A stretch of 64,000 nucleotides of DNA from contig CAJOCQ010000002.1 of NCBI GenBank assembly GCA_905233135.1, positions 1-64,000 of the forward strand, given 5' to 3'. The notes under the pieces were generated by a model. The model did no database searches, was not told the DNA's origin, and was given only the letters and a program-made list of their open reading frames with translations. The position numbers and the translations under genes are program-made. Positions 1-64,000 of this stretch are shown here, piece by piece; position 1 is the first letter of the stretch, and every line of letters begins with the position of its first letter. The DNA comes from an uncultured Selenomonadaceae bacterium. Lineage in GTDB: Bacteria > Bacillota > Negativicutes > Selenomonadales > Selenomonadaceae.

Positions 1-61
1 TTGACATAAGCATATCCTTTCGGTTTAGGTTTCAACTTTATTTTACCAAAAGTTTGTGCTT

Positions 62-214
62 ATGTTTTTTTATTTTAGGAATTTACCAACACGCCCTAAT
101 ATGTCAATAGCCGAAGTAGGCGAGGCAGAATTGGAATATTTGCTGGACTTAACGATAGTGCAAGCGAAAATGAATGCAGAGCCAATGGGCTATTTGAATG
201 ATTTTATAAAATGA
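62..214 (+). CDS. short phage ORF, possibly C-terminal part of a tail-assembly chaperone
   Basis: Open frame MFFYFRNLPTRPNMSIAEVGEAELEYLLDLTIVQAKMNAEPMGYLNDFIK directly upstream of the tape measure gene; true start may lie upstream of the window. Confidence 0.4.
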   Translation: MFFYFRNLPTRPNMSIAEVGEAELEYLLDLTIVQAKMNAEPMGYLNDFIK

Positions 215-216
215 AA

Positions 217-257
217 AAAGCCGCCGACAAGGAAGTTAGCGGCTTTACCTTTTTTTT
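217..257 (+). terminator. rho-independent terminator-like hairpin
   Basis: AAAGCCGC...GCGGCTTT stem followed by a T-rich run, just after the stop at 214. Confidence 0.6.
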
Positions 258-273
258 AAAGAGAGGTGAGAAA

Positions 274-3200
274 ATGGCAACAAATGACAATTCGGCAGGC
301 GCAGTATTTATAGAGTTAGGGCTTGATTTGAATCAGCTTGAAAGTGACTTCATAGCGGCAAATGCAACGATACAACAAAATTTGAACAGACTAAACAGAG
401 AAAGAAATATAGTAGATTTAAGAGCACAGGTAGAAATAGGCGGGCTTGATGAAAGCATAAATCAGACGCAGATTTTAGAAACAAGGCAACGTTCACTTAC
501 CCAACAATTAAGTATGCAACGCGACAGAATCAGATTGACGGAGGCGGCACACAGGCAACTCGTCAACACGCAGGGGGCGGCAAGCGCAGCGGCTCAGAAT
601 ATGGAATCAAGGTTACAGCGTGAACAACTTGCATTGCAAAGACTACAGCAACAACTTGAAAGAGTAACGACGGCACAAAGTGAACTTTCTGCAGTAAACG
701 CAACAGCGGCACAAGATACCTTGATAGAAGCGGGGCGAAGTGTACAACAGAATTTAAGCAGATTGGGGCGTGAACGTGATTTAATAGAATTGCGGGCGCA
801 AGTAGAAATAGGCGGGCTGGACGAAACTACAAACCAAAGCAAAATTCTAGAGACAAGGCAACGTTCGCTGAATGAACAGTTAAATATACAGCGGACGCGG
901 ATAAGACTTGTTGAAGAAGCGCACAGACGTTTGGCAAGCGCACAAGGCTCGGATTCTGCCGCCGTACAAGATATGGAAACAAGACTGCAAAGAGAAAGGC
1001 TTACACTGCAACGTCTTGAGCAACAATTAGACAGAGTAAGAACGGCGCAAGAAAATCTGAATAACACAAGCAGTACAAACGGCGGCGGGGCAAGCGGCAA
1101 TACAGACGGCGGATTGGATATAGGCGGTGGCGGACTTGAAGATTTAGCTGACAGTGTATTGGAGCGAATACCGCCACAAGCAAGAATAGCGGCAGGCGCA
1201 ATAGCAGGCTTAGGCGCGGCAATAATAGCGGCAGGCAAGGCGTCAACTGATTTAATTGAACGCTGGAGAGAGTTGCAGACACAAGCATATGACTTAAATA
1301 TGAGCGTGCAAGATACAGAAGATTTCTTGCGTAAATTGCGGCTTGCAGGCGGAGAATTTGAAGACTTTAAGGGCTTTATACGCGGTCTTTCAGACGCAAT
1401 GATTAAAGGCGAAATTGACGACCCAGAAGCAATGGTTTTTGCTCGATATGGTGAAAGTGCATTTGACGCCAGCGGTAAAATAAAAAACTTCCAGGCAATG
1501 ACAGAAACAATAGAACGAATGTACGACAAAGCAAAATCGGCGGGCGAAGAGATAGAATTTCTGCAAATGCTAGGCGGCGAAAGCGGCGTTACAGACGCTA
1601 TACAATATCTTGAAAGGTACAAAGAGGCAAAAGAAGACGCGGCAAAAATATCAACGGCAAAGCTTGACCCAACAGAATTTCACGAGGCGGAGCGTTCGCT
1701 AAACAGATATAACGAGCAACAGCAAGAATTTATAAACGCGCTTGAAAATTTGATAACTCCTGCAAGGGTAAGTTCGCTTGAATCACTTTTTGAAGTATTT
1801 CACGACGGTACAGAGTATTTGGTAGAAAACAAAGACGAAATACAAAGTTGGGGCTTTATAGCGGCAGAAACTTTTACAACGATAGCGGACAAAATAAAGG
1901 CGTTGAAAGACGCTTTTGTTGAATTAGCCGATACAGGGCTAAATTTCAACGATTGGGAGCAAAATGGGCGTTGGAATCGTTTGTCGGATTTAGTAAAAAG
2001 TGATTCAGAAGATACACTTTGGGCGCGTTCAACCAGTGTGTTTTTCGGCGATATAAAAGGCGAGCTTTTTGGCGGCATTTTGGAAAGGGCGGCAGAAGAG
2101 CAGGATAAATACAAAGAAGCCGTTGAAAATGCTACAGAGGCGCAAAGCAAGCAAAGCAAAAGCACTGAAGAAGGTAAAACAACTCTTGCAGATTTACGCA
2201 AGGAGCAGGAACAGGACACGGCGTCTTGGGCTGATTTTCGGCGCGAACAAGAGCAGGGAGTTCAAACAACAAAAGAAATAACGGCGGCAACTGAAGAGGC
2301 AACGGCGGCAAAACAAAAAGAAATAAACGTACTTCAGCAATATTCGATTCAGCGAGAAAAAGATTTAAGAGACGAACTCGCAGAAGTACAGATAGAAAAT
2401 CAAAACTTCAAACACGGTTACGATTTAGAATTGGCAAAGCTTGATTGGGAAAGAACAAAAGCGCGGCGGCAGAATGTATTATCGACAGGCGAGAGTTTAG
2501 CTATTGAAGATTTGTACGCTGAAAAACGCCTATTACTGGAAAAACAAACGCAAGATAAACTTGACGATTTACGAAATGAAGCTACTGAAGAATTTAAAAC
2601 AGACCTTGAAAAACGTAACATTGAAATAGAAAATTCAATGGATGACTGGATAGACGCTGGTATGAAAGAAAGCGAAGCTGAAACGCTCGCGCAGGCACTG
2701 AAGGCAAAAGCTATTGAGGATTTAGAGGAAGAATGGAATGCCCGCGTACTCGAAATTAACGGCAGTGCGCTTGAAAAGAAACTCGCCAATATCGAACGTG
2801 AAAAACAGGCGTGGATTGATAAAGGTATTTCCGAAGTAGAGGCGGAGCAACTTGCACAACAACAAAAGGCGCAAGTTTATCAGCAAGAATATGAATCAGC
2901 GGTGCAAGCTGAACAAGCCGCAGCGCAAAATGTAGAATCAGCCGAGCAAGCACTAAATGACGCACTCGAACAAAGGGAAGAATTAAGAGAGCGAATAGCC
3001 GAACAGCAGGCTAAAGAAATAACGCAGGCAGAACAAGGTTTGCAGGTTTTAAGGTCGCAGTTGGAGGCGTTTAGGGCTTATCGTGACGGTGGCGAAAAAG
3101 GCTTACAAGAATATTATTTAAAGGAACTGCGCAAGCAAGGAATAACAGACAAAGATTTAAAAATGACGCCCGCGCAGTTGGAAGGTTTTCAGCAGGCTAA

Positions 3201-4116
3201 CAGGGACGTACAAAAAGGCTTAATGCCGAATTTAGCACAGGTTGCGCCGCCTAATCCCGAAATGCTTAAACAGTTAAGCAAATTAGATGACAGGATTGCA
3301 GGATTACAAAAAAATCTTGCAGATGCACAAGCGGCACTTAAAGAGGCAACAAAGAAAAGACAAGAAGCAGAAGACGCTTACAATAATCAAAAGGCGCAAA
3401 TTCCAGATACAGTAGTTGAAGAAAATCCAGATGGTACAAAAAGCGTATGGACTGGTGATGACGCGAAAAAAAGGCTAGAAGAACTTGGTATTCTCGAAAA
3501 ACCAACTTCAACACCTGAAACTGCGTCATTTGATGAAGATTTAAAACAAAAACTTGATAGCGCGGGCAACTCGGTTGAAGATTTTAAGAAAAAGCTTGAC
3601 GAGGCTACACCTACTGAAACTCCTGAATTACCAAAAACAGAAATGCCTGCAACGGCGGCTGATATACCTACACCGACACCTGATTTTGATTTTAGCGATA
3701 TTGCGGCGAAGTTTGAAATATTGCCGCCGATTATTGAAAATATCAGCAGTGGGCTTGATAACTTGACGCCGAAAATTACAGATGTTTCAACTGCATTCAG
3801 CAACTTGTATTATACTTTCCAAAATACAAATATAGGACAAGCTGAAGGCGGTATACCCTCTGCGCCTGTTGATTTTTCAGAATTGACACAGCAGGCGGCA
3901 GAAATACTTTCGGCGATACAAACGGGCGCAAGTGACTTACAAACTGCGATAACAAATCAGCAACAATCCGCGCCGCCGAATGTTACAAACAATATCAGCA
4001 TTCACGAGGCGCACGCTTGGGATTACGAACATATTAACGATTTAGCCGAGCGCGTTGCTGATATTATCGAGCCAAAAATCTTATCTGCTGTGGGTGGTGA
4101 TTCCAATGGCTATTAA
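274..4116 (+). CDS. phage tail tape measure protein
   Basis: About 1280 aa, long coiled-coil stretches, Ala/Gly hydrophobic segment (ARIAAGAIAGLGAAIIAAGKAS), position before tail genes; ATG at 274 preceded by AGAGGTGAG. Confidence 0.85.
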   Translation: MATNDNSAGAVFIELGLDLNQLESDFIAANATIQQNLNRLNRERNIVDLRAQVEIGGLDESINQTQILETRQRSLTQQLSMQRDRIRLTEAAHRQLVNTQGAASAAAQNMESRLQREQLALQRLQQQLERVTTAQSELSAVNATAAQDTLIEAGRSVQQNLSRLGRERDLIELRAQVEIGGLDETTNQSKILETRQRSLNEQLNIQRTRIRLVEEAHRRLASAQGSDSAAVQDMETRLQRERLTLQRLEQQLDRVRTAQENLNNTSSTNGGGASGNTDGGLDIGGGGLEDLADSVLERIPPQARIAAGAIAGLGAAIIAAGKASTDLIERWRELQTQAYDLNMSVQDTEDFLRKLRLAGGEFEDFKGFIRGLSDAMIKGEIDDPEAMVFARYGESAFDASGKIKNFQAMTETIERMYDKAKSAGEEIEFLQMLGGESGVTDAIQYLERYKEAKEDAAKISTAKLDPTEFHEAERSLNRYNEQQQEFINALENLITPARVSSLESLFEVFHDGTEYLVENKDEIQSWGFIAAETFTTIADKIKALKDAFVELADTGLNFNDWEQNGRWNRLSDLVKSDSEDTLWARSTSVFFGDIKGELFGGILERAAEEQDKYKEAVENATEAQSKQSKSTEEGKTTLADLRKEQEQDTASWADFRREQEQGVQTTKEITAATEEATAAKQKEINVLQQYSIQREKDLRDELAEVQIENQNFKHGYDLELAKLDWERTKARRQNVLSTGESLAIEDLYAEKRLLLEKQTQDKLDDLRNEATEEFKTDLEKRNIEIENSMDDWIDAGMKESEAETLAQALKAKAIEDLEEEWNARVLEINGSALEKKLANIEREKQAWIDKGISEVEAEQLAQQQKAQVYQQEYESAVQAEQAAAQNVESAEQALNDALEQREELRERIAEQQAKEITQAEQGLQVLRSQLEAFRAYRDGGEKGLQEYYLKELRKQGITDKDLKMTPAQLEGFQQANRDVQKGLMPNLAQVAPPNPEMLKQLSKLDDRIAGLQKNLADAQAALKEATKKRQEAEDAYNNQKAQIPDTVVEENPDGTKSVWTGDDAKKRLEELGILEKPTSTPETASFDEDLKQKLDSAGNSVEDFKKKLDEATPTETPELPKTEMPATAADIPTPTPDFDFSDIAAKFEILPPIIENISSGLDNLTPKITDVSTAFSNLYYTFQNTNIGQAEGGIPSAPVDFSELTQQAAEILSAIQTGASDLQTAITNQQQSAPPNVTNNISIHEAHAWDYEHINDLAERVADIIEPKILSAVGGDSNGY
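430..1060 (+). repeat. internal ~372-bp tandem duplication in tape measure N-terminus
   Basis: QQNLxRLxRERxxxxLRAQVEIGGLDExxNQxxILETRQRSL...MExRLQRExLxLQRLxQQLxRVxTAQ occurs twice; gtagaaataggcgggct at 430 and 802. Confidence 0.85.
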
Positions 4117-4441
4117 AATTGGCGCGGTTGAGGCGTTTAACATAACAAATTTTGACCATATCCCTGACGACAGACAAACTAAACACGAGACAATAGGCGG
4201 CGTAGTTGTACAGGATTTCGGGCGCGTTGAAAAAGGCGATACTCTATCTTTTGAGACTGATATTAAAGCTAAGGACAAAGCGGTATTTTTTGGCTATTGG
4301 TACAATCGAACTTATGTAACAATCATTGACGAGGCGGGCAATGTTTATGAAGATTGCCGCGTCAGAGTGACAAGGCATAGGTACGTTAGTAGAGATTTTG
4401 CCAAATACGAACACTGCGTTTTAGAAATATGGAGGATATGA
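4106..4441 (+). CDS. phage structural protein (unknown)
   Basis: ATG at 4106 overlapping the tape measure stop; compact phage operon. Confidence 0.6.
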   Translation: MAIKIGAVEAFNITNFDHIPDDRQTKHETIGGVVVQDFGRVEKGDTLSFETDIKAKDKAVFFGYWYNRTYVTIIDEAGNVYEDCRVRVTRHRYVSRDFAKYEHCVLEIWRI

Positions 4442-4442
4442 A

Positions 4443-4856
4443 ATGGCGCACATACATTTATATATGAATAATCCTACCGCAGGCGGTACTGACGGTACAG
4501 AAATTTCAAGCGAAGATAACACACTCCCTCTTACAGTAATTTTGGACGCAAGCGAGGCAGAAGAAAAAGCCGTAAAAGTTGCCGTGCGTTGTGATTCAGG
4601 CTTTGCTGTTGAAGGCGACACCGCTATTTATTTTGAAGGCACAAACGCCGCCAAATGGCAAGTTGCAGAAGATAACAGCTTTACCAGTGATACCGCCTTG
4701 ACGCTTGCTCTTTGGCAAAGTACTTTGACTTTTACCAATGTTGCCGCTACTAATATTGTGTTTTGGGTTAAGGCGTCAAGTACTACTACCGAAAATCCCC
4801 AAAACGACAGGACAGTTAAACTTGTTGCCGAAGGGCTTGTTCTTTCGACGGAGTGA
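4443..4856 (+). CDS. phage structural protein (unknown)
   Basis: Complete ORF in tail operon. Confidence 0.6.
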   Translation: MAHIHLYMNNPTAGGTDGTEISSEDNTLPLTVILDASEAEEKAVKVAVRCDSGFAVEGDTAIYFEGTNAAKWQVAEDNSFTSDTALTLALWQSTLTFTNVAATNIVFWVKASSTTTENPQNDRTVKLVAEGLVLSTE

Positions 4857-4862
4857 TTTGCT

Positions 4863-5810
4863 ATGCGTTATATGAATCCAGGCTTTAAAGAATGGCTTAA
4901 TTTTGTACCATACAGTAGCAGTATTTCAAATGACACAGACGCAACAAAAACTAAAACAGGAACGGCTATTTGTAATAGCGATGGTGAAAATTGTTTCTTG
5001 CTTGATTATCCTGCAAGCGGCGAAATTTACTTTAGGTTTGATTTCTTTTATCCTACGTCCGCAAGTTCAAAGATTTATTTTGGAGAATGGGGAAACGGCT
5101 CAGAGCCTTATAACGGTTTCAGTTTAGATTTTTCAGGCAGTACTTTAAGATTTCTTAGTTTTGTTAAAAGAAGGTGGACGGAACTTTTTAGCGGCAAAAA
5201 TGTTTTAGATTTTGGATTAAAACAGGGAAGTATAATTTCAACGTTATTTCATTTAAAGTGGGCTGATACTGAAAACGGCATTATGGAATTGACTTTAAAT
5301 GATTATTCTTTTGAAAAATTTGAGAGCGCAGATTTAACGCCGTATAACAATTCAAGTGTGGAAATTTCTTTTAAAAATTATTCTTATTTTCCTGTTTCAA
5401 ATATCATTATTTCGGACGAGCCAATTTCTATCAAAGAACAACTTGCAGCGTTGCCTATTACCGGCATTGAAACTGATATGGCGTACGACAGCGATACAGG
5501 GATTTACACCGCGTCAGCTGTTAATCAATCTTTGCTTGCGTCAGTTGACGTTGCAGATTTAATCAATAATTTTGGCAGTGATTCAAAAGTTACAGGCGTT
5601 ACTATGGTTGGCAATCCCGCTTATCGTACCGCCGAAGGTTTATCGTCTTTTACTGCGCTTACCAAAAAAAATAACACCGTAACTGAATACGGCGCGGCGA
5701 ATATCCCTGCTGATTCTGATTCGGTTGTTGCCAACAGTTTCAAAGTTGCAAGCGATACCACTATTGGAGACTTAGCTAATATGCAATTAGGCTTGAAAGT
5801 TGGTGGTTGA
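4863..5810 (+). CDS. phage tail/baseplate-associated protein (unknown)
   Basis: Complete 315 aa ORF in tail operon. Confidence 0.6.
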   Translation: MRYMNPGFKEWLNFVPYSSSISNDTDATKTKTGTAICNSDGENCFLLDYPASGEIYFRFDFFYPTSASSKIYFGEWGNGSEPYNGFSLDFSGSTLRFLSFVKRRWTELFSGKNVLDFGLKQGSIISTLFHLKWADTENGIMELTLNDYSFEKFESADLTPYNNSSVEISFKNYSYFPVSNIIISDEPISIKEQLAALPITGIETDMAYDSDTGIYTASAVNQSLLASVDVADLINNFGSDSKVTGVTMVGNPAYRTAEGLSSFTALTKKNNTVTEYGAANIPADSDSVVANSFKVASDTTIGDLANMQLGLKVGG

Positions 5811-5812
5811 TT

Positions 5813-8227
5813 ATGGATGCGGCGTTTAAGCCCGAAATTTATATTTCCTACATTCCCGACGGCAAAGTTAATATTGCGCCGCAAATATACGCCTCCTACA
5901 TTCCCAACGGCAAAGTAAACATTGCGCCGCAAATTTGGGCGTCCGTTGTTTTTGTTCCGCACGTTGAAAAAGCTACTGCCGACACTTCAAGAAACCTTTC
6001 TAAGCTTGAAAATATTTCCGCTGATTCTTTGCGCAAAATTGGTATTACTGATTATTCAAATGCTGATTTATTGCGCACGGTTAAAGCTACTGAAAAAGCT
6101 ACTGCTGATACATTGCGCCGCGTTGCAATTTCTGAAGTTGTTAAATCTCGTACCTTCAGAAAATTAACCTTTAGCGAAAATGCAAGCGGCAGGTTATTTC
6201 GCCGCGTCAAAAAGTTTGAAAAAGTTCCTGCAGACACTTCAAGAAAAGTTGGCTTGACTACCGCCGCCTTCGATTTATTCAGAGTTGTTAAAGCTACTGA
6301 AAACGTTAGCGCAGATTTATTACGCCGCACGGGTAATTCTGAAAAAAGCGTTGCTGACAGCTTGCGAAAAATCACGCGCACTGAAAATATTTCTGCTGAT
6401 ACACTGCGCCGCGTTGTTGAAACTTCAAAAACCACTGCTGACACTTTGCGGAGAGTTGCCAACTTTGAAACGGCTTCTGCTGATACTTTGCGCAAAGTTT
6501 CAGTTAGTGAAAAAACTTCCGCTGATACTTACAGAAAAGTTACAGCTACTGAAAAAGCAGTTGCCGATACTTGCCGCCGTATGATTGAAAGGGCGTCCGC
6601 CGATACTTGCAGAAAAGTTACACGCGCTGAAAAATCTGTTGCTGATACTGTTTTGAGACTGCCGCACGTTTTAAATTTTATCGCGCAGGATTCGCTTGTT
6701 GACACTTTCAAAGATTATGATTTAGCTTTGTTTGAAGTTACACTTTCAGAGCGTACACTTTCAGACACTTTTGCACTTGAAACCGCGCGGCAGATTGAAA
6801 TTAATGACGCGATTAAAGGTACGTTTTTAGATTATCCCTTCAGCTTTTTGGTTGAAGAAACTACAAAGCGGGATTTATTTTTGAGCGTCAAGGGTATGTA
6901 TGATATTGATAAATTGCTGTACTCGTTTATTGAAACAGACCTGCGCGAAGAAAGAGCAGATGAAGGCGGCTATTACAAGGCGTCAAGTTATATCAGCAGA
7001 ATTGCCGCCTATTTGGGATTTTCGCCGAATATCAAGATTGAAGATTTCACGCCGTATAATTTGATTGGCAACACAAATATTACCTATTCAGACCTAATCA
7101 GCAGTTTGTTTAGTTGGACTTCAAAACTGCCGCAACGTCAAATTAATGTTTTTATACGCGGCGGCATTTTGCATTGTATTCAACGCGGCTACGAAGATTC
7201 TGTTTTCGATATTTCTGATATTCCACACTCCAGACCAACTGTTAATAAAAAGCTCCTGCGCTCGATGTACAACAGCCCTTTTGATTCTGATGACGATTTG
7301 GGCGAAGAGGCTTATGATAAACCTTTCAGCGGCACTATTGGTTATACAGACGCTTACAGCAGTAACTCAATAACATATTTTGGCGGCTTACTGCAAAAAG
7401 AATATTCACGCTCGAACAATTCAACAACCACGACAATAAGCAGTTCAGAATATAAATATACATCATTTCATATTGAAGGCGAAACTCAATATTATCTTGA
7501 TTCAAAGTCAACAAAAACTGATTCTATTAATTGGGAAGAAAAAACACGTACCATTGAAGAAGTCAAAACAGAATACATTTATACATTTTCGCACGAACAA
7601 ACTATTGAAGACGACGAAGACGGGAAAGGCTTGCATTATGGTTTGCGTACTGAAGTTTATATGCGCGAAGAAGTTGAAACTAAAAAAACAACCACGCTAA
7701 GCGGCGACGGCTTAGGCTGGAATTGGAGCGCGGCTGAAACTGAAACAAGTATTAGAAAGACACTGCACACACCAGCAGGCAACGGTTGGTATTCTACAAC
7801 AGTTTATGAAAACGGCGAACATATGGGCAGTACAATTTCACAAGGCGCACCGAGTAACCAAGTTTCACTCTATACCACACAGAGAATAAGACAGATTTTC
7901 GGCACGCAGTCAACAGACCCTGACGAAATATACGAAGAAAACCGCTCAAGGCTTACGCCTATTGCCGATACTTCATTTCCTGTACAGGAGTTAGATTTAA
8001 TTCAAAGACTTACAGATGATTTAAAATGGCTTAACAGAAAAATCCAAATTACAGTTTCAGTAGATTTAATCAGCAAAATTGAAAAAGGCGTACCGACATT
8101 AAAGCATATTGTAGACTTTACAGAGCGCGTAAAACTTGACGGCTACGAATATTTTTTAGTCAGCAACAGAATCAGCTTCACGCCGAGAAAATTAATTCAA
8201 TCTTTGCAGTTAGTGAGGTGGCAATAA
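5813..8227 (+). CDS. large phage tail protein with 14-residue repeat array
   Basis: About 804 aa, N-terminal EKxxADTLRRVx repeats; ATG 5813 overlaps end of preceding gene region. Confidence 0.7.
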   Translation: MDAAFKPEIYISYIPDGKVNIAPQIYASYIPNGKVNIAPQIWASVVFVPHVEKATADTSRNLSKLENISADSLRKIGITDYSNADLLRTVKATEKATADTLRRVAISEVVKSRTFRKLTFSENASGRLFRRVKKFEKVPADTSRKVGLTTAAFDLFRVVKATENVSADLLRRTGNSEKSVADSLRKITRTENISADTLRRVVETSKTTADTLRRVANFETASADTLRKVSVSEKTSADTYRKVTATEKAVADTCRRMIERASADTCRKVTRAEKSVADTVLRLPHVLNFIAQDSLVDTFKDYDLALFEVTLSERTLSDTFALETARQIEINDAIKGTFLDYPFSFLVEETTKRDLFLSVKGMYDIDKLLYSFIETDLREERADEGGYYKASSYISRIAAYLGFSPNIKIEDFTPYNLIGNTNITYSDLISSLFSWTSKLPQRQINVFIRGGILHCIQRGYEDSVFDISDIPHSRPTVNKKLLRSMYNSPFDSDDDLGEEAYDKPFSGTIGYTDAYSSNSITYFGGLLQKEYSRSNNSTTTTISSSEYKYTSFHIEGETQYYLDSKSTKTDSINWEEKTRTIEEVKTEYIYTFSHEQTIEDDEDGKGLHYGLRTEVYMREEVETKKTTTLSGDGLGWNWSAAETETSIRKTLHTPAGNGWYSTTVYENGEHMGSTISQGAPSNQVSLYTTQRIRQIFGTQSTDPDEIYEENRSRLTPIADTSFPVQELDLIQRLTDDLKWLNRKIQITVSVDLISKIEKGVPTLKHIVDFTERVKLDGYEYFLVSNRISFTPRKLIQSLQLVRWQ
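5963..6662 (+). repeat. about 17 degenerate 42-bp (14 aa) tandem repeats
   Basis: TEKATADTLRRVA / RTENISADTLRRVV / ETSKTTADTLRRVA / NFETASADTLRKVS / VSEKTSADTYRKVT etc. Confidence 0.9.
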
Positions 8228-8445
8228 TGAGTATTGAAAGTTTAGGGAACTCTATTAAATCAGCAGTAGATAAGCGCGTTAACTCAGAGGCGCGGGCAAT
8301 GCGCGGCACTATTCGTAACGGCAGATTTGTTTCAGGTTCAAAGTCTTATCCTTACACGGCGGCGGTTGATTGTAACACGGGCGAAGGCGCAAAAGTTTGG
8401 GCGCAGAAGTCAACAAGCGGTAAAGCAGTTATTATTGGAGCTTGA
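8227..8445 (+). CDS. small phage protein (unknown)
   Basis: ATG overlaps the upstream TAA. Confidence 0.55.
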   Translation: MSIESLGNSIKSAVDKRVNSEARAMRGTIRNGRFVSGSKSYPYTAAVDCNTGEGAKVWAQKSTSGKAVIIGA

Positions 8446-8447
8446 TT

Positions 8448-9500
8448 ATGTACAAAGCTAGAGTTGAGACTGTAAGCGGTACAAAAGTTAGGGCGGGCGG
8501 TAAATGGCTAACCTGCATTGGCAATAAAAATGTTAGAGTTGGCGACAATATCTGGACGGACGGCAGGTGCGTTTACGGCAATGAATATACACCACAGCAA
8601 CCTATTGTTATTACAGGCAAAGATGAATTTGGGATACCTTTAGCTGGTTACTTAGGCTCTGTAATCCGAAAACCATTTGTTGGTTATTATGAATTAAAAA
8701 CGGGGAATATTAAGTATTTCCCAACCGATGAAATATATCTTTGGAACACCAATAACAAAAAAACTATCGTTTACGATAAAGCGGCGTGTGCATTGAATAT
8801 AGACCGCCAAAATAACTTTTATTCAATCAAAAGATATTGGAGCGGGCGGTATGCAACGCCTGAAACACTTAAATTTGAGCTTTTAAAAAATAATAAAATT
8901 TTTAAAACTATTAATATACAGAATGTTATTTCTAACGATTTTCACGTTAATAGGATTCACGCTTTTATTGACGATGAGTATAATTGGCAAATTATGGTAT
9001 ATCTGGTTGAAAATATTCAGGACACAACGGCGGATTTATTCAACAGTATTTTAATAATAGATACGACAGGAATTAATCATAGCGTTTGGCATACAGATAA
9101 TCCGCACCTTACTATTCCTATGCACGACGGGTTTTATTATAAGATTGATACTCCTGAAATTGAGAATTATTATGCGGCTGCGCCCATTTTCGACGTTGCG
9201 TTATATTCCCACGAAGGGGATTTTATAGCAACTATTCCTAAGTGTAGTTTTACAGCTTGTTTATCAGCTTATAAAATTTCGCCAAACAAATTTTTAATAG
9301 CTATACACAATCACGCCTTTATGTTTTCAAACGTAATGGTGACTACTTTACCAGAGGAAGGACTTTATATTTGTGACAATGGCGTTTTGACTAAATTAGA
9401 GCACTTAATTTTAACCAATCAGTGTTTACGCCCAATGAAGCACTATAAGCGTTGGTGGGAGAGGATTCAGGAAATAGAAGAAGGTGATGACAATGAATGA
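8448..9500 (+). CDS. phage tail/receptor-associated protein (unknown)
   Basis: 350 aa complete ORF between baseplate-like genes and holin. Confidence 0.55.
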   Translation: MYKARVETVSGTKVRAGGKWLTCIGNKNVRVGDNIWTDGRCVYGNEYTPQQPIVITGKDEFGIPLAGYLGSVIRKPFVGYYELKTGNIKYFPTDEIYLWNTNNKKTIVYDKAACALNIDRQNNFYSIKRYWSGRYATPETLKFELLKNNKIFKTINIQNVISNDFHVNRIHAFIDDEYNWQIMVYLVENIQDTTADLFNSILIIDTTGINHSVWHTDNPHLTIPMHDGFYYKIDTPEIENYYAAAPIFDVALYSHEGDFIATIPKCSFTACLSAYKISPNKFLIAIHNHAFMFSNVMVTTLPEEGLYICDNGVLTKLEHLILTNQCLRPMKHYKRWWERIQEIEEGDDNE

Positions 9501-9882
9501 AATAAGGGTAACGGCGGCGATAATAGGTACAGCTGTAGCAAGGTGGTTGGGAGGGTTTGACGGCTTATTAATTGCTTTAATCGGCTTTATGATTGTCGAT
9601 TATATTACAGGCGTTTTTTGCGCGGTTATCGAGCATAAACTGTCAAGCGAAGTTGGAGCTAAAGGCATTCTGCGGAAAGTGCTTGTTATTATTATGGTCG
9701 GCGTTGCAAATACGCTTGACTTGTACATTGTTGAAGGCGACCAGCCGCTGTTACGTACAGCGGTTATTTTTTTCTATTTAAGCAACGAAGGTATTTCTAT
9801 CTTAGAAAATTCTGTTCGGCTGGGCTTGCCTGTGCCCGACAAGCTGAAAGAAATTTTGTTGCAGATTAAAAGCAAAACTTAG
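9493..9882 (+). CDS. phage holin family protein
   Basis: Hydrophobic segments GLLIALIGFMIVDYITGVFCAV and VLVIIMVGVANTLDLYIV typical of the TcdE/holin_4-like family. Confidence 0.8.
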   Translation: MNEIRVTAAIIGTAVARWLGGFDGLLIALIGFMIVDYITGVFCAVIEHKLSSEVGAKGILRKVLVIIMVGVANTLDLYIVEGDQPLLRTAVIFFYLSNEGISILENSVRLGLPVPDKLKEILLQIKSKT

Positions 9883-9906
9883 GGATTTTATATCGAGGTG
9901 ATTGAT

Positions 9907-10272
9907 ATGACAAAAAATAAACGCGGCAGACCGTTGAAAGAAATTAACAAAGATAACTTTGAAAAACTCTGCGGCTTGCAATGTACGTTGCTTGAAATGT
10001 TATGTTTTTTTGATGTGTCCGATAAAACATTAGAGGATTGGTGCAAGCGTACTTACGGGCTTAATTTTTCCGAAGTATTCAATTTAAAAAGAAACGCAGG
10101 ACTTATCAGCTTGCGCCGCGCACAATTCAGACTTGCACAGAAAAACGCCGCTATGGCTATTTTTCTCGGCAAGAATTATTTAGGGCAAGTTGACAAGGAT
10201 ATTTGGCAACGCGCACAAGACGAAAAAGCATTGGAACTGAAAGAAAAAGCAATAGAAGAGGCGGCGTGGTAA
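9907..10272 (+). CDS. HTH phage protein, small-terminase-like
   Basis: KRGRPLKEINKDNFEKLCGLQCTLLEMLCFFDVSDKTLEDWCKRTYG...ISLRRAQFRLAQKNAAMAIFLGKNYLGQ. Confidence 0.6.
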   Translation: MTKNKRGRPLKEINKDNFEKLCGLQCTLLEMLCFFDVSDKTLEDWCKRTYGLNFSEVFNLKRNAGLISLRRAQFRLAQKNAAMAIFLGKNYLGQVDKDIWQRAQDEKALELKEKAIEEAAW

Positions 10273-10949
10273 TGGCGCAGATATGGGCTAAACAATTCTA
10301 CAATTCCAAAGCGTGGCGACAACTGCGCGAACGGCTGATTGTTGAAAATAATTTCCTGTGCGCTGATTGCGGCGAAAGTTACTTGAAAGATTCAACGCAA
10401 CTTGTAGGACACCACATTAAACCCTTGACGCCCGAAAATATAAATGACGCAAATATTTCTCTCAATCCCGCAAATATAAAAATAATCTGCCGCAAATGTC
10501 ACGATAAAGCGCACGAAAGATTTTCTTTTGACACGGGACAAAATGTTTATCTTGTTTACGGCGCACCTTGCAGTGGTAAAAGTACCTACGTTAATCAATT
10601 AGCAAGGCGCAATGATTTAATCGTTGACCTTGACGCTATTTACGCCGCAATTTCTTTATCTCCATACCACGAACACCCAAACAATTTAAAGCGCGTTGCC
10701 TTCGCAGTGCGTGATACGCTGATTGAACAAATACGCCTGCGCGTTGGGTTTTGGCACGACGCCTTCATTGTCGGCGGCTATCCGCGCAAGTTACAGCGTG
10801 AACAGTTGGCGGCGAAGGTAGGCGCAGAGCTTGTCTACATTGATTCAACGATTGAACAGGCAAAGGCGACAGCAACACTGACGCGCGGAGCATTGGCTAA
10901 GCAGTGGCACGGTTACATTGATAATTGGTTTGACGCCTTCGAGCCGTGA
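10272..10949 (+). CDS. HNH endonuclease fused to a P-loop kinase-like domain
   Basis: HNH: CADCGESYLKDSTQLVGHHIKPLTPENINDANISLNPANIKIICRKCHDKAH; Walker A: VYGAPCSGKSTYVNQLA. Confidence 0.85.
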   Translation: MAQIWAKQFYNSKAWRQLRERLIVENNFLCADCGESYLKDSTQLVGHHIKPLTPENINDANISLNPANIKIICRKCHDKAHERFSFDTGQNVYLVYGAPCSGKSTYVNQLARRNDLIVDLDAIYAAISLSPYHEHPNNLKRVAFAVRDTLIEQIRLRVGFWHDAFIVGGYPRKLQREQLAAKVGAELVYIDSTIEQAKATATLTRGALAKQWHGYIDNWFDAFEP

Positions 10950-11040
10950 TACCCCCCCCGCTCAAGTGCGTTGCAAGGGGGCGGCAGACCGGCTTGGGAT
11001 TACATTTTTTTTATCGGCACCAAATTTTTGACTTTTTCTG
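10950..11040. other. candidate phage cos/packaging region
   Basis: C8 tract and CCCCCCCCGCTCAAGTGCGTTGCAAGGGGGCGG between HNH and small-terminase-like genes. Confidence 0.35.
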
Positions 11041-11072
11041 AAAACGATTGAAAATGAAAGTAAGGCGCAGAA

Positions 11073-11381
11073 ATGGAAAAAGAATACGAGAGAATAAAAG
11101 CTTTGTTTAAAGATGTAGACGAAAAGCAACTGCAATTAGTTGACGGCGCAATAATAGAGGCGGCAAGAATACGCGCAGAACTTGACAGATTGCACGAAAT
11201 AGCAAAGGTTACAGGGCTAATTAAGGTAGACCCAAATAACCCTACGCGCCAAAAAGTATTGCCTGTCTCTAAAGAATTGCCGAAATTACGCGCAAGCTAC
11301 ACGAACATTATTTTTAAGCTTGCAAGGATTTTGGGCGCAGGTATTAATGAAGAAGATTTAGGGCTTGACGATTATATTTGA
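11073..11381 (+). CDS. P27-family-like small terminase subunit
   Basis: IIEAARIRAELDRLHEIAKVTGLIKVDPNNPTRQKVLPVSKELPKLRASYTNIIFKLARILG. Confidence 0.5.
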   Translation: MEKEYERIKALFKDVDEKQLQLVDGAIIEAARIRAELDRLHEIAKVTGLIKVDPNNPTRQKVLPVSKELPKLRASYTNIIFKLARILGAGINEEDLGLDDYI

Positions 11382-11400
11382 AATAAAAGGATGTGATTTT

Positions 11401-11859
11401 ATGCGTTATGTCATTACAGACACTTCAATTACAAGAATCAGTGAAACATACGGCACGATACAGAATGTAGGTAGGGATAAGATTGAACTTTCCAACTCTG
11501 CTGATTTTGCTGATGTTTTTGTGTTGTATTCGCTGAATCAAGTTTCTTTTAACGAGCCGCTGTATATCAGAGCCTTTGATAACGGCGCAAAAAGTTTCAA
11601 TATCCCTGTAAACGTTGTGCAGTTTATAGTAAGCGACACTTCAAGCGGCGGCGGTACTACTGCCGATGATACAACGATTGAAGATTTTGAAAAATATATT
11701 GAAGAAATATTTAGCGGCGAAAATTCAGAAACTATTGATGACCCTGATTTTAATTCCTACGTTGAAAGTATTTTCAACGGCAATATTTCGGTTACTACAG
11801 ACAATGACGATTTTAACTCGTACATTGACAATATTTTTGAAAATAGCGCGGCGGGCTAG
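11401..11859 (+). CDS. phage tail-fibre-associated protein with C-terminal repeats
   Basis: ATG at 11401; DFxxYIExIFxG motif repeated three times at the C-terminus. Confidence 0.5.
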   Translation: MRYVITDTSITRISETYGTIQNVGRDKIELSNSADFADVFVLYSLNQVSFNEPLYIRAFDNGAKSFNIPVNVVQFIVSDTSSGGGTTADDTTIEDFEKYIEEIFSGENSETIDDPDFNSYVESIFNGNISVTTDNDDFNSYIDNIFENSAAG

Positions 11860-11919
11860 TGCGCAATAGCTTTTCTGCGTTATATATATTTTTTTCTATT
11901 TTCAGGAGGTTTATTTATT

Positions 11920-12624
11920 ATGGCTATTAATGTTAAAGATTTCGCAACTGTTGAAATGTTAGGTTCTGTTGCAACAAAAACTGTTGCCGCTATTGCCCCG
12001 ACTTTCAAAAGTCTTTCTGTCAGCGGCAATACCGTTTCTTTCTTCACAAGCAAAGACGGCACAGGCACTGCCGCCGCTACCTTCGACTTCCCCGAAGAAA
12101 TTTTCCTTGACCAAGCAGGTACAACTTTGGTTGAAAATTTTGCGTGGAGCGCGGCTACTTATCCCAATTCCACCAATCCTAATTTGGATGGTAAAGCCGT
12201 TTTAGTTCTTGCAGTTAAAGGCGACAAGGAAACCAATCCTACTACAAAATATTCTTTCGTAAATCTTGAAAAACTTATTGACGTTTACACCGCCGCCGAC
12301 AATTCCATTACTATCAGCGGCTACACCGTTGCAGTCAAAATTTCTGCAGTTGCAGGAAACGCACTCGAAGTTAAATCAGACGGCTTATACGTTGACGCAC
12401 TGCCTAAGGTTGCAAATGCTACTGCGGGCAATGTTCCCTTCCTTGCCAGCGACGGCACTTTGACAAATAGTACGGTTGTTGGCGCAGATGTTGTTACTAA
12501 AGTTGCAGGCGCGACCGAAGGCAACGTTGTTCTCTTCGACGCCAACGGCAAAATTAAAGACAACGGCTTAAAAGTTGCCTCCCTTGCCGAAGTTGAAGCT
12601 TACCTCGATACTATCTTTGCTTAA
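11920..12624 (+). CDS. phage tail fibre protein
   Basis: NATAGNVPFLASDGTLTNSTVVG...GATEGNVVLFDANGKIKDNG fibre-type repeats; TCAGGAGG SD. Confidence 0.65.
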   Translation: MAINVKDFATVEMLGSVATKTVAAIAPTFKSLSVSGNTVSFFTSKDGTGTAAATFDFPEEIFLDQAGTTLVENFAWSAATYPNSTNPNLDGKAVLVLAVKGDKETNPTTKYSFVNLEKLIDVYTAADNSITISGYTVAVKISAVAGNALEVKSDGLYVDALPKVANATAGNVPFLASDGTLTNSTVVGADVVTKVAGATEGNVVLFDANGKIKDNGLKVASLAEVEAYLDTIFA

Positions 12625-12692
12625 TTTCTAATTTTTTCCTCACGGCGGGCGCGGAGTTTTTTCTGCGCCCGTTTTTTTAGGAGGTGTTTTTA

Positions 12693-14282
12693 TTGTCTGA
12701 AACAACTTTGATTTCTTTTGAAGGTTTGCAAGCTCAAACTGAAAGAATTGTCGATAACGTTATTAAAAAAGTTGCAGTGAATATTTCAGCGGCGGCAAAT
12801 AACGCTATCACTAAAAAAAATGACGGTTTACACGTAGATATAAGCGGCAAAGTTGACAAGGTTAAAAACGCAACTGCAGGTAATATCCCGGTTTTTGATT
12901 CGGACGGTAAAATTGCCGATTCTGCGGTTGCTGTTGACGGCGTTATTAAAAAAGTTGCAGGCGCAAAGGTCGGCAATATTCCTACCTTTGACAGCGACGG
13001 CGGATTGATTGACAGCGGAATAAACTTTGAGAAACTAGATCACCTCGTGCGTCACCTCGTGCGTTACGGCTACAGAATCAAGAAAACCGAACCAGACCCT
13101 TACGCGCGTGTTGAATATATTTACGACGCTGTTGGCTTTACGCCGGCAAAAATGGATTTTGAAAACGATACTTTTAATTTCGGCAGTTGGAGCGATGTTT
13201 GGTTTGTTAAAGATATTAAACCGCTTATGCTTAAAAACGACGGCACTGTTGACTATTATCTATATGAAAACGACTACTCGATAAAGGCAAACGGCGACGA
13301 CGTAACAACGCCCAGCACTGCCGCCGATTCTGATTCGGACGTTGCCAACACCGAGTACGAAGGCAACGCTATGGTGCAAATCCCCTTAATTTGGGTAAAG
13401 CGTTATGAAGATGATGACTACATTTACGAAATTGTTTCAAATGTTAAATGGGACAAAAACTATAAGGCGTATGCACACACAAACGCAAGTGGTCAAGTTA
13501 AGCAGTATTTTTATTACAGTATGTTTGATGGTTCTGGTAGTTCAAGCAGTATTAGGTCATTGTCTAGTAAGACTGTGAGTAAATCACTTACAGCTTCACA
13601 GCAAATTCAAGGTGCAACTGCAAATGGAACTGGTTGGTATATCCACACTTGGAGCCAGAGAGAATTAATTCGTACTCTCTGTATTCTCCTGGGTAAGAGT
13701 ACGGATACTTAGACCGTCTTCGGAACTGGTCGAGCAACTGGTTTTGGAGGCACGGATTCTACGATTAATACGGGTACACTTATGAACAAAGGTATGTTCT
13801 GGGGTAGTTCTTCAAATACATCTGCTGTCAAAGTTTTCCATATCGAAAACTTCTGGGGCAATCAATGGGATAAAACTGCTGGATTAATTCTTAATTATAC
13901 TGATGGATATGTATATGTGAAGATGACTCCAGAAGGTGAAGGTTATCGTGTAACTGACACCAACGGAATGACAAAGACCACGGCAATTCCCGCTATTGGA
14001 GAATTAAAATACATTTCATCTTGCAAAGCGGCTGTCGAAGGAGCAGACGATTTTGGCGTTATTCCTGTCGGAGTTACAAGCGGCAGTGCTTCAACGTATT
14101 ACTGCGACAGTTATTGGCGGCGTTCTGGTTCAGCGTATCCGAGCGGTAACATTGGATATCTCTTAGCTGGTGGCTGCTCGTACCACGCGGCGTCGGTCTC
14201 GGGCGCGTTCACGTTCATTGTCAGCGATGCGCCTTCGTATGCGGCCTGGTACTTCGGCTGCGGCCTCTCTTACATCGGCTAA
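12693..14282 (+). pseudogene. phage tail fibre / C-type-lectin-like DGR-target-like protein with in-frame amber
   Basis: TTG start after TTAGGAGGTG; TAG at 13710-13712; same frame stays open to 14282, ending GGCSYHAASVSGAFTFIVSDAPSYAAWYFGCGLSYIG. Confidence 0.7.
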
Positions 14283-14295
14283 AGGAGTTAGTATT

Positions 14296-14568
14296 ATGAC
14301 AGAATGGCAATTAGTACAAGGTTCACAAGAAGAAAGACCGTTGGAATTAGACACAACGTCGAGTAGTTTTTTTGTTTATCAGCGAAAAAATATTCAGCGT
14401 GTAACTGCCACAGACGATTTAACCCAAAATACTTATGAATATTGGGAATATGAAGAGCGCAAATTGACAAAAGACGAATATTCAAGGATACGCGAAGCGG
14501 AGCTTGAGGAAGAATTGACCCAAACTCAGCTTGCTTTAGCTGAAATTTACGAAAGTGCGGTGGTTTAA
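14296..14568 (+). CDS. phage protein downstream of the DGR-like target
   Basis: ATG 14296 with AAAGGAG SD; 90 aa acidic C-terminus. Confidence 0.6.
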   Translation: MTEWQLVQGSQEERPLELDTTSSSFFVYQRKNIQRVTATDDLTQNTYEYWEYEERKLTKDEYSRIREAELEEELTQTQLALAEIYESAVV

Positions 14569-14679
14569 TTGGCTAAAATTTATGTTGCATTAATTAAAAA
14601 AGGCTTGAAAAAACTTGAGGACGTGCCTGAAAAATTGCGCGCAGAAGTTGAAAAAATCTTGAAGGAAGAAACCCAATGA
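14569..14679 (+). CDS. 36-aa phage protein resembling the CD1375-like family
   Basis: TTG start; MAKIYVALIKKGLKKLEDVPEKLRAEVEKILKEETQ. Confidence 0.6.
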   Translation: MAKIYVALIKKGLKKLEDVPEKLRAEVEKILKEETQ

Positions 14680-14938
14680 AACAGCAAGCTCTAATGCCGC
14701 TACTTATACCATAAGTTGACGCGAGGGGAGGTGGTGACTATGGAAGATTTCCTGCCCAAGATTCTTGAGTTGGGCGTTTTAGGTACGAATTTTTCTCTAT
14801 AGCCTATAGGTAGACTACAAAACAGCTGAAAAAGCATTGATATTGCTGATGTACAATTATATCTATGAAAATCTTTAAAAAGAAGCGGTAGCAGGTAACC
14901 CCGCCCTCTAACTAAGTCCTCATAAGTTATGGCAAACT

Positions 14939-14979
14939 AAAAGCCCAAGGCTATTCCTCAATTCGCCGAGGGCTTTTTA
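14939..14979 (+). terminator. terminator-like hairpin at the right end of the phage module
   Basis: AAAAGCCCaaGGC...GCCgaGGGCTTTTTAG. Confidence 0.5.
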
Positions 14980-15081
14980 GTTTTGGTGTTTACGCTATGG
15001 AGTACTTTAATCACGTTTTATTTTCGGTAATTGAATAATACAACATTTCCAACAATTTTGCAAGCGAAAATTTATAAAAAG

Positions 15082-15114
15082 AAAAAACCGCCGATAACCG
15101 ACGGTCTTTTCTAT
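15082..15114 (-). terminator. flagellin terminator
   Basis: Minus strand GACCGTCGGTTATCGGCGGTTTTTTC. Confidence 0.6.
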
Positions 15115-15199
15115 GTGAAACCCCAATGCAACGAGGTTTAAATTTCCTACTTAGAATTTTTCAACACTGCAACAAGATTTATTGCGCAGAATTAATCAA

Positions 15200-16603
15200 T
15201 TACTGCAACAAGCTCAAGACAGCACTTGAATTTTGGTTAGCTTGAGCAAGCATAGATTGAGCCGCCTGCAACAATACATTATTCTTGGTGTAGTTGGTCA
15301 TTTCTTTAGCCATATCAGCATCACGAATTGTGGATTCAGCTGCTTGTACGTTTTCGCTTGAAGTCGTCAAGTTGTTGGCAGTGTATTCGAGACGCGCTTC
15401 AATTGCGCCGATTGTAGTTGCTTGGTCAAGAGCTTTTTGAAGTGCGCTGTCAAAGGCGGCTATTGCCGCGTTTGCTTTTTCGGGCGTTGATACCTTGATA
15501 GTTTCCGCTTTAGCATTCTGCAAGCCCAAGGCTTCTGCCCTCATATCCAGCAAGCCTATTGAAATTGTCTGCCCTGCCGCCGCGCCTACGTGAATCTTAA
15601 GCGATTGGTCAGCATCTTGCTTATTTGCTGCAAAAATTTCTGTCTTAAATTCAAGGCGTTCATTTGCAGATTTCTTAGCGTTGCCGTATTGGTCGGTAAC
15701 AGTAATGGTGAAGCCGGAAATTTGCCCCGACAGACCGCCCTCTATATTATTTGTCTCGGTACAGCCTGTAAATGTGAGAGCCGATTTACCGTTTGGAGTA
15801 TATACGTCAACACCGGATGAATTTTTACCAATACTTACAGTGCCATCACTAACAATACTAAGCCCCACCGGAGGATGCTCTGTGAAACCGCCGGCATTTG
15901 GTCCATCAAGTGCACTCTTCGTAGCTAAATCATCATTAGCACTACTACCAAAAATACTTGCAAGGTTACTATCTGCTGCTACTGTAATATCCGAAGTACT
16001 GAATGTTTTTCCTTGAATAACCCAAGAAACTTTGATAGTATCGCCGGCAACAATGTTAAGGCTATTACCTGCAGTATCTTTGAGTTCTGTCAAGAACAGG
16101 CTGGATATAGTAGAATCGCTTGCTATATCTAAAGATTGGTTTATCATAACCGTTGCGGTATTTGAAACAACTTTGTTGCCTTTGGAGCCGTCGACAAGGT
16201 ATTTGCCGTTAAAGGTAGCGAGAGCGTTATCATTGATTTGGTCAATGAATTGGTCAATTTCTTTTTGAATGGTTTTGCGGTCGTCGTCAGTGTTGGTATC
16301 GGTCGCCGCATTAATTGCTTTTTCCTTAAGAGTCTTAAGAATTTCAACGGTATTGGCAACGGCACCTTCAGCAACTTTCATCATTGCGGAGCCGTTTTGA
16401 GTATTTTGAGTAGCTTGGTCGAGAGCACGAACCATAACGCGCATACGTTCGGAAATTGCGAACCCCGAAGCGTCATCTTGCGCGGAATTGATTTTTTGCC
16501 CGCTTGAAACTTTTGCCAAACTCTTACCGAGCGCGCTTTGATTTTTGTTAAGAGTGTTAAGAGTGTTAATCGCGCTCATGTTGTTCTTTACTACCATTGC
16601 CAT
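15200..16603 (-). CDS. hag: flagellin
   Basis: N-term MAMVVKNNMSAINTLNTLNKNQSALGKSLAKVSSGQKINSAQDDASGFAISERMR; C-term ESTIRDADMAKEMTNYTKNNVLLQAAQSMLAQANQNSSAVLSLLQ. Confidence 0.95.
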   Translation of the reverse strand: MAMVVKNNMSAINTLNTLNKNQSALGKSLAKVSSGQKINSAQDDASGFAISERMRVMVRALDQATQNTQNGSAMMKVAEGAVANTVEILKTLKEKAINAATDTNTDDDRKTIQKEIDQFIDQINDNALATFNGKYLVDGSKGNKVVSNTATVMINQSLDIASDSTISSLFLTELKDTAGNSLNIVAGDTIKVSWVIQGKTFSTSDITVAADSNLASIFGSSANDDLATKSALDGPNAGGFTEHPPVGLSIVSDGTVSIGKNSSGVDVYTPNGKSALTFTGCTETNNIEGGLSGQISGFTITVTDQYGNAKKSANERLEFKTEIFAANKQDADQSLKIHVGAAAGQTISIGLLDMRAEALGLQNAKAETIKVSTPEKANAAIAAFDSALQKALDQATTIGAIEARLEYTANNLTTSSENVQAAESTIRDADMAKEMTNYTKNNVLLQAAQSMLAQANQNSSAVLSLLQ

Positions 16604-16949
16604 TGTAATTTCCTCCTTGGCTAATAAATGCATTTATCCTTCGGCGAGTTCCTTCCCGCCGGTTTTTATAACAAGTGAATCTCCGCCAAAATTGACCGTC
16701 GCCAAAATTGGAGCCGTCACGCCGTGCACAAAGCGGACGCCGCGAAGACTTACCTATTGCCGTAAACAATAAGCGATTTTAAATTTTCGCCGTTGTATTT
16801 AATTTACAAAGAACCTGAAATTTTACTTTCGCCTCAAATTACGGCGTTTGAACATTTTCAATATATCTATCGAAAGTTTTTTCAAGTAACTTAAGATTTC
16901 CTTGAAAAATTTCTTGAAAAAATTTTTTGGCGGTAAAATTTTTACACAA

Positions 16950-17264
16950 TTATAATTTTTTTGTCATAATGCCGAAAATACAATTTCTGCTTACCCAACC
17001 GTTAGCGTGCCCGTGATTGTTGGAAATTTGAAAAGTTTTGCCGTTGCGAATTGCTGTAACCTTGTGCAAAAAAAAGTGTCCGCCGACTTTGCAAAATACC
17101 ACGTCATTTTTTTTTAGGACAGTTTCTGCAGTTACCGGCGCAACTATTACCGGCTCGCCCGATTTTATTTTGGGCGTCATTGATTCGCCGAAGCCTACAA
17201 TTATAATTGTTTCTCCTGCGCGAAGTTTATCAGCCGAAATTTTATTTTCCTTGCCAACGAACAT
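16950..17264 (-). CDS. S24/S26-type signal-peptidase-like protein
   Basis: GESMTPKIKSGEPVIVAPV...KKNDVVFCKVGGHFFLHKVTAIRNG. Confidence 0.65.
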   Translation of the reverse strand: MFVGKENKISADKLRAGETIIIVGFGESMTPKIKSGEPVIVAPVTAETVLKKNDVVFCKVGGHFFLHKVTAIRNGKTFQISNNHGHANGWVSRNCIFGIMTKKL

Positions 17265-17352
17265 TGGATTTGCCGCCTTTCAAATTTCTGTAGAAAAAAT
17301 TTCAAGCTATGTTATAATATCTAAAAAAAATTTTCAAACAGGAGTTATCTTT

Positions 17353-20277
17353 ATGGATTTAAAAATTAACGAAATAATTCACGGCTTTAAAGTCAAAAAA
17401 ATTTCAGACGTTGCCGAAATTTCCTCAAAGGTTTATGAGTTTGAACACCTTAAAAGCGGTGCGCAACTTCTGTACGTTGCAAGCAGTGATGATAACAAAG
17501 TTTTTTACATTGGATTTCGCACTCCGCCCCATGACGATACAGGCGTTGCGCACATAACAGAGCATAGTGTTTTGTGCGGTTCAAAAAAATACCCGTTGAA
17601 AGAGCCGTTCGTCGAACTCGTCAAGGGCTCGCTGAATACTTTTTTAAATGCTATGACGTATCCAAGCCAAACTGTCTATCCTGTAGCCTCAAGAAATGAT
17701 AAAGATTTTAGAAATTTAATGGACGTTTACATTGATTCAGTCTTCTATCCTGCAATGCTTACGACGCCTGAAATTTTAATGCAGGAAGGTTGGCATTACG
17801 AAATTGAAAATGCTGATTCGCCTTTGACATATAGCGGCGTAGTGTTCAATGAAATGCGTGGAGCCTTATCTGCGCCCGATGATATTTTGGCGCGGAAGGC
17901 GTTGCACGAACTTTTCCCCGATAATTGCTACAGTTTTGAGAGCGGCGGCGACCCTGAAGCTATTCCCGATTTGACGTACGACGATTTTGTTGCATTCCAC
18001 AAAAAATTTTATCACCCGTCGAACAGCTACATTTATCTTTACGGCGATATGGATATTGCGGAACAGCTTAAATATCTTGACGGCGAATATTTGTCGAAGT
18101 TTGACAGAATCGAAGTTGACAGCGAAATTAAACCGCAAAAACCCTTTGCCGAAATGAAACTCGTTGAGGATTTTTATCCTATTGGCGAAGGCGAAAATGA
18201 CGCCGAAAAAACTTTTATTTCGCTGAACATTTTGACGGGCGATATTAAAGATTCTGAAACAATTTTGGGCTTGGAAATTTTAAACCACGCGCTTTTCCAA
18301 ACGCCTGCCGCGCCGCTGAAAAAAGCTATTCTTGATTCAAAATTGGGCAAAGACGTTGACAGTGGCTTGGAAGAAGATTTACTGCAGCCCGCGTTTAACG
18401 TAACTTTGAACGGCTCGGAAAAAGACTGCGCCGAAAAATTTTACAATCTTGTTATCGACGAAATGAAAAAACTTGTTGAAGGCGGCATTGACAAAACTTT
18501 ATTGCAGGCGTCAATAAATCTTATGGAATTTCGCCTGCGCGAGGCTGATTTCGGATTTGCGCCGAAAGGTTTAATTTACGGCTTGCGAATTTTGCGCACG
18601 TGGATTTACGGCGGCGACGCTACAACTTATTTTCGCTACGAAGACAATTTAAAATCCGTCAAGGAAGGCTTGAATAACGGCTACTTTGAAAAACTTTTGC
18701 AGAAATATTTTATTGACAACCCGCACAAAGTTTTGATAACGCTTGCGCCGAGCAAAACTCTTGCAAAGGAACGCGACGCCAAAAACGCCGCTAAACTTGC
18801 CGAAATTAAATCTAAAATGACGCCCGAAGAAATTCAAAATGTCATTGAAACTACAAAAAATTTAAAAATTCGTCAACAAACTCCAGATTCTCCCGAAGCG
18901 TTGGAAAAAATTCCGATTATCAAAATTGACGATATTAAAAAAGAACCTGAAATTTTGCCGCTGATTTACCGTGATATTGACGGCACGCGGATTTTGTTCA
19001 GCAACATTGACACGCACGGCATTATTTACGCCAATTTTTATTTTGACGCGCTGAAAGTTCCGCAGGAAAAAGTTTTCTATGCCTTTTTGCTTAATGAATT
19101 AATCGGGCGCGTCGATACCCGCCAACATTCCTATGACGATTTGGCTAACCTTGTCAACTTAAATATTGGCGGCTTCGGCTCCAACATTAACGCAGATACA
19201 AAGAAAAATGAACCGAAATCTTTTGCGCCGCGCCTGAAAGTTTATGCAAAGTGCCTTTCTTCCAAAGTCGATAAAATGACTGAAATTTTGTCCGAAATTT
19301 TTACTGAATCAATTTTTACCAACAAAAAACGCCTGCGCGAAATTATCGAAGAAGAACAAATTGGTATTGAATTAAACTTGCAAGGCTCCGCCGTGTCGTT
19401 AATTTCTGCGCGCGTTGCGTCTTACTATTCCAACGCGGGAGCTTATAACAATTCGGCAATTTTGCCCTTCAACGAATTTTTGAAAGATTTGCTTGCGAAC
19501 TTTGACGAAAAATTTGACGCGCTTGTTGACGAATTGGAAGACGTTTACAACCGCCTTTTGAATCGCAACGGCTTAATTGTCAGCGTTACTGCAACGGACG
19601 AACTTTATAAAAATTTCAGACCGCATTTGACAAAATTAATAAAATCTTTGCCGGTTGATGAATATCCTGTTGCAAGTTATGATTATCCTTGCGTCGCGCA
19701 GAATGAAGGCTTGTACTCTCAAAGCCGCGTGCAGTACGTCGGCAAGGGCGCAAATTTTATCAAGCTCGGCTACGAATACAGAGGCGTTTTGAATGTGCTT
19801 GAACATATTTTGCGCTATGAATATTTCTGGACAAAAATTCGCGTACAGGGCGGAGCTTACGGCGCGTTTGTCAATTTCAATCGTAACGGCAATATGTTTT
19901 TCGGCTCTTACCGCGACCCCAATTTAAAAAATACTCTTGAAGTGTTTAACGGCACTGCGGAATTTTTGAGAAATTTTGAAGTCTCTGACAGGGAAATGGA
20001 CAAATACATTATTGGCACGATGAGTAAAGTTGACAAGCCGCTGACGCCTTCGATTAAAGGGCAAATTGCCGCCGAATTTTGCTTGAAAGGTATAACTTAC
20101 GAAGACCGCCAAAAATCCCGTACCGAAATTTTGAACTCGCGGCAAGACGATATTAAAAAGCTTGCAAAACTCGTTGAAGATTGTATGCAGGAAAATAATT
20201 TGTGTGTTTTCGGCAATGAAAATGTTCTCAAGGACAACGCCGAAATTTTCAAAACTGTTAAACCTGCGATTAAGTAA
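17353..20277 (+). CDS. M16C (insulinase/presequence-protease-like) metallopeptidase
   Basis: HITEHSVLCGSKKYPLKEPFVELVKGSLNTFLNAMTYPSQTVYPVAS. Confidence 0.9.
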   Translation: MDLKINEIIHGFKVKKISDVAEISSKVYEFEHLKSGAQLLYVASSDDNKVFYIGFRTPPHDDTGVAHITEHSVLCGSKKYPLKEPFVELVKGSLNTFLNAMTYPSQTVYPVASRNDKDFRNLMDVYIDSVFYPAMLTTPEILMQEGWHYEIENADSPLTYSGVVFNEMRGALSAPDDILARKALHELFPDNCYSFESGGDPEAIPDLTYDDFVAFHKKFYHPSNSYIYLYGDMDIAEQLKYLDGEYLSKFDRIEVDSEIKPQKPFAEMKLVEDFYPIGEGENDAEKTFISLNILTGDIKDSETILGLEILNHALFQTPAAPLKKAILDSKLGKDVDSGLEEDLLQPAFNVTLNGSEKDCAEKFYNLVIDEMKKLVEGGIDKTLLQASINLMEFRLREADFGFAPKGLIYGLRILRTWIYGGDATTYFRYEDNLKSVKEGLNNGYFEKLLQKYFIDNPHKVLITLAPSKTLAKERDAKNAAKLAEIKSKMTPEEIQNVIETTKNLKIRQQTPDSPEALEKIPIIKIDDIKKEPEILPLIYRDIDGTRILFSNIDTHGIIYANFYFDALKVPQEKVFYAFLLNELIGRVDTRQHSYDDLANLVNLNIGGFGSNINADTKKNEPKSFAPRLKVYAKCLSSKVDKMTEILSEIFTESIFTNKKRLREIIEEEQIGIELNLQGSAVSLISARVASYYSNAGAYNNSAILPFNEFLKDLLANFDEKFDALVDELEDVYNRLLNRNGLIVSVTATDELYKNFRPHLTKLIKSLPVDEYPVASYDYPCVAQNEGLYSQSRVQYVGKGANFIKLGYEYRGVLNVLEHILRYEYFWTKIRVQGGAYGAFVNFNRNGNMFFGSYRDPNLKNTLEVFNGTAEFLRNFEVSDREMDKYIIGTMSKVDKPLTPSIKGQIAAEFCLKGITYEDRQKSRTEILNSRQDDIKKLAKLVEDCMQENNLCVFGNENVLKDNAEIFKTVKPAIK

Positions 20278-20294
20278 AAGCCGGGCGAAAAAAT

Positions 20295-21968
20295 TTGAGT
20301 AACTTTGTAAAATGTTGGGGAGAAAAATTCGGCAGCTTTTTAAAATCTGACGGCTGGTTTTTCTTCCTGTTGCTGATTTTAAATTTACCGACGATTTTTT
20401 CAGACTTGGATTATATTTCATCAAAGGGCATTAGAAATTTTTATTCGGGCGCAGTTTGTATTCTTATTTTTAGCGCGGCTATACATTTTTTGTTGGCGAA
20501 ATTTCCGCGCGTAAAATTTTTCCTGCAAGTGCTGATTTTAATTATTTTTGCAACATTTTTTGTAACGGATATTTTTTTACTGTACAAATTTGAATTGACT
20601 TTGCAAGAATATATGATTGTAATTTTGATTGGTACAAATCCCGCTACAGTCAAAGAATTTTTTCAAAACTACGTGTTGAATTTACCTGTAATGCTCGGCA
20701 CGGCGGCAACAATTTTTCTGATTGTTACGGCGGTTAAAAATTTTCGCGCAGGTTTTTAAAATCTGTCAGAAAATAATTTGCGCAAAATCAGTAACTGTTT
20801 GCTGATAATTCTTTTGCCTGCTGTTTTACATTCGGCTTATTGGATTGGAAATATTGTTTTAGTGTTGACTCAAAATTCTTTTCAAAATACAATTTTTGGG
20901 CGAAATATTGAAAATACGCTCGGCGCAATGGAAGATATGGGCAGCGAAGAAGAAATTTTGGCGGAATGGGACAAACACGAAGAAAAAATTATTTCCAACA
21001 ACTCAAAAATTCCGTATGTGGTTTTTGTACTCGGCGAATCTGCGCGAAGAGACCATATGCAAATTTACGGCTACAATTTGCAAAATAATCCGCTGCTTAT
21101 GGAAAGATACAAACGCGGCGAAATTTTTAAATTCAATGACTGTATCGCCTGCGCCAATCATACGGCGGAGGCAATGGAGTTGATGTTTACATTTTCCGAA
21201 AAAGATTCTGACGAAAAATGGTACACTGCGCCGAATATTTTTGATATTTTGCGTCGCGCAGGTTATCATACTGTTTGGATTTCCAATCAAACGCCGACAA
21301 GCATTTGGGGCAATACAGATAAAGTTTATGCCGAGCGTTGCAATGAAAAATTTTTTGAGGCGTTGCAACAAAAAGATTCTTTTGCAAGGGAAATTGACGG
21401 CGTATTATTGCCGCCGCTTGACGAATTTATTTCCAATGCTTACGAAAAAAATTTTTATTTAATTCACTTGTACGGCTCGCACCCCGTTTATAATTTGCGC
21501 TACCCGCCTGAATTTGAAAAATTTACCGCCGAAAATCCTGAAGAAAAACTTGTTGCCGAATATGACAATACAATTTTGTACAACGATTATATTTTGGACG
21601 AAATTTTTAAACGCTTTGAAGACAAAAACGCGCTGATAATTTACATTTCGGATCACGGCGAAGAAGTTTTTGAAAACGGAAAAGATTTTTCGGGGCATTC
21701 TTGGGAAGGCTTGGGCAATCGCAGTATGATTGAAATTCCAATGCTGATTTGGACTTCAAAAACTTTCAATGAACTTTACCCGGAAAAAATTTCCGCAATA
21801 AAAAATTCTGTCGATAAACCTTATCGCACGGATTTAATTATTCATACAGTTTTAGATTTAATGGATATTCGCACTGAATCTTTCAACGCCGCAAAAAGTA
21901 TTGTCAATGATAATTTTGATACTTCCTTCAAAAGAATTTACAACGGGCAAATTTACACCAAAAATTAA
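20295..21968 (+). pseudogene. phosphoethanolamine transferase (EptA/CptA-like sulfatase fold) split by in-frame TAA
   Basis: 20295-20759 (membrane part) and 20760-21968 are in one frame separated only by TAA 20757-20759; catalytic part VFVLGESARRDHMQIYGY ... YISDHGEEVFENGKDFSGHSW. Confidence 0.75.
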
Positions 21969-21980
21969 AGGAGGCTTGTT

Positions 21981-22889
21981 ATGAAAAAGAAAATTTTAGC
22001 GGGCTTGCTAAGTTTAAGTTTGATAGGCGGCACTTGCACGGCTGACGCGGCGCGTTATTTTATGCAAGGCGATTCAAAGGGCGTTAAAACTCCTTACGGC
22101 GATAACCAAAAAGCCGCTAATTACGTACAGGCTGGCGACGCAAAAATTTATTATGAAGTTTACGGCGCGGGCGAACCGATTTTAATTTTGCACGGCGGCG
22201 GCGTTGGCAGTCCCTACGAATTGGGAAAACTCATTGACGATTTGAAAAAAAATCACAAAGTTATAATAATGTCAACGCGCGGGCACGGACGCTCCGAAAT
22301 TGGAAATTCGCCGCTGACTTTTGAACAAAAAGCAAATGACGCCTTGACAGTTTTAAACACAATTTCAAATGCACCCGTACAAGTGATAGGTTTCAGCGAC
22401 GGCGCGTACACTGCCTACAAATTGGCGGCGATGTATCCTGCGCGAGTAGAAAGAATCGTTGCAATAGGCGCGGGCACTTTGAAGGCGGGATTTTTCCCTG
22501 ACGCTATGAAAGTTGACGACTTGGAAAAAATTGACGCGGAATTTGTTGCTTACGAAAAATCGATAATGCCTGAACCCGAACGTTGGCAAGAATTTTTTGA
22601 CGGATATATGAAATTTTGGCACAATATGAGCGTCGGCAAAGAAATTTTCGGCGCGATAAATTGTCCTGTACTTTTAATCGTCGGTGATGAAGACGACCAC
22701 GCGCCAATTATTACAGTACTTGAGGCGCACCAAATGTTAAAAAATTCTCGGCTTTGCGTAGTTCCTAAGGCGTGGCATTCGGCGTTTCTTGACAACTACA
22801 AAGTTACTTCGGCGGCAATTTTTCAATTTGTAAATTCGCCGCTTGAAAATTTAGTTTCCAGCAAAAAACTTGACTACAATTCAAAATAA
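21981..22889 (+). CDS. secreted alpha/beta hydrolase
   Basis: Signal peptide; ILILHGGGVGSP, VIGFSDGAYTAY. Confidence 0.8.
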   Translation: MKKKILAGLLSLSLIGGTCTADAARYFMQGDSKGVKTPYGDNQKAANYVQAGDAKIYYEVYGAGEPILILHGGGVGSPYELGKLIDDLKKNHKVIIMSTRGHGRSEIGNSPLTFEQKANDALTVLNTISNAPVQVIGFSDGAYTAYKLAAMYPARVERIVAIGAGTLKAGFFPDAMKVDDLEKIDAEFVAYEKSIMPEPERWQEFFDGYMKFWHNMSVGKEIFGAINCPVLLIVGDEDDHAPIITVLEAHQMLKNSRLCVVPKAWHSAFLDNYKVTSAAIFQFVNSPLENLVSSKKLDYNSK

Positions 22890-22908
22890 AATTGGAGGCA
22901 AATTTTTA

Positions 22909-24018
22909 ATGTCATTTGAAAAAATTTTGGAAGAATTGAAAACGCTGAAAGATGTTCGCCCCGAAATTTGCGAAAAAATTAAAAACCACAATTTGCCCGT
23001 TATAATTTTCGGCGCAGCTGAAACTGCAGGACGTGTTGCAAATATTTTAAAATCTTACGGCGTCGAAATTGCAGGCTACGCGGTTGACGAAAAATATTTC
23101 AAGCCGAATCAAACTTATCTTGAACGCTCGGTATATAATCTTGATGAACTTGTAACTACGCCTGAAAAATATGTTTTTGTGCTGGGGTGCGTTGGAGTTG
23201 GCGGTGAACCTCCAAGAATAATAGAATTTCTTAAAGATACAAAAATTATTAAATATGCTTTTAACGAAAGCACTATAGCTAAAAATCTTAACTACGAATA
23301 CATTTCGGCCAATCGTGCAAAATTTACAGAAACTTTTTATTGGCTTGCAGACGAACTTTCCAAAAAAACTATGATTGAATTTCTTAAGGCTAAAATTACG
23401 TACGATATAAAATGCAACTTTGAAATTTATTACCCGAGCCAATATTTCAATGAAATAACAAATGGCGTAACTACGCCAAACGGTGGGGGGGGGTACGTGG
23501 ATTGCGGCGCGTTTAACGGCGATACTGTTAAAAATTTTATTGATTGGAGCGGCGGCAACTATTCAAAAATTTTTGCAGTTGAGGCTGACCCTGTAAATTT
23601 TGCCGCGCTTGAAAAGTTTATTGCCGAAAAAAATTATAAAAATGTTGTTGCGGTAAATTGCGGCGCGTGGAATGAAAAAACCACGCTAACTTTTTCTGAT
23701 ACAAATAAAACAAATGCCGCTGTTTCTGCCGAAGGAAAAATTAAAATTGCCGCTGACACTATCGACAACATTACCGGCGGCGAAAAAATTAAATTTATTA
23801 AAATGGATATTGAAGGCGCGGAACTTCCTGCATTGCAAGGCGCGGCTGAAACTATAAAAAAATTTAAACCTACGCTTGCAATTTGCGCCTACCATAAAGC
23901 GGCAGATTTAATCACTTTGCCGCAATTTATCAAAAGTCTCAATCCCGATTATAAATTTTACCTTTGCAAACATACATTGGCATCTGATACAGAATTGGTA
24001 CTTTATGCAATTCCTTAA
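22909..24018 (+). CDS. FkbM-family methyltransferase
   Basis: YVDCGAFNGDTVKNFIDW...IFAVEADPVNFAALEKFI...IKFIKMDIEGAELPALQGA. Confidence 0.85.
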   Translation: MSFEKILEELKTLKDVRPEICEKIKNHNLPVIIFGAAETAGRVANILKSYGVEIAGYAVDEKYFKPNQTYLERSVYNLDELVTTPEKYVFVLGCVGVGGEPPRIIEFLKDTKIIKYAFNESTIAKNLNYEYISANRAKFTETFYWLADELSKKTMIEFLKAKITYDIKCNFEIYYPSQYFNEITNGVTTPNGGGGYVDCGAFNGDTVKNFIDWSGGNYSKIFAVEADPVNFAALEKFIAEKNYKNVVAVNCGAWNEKTTLTFSDTNKTNAAVSAEGKIKIAADTIDNITGGEKIKFIKMDIEGAELPALQGAAETIKKFKPTLAICAYHKAADLITLPQFIKSLNPDYKFYLCKHTLASDTELVLYAIP

Positions 24019-24039
24019 TAAAAAAACAGGAGGGCTACT

Positions 24040-24933
24040 ATGAAAAAAACAATTTTTACGGGCGCGGGCGTTGCAATAATTACGCCGTTTGATGACGCGG
24101 GCAAAATTAATTTCGACGAACTCGGAAAAATTATCGACAACCAAATTTCGGAAGGTACTGACGCAATTATTATCACGGGGACAACAGGCGAATCTGCAAC
24201 CTTGACTGACGAAGAACACAAGGCGGCTATAAAATTTGCCGTCGAACACGTCAATAAAAAAATTCCCGTCATTGCGGGCACGGGTTCCAATGATACAGAA
24301 TACGCCGTTCAACTTTCGCAATACGCGGAAAAAGTCGGCGCGGACGGTTTATTATTGGTTACGCCGTACTACAACAAATGCACGCAGAAAGGTTTAATTG
24401 CGCACTACACGAAAATTGCGGACGCGGTAAATATTCCAATGATTGTTTACAATGTGCCTTCGCGCACGGGCGTTAATATCAAGCCTGAAACTTACGCCGA
24501 ACTTTGCAAGCATAAAAATATTGTCGGCGCAAAAGAGGCAAGCGGCGATTTGTCAGCTATTGTAAGAACGCGCAGACTTTGCGGCGATGACTTGGCGATT
24601 TATTCGGGTAACGATGATCAAATTGTTCCCATTCTGTCAGTTGGCGGCAAGGGCGTAATTTCTGTTTTGTCGAACGTTGCGCCGAAGGATACACATTTAA
24701 TTTGCCAACTGTACTTTGAAGGGAAAGTTGAAGCGGCGGCGAAACTTCAAATAGATTACAGTGATTTAATTGACGCGCTGTTCTGCGAAGTTAATCCGAT
24801 TCCCGTTAAGGCGGCAATGAAAATTTTGGGCTGGAAAGTTGGAAATGTAAGAATGCCCCTTACTGAAATTGAGCCTCAACATTTGGAAACAGTCAGAGCC
24901 GCGTTAATCAGTCACAGATTATTGGGGGTATAA
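24040..24933 (+). CDS. dapA: 4-hydroxy-tetrahydrodipicolinate synthase
   Basis: GTTGESATLTDEEHKAAIKFAVEHVNKKIPVIAGTGSNDT; VYNVPSRTGVNI; VGAKEASGD. Confidence 0.95.
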   Translation: MKKTIFTGAGVAIITPFDDAGKINFDELGKIIDNQISEGTDAIIITGTTGESATLTDEEHKAAIKFAVEHVNKKIPVIAGTGSNDTEYAVQLSQYAEKVGADGLLLVTPYYNKCTQKGLIAHYTKIADAVNIPMIVYNVPSRTGVNIKPETYAELCKHKNIVGAKEASGDLSAIVRTRRLCGDDLAIYSGNDDQIVPILSVGGKGVISVLSNVAPKDTHLICQLYFEGKVEAAAKLQIDYSDLIDALFCEVNPIPVKAAMKILGWKVGNVRMPLTEIEPQHLETVRAALISHRLLGV

Positions 24934-24935
24934 CA

Positions 24936-25619
24936 ATGAAAAAATATATCGCCGAATGTATAGGCACAATGACTTTGGTTGTTTTAGGCTGCGGGACGGC
25001 AATGCTTGTAGGCTGCGACGCTGTTTTGGGCGGCGGCTACATTTTAACGGCGTTTGCATTCGGTTTGTCGATTGTTGCAATGGCGTATTCAATCGGAAAT
25101 ATTTCAGGCTGTCACATTAACCCGGCGGTTTCATTGGGCGTACTTTTGAGTGGCAGAATGACAAGCAAAGATTTTGTTTATTACGTTATCGCGCAGTGCA
25201 TAGGCGCATTTATAGGCGCGGAACTTTTGGCAACAATTTTTGTTACAGGCGGCGTTACTGATATGACGGGCGGGCTCGGCACAAACGGGCTTGCGGGCGT
25301 CAACGGCTCTGCTGTTGCAGGTTTAATTGTTGAAATTGTGCTGACATTTATTTTTGTGATAAACATTTTGGGCGTAACTTCGGAAAAGGCTAAACACGGT
25401 TCATTTGGCGGCTTGATAATTGGTTTAACACTTGTCGGCGTGCACATTTTCGGCATTGGATTAACGGGAACTTCAGTAAATCCTGCGCGAAGTTTCGGAC
25501 CTGCGGTAGTTTGTGCGCTTGGCGGCAACGGCGTGCCTATTGAATGTTTGCCTGTATTTATTTTCGGACCTTTGATTGGAGCTGCGCTTGCCGCGTTCGT
25601 TTACAAAGGCTTAGAATAA
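24936..25619 (+). CDS. aqpZ: MIP-family aquaporin
   Basis: Two NPA motifs (CHINPAVSLG, TSVNPARSFGPA). Confidence 0.9.
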   Translation: MKKYIAECIGTMTLVVLGCGTAMLVGCDAVLGGGYILTAFAFGLSIVAMAYSIGNISGCHINPAVSLGVLLSGRMTSKDFVYYVIAQCIGAFIGAELLATIFVTGGVTDMTGGLGTNGLAGVNGSAVAGLIVEIVLTFIFVINILGVTSEKAKHGSFGGLIIGLTLVGVHIFGIGLTGTSVNPARSFGPAVVCALGGNGVPIECLPVFIFGPLIGAALAAFVYKGLE

Positions 25620-25634
25620 TTTGGAGGAATTTTA

Positions 25635-26204
25635 ATGAAAAAATTTTTTGTTACGGTATTAATGTTGGCAATATTTCTAACTTCAACGGTTGCAATGGCG
25701 GCGTTCAAAGAAACCGTTACAGAAGGCGCGGATATTGCCTCGATAAAGCGTTTGGCGGTTGCCTTGCCAATGCATTACAAATCGGAAGAAACCGAACCTA
25801 CGGTTGAGGAATTTGAACAAATAATTTTTAACTCAAGCAAGGCGGCGCGTTGCTACGTCATTTCCTACGATGAAATTGCGGCAAATATTAAACGTGATAC
25901 GGGCGTTGATATAAAATCTTTGCAGGACGCTGACGCCCGCAAAACTTACAATGCCAACATTGCAAAATACGCTGATGCTTTTGTTACTGTTACAACCGCC
26001 AACAACAGCAAGAAAATTCAATTTTTCTTTGAAGTGCAAGACGCCAAAGACGCCGAATTGGTTTATTTGTTGACGACGCAGAGCAGCGAAATCGGCAAAA
26101 ATTTAAAAGGCTACACTAAGGCTTGCGAAAATTTTTACAATAAATTTGACGCAGCCGCCGAAAAAAATCTCAAAGAACAGCAGAAGAAAAATAAAAATAA
26201 ATAA
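25635..26204 (+). CDS. secreted protein of unknown function
   Basis: Signal peptide MKKFFVTVLMLAIFLTSTVAMA. Confidence 0.6.
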   Translation: MKKFFVTVLMLAIFLTSTVAMAAFKETVTEGADIASIKRLAVALPMHYKSEETEPTVEEFEQIIFNSSKAARCYVISYDEIAANIKRDTGVDIKSLQDADARKTYNANIAKYADAFVTVTTANNSKKIQFFFEVQDAKDAELVYLLTTQSSEIGKNLKGYTKACENFYNKFDAAAEKNLKEQQKKNKNK

Positions 26205-26221
26205 TTTTCCGCTTTAAAAAT

Positions 26222-26259
26222 AAAAACGCCCCGAAATTTTATCGAGGCGTTATTTTTTT
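26222..26259. terminator. bidirectional terminator-like hairpin
   Basis: AACGCCccgaaattttatcgaGGCGTT followed by a T run. Confidence 0.6.
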
Positions 26260-26429
26260 TCGACAGTAAGCGCGGCAACGGGACAAATTGCGGCTATTGC
26301 GTGCCAATCTTCGCTTTTAGTTTCGTCAATAATAATTTTTCCGCGCTTGAAAGTTATTCCGCCGTTTTCTGATTCACTCGCGCAGGCGGCGCAATGTACG
26401 CATTTTTTTTCGTCATAAATTATTTTCAA
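26250..26429 (-). CDS. small [4Fe-4S] ferredoxin-like protein (59 aa, absent from ORF track)
   Basis: TTG start after AAGGAGC; MKIIYDEKKCVHCAACASESENGGITFKRGKIIIDETKSEDWHAIAAICPVAALTVEKK; CxxCxxC...CP. Confidence 0.8.
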   Translation of the reverse strand: MKIIYDEKKCVHCAACASESENGGITFKRGKIIIDETKSEDWHAIAAICPVAALTVEKK

Positions 26430-26482
26430 GAAATTTGCTCCTTCGGTAGAAATTTTTCTTTATTTAAAATTTATTCTTAAAT

Positions 26483-26518
26483 GTTCTTTCTTTTTTCAGT
26501 CGCAAAAAAAGAAAGAAC
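26483..26518. repeat. dispersed palindrome family, copy A
   Basis: GTTCTTTCTTTTTT cagtcgc AAAAAAAGAAAGAAC. Confidence 0.8.
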
Positions 26519-26692
26519 CAAAGAAAAAGTGCTTTACCGAAATTGCGCCCGTTCAACTTTTTTCGCGTCGAGCGTTGCAGCAAGTTTACATTTTTGCCGC
26601 GTTTTATCGCGTTGCAGAAAGTTAAGTAGGCGACAAAAAAAGGCGTGAACGGGCGAGTTGCACCAGCCCTACTTTTTTTATTTTTACACTAA

Positions 26693-26722
26693 AAAACACC
26701 CCGACAATTTATCGAGGTGTTC
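26693..26722 (-). terminator. groEL terminator
   Basis: AACACCcCGAcaatttaTCGaGGTGTT. Confidence 0.65.
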
Positions 26723-26743
26723 ATTTTTTTCTAAATAAAATCA

Positions 26744-26778
26744 TTAGCCCTTAGGCTTTAGGCTTTAACCCTTAGCCC

Positions 26779-26781
<3 letters not shown>
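26744..26781 (-). repeat. heptamer array after groEL stop
   Basis: Minus strand TAAGGGC TAAGGGT TAAAGCC TAAAGCC TAAGGGC TAA. Confidence 0.8.
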
Positions 26782-28424
<1,643 letters not shown>

Positions 28425-28426
28425 TG

Positions 28427-28470
28427 TAGTGTAATAGTGTTTTAGTGTTATAGTTCTTACTATTCCACTA
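28427..28470 (-). repeat. octamer array/hairpin between groS and groL
   Basis: Minus strand TAGTGGAATAGT...CTATAACA CTAAAACA CTATTACA CTACA. Confidence 0.7.
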
Positions 28471-28749
28471 GATAATAGCCAAAATATCGCTTTCACGGAT
28501 AACCAAATATTCTTTATCGTCAACTTTAACTTCGCTGCCCGCGTATTTGTTAAAGAGAATATCATCGCCGACTTTGACTTCGGGGGCTAAGCGCGTGCCG
28601 TTGTCGAGAACTTTGCCCGTACCTACTGCAACAACTTTACCCTTTTGCGGTTTTTCCTTTGAAGTCTCCGGCATTATAATACCGCTTTTAGTCTTGAGTT
28701 CGACTTCAGCGACTTCAATTACAACTCTGTCTCCGAGTGGTTTAATCAT
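28468..28749 (-). CDS. groS: co-chaperonin GroES
   Basis: [45 protein letters not shown]. Confidence 0.97.
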
Positions 28750-28804
28750 ACTATCTAGCCTCCCAATGGAATTACGATTCAGCTTACCTGCTGACAACTG
28801 CTAT

Positions 28805-28833
28805 ATGATAATTCCTTTTTGACAAAATGTCAA
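28805..28833 (-). promoter_or_regulatory. groESL promoter with palindrome over the -35
   Basis: Minus strand TTGACA-N17-TATCAT; TTGACATTTTGTCAA palindrome 28819-28833. Confidence 0.65.
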
Positions 28834-28929
28834 GGTTTTAAAAATTGGCATTGCAAAGCGGTTTTTATTTTCTTTTACAAAAAAATAACCGCCGAAAATT
28901 GGCGGTAAAAATATTTGTTGCAGTATTTT

Positions 28930-29244
28930 TCAATAATGAGGATGCGCCTTGACATAATCGACGGGGCGGCTCCAATCAACGTGCACGCCCGTATTTTCCC
29001 AAAGGCGCGTCAATGCAATTTTCAAACTTTCGGCGTTTGCTTGCGGGTCTATTTTTTCAGCCGTAAAATCTAACAATGTTTCGTGCGGAATTTTAATTTC
29101 GTGAACTTCGGACAAAAATTTTTCAGCCTTTCGCTTGCCTTCCTCATCGCCAAGCACAACAATAACTTTTTTTGTTGCCTCGTCAAATTCGACGTAACCC
29201 AAATTTTCGCCGTAACTAATTGCGACACTAAAATTTTCTGTCAA
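28930..29244 (-). CDS. conserved-looking 104-aa protein, unknown function
   Basis: Complete ORF overlapping the end of the LysR gene. Confidence 0.5.
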   Translation of the reverse strand: MTENFSVAISYGENLGYVEFDEATKKVIVVLGDEEGKRKAEKFLSEVHEIKIPHETLLDFTAEKIDPQANAESLKIALTRLWENTGVHVDWSRPVDYVKAHPHY

Positions 29245-30134
29245 GGTTTCACCTCCTGACTTTGAAGAAGTTCATAAAAAAAATTTAAAAAGCGCGTACC
29301 GAGCGGCGAAAGTTCCTTAAACCGGTTCCACGCCAAAACTACTTTAAATTTTATCGGCGGCTCAAGCGGTACTGCTTTAAAATTCGGCGCGTCCGTTGTA
29401 ACAAATTTTGGCAAAAGTGCAACTGCCACGCCGCCTGAAACCAATTCTTTTATCGTTTTTAATTGTGAAGTACTCAATAAAATATTTGGCGCAAATCCCG
29501 CCGCCGCCGCAAGTTCCATCGTCAATAAATTTTGGATTGTTCCCGCTTGTTGCAAAATAAATTTTTCGCCGTGCAATTCGGCAAAAGAAATTTTTTCAAC
29601 CTGCGCGAATTTGTGACTTGGCGGCAAGCAAATATAAAATTCACTGTCCAATAATTTCAGCGAATGTTTTATTAAATCATCTGCTTTCAAGCAAATTATT
29701 CCGAAGTCCAAAAAATCTTCGTCCAATTTTTCATTGATTGCTTGCGAAGTGTTACATTCCTGCACATCCAATAAAATATTCGGGTTCGACGCTTGGAACT
29801 TCATAAAAAAATTTGGGAAGAAATAAGATTCAAGCATTGGCGGCACTCCTAATCTTATGACGCCGCTATTTTGCGTTTGAAAACGTTCAATGCTTTTTTG
29901 CGCCGTTTGTACGTCTTGCAAAATTTTTTTTGCGTGCAGTAAAAATATTTGCCCTGCCTCCGTCAATAGAATATGTTTTTGAGTTCGGTCGAACAGCAAT
30001 AAATTTAATTCCGCCTCCAAAGACTGAATCGCCTTTGTAACTGAAGGTTGCGAAACGTGCAGAAAGTGCGCCGCCTTCGTGAAATTTTCCAAAGTACTAA
30101 CCGCGCAAAAATATTCCAACTGCCGCAATTCCAT
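29241..30134 (-). CDS. LysR-family transcriptional regulator
   Basis: MELRQLEYFCAVSTLENFTKAAHFLHVSQPSVTKAIQSLEAEL. Confidence 0.93.
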   Translation of the reverse strand: MELRQLEYFCAVSTLENFTKAAHFLHVSQPSVTKAIQSLEAELNLLLFDRTQKHILLTEAGQIFLLHAKKILQDVQTAQKSIERFQTQNSGVIRLGVPPMLESYFFPNFFMKFQASNPNILLDVQECNTSQAINEKLDEDFLDFGIICLKADDLIKHSLKLLDSEFYICLPPSHKFAQVEKISFAELHGEKFILQQAGTIQNLLTMELAAAAGFAPNILLSTSQLKTIKELVSGGVAVALLPKFVTTDAPNFKAVPLEPPIKFKVVLAWNRFKELSPLGTRFLNFFYELLQSQEVKP

Positions 30135-30144
30135 TTTTAATACC

Positions 30145-31077
30145 TCAAACAACAAACGCGCCGCGCGTATCTAAATCCAAAATCAGCGCGTCTGCTTGCA
30201 CTTCATTTTTTTTGAATGCCTGCACCATTTCAACGGCAATATTATTTTCAATGTGTTTATCGACAGGCGAAAAAGCTATAAGGCAAGGACCAGCGCCGCT
30301 TAAAGCTACGCCGACTGCGCCCGCTTTTTTTGCCGCGTGAAAAACTTCCTGCATACCCGGTACAAGTTTTGTTCTGTAAGGTTGGTGGAGCGCGTCATCA
30401 AATGCCGTTGCCAAAAATTTTTCTTTGCCCTGCATAAGCGCGGCTATTAACATTGAGGCGCGGCTGACGTTAAAAATTGCGTCTTTGAGCATTACGGTTT
30501 TTGGCAAGACTTGGCGCGCAAGCCGCGTTGACAGCGGAAAATCAGGCACTGCTACAATTAATTTTAATTTTAATTTCGGCAAGAACGAAAAAGTTTGAAC
30601 TTGCCCCCTGTTGTCAACAGTGCTGATAGTGAAGCCGCCGTAAATCGCGGGCGCAACGTTATCGGGGTGTCCTTCAATTTCTGTAGCGAATTTCAAAATT
30701 TCTTTGCGGTTGAAAGGTTTACCGACAATTTCATTTGCCGCAAAAAGCCCTGCAACAATCGCCGCCGCGCTGGAACCCAAGCCGCGTGACATTGGAATAT
30801 GATTAGTCATTTTCAAAATTGCGCCCTGAAATTTTTCGGCGTAGCCGCTGCGCTCCAAAATCATTCGCGCCGCTTTCCAAACAATATTTTTTTCGTCAGT
30901 AGGAATAGTTTCCGCGCCGTCGCCCTTCGCCTCGATTGTCAAAGATTTTTCCTCAAGCAAAGTTAATTCCAAATCATTATAAATCGTGGCTGCAAGCCCC
31001 AAACAGTCAAAGCCCGGTCCGCAATTCGCAGAAGTGCCGGGAACGCGCACAGTTACTTTATTTAAATCAACATCCAT
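30145..31077 (-). CDS. thrB: homoserine kinase
   Basis: VRVPGTSANCGPGFDCLGLA; PMSRGLGSSAAAIVAGLFAANE. Confidence 0.95.
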   Translation of the reverse strand: MDVDLNKVTVRVPGTSANCGPGFDCLGLAATIYNDLELTLLEEKSLTIEAKGDGAETIPTDEKNIVWKAARMILERSGYAEKFQGAILKMTNHIPMSRGLGSSAAAIVAGLFAANEIVGKPFNRKEILKFATEIEGHPDNVAPAIYGGFTISTVDNRGQVQTFSFLPKLKLKLIVAVPDFPLSTRLARQVLPKTVMLKDAIFNVSRASMLIAALMQGKEKFLATAFDDALHQPYRTKLVPGMQEVFHAAKKAGAVGVALSGAGPCLIAFSPVDKHIENNIAVEMVQAFKKNEVQADALILDLDTRGAFVV

Positions 31078-31136
31078 AATCTCAACTCTCGACGCGCATA
31101 AATTTTAAAATCTGCGCGATTAAATTTTTTGCTGTA

Positions 31137-31165
31137 AGGTGTTAGAAAATTTTTTCCTAATACCT
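31137..31165 (-). repeat. stop-anchored hairpin after hom
   Basis: AGGTGTTAG aaaattttttc CTAATACCT. Confidence 0.6.
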
Positions 31166-32450
31166 AATTTTCAACGCGCATAACGTTGGAAATTTCGTCA
31201 ACAACAGATAATTTTTTCAATTCTTCCTGCGCGGCTAAAATATTTTTGTGTTTAACTTTGTGCGTAACAACAACCAATTCAGCGTGCCCTTCAACCGCGC
31301 TTTCAGTTTGTGCAACTGAATGCAAACTTACGCCCGCATTTCCAAAAGTTGTAGCAACCGCGCCCAAAACTCCAGGCTTATCTTCAACCAAAAGGCGAAT
31401 GTAATAAGCAGAAACAGTTTCCTCAAGCGGGCAAATAGGCTTTTTGTTGTAGCAAGTGCATCCGAATCTGCCAACACTTTTAGTCTGCATACCGCGTGCA
31501 ATTTCGATAATATCGGAAATTACGGCTGAAGCAGTCGGGAAACCCGCGCCCGGTCCGAAAAACATTGCCTCATTGATAGGATAACCTTTAACAAAAATTG
31601 CATTGAAGACACCGTTGACGCTTGCAAGCGGATGAGTTTTCGGCAAAAGTACGGGATGAACGCGCACATCAACGCCTAAATCAGATTCTTTGCCGATTGC
31701 CAAAAGTTTTACAACGTAGCCTAAATTTGCGGCGTGTTGAATATCTTTTGGCGTAATTTTTGTAATTCCTTCAATGGAAACGTCATCAAATTGTACGCGG
31801 GAATTGAACGCGATTGACGCAAGAATAGCAATTTTGCGCGCGGCGTCTTTGCCTTCAACGTCGGCGGCAGGATTCGCCTCCGCGTAACCTTTCGCCTGCG
31901 CTTCTTTCAGAACTGTATCATAGTCCGCGCCGTCTTCCGTCATTTTGGTAAGCATATAATTTGTAGTGCCGTTCACAATCCCTAAGACTTCCGAGATACG
32001 ATTTGCCGTCAAGCATCTTTTTAAAGGCATAATGATAGGAATTGCGCCGCCAACACTTGCTTCAAATAAAAAGTCTACGTGATATTTTTCGGCAGTGGAA
32101 AATAATTCAGAACCGAATTGCGCCACTACATCTTTGTTTGCACTGACTACGCTTTTACCGTGTTCCATTGCCCTAATCATAAAGTCCTTAGCGAATAAAC
32201 CGCCCATCAATTCAACGACAATGGAAATTTCGGGGTCATCTAAAATTTCGTCATAATTATTTGTGGCGGGTAAACCTTGCGCTTGAAGTTTAGGGATTTC
32301 GTGCGGCAGTACCAAAATTTTTTTAATTTGAATTTCGGTTTCTGCGCGTTGAGTGATTATATCTTTATTATCCTGCAGAGTTTTGCCGACACTGCTACCG
32401 ATTGTGCCGAATCCTAAAATTGCAATTTTTGTAATTTGCTTTTCAGCCAT
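31164..32450 (-). CDS. hom: homoserine dehydrogenase with ACT domain
   Basis: KIAILGFGTIGSSVGKTL; GIVNGTTNYMLTKM; YYIRLLVEDKPGVLGAVA. Confidence 0.95.
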   Translation of the reverse strand: MAEKQITKIAILGFGTIGSSVGKTLQDNKDIITQRAETEIQIKKILVLPHEIPKLQAQGLPATNNYDEILDDPEISIVVELMGGLFAKDFMIRAMEHGKSVVSANKDVVAQFGSELFSTAEKYHVDFLFEASVGGAIPIIMPLKRCLTANRISEVLGIVNGTTNYMLTKMTEDGADYDTVLKEAQAKGYAEANPAADVEGKDAARKIAILASIAFNSRVQFDDVSIEGITKITPKDIQHAANLGYVVKLLAIGKESDLGVDVRVHPVLLPKTHPLASVNGVFNAIFVKGYPINEAMFFGPGAGFPTASAVISDIIEIARGMQTKSVGRFGCTCYNKKPICPLEETVSAYYIRLLVEDKPGVLGAVATTFGNAGVSLHSVAQTESAVEGHAELVVVTHKVKHKNILAAQEELKKLSVVDEISNVMRVEN

Positions 32451-32585
32451 AAAAATTTTTTCCTCCATTTAAATTGAATTAAAATTAACAAAAAAATATT
32501 CGGCGGCGAAATTAATATTTCCTTCAAAAGAAAAATATTATCTTTGCGCACTGCCGAAAAATAAAAATTTTTTATTCAGTGTTGC

Positions 32586-32646
32586 AAAAAACGCCTTCGC
32601 AAGTTACAATAGAATTGCTAAAAATCCAAGCCTGCGAGGCGTTTTA
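32586..32646. terminator. long-loop hairpin
   Basis: AAAACGCCTtCGCA...TGCGaGGCGTTTT. Confidence 0.5.
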
Positions 32647-32703
32647 GTTTAATTATTTTAACGCCTTGCCCGCTTGTTGTCAACAAGAAAGGGGCGTTAC
32701 ACT

Positions 32704-33526
32704 TTGAAAAACAAAGAAGAAATTTTTAAACTTCTGCGCGAATCTGTCGAAGACGAGCGCGAGGCAAAAATCGTCGAAGACCTTGTAAACAAAATTACCT
32801 TTACAATGCCGCCGATTGAGGTTGTGGGTGAAGGGCGTGTTAAATTGGATGGTTTTGTATACTATCAACATAAAAATAGTGGTCATTATATTACACACAT
32901 TTGTTTACATCGCTTAATTTGGAACTACTTTTATGGCGAAATTCCGGATGGATTGGAAATTCACCACAAAGATTTTAACCCTGCCAACAACGATATAACC
33001 AACTTAAAAATGCTTACTCCTGCAGAACATCATAAATTACACAATGAAGCCAGACGTAAAAAGGCAACCTGTCAATGTCATTATTGCGGTAAAAAATTTG
33101 ACGTACCTTACAGGTTAAGGAATAAAAAATATTGTTCAAAAGAATGTTTATTAAAAGCCCAAAAAATGCCAAGAAGTCGTGAGGTAAAAAAGTGTCCAAT
33201 TTGTGGAAAAATTTTTGAAACGTGTCCATCGACAAAAACGCAATATTGTTCAAAGGTTTGTGCAGGTAAAGCTCGTACAAATGAAAGCTTAGAGACTAGA
33301 ACTTGTATCGTATGTGGAAAAATTTTTCAGAGCCTAAAATCTCGCAATAAGAGTCTATTGTTCGCGTGAATGTGTTCAAAAAGCTCGCTCACAAAATGCA
33401 TCTGAAACTAAAATTTGTAAATTTTGTGGTAAAAAGTTTATTTCTCGAAAAATTACCAATAGAAAATATTGCAGTAAAGAATGTGCAAAAAAAGCATACC
33501 GCGAACGCATAAAAAACAATAAATAA
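32704..33526 (+). pseudogene. HNH endonuclease with four tandem zinc-ribbon repeats, frameshifted
   Basis: HICLHRLIWNYFYGEIPDGLEIHHKDFNPANNDITNLKMLTPAEHHKLH; CxxCGKxF...YCSxxC repeats; extra C near 33355 ends the frame at 33369, remainder intact in another frame to 33526. Confidence 0.75.
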
Positions 33527-33591
33527 AAATTTCTATTCCATAACGGCGGCAAAAGTGCTACAATCTGAAAAAATTTTAGGAGGAATTATTT

Positions 33592-35103
33592 TTGAAGTAT
33601 AAAAGCACTCGTACAAAAGATTCACCGCTTTTAGATTCGGCGGAAGTTATATTGAAAGGGATTGCCGACGACGGCGGCTTATTCGTGCCTGAAACAATTC
33701 CGAAAGTTACGCTTGACGAAATTAAATCACTGATTGACAAAAATTATTGCGGGCGCGCCGTTGCAATGCTGAAAAAATTTTTGACAGATTATGACGATTT
33801 TGAGTTAAACGAATGCGTTGAACTTGCCTATGATTGGTTTGACGTTGAATCCAAAGTGCCGCTTACAATTTTAATATCTGACGAACAACATAAAGATTCA
33901 CCCGTTGGCGTTATGGAATTGTATCATGGTGTTTCAAGTGCCTTTAAGGATATGGCACTTCAGCTTTTGCCGCGCCTTATGAGTAAAGCTTTAAAAAAAG
34001 TTGGCGAAACAAAAGAAATTTTAATATTGGTAGCAACTTCGGGCGATACGGGCAAAGCCGCGCTTGCAGGATTCGCCGACGTACCGCAGACAAAAATTAT
34101 GGTTTTCTACCCCGCCGAAGGCGTCAGCAAAATTCAAAAATTGCAAATGGTTACTCAAACGGGCAAAAATGTAAATGTTACGGCAGTTCAAGGAAATTTT
34201 GACGACTGCCAAAACGGCGTCAAAGAAATTTTCGCCAATGAAAATATTCGCGCAGAACTCGATAAACTCAACGTCAAATTGAGTTCCGCAAATTCGATTA
34301 ATTGGGGGCGGCTCGTACCGCAAATTTGTTACTACTTCGCCTCCTACGCCGAATTTGTAAAATCAGGTTCAATCAAACTCGGCGACAGTATCAACGTTGC
34401 AGTTCCTACGGGAAATTTTGGAAATATTTTGGCGGCGTACTATGCAAAGAAAATGGGCGTGCCTTTCAAAAAATTAATCTGCGCGTCGAATATTAATAAC
34501 GTTTTGACGGACTTTTTTAATACGGGCGTTTATGACAGAAACCGCGAATTTCATAAAACCATTACGCCGTCAATGGATATTTTAATTTCCAGCAACCTTG
34601 AAAGACTTTTGTACCACGAAACTAACGGCGATACAAAGCGCGTTAAAAATTTTATGCAGGAACTTAACACTAAAGGCAAATATAAAATTGACAATTCTTT
34701 AAAAAAGAAACTCGACAAAATTTTCTACGCAACTTACGTTACCGAAGAGGAAACTACAAATATTATCAAGGAAATTTTTGACAATTACAAATACCTTGTC
34801 GATACTCATACCGCTGTTGCAATGATGTCTGTCGGCAAGTACCGCCGCAATACGCACGATATGTCGCCTGTCCTTGTTGCCGCAACTGCAAGCCCGTTTA
34901 AATTTACGGGCGCAGTTTTGAAGGCGTTGGGGCAACCTGTCGAAGGCGTCGACGACTTGGAACAACTTGACAATTTAAGCTTCTTTACAAAGAAAAATGT
35001 ACCGAAAAACCTTGCGGCTCTCGGTACTGCCAAAATTTTGCACGAAAATATTTGCAACAAGGAAGATATGGCGCAGGCAGTTTTGAAATTCGCCGCCGAA
35101 TAA
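33592..35103 (+). CDS. thrC: threonine synthase
   Basis: ELYHGVSSAFKDMALQLLPRLM; ATSGDTGKAALAGF. Confidence 0.95.
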   Translation: MKYKSTRTKDSPLLDSAEVILKGIADDGGLFVPETIPKVTLDEIKSLIDKNYCGRAVAMLKKFLTDYDDFELNECVELAYDWFDVESKVPLTILISDEQHKDSPVGVMELYHGVSSAFKDMALQLLPRLMSKALKKVGETKEILILVATSGDTGKAALAGFADVPQTKIMVFYPAEGVSKIQKLQMVTQTGKNVNVTAVQGNFDDCQNGVKEIFANENIRAELDKLNVKLSSANSINWGRLVPQICYYFASYAEFVKSGSIKLGDSINVAVPTGNFGNILAAYYAKKMGVPFKKLICASNINNVLTDFFNTGVYDRNREFHKTITPSMDILISSNLERLLYHETNGDTKRVKNFMQELNTKGKYKIDNSLKKKLDKIFYATYVTEEETTNIIKEIFDNYKYLVDTHTAVAMMSVGKYRRNTHDMSPVLVAATASPFKFTGAVLKALGQPVEGVDDLEQLDNLSFFTKKNVPKNLAALGTAKILHENICNKEDMAQAVLKFAAE

Positions 35104-35131
35104 ATTTTTTCGGGAAATTTGCAAGTCACGC

Positions 35132-36085
35132 TTGATTTTATTTTTTGGAGTGGTTTTTATTATTTCGTACACATTTTTTAAACTTTTGAGCAAAATAATT
35201 TGCGCTTTGCCTTTCGACTTTGCAATAAAAATCGGGCGTGCGCTTGCAACTTTCCTTTGGTTCTTTGTTCCAAAAAAAAGAAAACGCCTCGCGCAGGACA
35301 ATATTAAAATTTGTTTGGGCGTTGACGAAAAAGAATCTGCGCGAATTGCAAAAGAAAGCGCGGTTAATCTCGGTAACATTTTGATTGAAGTTTTAATGTT
35401 CCCTGTGTTAAAAAATACAATGAAAGACCACGTTAAATTAATCGGGCTTGAACATTTGCAAAATTATATAAATTCGGCGGAGCGAAACGGGCGCGGCGCA
35501 GTTATTATGACTTCGCACAGTGATAATTGGGAATTGATGGGCGGCGCGTTCGCCCAAAACGGTATACCGCTCGTCGGCGTTGCAAAAAAGCAAAAATCCG
35601 AAGGCGCAGATAAATTTATTAACGAATACCGCACTTTGATTGGAATGCACATAACGTACCGCAGCGGCGTCCGCGAAATGTACCAACTGCTTGACGAGGG
35701 ACATTTTATCGGCTTGATAATGGATCAAGACGTTGGCAGGCATGACGGCGTTATAGTGAAATTTTTTAATCGTGCAACAAATTATGTTACGGGCGCGGCG
35801 TCAATGTCAAGGTTTAAAAACGTGCCAATTTTTCCCGCGTTTATGCACAAAAATTCGGACGGTACTCATACTTTGGAAATTCAGCCGCCGCTTTATGTTG
35901 AGCGCACAAAAGATAAGCGCGCAGATATTTATAAAATGACGCAGATTTTGGCGACGCTTACAGAAAATCACATTCGCAAATATCCCGCTGAATGGTTTTG
36001 GTTGCATGACCGCTGGAAATCTGTTCGCATTGAATTTACGCCTGAAGAAATTGCCGAATTTAACAAAAAACTTTTTGAAAACTAA
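35132..36085 (+). CDS. lipid A biosynthesis (LpxL/HtrB-type) acyltransferase
   Basis: AVIMTSHSDNWELMGGAFAQNGIPLVGVAKKQ; YPAEWFWLHDRWK. Confidence 0.88.
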   Translation: MILFFGVVFIISYTFFKLLSKIICALPFDFAIKIGRALATFLWFFVPKKRKRLAQDNIKICLGVDEKESARIAKESAVNLGNILIEVLMFPVLKNTMKDHVKLIGLEHLQNYINSAERNGRGAVIMTSHSDNWELMGGAFAQNGIPLVGVAKKQKSEGADKFINEYRTLIGMHITYRSGVREMYQLLDEGHFIGLIMDQDVGRHDGVIVKFFNRATNYVTGAASMSRFKNVPIFPAFMHKNSDGTHTLEIQPPLYVERTKDKRADIYKMTQILATLTENHIRKYPAEWFWLHDRWKSVRIEFTPEEIAEFNKKLFEN

Positions 36086-36140
36086 AAAAGCCGCCCAAGA
36101 AATTCTTGAGCGACGCAGTTAAAATTCCTAAATTAATTAA

Positions 36141-36596
36141 TCAACCGAAATTACCAAAATACTCATACGCTTTAGCAGCCGCCTGTTGTTGCGACTGGAA
36201 AGAGCGGTCATTGTATTCTTGAAAACCTGTAGGTCCGAGCGCAGAATAATCGCCTGTTTTTGAACCTTCAAATTGGTCATCTTTTTGCATAATGGTTGAA
36301 ATTGCCTCAACCGAAGTTTCCAACGTTTCGCGACTTTGGCGGCTTAATTCGCCGTTACCGATTTTAGTTTCAGTGCCAAAATTTGAGGTGGTGTAAGGTT
36401 CTCTTGCAGCGAACATTCTTTCGCCTGTTGCAGTTTCGCCGTAGTTTATAGATTCGCGGTTTGTCTGCATCATCGTAGTATTGAATTGCCCCCAAAGAGG
36501 CGTATGCTTAATGACATTTTCCGGCTTCATTGGCGTACTTTGAATAACATTTTGCACCGGCATTATCGGTGTATGGATATTTGCACTGTGAATCAT
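36141..36596 (-). CDS. hypothetical protein
   Basis: Complete ORF with AGGGAGG-type SD. Confidence 0.5.
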   Translation of the reverse strand: MIHSANIHTPIMPVQNVIQSTPMKPENVIKHTPLWGQFNTTMMQTNRESINYGETATGERMFAAREPYTTSNFGTETKIGNGELSRQSRETLETSVEAISTIMQKDDQFEGSKTGDYSALGPTGFQEYNDRSFQSQQQAAAKAYEYFGNFG

Positions 36597-36807
36597 CTTA
36601 AATCCCTCCTTAGAAAAACATTCCAACAAAATTTGCATTTATTTTAACACGCATTTTTTTTATTGGCAACTTCCCTATATTTTTAATATCGATAAAAATT
36701 TTTAAAATCTTTATGCCATTTCAAATTTCAGCAAAAATTTTTGTTGGAGCTTTTTTTGTGTTATCATTAGCGAAAATCCTTTTAAATTTTTTGAAAGGGC
36801 TGATTTT

Positions 36808-39800
36808 ATGACTTTGCACCAAAAAATTTTTCAAGGTTGGCAAATTCTAAAAAACGGGCGTCGCGCAGATTTTTTTATAATAATCGCAATAACTTTAATT
36901 TTTCTTTTCGTCATTGCAATGAATGTAAGATTAATTTTTCAGATGACTTCAAATCAGGCTGAAGAAATTGGGCAAATGCAACTTGAAACAATTCGCGGCG
37001 AATTGCAGGGTGCGCTTGCAAATGCAGAAAATGCTACACTGCGCACCGCCCTTGAGGCAGAGCAAATGTTAAAAGCGGGTGCGTCGCACGCCGAGATTGA
37101 AAGATTTTTCTACCAACAGAAAAGCGAACAACTCGATTTAAGCGGCGGCGTTTGTTTCAATGTTTACATCACGGCGAAAGATTGGACGATTATCCCCGAC
37201 TTCGATATGCCCGCAGATTATCACGCGCCGGAGCGTCTTTGGTACAAGGGCGCGGCTGAAAATCCCGGCAAAGTTTACATTACCGAACCGTACATTGACG
37301 CCTACACCGGCGAAATTTGTTTCACTATGTCAAAAATTTTGAGCGACGGTGAAACAGTTGTCGGACTCGATTTTACAATGGCTGATATTCAACAGTCAAT
37401 TTCAAAAATGAGCGCGGCAAGCGACAGAGCCGCGTTAATTGTAACTAAAAGCGGGCTGATTATCGGCTATAACGATATGTCTTTGGTCGGCGAAAAAATT
37501 TCTAAAAAACTTCCCGAATATGAAAGTATTTTAATGCGCGTCGTCCAACAAAATAATAATGAAAGTTTTACCGCGCTGATTGACGAACGCGAATATACAA
37601 TTTTCAGCAGTCAAACCAATAACGGCTGGTATATGATTTTGAGCGTTGACAACGAGGCTTTTTATCAGGACAGCCACCGCCAAATTATTTTTACCATCGC
37701 CCTAAGTTTCGCAATGATGATTTCGATAATTTTTTTCTACCTTAACGCAATGCGAAACGGCTTGCGAGCTGAAGAGGCTTTGCACGTCAAAGAAGAATTT
37801 TTGTCGAGACTTTCAAGCGAACTGAGAACGCCTTTGCACAAAATTTTAAATTTATCGGGCGAAGGGGCTTTAAAAAATGACGCCGCCGAAAATTCCGCAC
37901 AAGTCAGAGAATCTGCGCTGAGACTTTCTGATATGTTGGACAATCTTTTTTCATTTTCCACGATTGTTTCTAACGATAAAGAAAAAATTTTGGCGGAAGA
38001 AAATCAAGCGCATACCCTTTCAAAAGTCAGCCGCGCCGCGCGTTTCGGAATTATTGCGGTTTTAATTGTGTCAATGCTTTTAAGTCTCGGTATTTGCGTC
38101 AACACAACTTTTAATTGGGGCAATACCGCAATGCAGGGCGAAGTTGACAACTACGAACACCAACTGGAAAATTGGCTCGAAAAGCAACGCGCAATTTTGG
38201 GAATGTTTTCAAATATCATTTCCGAAAATCCCGCGCTTATGGAGGATTATCCTTCGGCGGTAAAATTTTTAAATGACATTGCACAACATTACCCCGAAAT
38301 TTCTGCCTGCTATATGGCTAATCCTTATTCCGCGCACCAAGTCATTATGAACAACGGTTGGGAATCTTCAGACCCGAATTGGCGCGTTGAGCAACGCCCG
38401 TGGTACGTTGAAACTTTTAAAAGCGATGACAACTTCAGCGTTTCTTCGCCTTACTACGACGACCAAACGGGCGGCTATTGCGTTACACTTTCGCAGATTG
38501 TTTACGGCGCGAACGGCGAATTTTTGGGCGTATTCGGGATTGATTTTTATCTGGACAGATTAACTCAAATTTTGGGCGAAAGTTATACCAAAAACGGCTA
38601 CGCCTTCCTCGTTGACAAAAACGGGATTATTATTAACCACCCCAACAACAATTATCAAATGGCGGTTAAACGTATGACTGACATTTTTGGCACCGAATAC
38701 CGCAAAGCTTACACAAGCGGCAAAGTTGACACGCTCAAAGATTATACCGGCAACTATATGGCTTGCCTCGCCAAAAAAAATTCTACGTCAAATTTTACCG
38801 TCATTGTTGCAAATAATTGGTGGAACACTTACGGCAATATTGTTTTTCTCGGCGCGGCCTTTATAGTTTTGTTGGGGATTTGTATTTTGATTGTCGGCGC
38901 GTTGATTAATCGCCTTTTGACGTGGCAGGATTCGGTAAACAGGCAATTAAAAGCGGCGTCAGATACTGCGCTTGCTGCAAGTCAATCGAAGTCTCAATTT
39001 TTGGCGCAAATGTCGCACGAAATTCGCACGCCTATTAACGCCGTGTTGGGAATGAATGAAATGATTCTGCGCGAAAGTAAGGACGATGAAATTTTAGATT
39101 ACGCTACCAACATTCAAAGCGCGGGCAAAACTCTTTTGACGCTGATTAATTCCATTTTGGATTTTTCAAAAATCGAAGACGGCAAAATGGAAATTATCCC
39201 CGTGCGCTATGAAGTTGTTACCTTGATTGACGATTTGGAAAATATGATTTCCGAAAAGGCGAAGAAAAAGGGCTTGCAATTTAAAACCGAAATTAATTCA
39301 AAAATCCCCTGCAGTCTTTACGGCGACGATTTAAGGATTCGGCAGATTATCACCAATCTTTTAACAAATGCCGTAAAATATACGCACGAAGGCGCGGTTA
39401 CTTTGAAAATCGGCGGCGCGGAAATTGACGCAGATACTTTTGAAATGCAAGTTGAAATTTCTGATACGGGGATTGGTATTCGCGCAGAAGATATGACTAA
39501 ATTATTTCAATCCTTCCAACGCCTTGACGAAGAAAAAAATCGTAACATTGAAGGGACGGGCTTGGGAATTGCGATTGTTCAAAAACTTTTGGCAATGATG
39601 AACAGCACTTTGGAAGTTAAAAGCGTGTACGGCGAAGGCTCCGCTTTTTCTTTCAAACTGATTCAAAAAATTATTGATAAAAATCCTATCGGCAACTACG
39701 AAGACCATAAAAATAAACACCTCGAAAAAACCGAAAATAAATATTTGGTTGCCGCCGGCGCAAAAGTTCTTGCAGTCGATGACAACCATATGAATTTGAA

Positions 39801-40971
39801 AGTTATTCGCGGACTCCTCAAGCGAAATGAAATTGTTCCCGACTTCGCCGACAGCGGCGCACAATGTATCGAATTGGCGAAGAAAAATTTTTACCACATA
39901 ATTTTTCTTGATAATATGATGCCCGAAATGAACGGAATTGAAACGCTGAAAAAAATGCAACGTGAAAAAATTTTAAGCGATAAAACGGCGGTAATAATGT
40001 TGACGGCAAGTGCAATAGCGGGAATGCGTGAAATTTACCTGCGCGAAGGTTTTAACGATTATTTATCGAAGCCAATCGAAGTTTCGGAACTTGAAACAAT
40101 GCTTGAAAAACATTTGCCGCCCGAAATTATTTCTTACAAAGTCGAAGGGCAGCAGGAAAATATTTCCGCAGAAATTGACGCGGGCGAAATTAACACTGAA
40201 ACGGGCTTTCAATATAGCGCGGGAATGCCTGAACTTTACAAGGATATTTTACAAACTTTCGCCAATTTGAAGGACGAAAAAAAATCTGCCCTGCAGGAAA
40301 GTTTCAACGCCGCAGATTGGAAAAATTATACTGTCTATGTACACGCGCTAAAATCTAACGCACAATCTATTGGCGCGGAAAAACTTTTTGAACTTGCAAA
40401 AGAGCTTGAAAGCGCGGGCAAAAAAATTACCGCCGAAAATATTTCTGACAGCGAAAAAATTTCTGCCGCAGATTTTATTAAAAAAAATCACGCCGCTTTA
40501 ATGCAAATGTACGATAAAATTTCCGCCGCCGCAAAAAATATTTCTGAAAATCTTTTCGCGCAGGTTGAAGAAAATTTTGACACGCCCGCCGATGAAATTA
40601 ACACTGAAACGGGTTTGCAATATAGCGCGGGAATGCCTGAACTTTACAAGGATATTTTACAAACTTTCGCCAATTTGAAGGACGAAAAAAAATCTAACTT
40701 GCAGGAAAGTTTCAACGCCGCAGATTGGAAAAATTATACGGTTTACGTACACGCGCTAAAATCTAACGCGCAGTCGATAGGCGCGGAAAAACTTTTTGAA
40801 CTTGCAAAAGAATTGGAACTTGCAGGCAAAAAAATTACCGCCGAAAATTCAACTGAAGGGGAAAAAATTTCAGCCGTCGAATATATCAAGCAAAATCATT
40901 CCGCCGTTATGGAAATGTACGATAAAATTTCTGCAGATGCAAAAAAAATTGCAGAAAATCTTGAAATTTAA
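36808..40971 (+). CDS. hybrid sensor histidine kinase with two extracellular sensor modules, REC and two HPt domains
   Basis: Two Cache-like regions with flanking TMs; HEIRTPINAVLGM; GTGLGIAIV; REC FLDNMMPEMNGIET; VHALKSNAQSIGA twice. Confidence 0.9.
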   Translation: MTLHQKIFQGWQILKNGRRADFFIIIAITLIFLFVIAMNVRLIFQMTSNQAEEIGQMQLETIRGELQGALANAENATLRTALEAEQMLKAGASHAEIERFFYQQKSEQLDLSGGVCFNVYITAKDWTIIPDFDMPADYHAPERLWYKGAAENPGKVYITEPYIDAYTGEICFTMSKILSDGETVVGLDFTMADIQQSISKMSAASDRAALIVTKSGLIIGYNDMSLVGEKISKKLPEYESILMRVVQQNNNESFTALIDEREYTIFSSQTNNGWYMILSVDNEAFYQDSHRQIIFTIALSFAMMISIIFFYLNAMRNGLRAEEALHVKEEFLSRLSSELRTPLHKILNLSGEGALKNDAAENSAQVRESALRLSDMLDNLFSFSTIVSNDKEKILAEENQAHTLSKVSRAARFGIIAVLIVSMLLSLGICVNTTFNWGNTAMQGEVDNYEHQLENWLEKQRAILGMFSNIISENPALMEDYPSAVKFLNDIAQHYPEISACYMANPYSAHQVIMNNGWESSDPNWRVEQRPWYVETFKSDDNFSVSSPYYDDQTGGYCVTLSQIVYGANGEFLGVFGIDFYLDRLTQILGESYTKNGYAFLVDKNGIIINHPNNNYQMAVKRMTDIFGTEYRKAYTSGKVDTLKDYTGNYMACLAKKNSTSNFTVIVANNWWNTYGNIVFLGAAFIVLLGICILIVGALINRLLTWQDSVNRQLKAASDTALAASQSKSQFLAQMSHEIRTPINAVLGMNEMILRESKDDEILDYATNIQSAGKTLLTLINSILDFSKIEDGKMEIIPVRYEVVTLIDDLENMISEKAKKKGLQFKTEINSKIPCSLYGDDLRIRQIITNLLTNAVKYTHEGAVTLKIGGAEIDADTFEMQVEISDTGIGIRAEDMTKLFQSFQRLDEEKNRNIEGTGLGIAIVQKLLAMMNSTLEVKSVYGEGSAFSFKLIQKIIDKNPIGNYEDHKNKHLEKTENKYLVAAGAKVLAVDDNHMNLKVIRGLLKRNEIVPDFADSGAQCIELAKKNFYHIIFLDNMMPEMNGIETLKKMQREKILSDKTAVIMLTASAIAGMREIYLREGFNDYLSKPIEVSELETMLEKHLPPEIISYKVEGQQENISAEIDAGEINTETGFQYSAGMPELYKDILQTFANLKDEKKSALQESFNAADWKNYTVYVHALKSNAQSIGAEKLFELAKELESAGKKITAENISDSEKISAADFIKKNHAALMQMYDKISAAAKNISENLFAQVEENFDTPADEINTETGLQYSAGMPELYKDILQTFANLKDEKKSNLQESFNAADWKNYTVYVHALKSNAQSIGAEKLFELAKELELAGKKITAENSTEGEKISAVEYIKQNHSAVMEMYDKISADAKKIAENLEI
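40186..40971 (+). repeat. 408-bp direct tandem duplication encoding HPt domains
   Basis: GAAATTAACACTGAAACGGG starts at 40186 and 40594; copies nearly identical over the first ~240 bp. Confidence 0.95.
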
Positions 40972-40983
40972 GGAGCGTTGAAA

Positions 40984-41754
40984 ATGGGAGACTTCAGCGA
41001 AAACAACGTTGTTCTTGTAGTTGATGATGACGAAATGAACTTGCAGGTTGCCAAAATGATTCTTGAAAAAAAATTGCCGTGCACAGTTATAACTGCGCGC
41101 AGCGGCGAAAAGTGTATTGAAATTTTGAAAAGTCAGTACGTGCGCCTTGTTCTGCTTGATATTCTTATGCCCGAAATGGACGGGATTGAAACGCTGGAAA
41201 AAATTCGCTCCGATGACAAAATTAAAAATACGCAAATTGTTATGCTTACCGCGTCGCTTGACAAAGACAACATTAAAAAAGCGTCCGCGCTCGGCGTCAG
41301 GGATTACGTCAAAAAACCTTTTATGCCCAATGAATTAATTGAGCGCGTCAGCAAAAAACTTATCACTGAAACAAGCAACAAAGTTTTGGCGGTTGTTGAC
41401 GAAAATAATATTGAGGCGTGGAAAATAATTTTGGAAGACAATTTCAAGCACGAATTTGTAATGAAAACAACGGGCGCGGGCGGCGTGGAATTTCTGCGCA
41501 AGGCTGAAGTTTCATTGGTAATTATCAGCGCGGATTTAAAATTTATCGAAGGCTACAAAGTTTTAAATTTTTTGGCAAGCGAAGAAAAATTTGAGAATAC
41601 GCCGCTTGCCGTAACTTCGCCCAACAAGCTTTTTGAATCTGTTAAAAAATTGAAAATGGCTGAAGCCGAAGACGAAAATTATCACGCCAACAAAAAGAAG
41701 GTGGCGCACGTCGTTACAAATTTAATCGGCTACAGTCTCGATTCGCACATTTAA
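40984..41754 (+). CDS. response regulator with second degenerate receiver-like domain
   Basis: VVLVVDDDEMNLQVAKMILE...LVLLDILMPEMDGIETLEKI...MLTAS...KKPF. Confidence 0.85.
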   Translation: MGDFSENNVVLVVDDDEMNLQVAKMILEKKLPCTVITARSGEKCIEILKSQYVRLVLLDILMPEMDGIETLEKIRSDDKIKNTQIVMLTASLDKDNIKKASALGVRDYVKKPFMPNELIERVSKKLITETSNKVLAVVDENNIEAWKIILEDNFKHEFVMKTTGAGGVEFLRKAEVSLVIISADLKFIEGYKVLNFLASEEKFENTPLAVTSPNKLFESVKKLKMAEAEDENYHANKKKVAHVVTNLIGYSLDSHI

Positions 41755-41790
41755 AAGTTATAAAAAATCGGCTGAACGTGAGGCGAAAAT

Positions 41791-41820
41791 TTTCTTTCTC
41801 GAGCAGAAAGAAAGTACATT
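41791..41820. repeat. dispersed palindrome family, copy D (reverse orientation)
   Basis: TTTCTTTCTcgagcAGAAAGAAAGTACATT. Confidence 0.55.
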
Positions 41821-41915
41821 TATTAAATTAAAAAAATTTTATAAACAGTCGTTAAATTAACAATCAGTACCCCCTGCGATAAAATTTTAAGACTAATCAT
41901 AGTGGAGGGAACATT

Positions 41916-44492
41916 ATGCTAAGTAAATTTTTAAATAAAGCGCGGCAAAAGGGGCAATCAATGATTTTTCTTGCTGCCGCTTTGCCGTTGCTTTTTATGT
42001 TTATTGGGGCGTCGGCAGATTTCGGCTGGATGTATTTCAATCAATCCCGCCTGCAAAACGCGGCAGACGCGGCAGTTACTGCGGGCGCAAAAGTACTTAT
42101 CGGCGATGAACAGAGCGTTTCAGATTATACCTATGTTACTTTTGTTTCAAACACTGAAGCGGGACTTTTGGAAATGATGGAAAGTGATACCCGCCCGAAC
42201 AACAGACCAACTGACGCAGGCGACTTAGTTGCCGCGCAGTACGTTGCAAAAAATTTATCCAAAGAAAATGTCGGCACTTACAACGGCACTTGGGCTTATG
42301 TTGACGCAAGCAAAAAAAGCGGCAGAAAAATTACTTTGCTGCAAGCTGACGCCTGGAATAATAATAACGATGTTAATTTTGAAAGTGCTTTATACGGTAC
42401 GGACGACGCAGATTATAAATCCCTTTATTACGTTGTAACACTTGAAGAGCCGCTTTATCATTTGTTCAGCATTATGGATAATCTCGGCTTTGAAAATCTT
42501 AATACAAAAGTTATGGCGGTTGCAAAAATTACTCATAACATTCAACGTTTGCCCGAAAATGCAGACGGTACGCAATATGTACACGGTCCGAGCCTTTATG
42601 TTCAAATGAAAGCAAAAGAACGCGCAGAAACTTATGTTGACTGGGATATTATCAAAAAAGCGCACGGCGGCAACACTGCCGCAGATAACCGCAGCGTTAT
42701 TACTGCAGGCGCGTTTTATGACGACGGGCAAACTTACAACGGCGGCAAAACTTACCGCACTGAATTAGCTATACTTGACGGTTACGGAATGTCTTTCGGC
42801 AAAAACTACGTCGACCAAAATACAGGTATTCACCAATATGAATGGGACGACCTTTTCATTGACTTTCAAGGCGAAATGCAAGGTATGAGCGATTATATGG
42901 ATATTGATATGGCTGATATAGTTGTTGGTCCCGATGCAGATAAAAGCCAAAAATATAATACCATTATGTGGGACTACGCTATTAAAGGTTACAGCGGCGA
43001 CGCCGGCGACGGCAACAAAGGCGACTACAGAGGCAATCAACCAGAATATGAATTCAGAGTCCATTACCCAATTAATATCAGCGGGCTTTACCCCGTGCGT
43101 ACCGATAAAGGCAAAATTGCGCCTGACCCAATTTACGCCTTCATTGAAAGAGAACCTGTCAGAAAGAGCGGCAGTTATAAAACTTATGACAAAGAAGATA
43201 ATGACGTTTGGTTGAGCGGGCGTAGCAATATGAGCTCCGTTCGTCAAATTATTATCAACAACAAAATTGATAATTATACCAACGCAGACGCTAACCGCCC
43301 GATTATTTTCTTCTATGAAGGTCCCGAACCTTTCAGCGATGACGATAAAAACATTGACGTTGATAAAGGCAAAATGTCCAGCTCCTATAACGGCACAACT
43401 TATATTGGCATAAGACGTTATCAGCCGATTATTTTAAATCTTTATGCAGACTTCAGGGGAATTTTATTTGCGCCGAAAACTCCTGTTGCAATTAACGGCA
43501 ACGGTTACAACTTTGAAGGCTTTGTTGTTGCCTCCGATTATGTTAAATTAATGCAAGAAAGTGATTATGTTAAAATTTATTACGACGGCAAAGAATGTTA
43601 CGCCAAAAAAGAAGATTTAAGCACCGCAAAGCATAAAATTCTTGAAGTCGAATTTAGCGGCAAAAAATATTACGTAAATGAAGCAAATACCCGCAAAACT
43701 TATCACCGTTACCAATACCAATATGAAGTTACAGGCAACGACGGTACTTGTTACGTCAACAACATTTACAATTTAATTGACCACAAAGAATATACTATCG
43801 ACGATAACTACACCAAAGTTTATTATTGGGGACATCCTTATTATATGTTGAAAACTGACCTTTCTGAAACGAAGACAAATCCCAACTACACCGTAAAACT
43901 TAGCGACGGTTCAAAGCGTTATTTTGACGATATGAAAAAACTTTATCCCTTCGCCGAATACAGCGACGTTGAAGTTACCGATACTCAAGGTACAAAATAT
44001 TACATTCCGCGCGGTGCCATTATTTACAAAGTTACTGAAGAAAAAGTTGCTTACAGCGGCTCTCAAAGCAGAAAAGCAACCGTTTTCTCACCTGACGAAA
44101 AAACCGGCAGCAAAAGCGAAATTAACGAAGACCGCACTTGGATAATAACCAGATTCAAGGACAACAAAGGACACGAAAACCCGCTCTTTGTTGATTTTCA
44201 CGGCAACGTCCAATACGGCGATTCCATTACGCCTAATGTTGCACTTGCCGAAGGTTTCACAAAAAATGACCCCGCCGTTACCTACAAATATAACGACCAA
44301 GAATTTAATACTTCGGACGACTTTACTTTTGCAGGAAATCCCTTCAATCTCGGCAAAGTGAAATATAATTCTTTCTACTGCGTCAGCCTTGTTGACTATA
44401 CCTACCTTGCAAAGAGTGAATTTACAAACAAAGAATCAGAAGTTGCTACTGACGCTTTCTACCTTACGCCACGTTCCAAACACATTGACTAA
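41916..44492 (+). CDS. tadG: TadG-like pilus assembly protein (large)
   Basis: GQSMIFLAAALPLLFMFIGASADFGWMYFNQSRLQNAADAAVTAGA. Confidence 0.8.
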   Translation: MLSKFLNKARQKGQSMIFLAAALPLLFMFIGASADFGWMYFNQSRLQNAADAAVTAGAKVLIGDEQSVSDYTYVTFVSNTEAGLLEMMESDTRPNNRPTDAGDLVAAQYVAKNLSKENVGTYNGTWAYVDASKKSGRKITLLQADAWNNNNDVNFESALYGTDDADYKSLYYVVTLEEPLYHLFSIMDNLGFENLNTKVMAVAKITHNIQRLPENADGTQYVHGPSLYVQMKAKERAETYVDWDIIKKAHGGNTAADNRSVITAGAFYDDGQTYNGGKTYRTELAILDGYGMSFGKNYVDQNTGIHQYEWDDLFIDFQGEMQGMSDYMDIDMADIVVGPDADKSQKYNTIMWDYAIKGYSGDAGDGNKGDYRGNQPEYEFRVHYPINISGLYPVRTDKGKIAPDPIYAFIEREPVRKSGSYKTYDKEDNDVWLSGRSNMSSVRQIIINNKIDNYTNADANRPIIFFYEGPEPFSDDDKNIDVDKGKMSSSYNGTTYIGIRRYQPIILNLYADFRGILFAPKTPVAINGNGYNFEGFVVASDYVKLMQESDYVKIYYDGKECYAKKEDLSTAKHKILEVEFSGKKYYVNEANTRKTYHRYQYQYEVTGNDGTCYVNNIYNLIDHKEYTIDDNYTKVYYWGHPYYMLKTDLSETKTNPNYTVKLSDGSKRYFDDMKKLYPFAEYSDVEVTDTQGTKYYIPRGAIIYKVTEEKVAYSGSQSRKATVFSPDEKTGSKSEINEDRTWIITRFKDNKGHENPLFVDFHGNVQYGDSITPNVALAEGFTKNDPAVTYKYNDQEFNTSDDFTFAGNPFNLGKVKYNSFYCVSLVDYTYLAKSEFTNKESEVATDAFYLTPRSKHID

Positions 44493-44502
44493 CTTTTAAA
44501 GC

Positions 44503-44538
44503 GGCGTCCTGCCAAATTGGCGGGGCGTTTTTTTTATT
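44503..44538 (+). terminator. tadG terminator
   Basis: GCGtCCTGCCaaatTGGCGGGgCGTTTTTTTT. Confidence 0.7.
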
Positions 44539-44717
44539 GCTTGAAGCTTTTTATAAATTAATTTTTCACAAGCTCAAATTTGCGCAAAAATAGCCGTAAC
44601 GGCATTTTAATTTTTTCTTGAGAAAATATCGTAAAAAAGTTTGAAGGCGGCTTAACGTTAAAATTTGACGCTTTAAAATCGATATTGGAAGTTGCAGGAG
44701 AAAAATTTTGCCAACAA

Positions 44718-44752
44718 AAAAAGCCGCCGAAAATTTTCAGCGGCTTCAAATT
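44718..44752 (-). terminator. tad operon terminator
   Basis: AAGCCGC...GCGGCTT after tadC, T run on minus strand. Confidence 0.7.
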
Positions 44753-44760
44753 TTCCAAAA

Positions 44761-45729
44761 TTACTGCATAGCACCGAAACTTTTCATCATTGTCATAATT
44801 GACGGCATTAAAAGTACGATAAAAATTGACGGGAAAATAAACATTACCATCGGGAAAATCATTTTGACGGGAGCTTTTAACGCCTCCGCGCGGATATATT
44901 GGCGGCGGCGTTCGCGCATATTTTCTGCTTGCGTTGCCAAAGTCTGCGCCATACTTGTTCCCAATTTTTCCGCTTGTATTACTGAAGTTGTAAACAAATA
45001 AATTTCTTCGACGTCGCAACGTTTCGCCATTTGCGCCAATGCATATTGCTTTGTCATTCCAAATCTTACGTCTTCTTGCATATGTTTAAATTCTTCCGAA
45101 AGTTCGCCTTTCATTCGCACTGTAATTTTTGCAACCGAAGCGTCGAATGAAAGTCCCGCTTGTACGCTGACGCATAACAAATCAAGAAATTCGGGCAGTT
45201 GACGCTTTAAAAGTTTTTGACGCGCGGCGATTTTTTGATTTAATAAAATGAACGGGAAGAACGCGCCGAAAACGCCGCCCGCTACCATAATTAAAAATTG
45301 CTGTGTAACAAAATAATTAGTCCTTTGTGCCACGAAAAAACCTACGCCCGTAAAAAATGCAACCGATATTGCCCAAAAAGCTGCAACGCGCTGTACGCTC
45401 CAAATATTTTGCTTGCCTGCGCGAAATATTCGATTTTCCAACATTGTCACAATAGCTGACGGTGTAAACGAATGAAAAAAATCTATCGTACTTTCAACCT
45501 TCGGCTTGATAATTCTGAAGTAGAAAGATTTTTTTTCCTTCGGGTCATGCACTTTAACTTTTTTTGTATTTTTTGCAGAGCCTGCGCGTTCGCGTTCTTT
45601 TTCCGCAGTTTCCATCATTGTAAGGATTCTTTTGCGAACTTTAGATTCGGGCGTTTGACGCATATAAAAAAGTGCAAAAAATATCCCCATCCATAAAAGA
45701 CTGCCAATAAGTGCAAGTGTAAAAGCCAC
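44761..45729 (-). CDS. tadC: TadC-like type II/IV secretion F-domain protein
   Basis: LPEFLDLLCVSVQAGLSFDASVAKI. Confidence 0.9.
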   Translation of the reverse strand: MAFTLALIGSLLWMGIFFALFYMRQTPESKVRKRILTMMETAEKERERAGSAKNTKKVKVHDPKEKKSFYFRIIKPKVESTIDFFHSFTPSAIVTMLENRIFRAGKQNIWSVQRVAAFWAISVAFFTGVGFFVAQRTNYFVTQQFLIMVAGGVFGAFFPFILLNQKIAARQKLLKRQLPEFLDLLCVSVQAGLSFDASVAKITVRMKGELSEEFKHMQEDVRFGMTKQYALAQMAKRCDVEEIYLFTTSVIQAEKLGTSMAQTLATQAENMRERRRQYIRAEALKAPVKMIFPMVMFIFPSIFIVLLMPSIMTMMKSFGAMQ

Positions 45730-45745
45730 GTTATCACGCTCCTTT

Positions 45746-45790
45746 AAAAAAATTAGGGATTGGAAAAAATTTCCCGTTCCCTAATTTTTA
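45746..45790 (-). repeat. stop-anchored hairpin between tadA and tadC
   Basis: AAAAATTAGGGAttgGAAA...TTTCCCgTTCCCTAATTTTT. Confidence 0.75.
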
Positions 45791-47266
45791 ATCATCTTCC
45801 AAATCAGGCATATCAACGCCATTCATTCTGAATTTGTCGATAAACAGCGGCTGCAAGCCCGAGCCTTCATAGTGTCCTACAGATTTTCCTTCGTCATTGA
45901 TATAATCTTGAACATAGCGGAATAAATCCTGCAAAATAATTGTGTCGCCTTCCATACCTTGAACTTCGGTAATATAAGTGATTTTTCTGCTGCCGTCACG
46001 AATACGGGATTGTTGGAGAATTAAATCAATAGCCGAAGAAATTTGAGTACGAATTGCGCGGACGGGCAATTCCATACCCGCCATTAAAACCATTGTTTCA
46101 AGACGTGCAACAACGTCGCGCGGGGTATTTGCGTGCGCGGTTGTCAAAGAGCCGTCGTGCCCTGTATTCATTGCTTGCAACATATCCAACGCTTCGCCCG
46201 AACGCACTTCGCCGACAATAATTCTGTCAGGGCGCATACGCAAGGCATTTCTAACCAAATCACGAATTGTAATTGCGCCTTTGCCTTCCATATTCGCCGG
46301 GCGCGCTTCCAATGTTACAACGTGCCGCTGTTGCAAGCGCAATTCCGCCGCGTCTTCAATGGTTACAATTCTTTCAGTTTCAGGAATAAATGACGACAAA
46401 ATATTTAACGTGGTAGTTTTACCCGAGCCCGTGCCGCCGCTAACCAAAATATTCAGCCGCGCCTTTACGCAAGCCTCAAGAAATCTTGCCATACTCGGAC
46501 TCAATGTGCCGAAGCCTACCAAATCTTGAACGCTTAAAGCTTTTTTCGCAAATTTACGAATTGTAACCGTTGCGCCGTTTAACGCAAGCGGCGGAATAAT
46601 TATATTGACGCGGGAACCGTCTTTTAAACGCGCGTCAACAAGCGGCGAAGATTCATCAACGCGCCGCCCCAACGGCGTCAAAATTTTTTCAATGATACTC
46701 ATTAAATGCGCTTCGTTGTGAAAGTGCGTATCTGTCAGCATTAACTTCCCTTTTTGTTCAACGAAAATATCGCGCGGACCGTTAATCATTATTTCAGTAA
46801 TTTTTTCGTCCTTCAAAAGCGGCTCCAACGGTCCGAGCCCCAAAAGTTCGTCGCAAATATCGTCAACAAGTTGGAAACGTTCGCCGCGCGTCAAAGAAAT
46901 ATTTATATTTTCGGCAATTTCCCTGTCAGTGTAGGCAGAAATAATTGTTTTAATTTGGTCGCGCGCGTTTTCGCCCTGCGAAATTAATAATTGTTCTTCG
47001 GGCGTCATTTCGTCAACAATTCTTTTATGAATCGACGTTCTCAAATCCTGCATACGATTTTCAACGTTATTCATTGCGGTATGACGCCCTGCGAATGCTG
47101 ACGCCTCAACCGGCTGATCTGCGCCCGTTGCTGTTTGAAGGCGGCTATGATATACCGGCGTTACTTTTTCTTCAACGACTCTTTTTCTGGGAGCGTCGGC
47201 AGAAGATCTTGACGCGGCTTCTTTTGCATTGGTTAAACGTTCCAACAATGATAATGATCTTGCCAT
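45788..47266 (-). CDS. tadA: TadA/CpaF ATPase
   Basis: NILVSGGTGSGKTTTLNILSSFI; RPDRIIVGEVRSGEALDMLQAMNTGHDGSLTTAHANTPRD. Confidence 0.97.
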   Translation of the reverse strand: MARSLSLLERLTNAKEAASRSSADAPRKRVVEEKVTPVYHSRLQTATGADQPVEASAFAGRHTAMNNVENRMQDLRTSIHKRIVDEMTPEEQLLISQGENARDQIKTIISAYTDREIAENINISLTRGERFQLVDDICDELLGLGPLEPLLKDEKITEIMINGPRDIFVEQKGKLMLTDTHFHNEAHLMSIIEKILTPLGRRVDESSPLVDARLKDGSRVNIIIPPLALNGATVTIRKFAKKALSVQDLVGFGTLSPSMARFLEACVKARLNILVSGGTGSGKTTTLNILSSFIPETERIVTIEDAAELRLQQRHVVTLEARPANMEGKGAITIRDLVRNALRMRPDRIIVGEVRSGEALDMLQAMNTGHDGSLTTAHANTPRDVVARLETMVLMAGMELPVRAIRTQISSAIDLILQQSRIRDGSRKITYITEVQGMEGDTIILQDLFRYVQDYINDEGKSVGHYEGSGLQPLFIDKFRMNGVDMPDLEDD

Positions 47267-47281
47267 TTAATCAACTCCCCG

Positions 47282-47752
47282 TCATTGATAAATAATCATA
47301 GATTTTTCTAACGCCATTCTGAAAGTTATCGGCTTTAAATCGCTTGGCAAAACTCCCCATTCTGCCAAAAGCCCGCCTGCCTGTTTATCCAAATGCAAAT
47401 TGATTGTAACTTCAACATCTGTAGCGTTGGTTGCCGTATCTTGCGTTGAAGTACCGTTATAAAAAATTACGCTCCAAATTGGAATATAAAGGCTTGTCAT
47501 CGGCGTTGCGTATTTTGCCAAAGTAGCTGCATCTTGAGTTCTTATCGAATTAACGATACTGTTTCTCAAATATGCGGCGTTTGATTCTGTTCCTGCTTGG
47601 AGGGAAATATCACGGGCAGCGTCGCGCGCGGCGTTGTTGTATTGCGTGTAATCCAAGAAAAGCGCGCCAAGATAAATTATCGCTATGCTGAGCGCAATTA
47701 AGAACGGCACAATAATTGCAAATTCTACAAGCCCCTGCCCTTTTTCTTTCAT
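47282..47752 (-). CDS. tadE: TadE-like pseudopilin
   Basis: MKEKGQGLVEFAIIVPFLIALSIAI. Confidence 0.88.
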   Translation of the reverse strand: MKEKGQGLVEFAIIVPFLIALSIAIIYLGALFLDYTQYNNAARDAARDISLQAGTESNAAYLRNSIVNSIRTQDAATLAKYATPMTSLYIPIWSVIFYNGTSTQDTATNATDVEVTINLHLDKQAGGLLAEWGVLPSDLKPITFRMALEKSMIIYQ

Positions 47753-47857
47753 AAAATCACCACCTTACCAAAAAAGCCCCCTACAAAACATAGGAGGCTC
47801 GGTTTTTATAAGAACTACCAAATTTTTTTAGATTTAAATTAAGAATACTGGATTAAA

Positions 47858-48127
47858 TCAGGTGGTGGTGGGGGTGGTGGTGTTGCCGCTGCCGCCACCG
47901 CCGTTGTTATTGGTATTGCTACCAATACCATCAATTGCAGTATTGGCTTTACCATATGCATTACTGATAGTACCTTGAAGACCTGCGTTTTTATTGCTGC
48001 CGTAGAAAACAGCAACTGCGACAACAGCAACAACTGCAAGAATAATTGCGTATTCAGTCATACCTTGACCTTTTTCAGAGAGTTTCTCCTGCAATTTTGC
48101 TTTGAGGTCATAAATGAATTTTAACAT
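47858..48127 (-). CDS. flp: Flp-family type IVb pilin
   Basis: KLSEKGQGMTEYAIILAVVAVVAVAVF. Confidence 0.9.
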   Translation of the reverse strand: MLKFIYDLKAKLQEKLSEKGQGMTEYAIILAVVAVVAVAVFYGSNKNAGLQGTISNAYGKANTAIDGIGSNTNNNGGGGSGNTTTPTTT

Positions 48128-48226
48128 AATAACCATCCCTTTCTTGACTAGCCGTCAATTAATTCACAAATTAACAGGCATAACTCGCTTGTTAGCTGTG
48201 AATCATTCCTTAATTCACCATAATTA

Positions 48227-48254
48227 ATTTTACTAATTTTTTATAATTTGTCAA
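48227..48254 (-). promoter_or_regulatory. flp promoter
   Basis: Minus strand TTGACA-N16-TAAAAT. Confidence 0.55.
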
Positions 48255-48286
48255 GAAAAATTTTATTCATTCAACTTTCACGTTGT

Positions 48287-49249
48287 TTAAACGTCAATAT
48301 CAACAATTTTCATAATTACGAAGTAGCCGATAATTTCCATAACAACCGCTGCGGCTACTGCCATTTTTCCAATAGGTTCTGTAAAAAGTTGCATAAAGCT
48401 GTCATGAGCAAGCGTAAACATTGCAAGCCCTGCGGCAACCGGCAAGCCCAAAAGTACCATTGCGGACATTCTGCCTTGCGAAGTAACAGAAACAATTTCG
48501 CGGCGCATTCTGATTCTTTCCATAATTGTACCGCTTATGCTGTCAAGAATTTGTGCAAGGTTGCCGCCGACTTCGCGCTGAATTAAAACCGCCGTAACCG
48601 CCAATTCAAAATCTGAACTGCCGATTCTTCTGTTGGCGTCTTCCAAAACTTCTTCGAGCGGCATCCCCATTGCAATTTGTTGGTACATTTCAGTAAATTC
48701 TTCGCCGATTGGCGGCTCCATTTCCTTTGAAATAACTTCGATTGTTTGTTGGAAACTGTAACCTGCGCGAAGAGCATTTGAAATTGTAATTAAGCTTGTG
48801 CCGAGTTGTTCGGTAAATTCGCCCAAACGTCTTTTTGAAAGAGTCAAAACGCCAAACCAAAAAACAGCGGGAACAAGTGCAACTGCGCCTTGTGCAAAAA
48901 CACGATTCAACGTCCAGAAATATACAAGAATACCTACGACAATCATTGCCAAAATATTTAAAACAATGTATTCGCCGCCGAGCAGTTGAATCCCCGCACT
49001 GCGCAATTTGTATTCAATAGACTGCGCAAAATTTCTTTCAACAAGCGGCTTTGCAAGTCTTTGAATGAAAAGCCGAAAACGTGTAGCAAGGTCTTGAGGA
49101 GCATTTGGCTTTCTAACTACAGGGTCAACGTTATGGCGGCGCATTCTGTAAAAAATATCCAAACTGCGCTTATTTTTAAAAGCCATAAGCAGAAAAATTA
49201 CCAAAAAAAATGTTGCAAAAGCAACCAGCATGGCAATAAATAAAACCAT
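48287..49249 (-). CDS. tadB: TadB-like F-domain protein
   Basis: LGTSLITISNALRAGYSFQQTIEVISKEMEPPIGEEF. Confidence 0.9.
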   Translation of the reverse strand: MVLFIAMLVAFATFFLVIFLLMAFKNKRSLDIFYRMRRHNVDPVVRKPNAPQDLATRFRLFIQRLAKPLVERNFAQSIEYKLRSAGIQLLGGEYIVLNILAMIVVGILVYFWTLNRVFAQGAVALVPAVFWFGVLTLSKRRLGEFTEQLGTSLITISNALRAGYSFQQTIEVISKEMEPPIGEEFTEMYQQIAMGMPLEEVLEDANRRIGSSDFELAVTAVLIQREVGGNLAQILDSISGTIMERIRMRREIVSVTSQGRMSAMVLLGLPVAAGLAMFTLAHDSFMQLFTEPIGKMAVAAAVVMEIIGYFVIMKIVDIDV

Positions 49250-49252
49250 ACG

Positions 49253-50359
49253 CTACAACTCCCCCGAAATAATTTTTTCCGATAACATTTCAATATTTTG
49301 GTTTAACTGCGAATCGAGCGGCACGCCGTATAAAATTCTGCCGCTGTTCGCAACCGAAACCAAATTGTATTCGTTGGGGAAAATCGCCGTTACGGGGTAA
49401 CCGAGTTTCAATTCAAGCTTGAATCTTTCTTCTTCGGTGCAGGGATTAACGCGCGTAAAAATCGGATAATCGAATTTATTTTTGCGCCCTCTTTCGCGCA
49501 GAATATCCATAGTTCGCCGCATATGGTCAACTTCCAAGCCGGTATTAATCATTGCAATAACAAAATTTGTATCTGCGAAGTTGCTGACATCAAGCGAAAT
49601 CGGGTTAAATCCTGCGGGCAAATCTATAAACAAATATCTGAAAACGTGCCCCGCCATACGAATTACATCAATAAAATTGTTTGTTTCTACAAGCTCGGCG
49701 TATTCGGGACGGTCGGGACTCGCCAACATCCAAAGATTATCTTGAATGTTATGAAAATACGGCGCGAAGGCAACGGGCGTCAATAATTTTATATCGTGCG
49801 TTGCGTCAACAACCGTATGACGCGGCTCAATGTCAAAGAAAATCGGCAAGTCGCCAAATTGTAAATCGCCGTCAATCAGTGCAACGCTTTCATTGGTTTT
49901 TTTTGCAATGTCAATAGCCAACATTGCGGCTAAAGTTGTACGCCCCGAACGCCCTTTTGGGCTGAAAAAAGAAATGACGCGCGAAGGTTCACGCTTGCCG
50001 CGCTTTACTGAAAGATTAATTGTTTCAAGCAGTTCTTCAGGCTTGAAAGGTTTTAACACGGAGCCTGTAACGTGCGCTTTTTGCGCTTGAAATGCAATAT
50101 CCGCGTCCCAAGCAGACATAGTTGCAATAATTTCAGCTTTTGGGAAAAGGTCAATAAACGCCGGCAACATTTCCAAAAGTTCTTCAGATTCAACGTCAAT
50201 CAAAAATAAATTCGGGTTGTAAATGTGACTTTGCCCCAACGCCGAATCTGCGTCAAAATATGTTGACAATAATTCAAAGTCTTTGGAACGTTTAAGCGTG
50301 GTGGAAATTTCTTCAGCCATTCGCCTGTCAGTTTCAACTACAATAGTTTTGTACCTCAA
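49253..50359 (-). CDS. cpaE: CpaE/TadZ-like pseudo-receiver + ParA-type ATPase
   Basis: REC-like N-terminus; ISFFSPKGRSGRTTLAAMLAIDIAKK; ALIDGDLQFGDLPIFF. Confidence 0.85.
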   Translation of the reverse strand: MRYKTIVVETDRRMAEEISTTLKRSKDFELLSTYFDADSALGQSHIYNPNLFLIDVESEELLEMLPAFIDLFPKAEIIATMSAWDADIAFQAQKAHVTGSVLKPFKPEELLETINLSVKRGKREPSRVISFFSPKGRSGRTTLAAMLAIDIAKKTNESVALIDGDLQFGDLPIFFDIEPRHTVVDATHDIKLLTPVAFAPYFHNIQDNLWMLASPDRPEYAELVETNNFIDVIRMAGHVFRYLFIDLPAGFNPISLDVSNFADTNFVIAMINTGLEVDHMRRTMDILRERGRKNKFDYPIFTRVNPCTEEERFKLELKLGYPVTAIFPNEYNLVSVANSGRILYGVPLDSQLNQNIEMLSEKIISGEL

Positions 50360-50373
50360 AAAAAATCACCGCC

Positions 50374-51216
50374 TTAACCGAAAAATTTACCGAAAATTTT
50401 TTGGAAAAATCCCTTTTTCTCTTCGGCAGCAGGAGTTTCTTCTTCAACGTGTTTGTTGGTGTATTTTGCGGCGAGGTCAATGAAACTTTTTGTAATTGCG
50501 GCGTCGGGCGAAGAAAAAATCAGCGGCACGCCTTCACGAATAGATTTATTGATTGAAGGGAAGTCGTTGGGCAGCTGATGATAAAATTTAGTGCCGATAA
50601 GCCTTTCAACGTCTTGCCCCGTGATTAATTTTTGAGAATTGGAGCGGTTTTCCACAAGGCGAATTTTACTTTCTTCATACTCAAATCTGATTAAAGTATC
50701 ATAACCGATTTTGAAATTTTTGACGGAAGGAAGAAAATCGACAACGCCGAGAAAATTAATAATCGTGCTCAAATCTAAAACGGCAAGATTTAAAGCACTG
50801 AAAGCCGCGTTTAAATCGATAACAACAAAATCAAACCATTTCAAAGAATTTACAATGTGTTCAACAACGGGAATTTCAATTCCGTAAGCGTCGAAAATGA
50901 AAGGCGGGCGCGCCAGTACGAAAAATTCAACGCCTTTACCGTCTGAATTTTTGTAGCTGTATTCGGTCAAATAACTTAAAACGTCAAAATCTTCTTCTTC
51001 GTTTTCGAGGGCTATTTGTGCGTCTGTAATTGTAACTTTCGGCTTAAGTTTTAAATAAGTTGCAATGTCGCCAAATTGTAAATCCAAATCCACCAAGCAA
51101 ACGGCGTAACCTTCATTAGCCAGCCCTGCCGCCAAATTAATTGCGGTAACAGTTTTGCCGTTGCCGGAGCTTGTGCTGAAAATGCTGATTATGACACTGT
51201 TGCGCCCTTCTGCCAT
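50374..51216 (-). CDS. second CpaE/TadZ-like ParA-family ATPase
   Basis: IISIFSTSSGNGKTVTAINLAAGLANEGYAVCLVDLDLQFGDIATYL. Confidence 0.85.
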   Translation of the reverse strand: MAEGRNSVIISIFSTSSGNGKTVTAINLAAGLANEGYAVCLVDLDLQFGDIATYLKLKPKVTITDAQIALENEEEDFDVLSYLTEYSYKNSDGKGVEFFVLARPPFIFDAYGIEIPVVEHIVNSLKWFDFVVIDLNAAFSALNLAVLDLSTIINFLGVVDFLPSVKNFKIGYDTLIRFEYEESKIRLVENRSNSQKLITGQDVERLIGTKFYHQLPNDFPSINKSIREGVPLIFSSPDAAITKSFIDLAAKYTNKHVEEETPAAEEKKGFFQKIFGKFFG

Positions 51217-51234
51217 AAAAATTTCGCCTCCCTT

Positions 51235-52839
51235 TTAAAATGCGTCCCCGTAAATTTCAACGTCAGGATTTTCATTTGAAGTATTAATTTCGACGTTGGC
51301 GGGTTTTTCTTGTTTTTGGGATTTATCTTTTTTAGATTTTTTATCTTTCTTTTTTTCGTCAAAAGGCGGCGGAAGTGCATTTAAATCAACGTCATTTAAA
51401 TTATTTTTATCGCGCTGCCCTGCGTGGTAAAGGTCGCGCAGTTCGTCACTCATACCCGCGCGTTTAACTTCGCCGTCGCCCATAATGTACGGCGTAATTA
51501 CAATAATTAATTCGCGTTTATCGCGGCTCTTTGTGGTGTATTTGAAAAATTCGCCGAGAATTGGAATATCTCCCAAAAGCGGGATTTTTGAAACTTGTTT
51601 ACTTTCAGTAGAATCCATCAAGCCGCCAATAACCATAGTTGAACCCGAATCAATGTTAATGACAGAATCTGCGCGGCGCGTAGCAATGATAGGTTGCCCG
51701 TCAACCGTTTGCCCGCTTAAATTGCTGACTTCGGTATGAACCACTGAAGTAATTCTGTTTTGCGCGTCAATGACGGGTTTAAATTGCAAAATAATACCGT
51801 AGTCTTTGAAATTGGTTGTACTGCCGTTGGCGTTTGAAACGGTGTAGGGAATTTGCCCGCCAATTTGAATAGTAGCTTGTTCGCCGCTCATAGTTGTAAT
51901 ATTCGGGCGTGATAAAATATGTGCGTCGCCTTTTGTAACGAGCGCGTGAATTGTAGCGTTAATAGGACCGAATCTTTGTTCAATCCATTTTAGCGGCTTA
52001 TCTTTAAAATCAACAGGGTCGCTGTAAGTTACACTGCTGCTTGTAGGCGCACCTGTACTTGGGTCATTATAAACGTAAACTCTTGCTTTGTTGGTTCTGT
52101 CATGTGCTTCGCCGAAAGTAAAAACGCCGCCGCTTCCGCTCTCGCCGTAGGTAATACCCAAATCTTTTGCTTTATCGGAGCTGATTTCTATAACCTGCGC
52201 CTCAAGTCGAATTTGCAAAGGATTAACCATTTCTAAAAGGTCAATGATAGTACCTGCGCTTTCAAGTTCATTTACTTCAACATTGCTGCCGCCGCCGCCG
52301 CTGGTTGCACTTGAGGTACTTAGTTGCATATCGACGTTGCTGCCGACAGATAAATTATTATCGCCGTTGCTGCCAACGTAAAGACGGGCAGTTTGCAGGG
52401 CATAATTTCTTTCATACTGATTTTGTACAGTGCCTGTCAATAAAATTCTGTCGCCGACTTTTTTAACGTGAACATCGGGCAAATTAATTGCTTTTTCGAT
52501 AATTGCCGCCTGCCCAATTTCTTCATCGACAACGTTAATTAAATATTCGTAGCGTGCGCCGTCAGCAGTCCAAATAAAAAGCGTGGTAGAGCCCTTTTTT
52601 TCTTTTGCGGTTATAACAAATTCATTTGGGGAAGTTGACGGTTGCTTGACGGTAATAACTTCGTCACTGCCTACAAAAACTCTTGAAATTTTTTTATTCA
52701 AGCTGATATATTCTGAAGCGTAAAACTCCAGCGTTATTTGTTCCCGATACGCGGCACTTTCGGCATAAACGGCAGAATTTACGGCGAGAAGCGTACCCAA
52801 TACCGGCATAAAAAATTTTCCGTATTTCATAATTCTCAC
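51235..52839 (-). CDS. cpaC: CpaC/RcpA secretin
   Basis: HILSRPNITTMSGEQATIQIGGQIPYTV...VIGGLMDSTESKQVSKIPLLGDIPILGEFFKYTTKSRDKRELIIVITPYIM. Confidence 0.95.
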   Translation of the reverse strand: MRIMKYGKFFMPVLGTLLAVNSAVYAESAAYREQITLEFYASEYISLNKKISRVFVGSDEVITVKQPSTSPNEFVITAKEKKGSTTLFIWTADGARYEYLINVVDEEIGQAAIIEKAINLPDVHVKKVGDRILLTGTVQNQYERNYALQTARLYVGSNGDNNLSVGSNVDMQLSTSSATSGGGGSNVEVNELESAGTIIDLLEMVNPLQIRLEAQVIEISSDKAKDLGITYGESGSGGVFTFGEAHDRTNKARVYVYNDPSTGAPTSSSVTYSDPVDFKDKPLKWIEQRFGPINATIHALVTKGDAHILSRPNITTMSGEQATIQIGGQIPYTVSNANGSTTNFKDYGIILQFKPVIDAQNRITSVVHTEVSNLSGQTVDGQPIIATRRADSVINIDSGSTMVIGGLMDSTESKQVSKIPLLGDIPILGEFFKYTTKSRDKRELIIVITPYIMGDGEVKRAGMSDELRDLYHAGQRDKNNLNDVDLNALPPPFDEKKKDKKSKKDKSQKQEKPANVEINTSNENPDVEIYGDAF

Positions 52840-52853
52840 TCTTCACTGTTCAA

Positions 52854-53882
52854 TTAAGGCGTTACTGATGTTTTTGGTGAATTGGCATTATTATTTGCTG
52901 TAGCATTTTGTGCGGTAGCAGAATCATCTTTATTGCCGTAAATAATTTCGATTTTATTTTCTGCGGGCGCAACCGGAGCTTGCACGGGTGTTTGTGCAGG
53001 TGCAGTTTGCGCTGTTTCAGATTGGGCGGGAGTTTTTACGGATTCCATAACGTATTGTGCGCCTGTAATGTAGTCACTTTGCGGGACGAGCGGGCGCAAC
53101 ATTAAATAAATATCGCCGAGTTTTGTAGCAGAAACAAGCATCATAACTTCTTCGGGGCGCAACGCCAAAGTTGCCATTGTAGGATTGGCAATAGCGGTTG
53201 TTTCTGGATTAACCGAAGGGTCATTGTTATTGTTGTTGTTGTTATTATTGTTATTATTATTGCCGTTGTCGGAATTGTTGCGCACGCCCATATTTTGGTT
53301 AATGCTCAATAATAAAACATCTTGCAAAAGCAGGCGACTTGTAACCTTGTTATTTTCAGCCTCAATCAAAAGAACGTCAACATAATCGCCGGGCTTTGCA
53401 AAACCTGAAACGCCCGTAATATCGTTAATAGCTATTGAAACTGCGCGGCAATCGGGCGGAATACTTCCGACAAATCCTGCCATTGCTGCATTTTGGTAAA
53501 CTTTTGCGTGAGTAATTACGTCGCCCTTGTAAATTCTTTCTCGCGCAGGTTTATTTGCAACTTCTGCAATATCAGTAACTGCGTCTTGCGGAACCATATT
53601 TTCGGGCATTTCTTGAGTCTCCAACAAGTTGCTTACAAGCATACTTCTCGGCTCAATATTTCCCGCCGCAACTACAACATTAACCGTTTTAATTTTGGGA
53701 GTTTGATTTTCTTCGGTGGCTTGTTGTTGTTCTACTTCGGGCGGCGGCGCGTTACGTGAACCGCTTGAAAGCATTGTCAGTGCAATATACATTAAAAAAA
53801 AGATAATAATTGCTGCAACACCGGCTAATGCTAACAGTTGGCGCGGGCGTAAGTTACTCAACCAATCAAAAAACCTTCTCAA
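52854..53882 (-). CDS. cpaB: CpaB/RcpC pilus assembly protein
   Basis: VVVAAGNIEPRSMLVSNLLETQEMP...RAVSIAINDITGVSGFAKPGDYVDVLL. Confidence 0.92.
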   Translation of the reverse strand: MRRFFDWLSNLRPRQLLALAGVAAIIIFFLMYIALTMLSSGSRNAPPPEVEQQQATEENQTPKIKTVNVVVAAGNIEPRSMLVSNLLETQEMPENMVPQDAVTDIAEVANKPARERIYKGDVITHAKVYQNAAMAGFVGSIPPDCRAVSIAINDITGVSGFAKPGDYVDVLLIEAENNKVTSRLLLQDVLLLSINQNMGVRNNSDNGNNNNNNNNNNNNNDPSVNPETTAIANPTMATLALRPEEVMMLVSATKLGDIYLMLRPLVPQSDYITGAQYVMESVKTPAQSETAQTAPAQTPVQAPVAPAENKIEIIYGNKDDSATAQNATANNNANSPKTSVTP

Positions 53883-53958
53883 CTAAACCTAAACCTTCTT
53901 TCTTTGTAGATTTTTTTGTGGTATATGTAACACTAACCGATCATACTTATATTGACAC

Positions 53959-53987
53959 ATTCTAAAACTTTTTGGTATTATTGTCAA
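53959..53987 (-). promoter_or_regulatory. promoter of the tad operon (upstream of cpaB)
   Basis: Minus strand TTGACA-N17-TAGAAT. Confidence 0.65.
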
Positions 53988-54019
53988 TCAAACTCAAGGG
54001 CGGGGGTGCGTGTTAATCC

Positions 54020-54364
54020 GTGTTAAAACAATGTAAAATACAAAATACTGACGGCGAAAAAATTTTTTTGCTGGAAATTGCCGACAATTTTTTCAAAAGA
54101 TTTTGCGGGCTAATGTTAAGAAAAAAAATTCCGCAAGGGCGCGGACTTTTAATTTTGCCTTGCAACAGCATTCATATGCTTTTTATGCGCTTTTCAATCG
54201 ACGCGGTTTATATTGACGAAAATTACAGAGTCAAAAAGATTGTAAAAAATTTGCCGCCTTGGCTCGGAATGTCGATTTGCGCGGGCGCGCACGCGGTTAT
54301 TGAATTGGCGGCGGGCGAAGCTGACAGGTTGAATTTTAAAATTGGCAGTAAAATTTATTTCTAG
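54020..54364 (+). CDS. DUF192-family protein
   Basis: FFKRFCGLMLRKKIPQGRGLLILPCNSIHMLFMRFSIDAVYID. Confidence 0.85.
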   Translation: MLKQCKIQNTDGEKIFLLEIADNFFKRFCGLMLRKKIPQGRGLLILPCNSIHMLFMRFSIDAVYIDENYRVKKIVKNLPPWLGMSICAGAHAVIELAAGEADRLNFKIGSKIYF

Positions 54365-54442
54365 GATGTATTTGCAAATTAAAAATTTTAAGGCAAAAAG
54401 CAGTAGGCACTAGAGTATGTTTACAAATTAAAATTTTTGAAT

Positions 54443-54476
54443 GTACTTTCTTTTTCCGAAGCAAAAAAGAAAGTAC
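54443..54476. repeat. dispersed palindrome family, copy B
   Basis: GTACTTTCTTTTTccgaagcAAAAAAGAAAGTAC. Confidence 0.8.
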
Positions 54477-54601
54477 CAAAGAAAAGTGCTTTTAATCGCG
54501 TGCGTAGTCGGAGACCCGCTGAAATCGCATCCTGCGATTTGCGCGGGAAGGGCGCGCGTCCTGCGCGCCGTCAATTTTTTTCTTTGTAAACACGTTCTAA
54601 T

Positions 54602-56233
54602 TTAGCCTACACCGTCAGCACCTTTATAATAAAAGCCGTTGCGCCCGTGTTTTTTGACGTAATAGAGCGCGTTATCAGCCGCTTTAAAAATTGTATCGTA
54701 ATCTTTGCCGTCGTTGGGAACTATAGCAATTCCAATGCTTGCCGTAACGCCGGGATTTACGCCGTCAATCAGCAACGCCGGCGCAACAGATTTAATATCC
54801 TTTGCCTTGCGAATAACAATTTCTATATCGGGCAAGTTGTCAATAATTACAACAAATTCATCGCCGCCGAATCTGCCTATGCAGTCATTCGGGCGGAATT
54901 TTTTTCGCAAATTTTTGGCAAACTCCATTAAAACTTTGTCGCCGAATTGATGTCCGTGGGTATCGTTAGCTTCTTTAAAGTGATCCAAGTCAATTATGTA
55001 CATTGCCAAAAATGTATCATTTTGTTCAGTTTTGTTGAAAGTTTGCAGTTTCATTTTGCCGATATTTTCAGTAGTAGCTTTGTTATAAAGTTTAGTAAGC
55101 GTGTCGAGTTCAGCTTCAAGTTGGTAAGCGTCGCGGGCGGAGCGAATTTTATTGAACGCCGCCGCCATTTGCCCAAATTCGTCGTCTGATTGAATTTCGA
55201 TTTTTTCAATTTTGCCGTTGCCTGAAATAATTTTGTTGGCAGCGTCGGTAATTTTAACCAACGGGCGCGTAACTTTGAATGAAATTAAAAACGCCAATAT
55301 AAAAATTACCGCCATTATAATTGTGCCGAGAATAATCGACTGAAAAATTTTATAATAAACTTGTTCCAAAATCTGCGCGTAGGGTTGAATTGTGATAATA
55401 ATCCAATTTGTACGCCAATTTCTTGAATAATTTATAATGCAATCTTTGCCGTCGACTCTGGCGCGGAAATTGCCGAAACTGCTTTTTTTTATTTTATCTG
55501 CAAGGTATTTGTAACGCCCTACGCCGTTTGCTTCTTTTATAAAGCCGGAATAATTTTCTTTGTCAGAATGTGCGATAGTTTTGCCTTCGCGGTCGATTAT
55601 GATAACCGAATTTTCGTCGCTGTCGTAACTTTGAATAAATTCCTGCAAAACATTCAAATTAAAATTTCGCTGTACCATACCGATAGGCTTGTTTAGGTTA
55701 TCTTTAACGGGCACTTCCAAAATAATAACTCTTTCGCCGGTGGAGCGGCTTATTAAAATATCAGAAATAAAACTGCGCCCGCGCATAGCCTCATGGAAAT
55801 GTTGACGCCCGCTAAGATTTACCAAAGGCGCGTAGTCGGTGCGAACAATTTGTTGGGCGTCCTTGCCTGTCAGCGCGGTTAAATTTTTATCACGGAAAAT
55901 TCTGTTTGTATCAAAAATAAGATTTTGCATTTCTTGAAAATTTGATTCGTTGGGGTTTTGAAGGTATTCGACAAGAATTGGATTTATAGCCAAAGAGTGC
56001 AACACGTGAAAATTTTTATCACAAAGTTGAGTAACGTACTGCGACACAATAGAATTTTTAAGTAATCCGTTTTTTTGGGCGTGGTCTTCCAATTCTTCCA
56101 TTGTATTTCTTGCGCTGAACAAAGTTACAATTATGAGCGGCACTGCGCCCATAATGATAAGGAGTAGAAAAATTTTATTTCTGATGCTCCTTGTAATTGC
56201 CATTTCTCGTGCGACAAAACTTTGACGCCGCAC
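54602..56233 (-). CDS. Cache-HAMP-GGDEF diguanylate cyclase
   Basis: RPNDCIGRFGGDEFVVII (active site plus RxxD I-site); two TMs. Confidence 0.92.
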   Translation of the reverse strand: MRRQSFVAREMAITRSIRNKIFLLLIIMGAVPLIIVTLFSARNTMEELEDHAQKNGLLKNSIVSQYVTQLCDKNFHVLHSLAINPILVEYLQNPNESNFQEMQNLIFDTNRIFRDKNLTALTGKDAQQIVRTDYAPLVNLSGRQHFHEAMRGRSFISDILISRSTGERVIILEVPVKDNLNKPIGMVQRNFNLNVLQEFIQSYDSDENSVIIIDREGKTIAHSDKENYSGFIKEANGVGRYKYLADKIKKSSFGNFRARVDGKDCIINYSRNWRTNWIIITIQPYAQILEQVYYKIFQSIILGTIIMAVIFILAFLISFKVTRPLVKITDAANKIISGNGKIEKIEIQSDDEFGQMAAAFNKIRSARDAYQLEAELDTLTKLYNKATTENIGKMKLQTFNKTEQNDTFLAMYIIDLDHFKEANDTHGHQFGDKVLMEFAKNLRKKFRPNDCIGRFGGDEFVVIIDNLPDIEIVIRKAKDIKSVAPALLIDGVNPGVTASIGIAIVPNDGKDYDTIFKAADNALYYVKKHGRNGFYYKGADGVG

Positions 56234-56352
56234 ACTCCCCCCTTTAATTTTTTTCGGTAATTATAATGTAGAAATTGGAAAATCTCAATAAAAAATTTAG
56301 TTTCAATTTTTTTATAATACAGCGTTTCTTTGCTTTAGAAATTATTTTAAAT

Positions 56353-56366
56353 GTACTTTCTTTTTC
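56353..56366. repeat. dispersed palindrome family, partial copy C
   Basis: ATGTACTTTCTTTTTC left arm only. Confidence 0.45.
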
Positions 56367-56484
56367 CTGCGCGGCTTACGTAGTAAAGCGTACTCTCTTG
56401 CAAAAAATATTGCGAGCTGAGGCTGAGTGACGGGCGGGTTTTTCAATTCCATAACACCTGAAATCGTACAGCATTTTTTCCAAC

Positions 56485-56515
56485 AAAAAAAGCCGAATGA
56501 AAATTCATTCGACTA
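56485..56515 (-). terminator. terD terminator
   Basis: AGCCGAATGaaaattCATTCGACT. Confidence 0.7.
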
Positions 56516-56536
56516 AAAAATTTTTTTGATTAGAAA

Positions 56537-57115
56537 TTAAACGTTGACGCCGTAATTTTTGCCGAGCGCGGCAAGCCCGCCGCTCCAGCCGCTGCCTATT
56601 GCGTTAAATTTCCATTCGCCGTTATGGCGATAAATTTCGCCGACAACAACTGCAGTTTCAACTGAAAAATCTTCGCCCAAATCGTAGCGAATCAATTCCT
56701 GTTGCGTTACATCGTCAACAACGCGAATAAAAGCGTTTGAAACTTGCCCGAAAGTTTGTTTGCGTGCTTCGGCGTCGTAAATTGTAACGGTAAAATCGAT
56801 TTTTTCGATATTTGCGGGAACTTTTTCGAGGTCGATTTTAATTTCTTCGTCGTCGCCGTCGCCGGAGCCCGTCAAGTTATCGCCCAAATGTTCGACTGAG
56901 CCGCTTTTGTGTTTCAAATTGTTGTAGAAAACAAAATCTTCGTCGCTTGTAACTTTGCCGTTTGCGCCGAGCAAAAATGCCGCCGCGTCCAAATCGAAAT
57001 CAAAGCCGCCGTCATACTTGTTGGTATCCCAGCCCAAGCCGATTAAAATTTTTTTCAAGCTGGGATTACCCTTTGTCAAGTCAACTTTCTGCCCTTTTCT
57101 TAAACTTACAGCCAT
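56537..57115 (-). CDS. terD: TerD-family protein
   Basis: [47 protein letters not shown]. Confidence 0.93.
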
Positions 57116-57119
57116 TAGT

Positions 57120-57142
57120 AAAACTTCCTTTCAGTCAGTTTT
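57120..57142 (-). promoter_or_regulatory. 23-nt leader shared with groEL
   Basis: AAAACTGACTGAAAGGAAGTTTT on minus strand. Confidence 0.7.
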
Positions 57143-57216
57143 AGGGTTCCAAGGTTCCAGGAAAGAGGGATTAGTGAATTTTCACTCTTCCCTCTTCCTT
57201 TGAACCCTTGAACCCT
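57143..57216 (-). repeat. stop-anchored long hairpin between terD-family genes
   Basis: AGGGTTCCAAGGTTCCAGGAAAGAGGGAttAGTGAAttTTCACTctTCCCTCTTCCTTTGAACCCTTGAACCCT. Confidence 0.85.
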
Positions 57217-58385
57217 TATTTGCGTCCGACAGTCCACCTCAAGCCCCAATCAAAATCTTCATCCATTTCTTGGGAATCGTGGTAAAAGCGAACGATTTTT
57301 TCAACACTAAAAGTTTCGCCGACATTTTCCAAAAGTGCAATCGCGCAGGTTCTTTTTTCGGATCCGTATTCGTCCATACGCACAATAAGTTCAGGACTGC
57401 CGGGACATTTTACGGTAACAACGGCGTTTGCGCCTTCCCAATTTGCCGCGCCTTCATAAATAAAAGTAAAAATTAAAATGCGCTGAATTTTGTTGACAAA
57501 TTTACCGTTAATGCGCAAAGTTTCGCCGCCTTCAAAGTCGCCTGTTCTGTCGTCGCCGTCAAGGGCAATGTAGGGCGGCTTTGTCAAACTGCCGAAAAGA
57601 TTTCCCAACGCTTGCACTGCGCCCGCGCGTCCGTCCTTCAACTCAAAAAGGCAAGCCAAATCTAAATCAATGGCGTTGCTGAAAAAACCTTGCGGCTTGC
57701 GCCAATTCAGATTTATAACAATTTCGCCCAAAGTATTGCCGCGCTTAATCAGATTAACTCTTTGCCCTTTGCGCAATTCGATTTTTTTAGGCGCGGAATT
57801 TTGCGACGTTTGACGCACGGTATTAATATTTTTTTTCTGCGGCGGCGTAGGAGGCGGTGGCGGCGGAGCTGTCATTTCGTCAGAAACTTCAATACCGAAA
57901 TCGTTGCAAAGAGCGGCAAGTCCGCCCTTAAAGCCTGCACCCGTTGCATTGAATTTCCACGCGCCTTTATAGCGGTAAATTTCGCCCAAAACTATTGCTG
58001 TTTCAACGGTAAATTGGTCAGGCTTGAAGGTTGCAATTTCGGTACCGTAAAAATCTTGCAATATTAAATTTGCGCCGCTGATTTTGCTGAAATTTTGTTT
58101 GCGCGTGTCGGCTTCGTAAATTGTAGCAGTTATTGAAATTTTTTCAACATGGCGCGGAATTTTTGTTAAATCGATTTCAACAGAATCGTCGCTGCAATGT
58201 GTAACGCTTCCTGATTTATGGCGCGGGTTGCCGTAAAAAACAAAATCTTCATCGCCTGCAACTTTGCCGTTATTTTGTAGCAAAAATGCCGCCGTGTCAA
58301 TATCCAATGCACCGGAATTTCTTTCAAAAGTTACTTTTAACAAATTTTCATTGAGCGTTATTTTTTGTCCCTTACGCAACTCCAT
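57216..58385 (-). CDS. two-domain TerD-family protein
   Basis: Two TerD-like halves joined by PPPPPPTPPQKK linker. Confidence 0.85.
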   Translation of the reverse strand: MELRKGQKITLNENLLKVTFERNSGALDIDTAAFLLQNNGKVAGDEDFVFYGNPRHKSGSVTHCSDDSVEIDLTKIPRHVEKISITATIYEADTRKQNFSKISGANLILQDFYGTEIATFKPDQFTVETAIVLGEIYRYKGAWKFNATGAGFKGGLAALCNDFGIEVSDEMTAPPPPPPTPPQKKNINTVRQTSQNSAPKKIELRKGQRVNLIKRGNTLGEIVINLNWRKPQGFFSNAIDLDLACLFELKDGRAGAVQALGNLFGSLTKPPYIALDGDDRTGDFEGGETLRINGKFVNKIQRILIFTFIYEGAANWEGANAVVTVKCPGSPELIVRMDEYGSEKRTCAIALLENVGETFSVEKIVRFYHDSQEMDEDFDWGLRWTVGRK

Positions 58386-58438
58386 TTTTAAAACTCCTTT
58401 CAATCGATTTTAGATAACGCGCATTATTTCTTGGAAAA

Positions 58439-58909
58439 TTAAATTTTTTGCTTGTCACGAATTGCGCGCTCAATGTCTCGCTTAGCGGATTTTTCGGCAA
58501 GTGCGGCGCGTTTATCGTAATTATGTTTACCGCTTGCAAGAGCCAATTCAAGTTTTGCTTTGCCGTTTTTAAAATAGATTTTCAGCGGAATTAAAGTAAA
58601 ACCTTTTTCGCGCGTTTTGCCGAAAAGTTTTAAAATTTCTTTTTTGTGCATAAGCAGACGCCGCCGCCTCAACGGGTCATGATTGAAAATATTTCCCTGT
58701 TCGTAAGGGCTTATGTGCATATGTTCAACAAAAATTTCGCCGTTTTTAACTTCGGCGTAACTGTCCTTCAAATTTGCTTTACCGGCGCACAAGCTTTTTA
58801 CTTCGGTGCCTTTCAGTTCAATGCCCGCTTCGTAAGTTTCGTGAATAAAATAATCATGGCGCGCCTTTCGATTTTCGCACGCAACTTTTACACCTTTAGC
58901 CTTTGGCAA
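58439..58909 (-). CDS. smpB: SsrA-binding protein
   Basis: [41 protein letters not shown]. Confidence 0.95.
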
Positions 58910-58934
58910 GGAAATTTCTCCCTTCGGTCGATTT

Positions 58935-59006
58935 TCAGGTTTCAGGTAATAGGTTTCAGGTTTTAGGAAATTTTACTAACACCTGTCACCCGGCACCTGA
59001 CACCTA
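58935..59006 (-). repeat. heptamer array hairpin between GGDEF gene and smpB
   Basis: Minus strand TAGGTGTC AGGTGCC GGGTGAC AGGTGTT ... CCTAAAA CCTGAAA CCTATTA CCTGAAA CCTGA. Confidence 0.85.
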
Positions 59007-60881
59007 GAATGAAGATTGAATTATTAACGCCAAATAATTATCCATATCGTCATCCCAACGAATATTATACGCTCGCGCAGGAGTTTCAACGCCCCAATTA
59101 TTTAATTTAACGTCTATATATTCGTTGCCGCTCTTTGAAAGTTTATTAATCGGGCAGCCTTCGCAGGGAGCGTCAAGATTATGAAAACGCTTGTAACAAG
59201 TTTGCTCGTTGGTGGCATTCATTAAAGTTTGACGAATCGTATTATTGAAATAAATCGGCTCATAAGTATCTTTATCTACAACATAAATAAATTCCTGCAT
59301 ATGGTCAAGAATATTTTGCAAGTGCTTGCTCATTTTTTCTGAAACAGTGTCGTTTTGCTGATTGAGTAAAATATTTCCCAACAGTACGGAAAAAATACTA
59401 AGCCGCGTAAATTCTTCTTTAGAAAAAACGTGGTCGGCGTTGGCAACTTCAAAACAAACACTGCCTACAGTTTCGCTGCCGTGCGCAATTTGCGAATAGA
59501 CAAAGGAGCCGACTTTCAAAGTTGAAAAAACTTCCGTGTATTCGGGAAAATTGGAATAGGTATTTTCGCAGATTGACATAACACCATAGGGGGTCGGGTG
59601 ATAATGTGAATCAACCATTGAGCAATAAACATTCAAAAAATCGCCGAATTGTTCGATATGTTCTTTGGAGCCGAAAGAAAAGCCGTTGGGGCTAATCCAT
59701 TCAAAAGCTACAACGTACTGATTGGAACTTTTATTAAGTTTTGAAACTGCAACGCGGTCAAGGTTAAATTGCTTGCCGAACATTCCGAGACAAATTGAAA
59801 TTGTAGCTTCGGGGTTCTGCGTTTCGTACAGCATATTTAAAATAAATTCCAGCATATTATCTTGAAAGGCAGTTTGTCGAATATCTTCGGCGTGTTGAGG
59901 ATCTCGCGCAGAATCAACGGCAAAAGTTCGCCCAATCAAACTTTGATGATAAAATGAATACTGATTTTTGCCGCGTGATTTTGATTCATATAAAGCACGG
60001 TCTGCGCGTTTGAATAAATCTTGGTAAGTTGTGCCGTGTTCGGGATAAAGCGCAATTCCAATGCTTACGGAAAAAGGCAAGCTGACATTGTTACTTTCGT
60101 AGTTACGGTTTAAAGTTCTCAAAAGTTCGGTGCAACGACGTTCCAAAACTTCCTGCGAAGGCATATCGACAAAAAGCACAACAAATTCATCGCCGCCAAT
60201 TCTGCCGACAATATCTTTTTGGCGGAAAACGCCGCGAATTGCATTGCCCATATCAGTTAAAACGCCGTCGCCGAAAAGGTGTCCGAAAGAATCATTGATA
60301 GCTTTAAAGCCGTCCGCGTCAATAATAACAAACGCAGGCGGGAGGTCTTTATCTTTCAACTTTGAAAGGTACATTTCAATATTTTTGTGCGTTGCGTCTT
60401 TATTCAAAAATCCCGTCAAAGTATCGTGCTCGGCGGCGTCTTGAAGTTCCATTTGCCAAAGTTGCTTGACGTTAATATTGCAAATGCAGCCGAATCCTAC
60501 AACGGGGCCGTTTTCGTCGAAATAAAGCAAGAGCCGAAATTCCGCCCATAAATAGCCCCTGTCATCTTTGCCGCGCAGGCGAATTTTGCTGCTGAAATAT
60601 TTTGAATCGTTTTTGGTATGTTGGAGCCAAAACATTTCGTCAAAAAATTTTTCAAACTTTTCGCCGTCTTCGGGATGAATCATATTGCCGCCGAAAAAAG
60701 CAGTTGAGGCGGGCGTGATAACTTGCGGCAAATCGTAATCAGATTCTTCTACTGACGCCACAAATTCCATTAAATCTTCTGCTATATTCCATTTGAAGTA
60801 AATTATGTTTTCAACGTCATTCAAAATGCGGTATATTTCAGTGTCGAACTTTGTAGGGATTTGAAAATTTGAGTCGGTCAT
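59004..60881 (-). CDS. PAS-GGDEF-GAF-PAS-type diguanylate cyclase
   Basis: [18 protein letters not shown]; flanking sensor-like regions. Confidence 0.85.
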
Positions 60882-61000
60882 GCAAAATGCGACAGAAATT
60901 TCTGCCGCTACACCTCCTTAAAAATTTTTCGTTTTCGTCAAGCGTATTGTACCAAATTGAAAGAAATTTATGCAACCGCCTTTTTAGAAATTTTATTTGT

Positions 61001-61029
61001 TTGACAAGAATTTTATTACAGTTTATAAT
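61001..61029 (+). promoter_or_regulatory. consensus sigma70-type promoter upstream of rpoB
   Basis: TTGACA-N17-TATAAT. Confidence 0.75.
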
Positions 61030-61110
61030 TTCCTTTACCGTTTTATATTTTGAAGGTTATCTATTGCTTGACTTCAAAATTTTTTTTTATAAATTGGGAG
61101 TGAAGGCGTT

Positions 61111-64000
61111 AATGTTTAATCCTGTAAAAGTAGGAAAAAGAACCCGTTACAGTTACGCAAGAATTAAGGAAGTTATGGAGATGCCGCATCTTCTTGACAT
61201 TCAGCGCAATTCGTACAAATGGTTTTTGGAAGAAGGGCTTAAAGAATTACTTGAAGATATTTCGCCAATTTCCATTGCAACGGGAAATTTGAAATTGTTC
61301 TTCAAAGATCCTGTGCTTGGAAAACCGAAATATACGCTTGAAGAATGCAAGGAACGTGACAGCACTTACGCTGCGCCGATTCGCGTAAAAGTGCAACTTG
61401 TCAATCAAGAATTGGGCGACGTTAAAGAGCAGGAAGTCTTTTTGGGGGATTTTCCGCTGATGACGGAGACGGGCACTTTTGTGATTAATGGCGCGGAGAG
61501 AGTTATTGTTAGCCAGCTCGTGCGTTCGCCCGGCGTTTATTTTTCTCAATCGATTGACCAAACCGGTAAAAAAATTTTCTCCGCTCAACTTATTCCTAAT
61601 CGCGGCGCGTGGATGGAGCTCGAAACTGAACCCGGCGATAAAATTCGCGTGCGTATCGACCGTACCCGCAAAATGCCGGTGACGACGCTTTTGCGTGCGC
61701 TTGGTTTTCATTCCGATGAACAAATTTTACAACTTTTCGATTACAATCACTTTATTAAAGATGAACTCGATAGAGAAGATGAATCTGAAAAAAATCCTGA
61801 AAAAGCTCTGGAAGAAGTTTATAAACATATTCGCCCCAATGAACCCGCTACCTCTTCGGAAAACGCTCAGCAACTGCTGTATTCGCTCTTCTTCGACAAT
61901 AAACGTTACGACCTGGCACCGGTGGGCAGATTCAAATTAACTAAAAAATTAGGCGCGTTGGAGAGAATTAAAGGTTATTTCAACAGGGAAGATATTGTCG
62001 ATAATTTTACAGGGGAAATTATTATTCCTAAAAATTCGCTTATTTCGGAGTCGAGGATTAAGAATTTGTTTGGTCCAAGTCATTTCCTTTTGAATAAAAA
62101 AGCCAATAACTCTTTGTTGAAGGAAGAAGATATAGAAGAGTTATTAAAAAATCAGAAATGGCAGATCGCGCTGGACGAGGATATTGCAGAAGGAGATTTT
62201 GTTTTAAAAAAAGGCTCTATTATTAACTCCGCGTCGATTGATTTGTTGGATTCGATTCGTGAAGCAAATTTATTTAATTTGCAAAATAAGTCCCCTTTAA
62301 TGCTGAAACTTAAAAAGGGCGATAAATTTATTACTAAAATTTGCGCTCCAAGGTCTGACCAAAGAACACTTCGCACGGCGGATATTGCAGCTGCTATAGG
62401 ATACCTCCTGGATTTAATGGAAGGCGAAGGGCAGACAGACGATATTGACCACTTGGCAAACCGCAGAGTCCGCTCGGTGGGCGAACTGCTTCAAACTCAA
62501 TTCCGTATAGGACTTGCCAGAATGGAAAGAGTTTGCAGAGACAGGATGACCACTCAAGACGCCGATATTATTACTCCTCAAGCTCTTATAAACATTAAAC
62601 CAGTCATTGCCGCTATTAAAGAATTTTTCGGAAGTAGCCAACTCAGCCAATTCATGGACCAACATAACCCACTTTCCGAACTTACTCATAAACGCAGATT
62701 AAGTGCGCTCGGTCCAGGCGGTCTTTCCAGAGAACGCGCAGGTTTTGAAGTGCGCGACGTTCATAACTCCCACTACGGCAGAATGTGCCCTATTGAAACT
62801 CCAGAAGGCCCTAACATTGGTTTAATAGGCTCGCTCGCTAACTTCGCCAAAATTGATTCTTTCGGCTTCATTCTTACTCCTTACAGAAAAATTATTAACA
62901 ACCTCGTTTCCAACTCCGCTTTTTATTTGAACGCAGCGGACGAAGAACCCCTGACTATTGCTCAAGCTAATGAACCGCTCGATTCTTCGTTCCACTTCAT
63001 TAACGACACCGTGACCGCAAGACACTTTCAAATTTCTTCGCGCGTTAAGGCAGCGGACGTTAATTTTATGGATGTAAGCCCCAAGCAAGTTGTTAGCATT
63101 GCTACCGCTCTTATACCGTTCCTGGAAAATGACGACGCTAACCGCGCTTTAATGGGCGCGAATATGCAAAGACAAGCTGTCCCGCTCCTTCGCACTCAAG
63201 CCCCCCTGGTCGGTACCGGTATGGAAGCTAAAGCCGCGGCTGACAGCGGCGTCATGATTCTGGCTAAGAATGACGGTATTGTTTCTTATGTTGATGCTAA
63301 TTTGATTGTTATTGACGCCAAGAACGGCAAAGATTATTTTAAATTACAAAAATTCGCCAGATCCAATCAGGGCACTTGTATTAACCAGATTCCTATTGTT
63401 CACGTGGGCGAGAAGGTAGGCGCAGGGCAGCCTATTGCAGATGGCCCCGCTACTTCGAACGGCGAACTCGCTCTGGGTTATAATATTATTGTCGCTTATA
63501 TGCCTTGGGAAGGTTATAACTATGAAGATGCCATTTTACTTTCTCAAAATTTATTAAAAAATGATATTTACACTTCTATTCACATTGAAGAACACCAATG
63601 CGACGCACGCGATACCAAGCTCGGCCCCGAAGATGTTACCCGCGATATTCCTAATGTTGCCGAAGAGGCTTTAGCTCAGTTGGATGCCGAGGGCATTATT
63701 GCTATTGGTGCCGACGTTAGACCCGGTGATATTTTGGTGGGTAAAGTGACGCCGAAAGGTGAAACAGAATTGACAGCAGAAGAAAAATTGCTGAGAGCAA
63801 TATTCGGGGAAAAAGCAAGAGAAGTGCGAGATACATCAATGAGAGTACCGCACGGCGAATCGGGAAAAATAGTGGCAGTAAAAATCTTTACAAGAGAAAA
63901 TAATGACGAAATGCCGCCGGGCGTTAATAAGCAAGTAAGAGTATATATAGCGCAGAAAAGAAAGATAAGCGTGGGAGATAAAATGAGCGGCAGGCACGGT
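61111..64000 (+). CDS. rpoB: RNA polymerase beta subunit (3' end beyond window; not listed in ORF track)
   Basis: Open frame [39 protein letters not shown] ... [47 protein letters not shown]. Confidence 0.97.

Follow-up and report, generated by a model that had tools for sequence, protein, structure and literature searches.

The tail gene that ends at position 14282 of the window (the whole stretch analysed here, 64,000 nucleotides of a contig from an uncultured Selenomonadaceae bacterium) raises the question of whether its C-terminal region is a DGR target and, if so, whether it is still being diversified. An earlier note, made from the sequence alone, placed a DGR-like variable region (VR) at the end of this gene, saw neither a reverse transcriptase (RT) nor a template repeat (TR), and proposed that the region was either diversified in trans or the orphan of a lost DGR. 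The features on which our analysis rests are as follows.

211–11859 (+): rest of the tail and lysis part of the prophage, with a tape-measure-like gene, tail genes, a holin gene and an HNH/terminase-small-like gene
12684–14282 (+): broken gene for a tail protein of DGR type (phrog_5302), 532 aa if read through
13710–13712 (+): in-frame TAG in place of Gln, from homolog comparison
13782–14282 (+): 166-aa ORF from the ORF list, the 3' part of the broken tail gene
14160–14273 (+): VR, 38 codons, from the gap-free alignment to the TRs of relatives
14283–14295 (+): 13-bp spacer with a ribosome-binding site, where relatives have a hairpin, the TR and the RT (1.29–2.18 kb)
14296–14568 (+): small conserved gene (phrog_18126), which follows the RT in DGR-bearing relatives
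14569–14679 (+): tiny ORF of 36 aa (phrog_1382)
14740–14802 (+): beginning of the next phage gene, cut short; the longer counterpart is L058 24–293 (−)

A DGR-VR-like sequence was indeed present at the C-terminus, but its extent, given previously as 14150–14282, was corrected to 14160–14273, the final 38 conserved codons of the tail gene. The VR coincides with a GC peak (61%, versus about 35–50% nearby), as the earlier note had seen, and is strongly depleted in A (10 A in 114 bases; AT skew of −0.44). The layout described for it is beyond chance, since the VR and the TRs of intact DGRs can be aligned gap-free, each codon against its counterpart. The ORF at 13782–14282, on which the note drew, corresponds only to the 3' part of the tail gene: 12684–13712 and 13782–14282 lie in one frame, split only by the TAG at 13710–13712, which had been overlooked, and the two halves match adjoining parts of the phrog_5302 profile. 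A Gln occupies the TAG site in 129 of 131 homologs (CAG in 88, CAA in 41), which is most simply explained by one CAG-to-TAG (C-to-T nonsense) change. An alternative code in which TAG specifies Gln was considered and rejected: two other prophage genes, the holin gene (stop at 9882) and the one that terminates at 11859, have TAG as their normal stop, so a general recoding of TAG in the prophage is unlikely, and the window contains no tRNA gene. The target reading frame, which would be open in a complete and active DGR, is therefore interrupted here.

The AlphaFold2 model of read-through residues 125–532 (TAG read as Q, alignment of 37) had a pLDDT of 92, and among PDB structures Foldseek matched it best to the DGR variable protein TaqVP (E = 1.6e-10), followed by a weak match to Mtd of BPP-1 (E = 0.03). 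The model thus has the C-terminal C-type-lectin-fold variable domain of a DGR variable protein. A sequence search of PDB chains with the tail protein gave no match, and BPP-1 Mtd and Thermus aquaticus TaqVP, which like the window protein combine a C-type-lectin fold with a C-terminal VR, have no detectable sequence similarity to it. Mtd and TaqVP are each accompanied by a complete DGR. The window protein is a phage tail protein with a C-type-lectin fold, and probably a receptor-binding one.

A single-protein search of genome contigs yielded no relatives of the tail protein, but these were recovered with an alignment query. Our census comprised the 102 homologs whose records extend 1.2 kb or more beyond the target gene. 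An RT lay directly downstream in 87 of them and an A-only TR was present in 84 of these 87, such that 84 of the 102 homologs are DGR targets, with both RT and A-only TR, at the same site. The gene order in the DGR-bearing homologs is target, TR, RT and small conserved gene. The distance from the target stop codon to the small gene is 1.29–2.18 kb in RT-bearing loci but only 13 bp in the window, where the spacer carries the ribosome-binding site AAAGGAG; the whole cassette is therefore missing exactly at its usual site. The DGR tail protein of the Butyrivibrio phages Idris and Arawn (MN882554, NC_048848) is homologous to the window protein and the same small gene lies downstream, but Idris has an A-only TR and an RT between the two genes and the window has neither. 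The exact VR-framework pattern had no match in viral contigs and, in 189 genomes of the family, was found only in the window itself. Our literature searches gave no description of this phrog_5302 tail-target family.

The absence of an RT and of a near-identical TR, reported in the earlier note, extends beyond the 64-kb window. The assembly gave no match to PF00078 (RVT_1) or to the Idris RT, and no second VR copy or template, including one differing at A positions, was identified by BLAST or with an N-masked framework pattern. A plasmid search was also negative, and no close strain was found with which the invariance of the VR could be compared. Since the assembly is 86% complete and in 35 contigs, an RT may still lie elsewhere. 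Many RT-bearing relatives have a GC-rich hairpin downstream from the VR (median stem of 7 bp); this is likewise lacking in the window, which scored 8 versus a minimum of 9 over 90 RT-bearing loci.

Continued action in trans on the VR by a DGR elsewhere in the cell, carried for example by an unassembled element or a co-infecting phage, is very improbable. Remote targets do exist in the family: L089, which has no local RT, matches the TR of L075 on the same contig over 80 nt except at 13 positions, all of them template A, and the same pattern was observed for L155 and L143 on a bacterial genome contig. Each of these contigs has two tail-target copies, the DGR-less copy being about 25 kb off. From the sequence comparison, the DGR-less copies, L089 and L155, are apparently served from the distant template. 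However, both retain the GC-rich hairpin after the VR that is absent from the window and that is required, in BPP-1, for efficient homing (PMC3240598). With neither RT nor template in the assembled genome, no hairpin, and a TAG breaking the reading frame upstream from the VR, the in-trans proposal of the earlier note is not sustained, and ongoing diversification of the window VR is very unlikely.

A still less probable alternative is that the protein belongs to a DGR-less branch that was never diversified, its likeness to a VR reflecting the lectin fold alone. The tree contains 14 rows without an RT and does not on its own show whether gain or loss came first, but a cassette is found at the same place in most homologs across it. 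The nearest relatives (L060, L063–L066 and L141; 54–59% identity) are Selenomonadaceae-type prophages or viral contigs, L141 being the prophage DGR of Anaerovibrio lipolyticus DSM 3074. In our quick tree, the window fell within a group of 11 rows (SH-aLRT support of 99%) including six RT-bearing loci, with a best identity of 59%. These relatives share the VR framework of the window but have an RT, a post-VR hairpin and, in all cases but L063, a TR, none of which is present in the window.

The TRs of these relatives align codon for codon and without gaps to the window VR, and the changes are concentrated at template A, which argues against a protein that was never diversified. No TR of the window's own was found, and the A-site tests were therefore performed against those of the relatives: at codon positions 1 and 2, comparison with the L064 TR showed 15 of 24 A sites to be changed versus 6 of 52 other sites (p = 1e-5), and over five relatives' TRs the values ranged from 12/19 to 16/24 for A sites and from 6/52 to 7/39 for non-A sites (p = 9e-4 to 6e-6). 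The window VR thus varies at template adenines, as expected of a DGR variable protein, but because no template compared is its own, the pattern is evidence of ancestry rather than of present activity. Furthermore, the A sites are also the exposed positions tolerated by the fold, so part of the pattern could be due to ordinary drift. The third bases argue against drift: C or T is retained in all 11 codons at template-variable sites, versus 15 of the 27 other VR codons (p = 0.006, a result resting on 11 codons), and this also speaks against a target that was never diversified.

Assemblies are known to fail at DGR repeats (PMC8008677), but an artefact in which the VR/TR repeat led the assembler to skip the cassette is barely credible. 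A VR–TR collapse would spare the downstream RT, which is also missing here, and only 13 bp, with a normal ribosome-binding site, separate the target from the next gene. Moreover, an equally compact junction, next to a VR that has decayed further, is found in a same-genus genome assembled independently (L058/L172). VR–TR collapse was also rejected as the route of loss, because the RT has gone too.

The most satisfactory explanation, which we consider very probable, is that the VR was orphaned by loss of the DGR cassette, after which the prophage decayed and the tail gene was stopped. The orphan proposed in the earlier note is well supported by the absence of the cassette at its usual site, the A-site pattern and the disappearance of the hairpin. 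In the ancestral DGR, the RT would have copied the adjacent TR with errors at adenines, and the mutagenised cDNA would have replaced the VR of the tail gene. Everything between the stop codon of the target and the ribosome-binding site preceding the small gene would then have been lost, including the template, the RT and the targeting hairpin, and the last VR variant would have been frozen; during later decay, a C-to-T nonsense change would have interrupted the tail gene, and the last of the phage genes would have been cut short. We infer past retrohoming in this lineage, this order of events and the present inactivity of the locus from the features described above.

The surroundings of the gene show further signs of decay. 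The phage gene that follows the small gene and the tiny ORF (14740–14802) is shortened relative to L058, and next comes a flagellin gene on the opposite strand; this truncated last gene and the TAG mark a defective prophage end. The window's contig begins just before the tape-measure gene, and the matching head module is located on another contig of the assembly, C27 (L196), which carries the only portal-family match and has terL, portal, protease, capsid, connector and tail genes up to the contig end. Short similar sequences occur at the end of C27 and in window positions 1–100, GGGCGTGTTGG and its complement (CCAACACGCCC). They are probable insertion-sequence ends, and their positions suggest that one element would split one prophage between its tail-assembly and tape-measure genes. 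The large-terminase-like ORF of C27 (L196, 5852–8626; 924 aa) contains, as judged by eye, an apparent intein, a Hint-like block ending in HFTATHN, after which the ATPase part resumes. In the window, the HNH/terminase-small-like genes (9898–11381) lie between the holin gene and the tail-fibre genes; such an order is unusual in tailed phages and possibly due to a rearrangement or a second remnant.

Quite possibly, although we stop short of calling it probable, the DGR cassette (hairpin, TR and RT) is, in this tail protein family, a removable unit that has repeatedly been lost between almost identical boundaries, the stop codon after the VR and the ribosome-binding site preceding the following gene, fixing one receptor-binding variant. 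In the quick tree, the RT-negative label must have changed at least 11 times to fit the strongly supported branches. Because remote targets (L089/L155) and incomplete viral records are counted among these changes, the true losses are fewer. Repeated loss has been suggested as one possible cause of the patchy distribution of DGRs, and distal targets have been reported, in one case, beside a decayed RT copy (PMC3521204). The viral contig L133 is a clean orphan resembling the window: the small gene begins 18 bp after the VR gene, and there is no RT on the 17-kb record and no strong hairpin. Unlike that of the window, its gene is open and its loss is recent, the VR matching the TR of the sister locus L131, within the repeat, except at A. 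L131, with the cassette, and L133, without it, are 98% identical over 1.8 kb ending at the stop codon, but their downstream small genes are only 87% identical, and recombination with a DGR-less relative is therefore as likely as simple deletion. The adjacent RT matches of L131 (6702–7580) lie in two separate open frames, possibly frameshifted, and even this cassette-bearing member may be inactive. L086 (6409–6693) has a target and a TR, with no RT detected on the 12.7-kb record, a possible case of RT-only loss.

The kind of case described here is known, but its documentation, with a clean junction, remote-target controls and a plus/minus pair, is unusual. RT-centred DGR searches miss orphan VRs, for which this case and its census of 102 homologs offer a means of recognition: the A-site pattern, the C/T third bases and the compact junction. 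A template match together with the hairpin separates remote targets still served in trans from frozen relics, and the frequency with which phages shut down diversification, and their reasons for doing so, thereby become testable.
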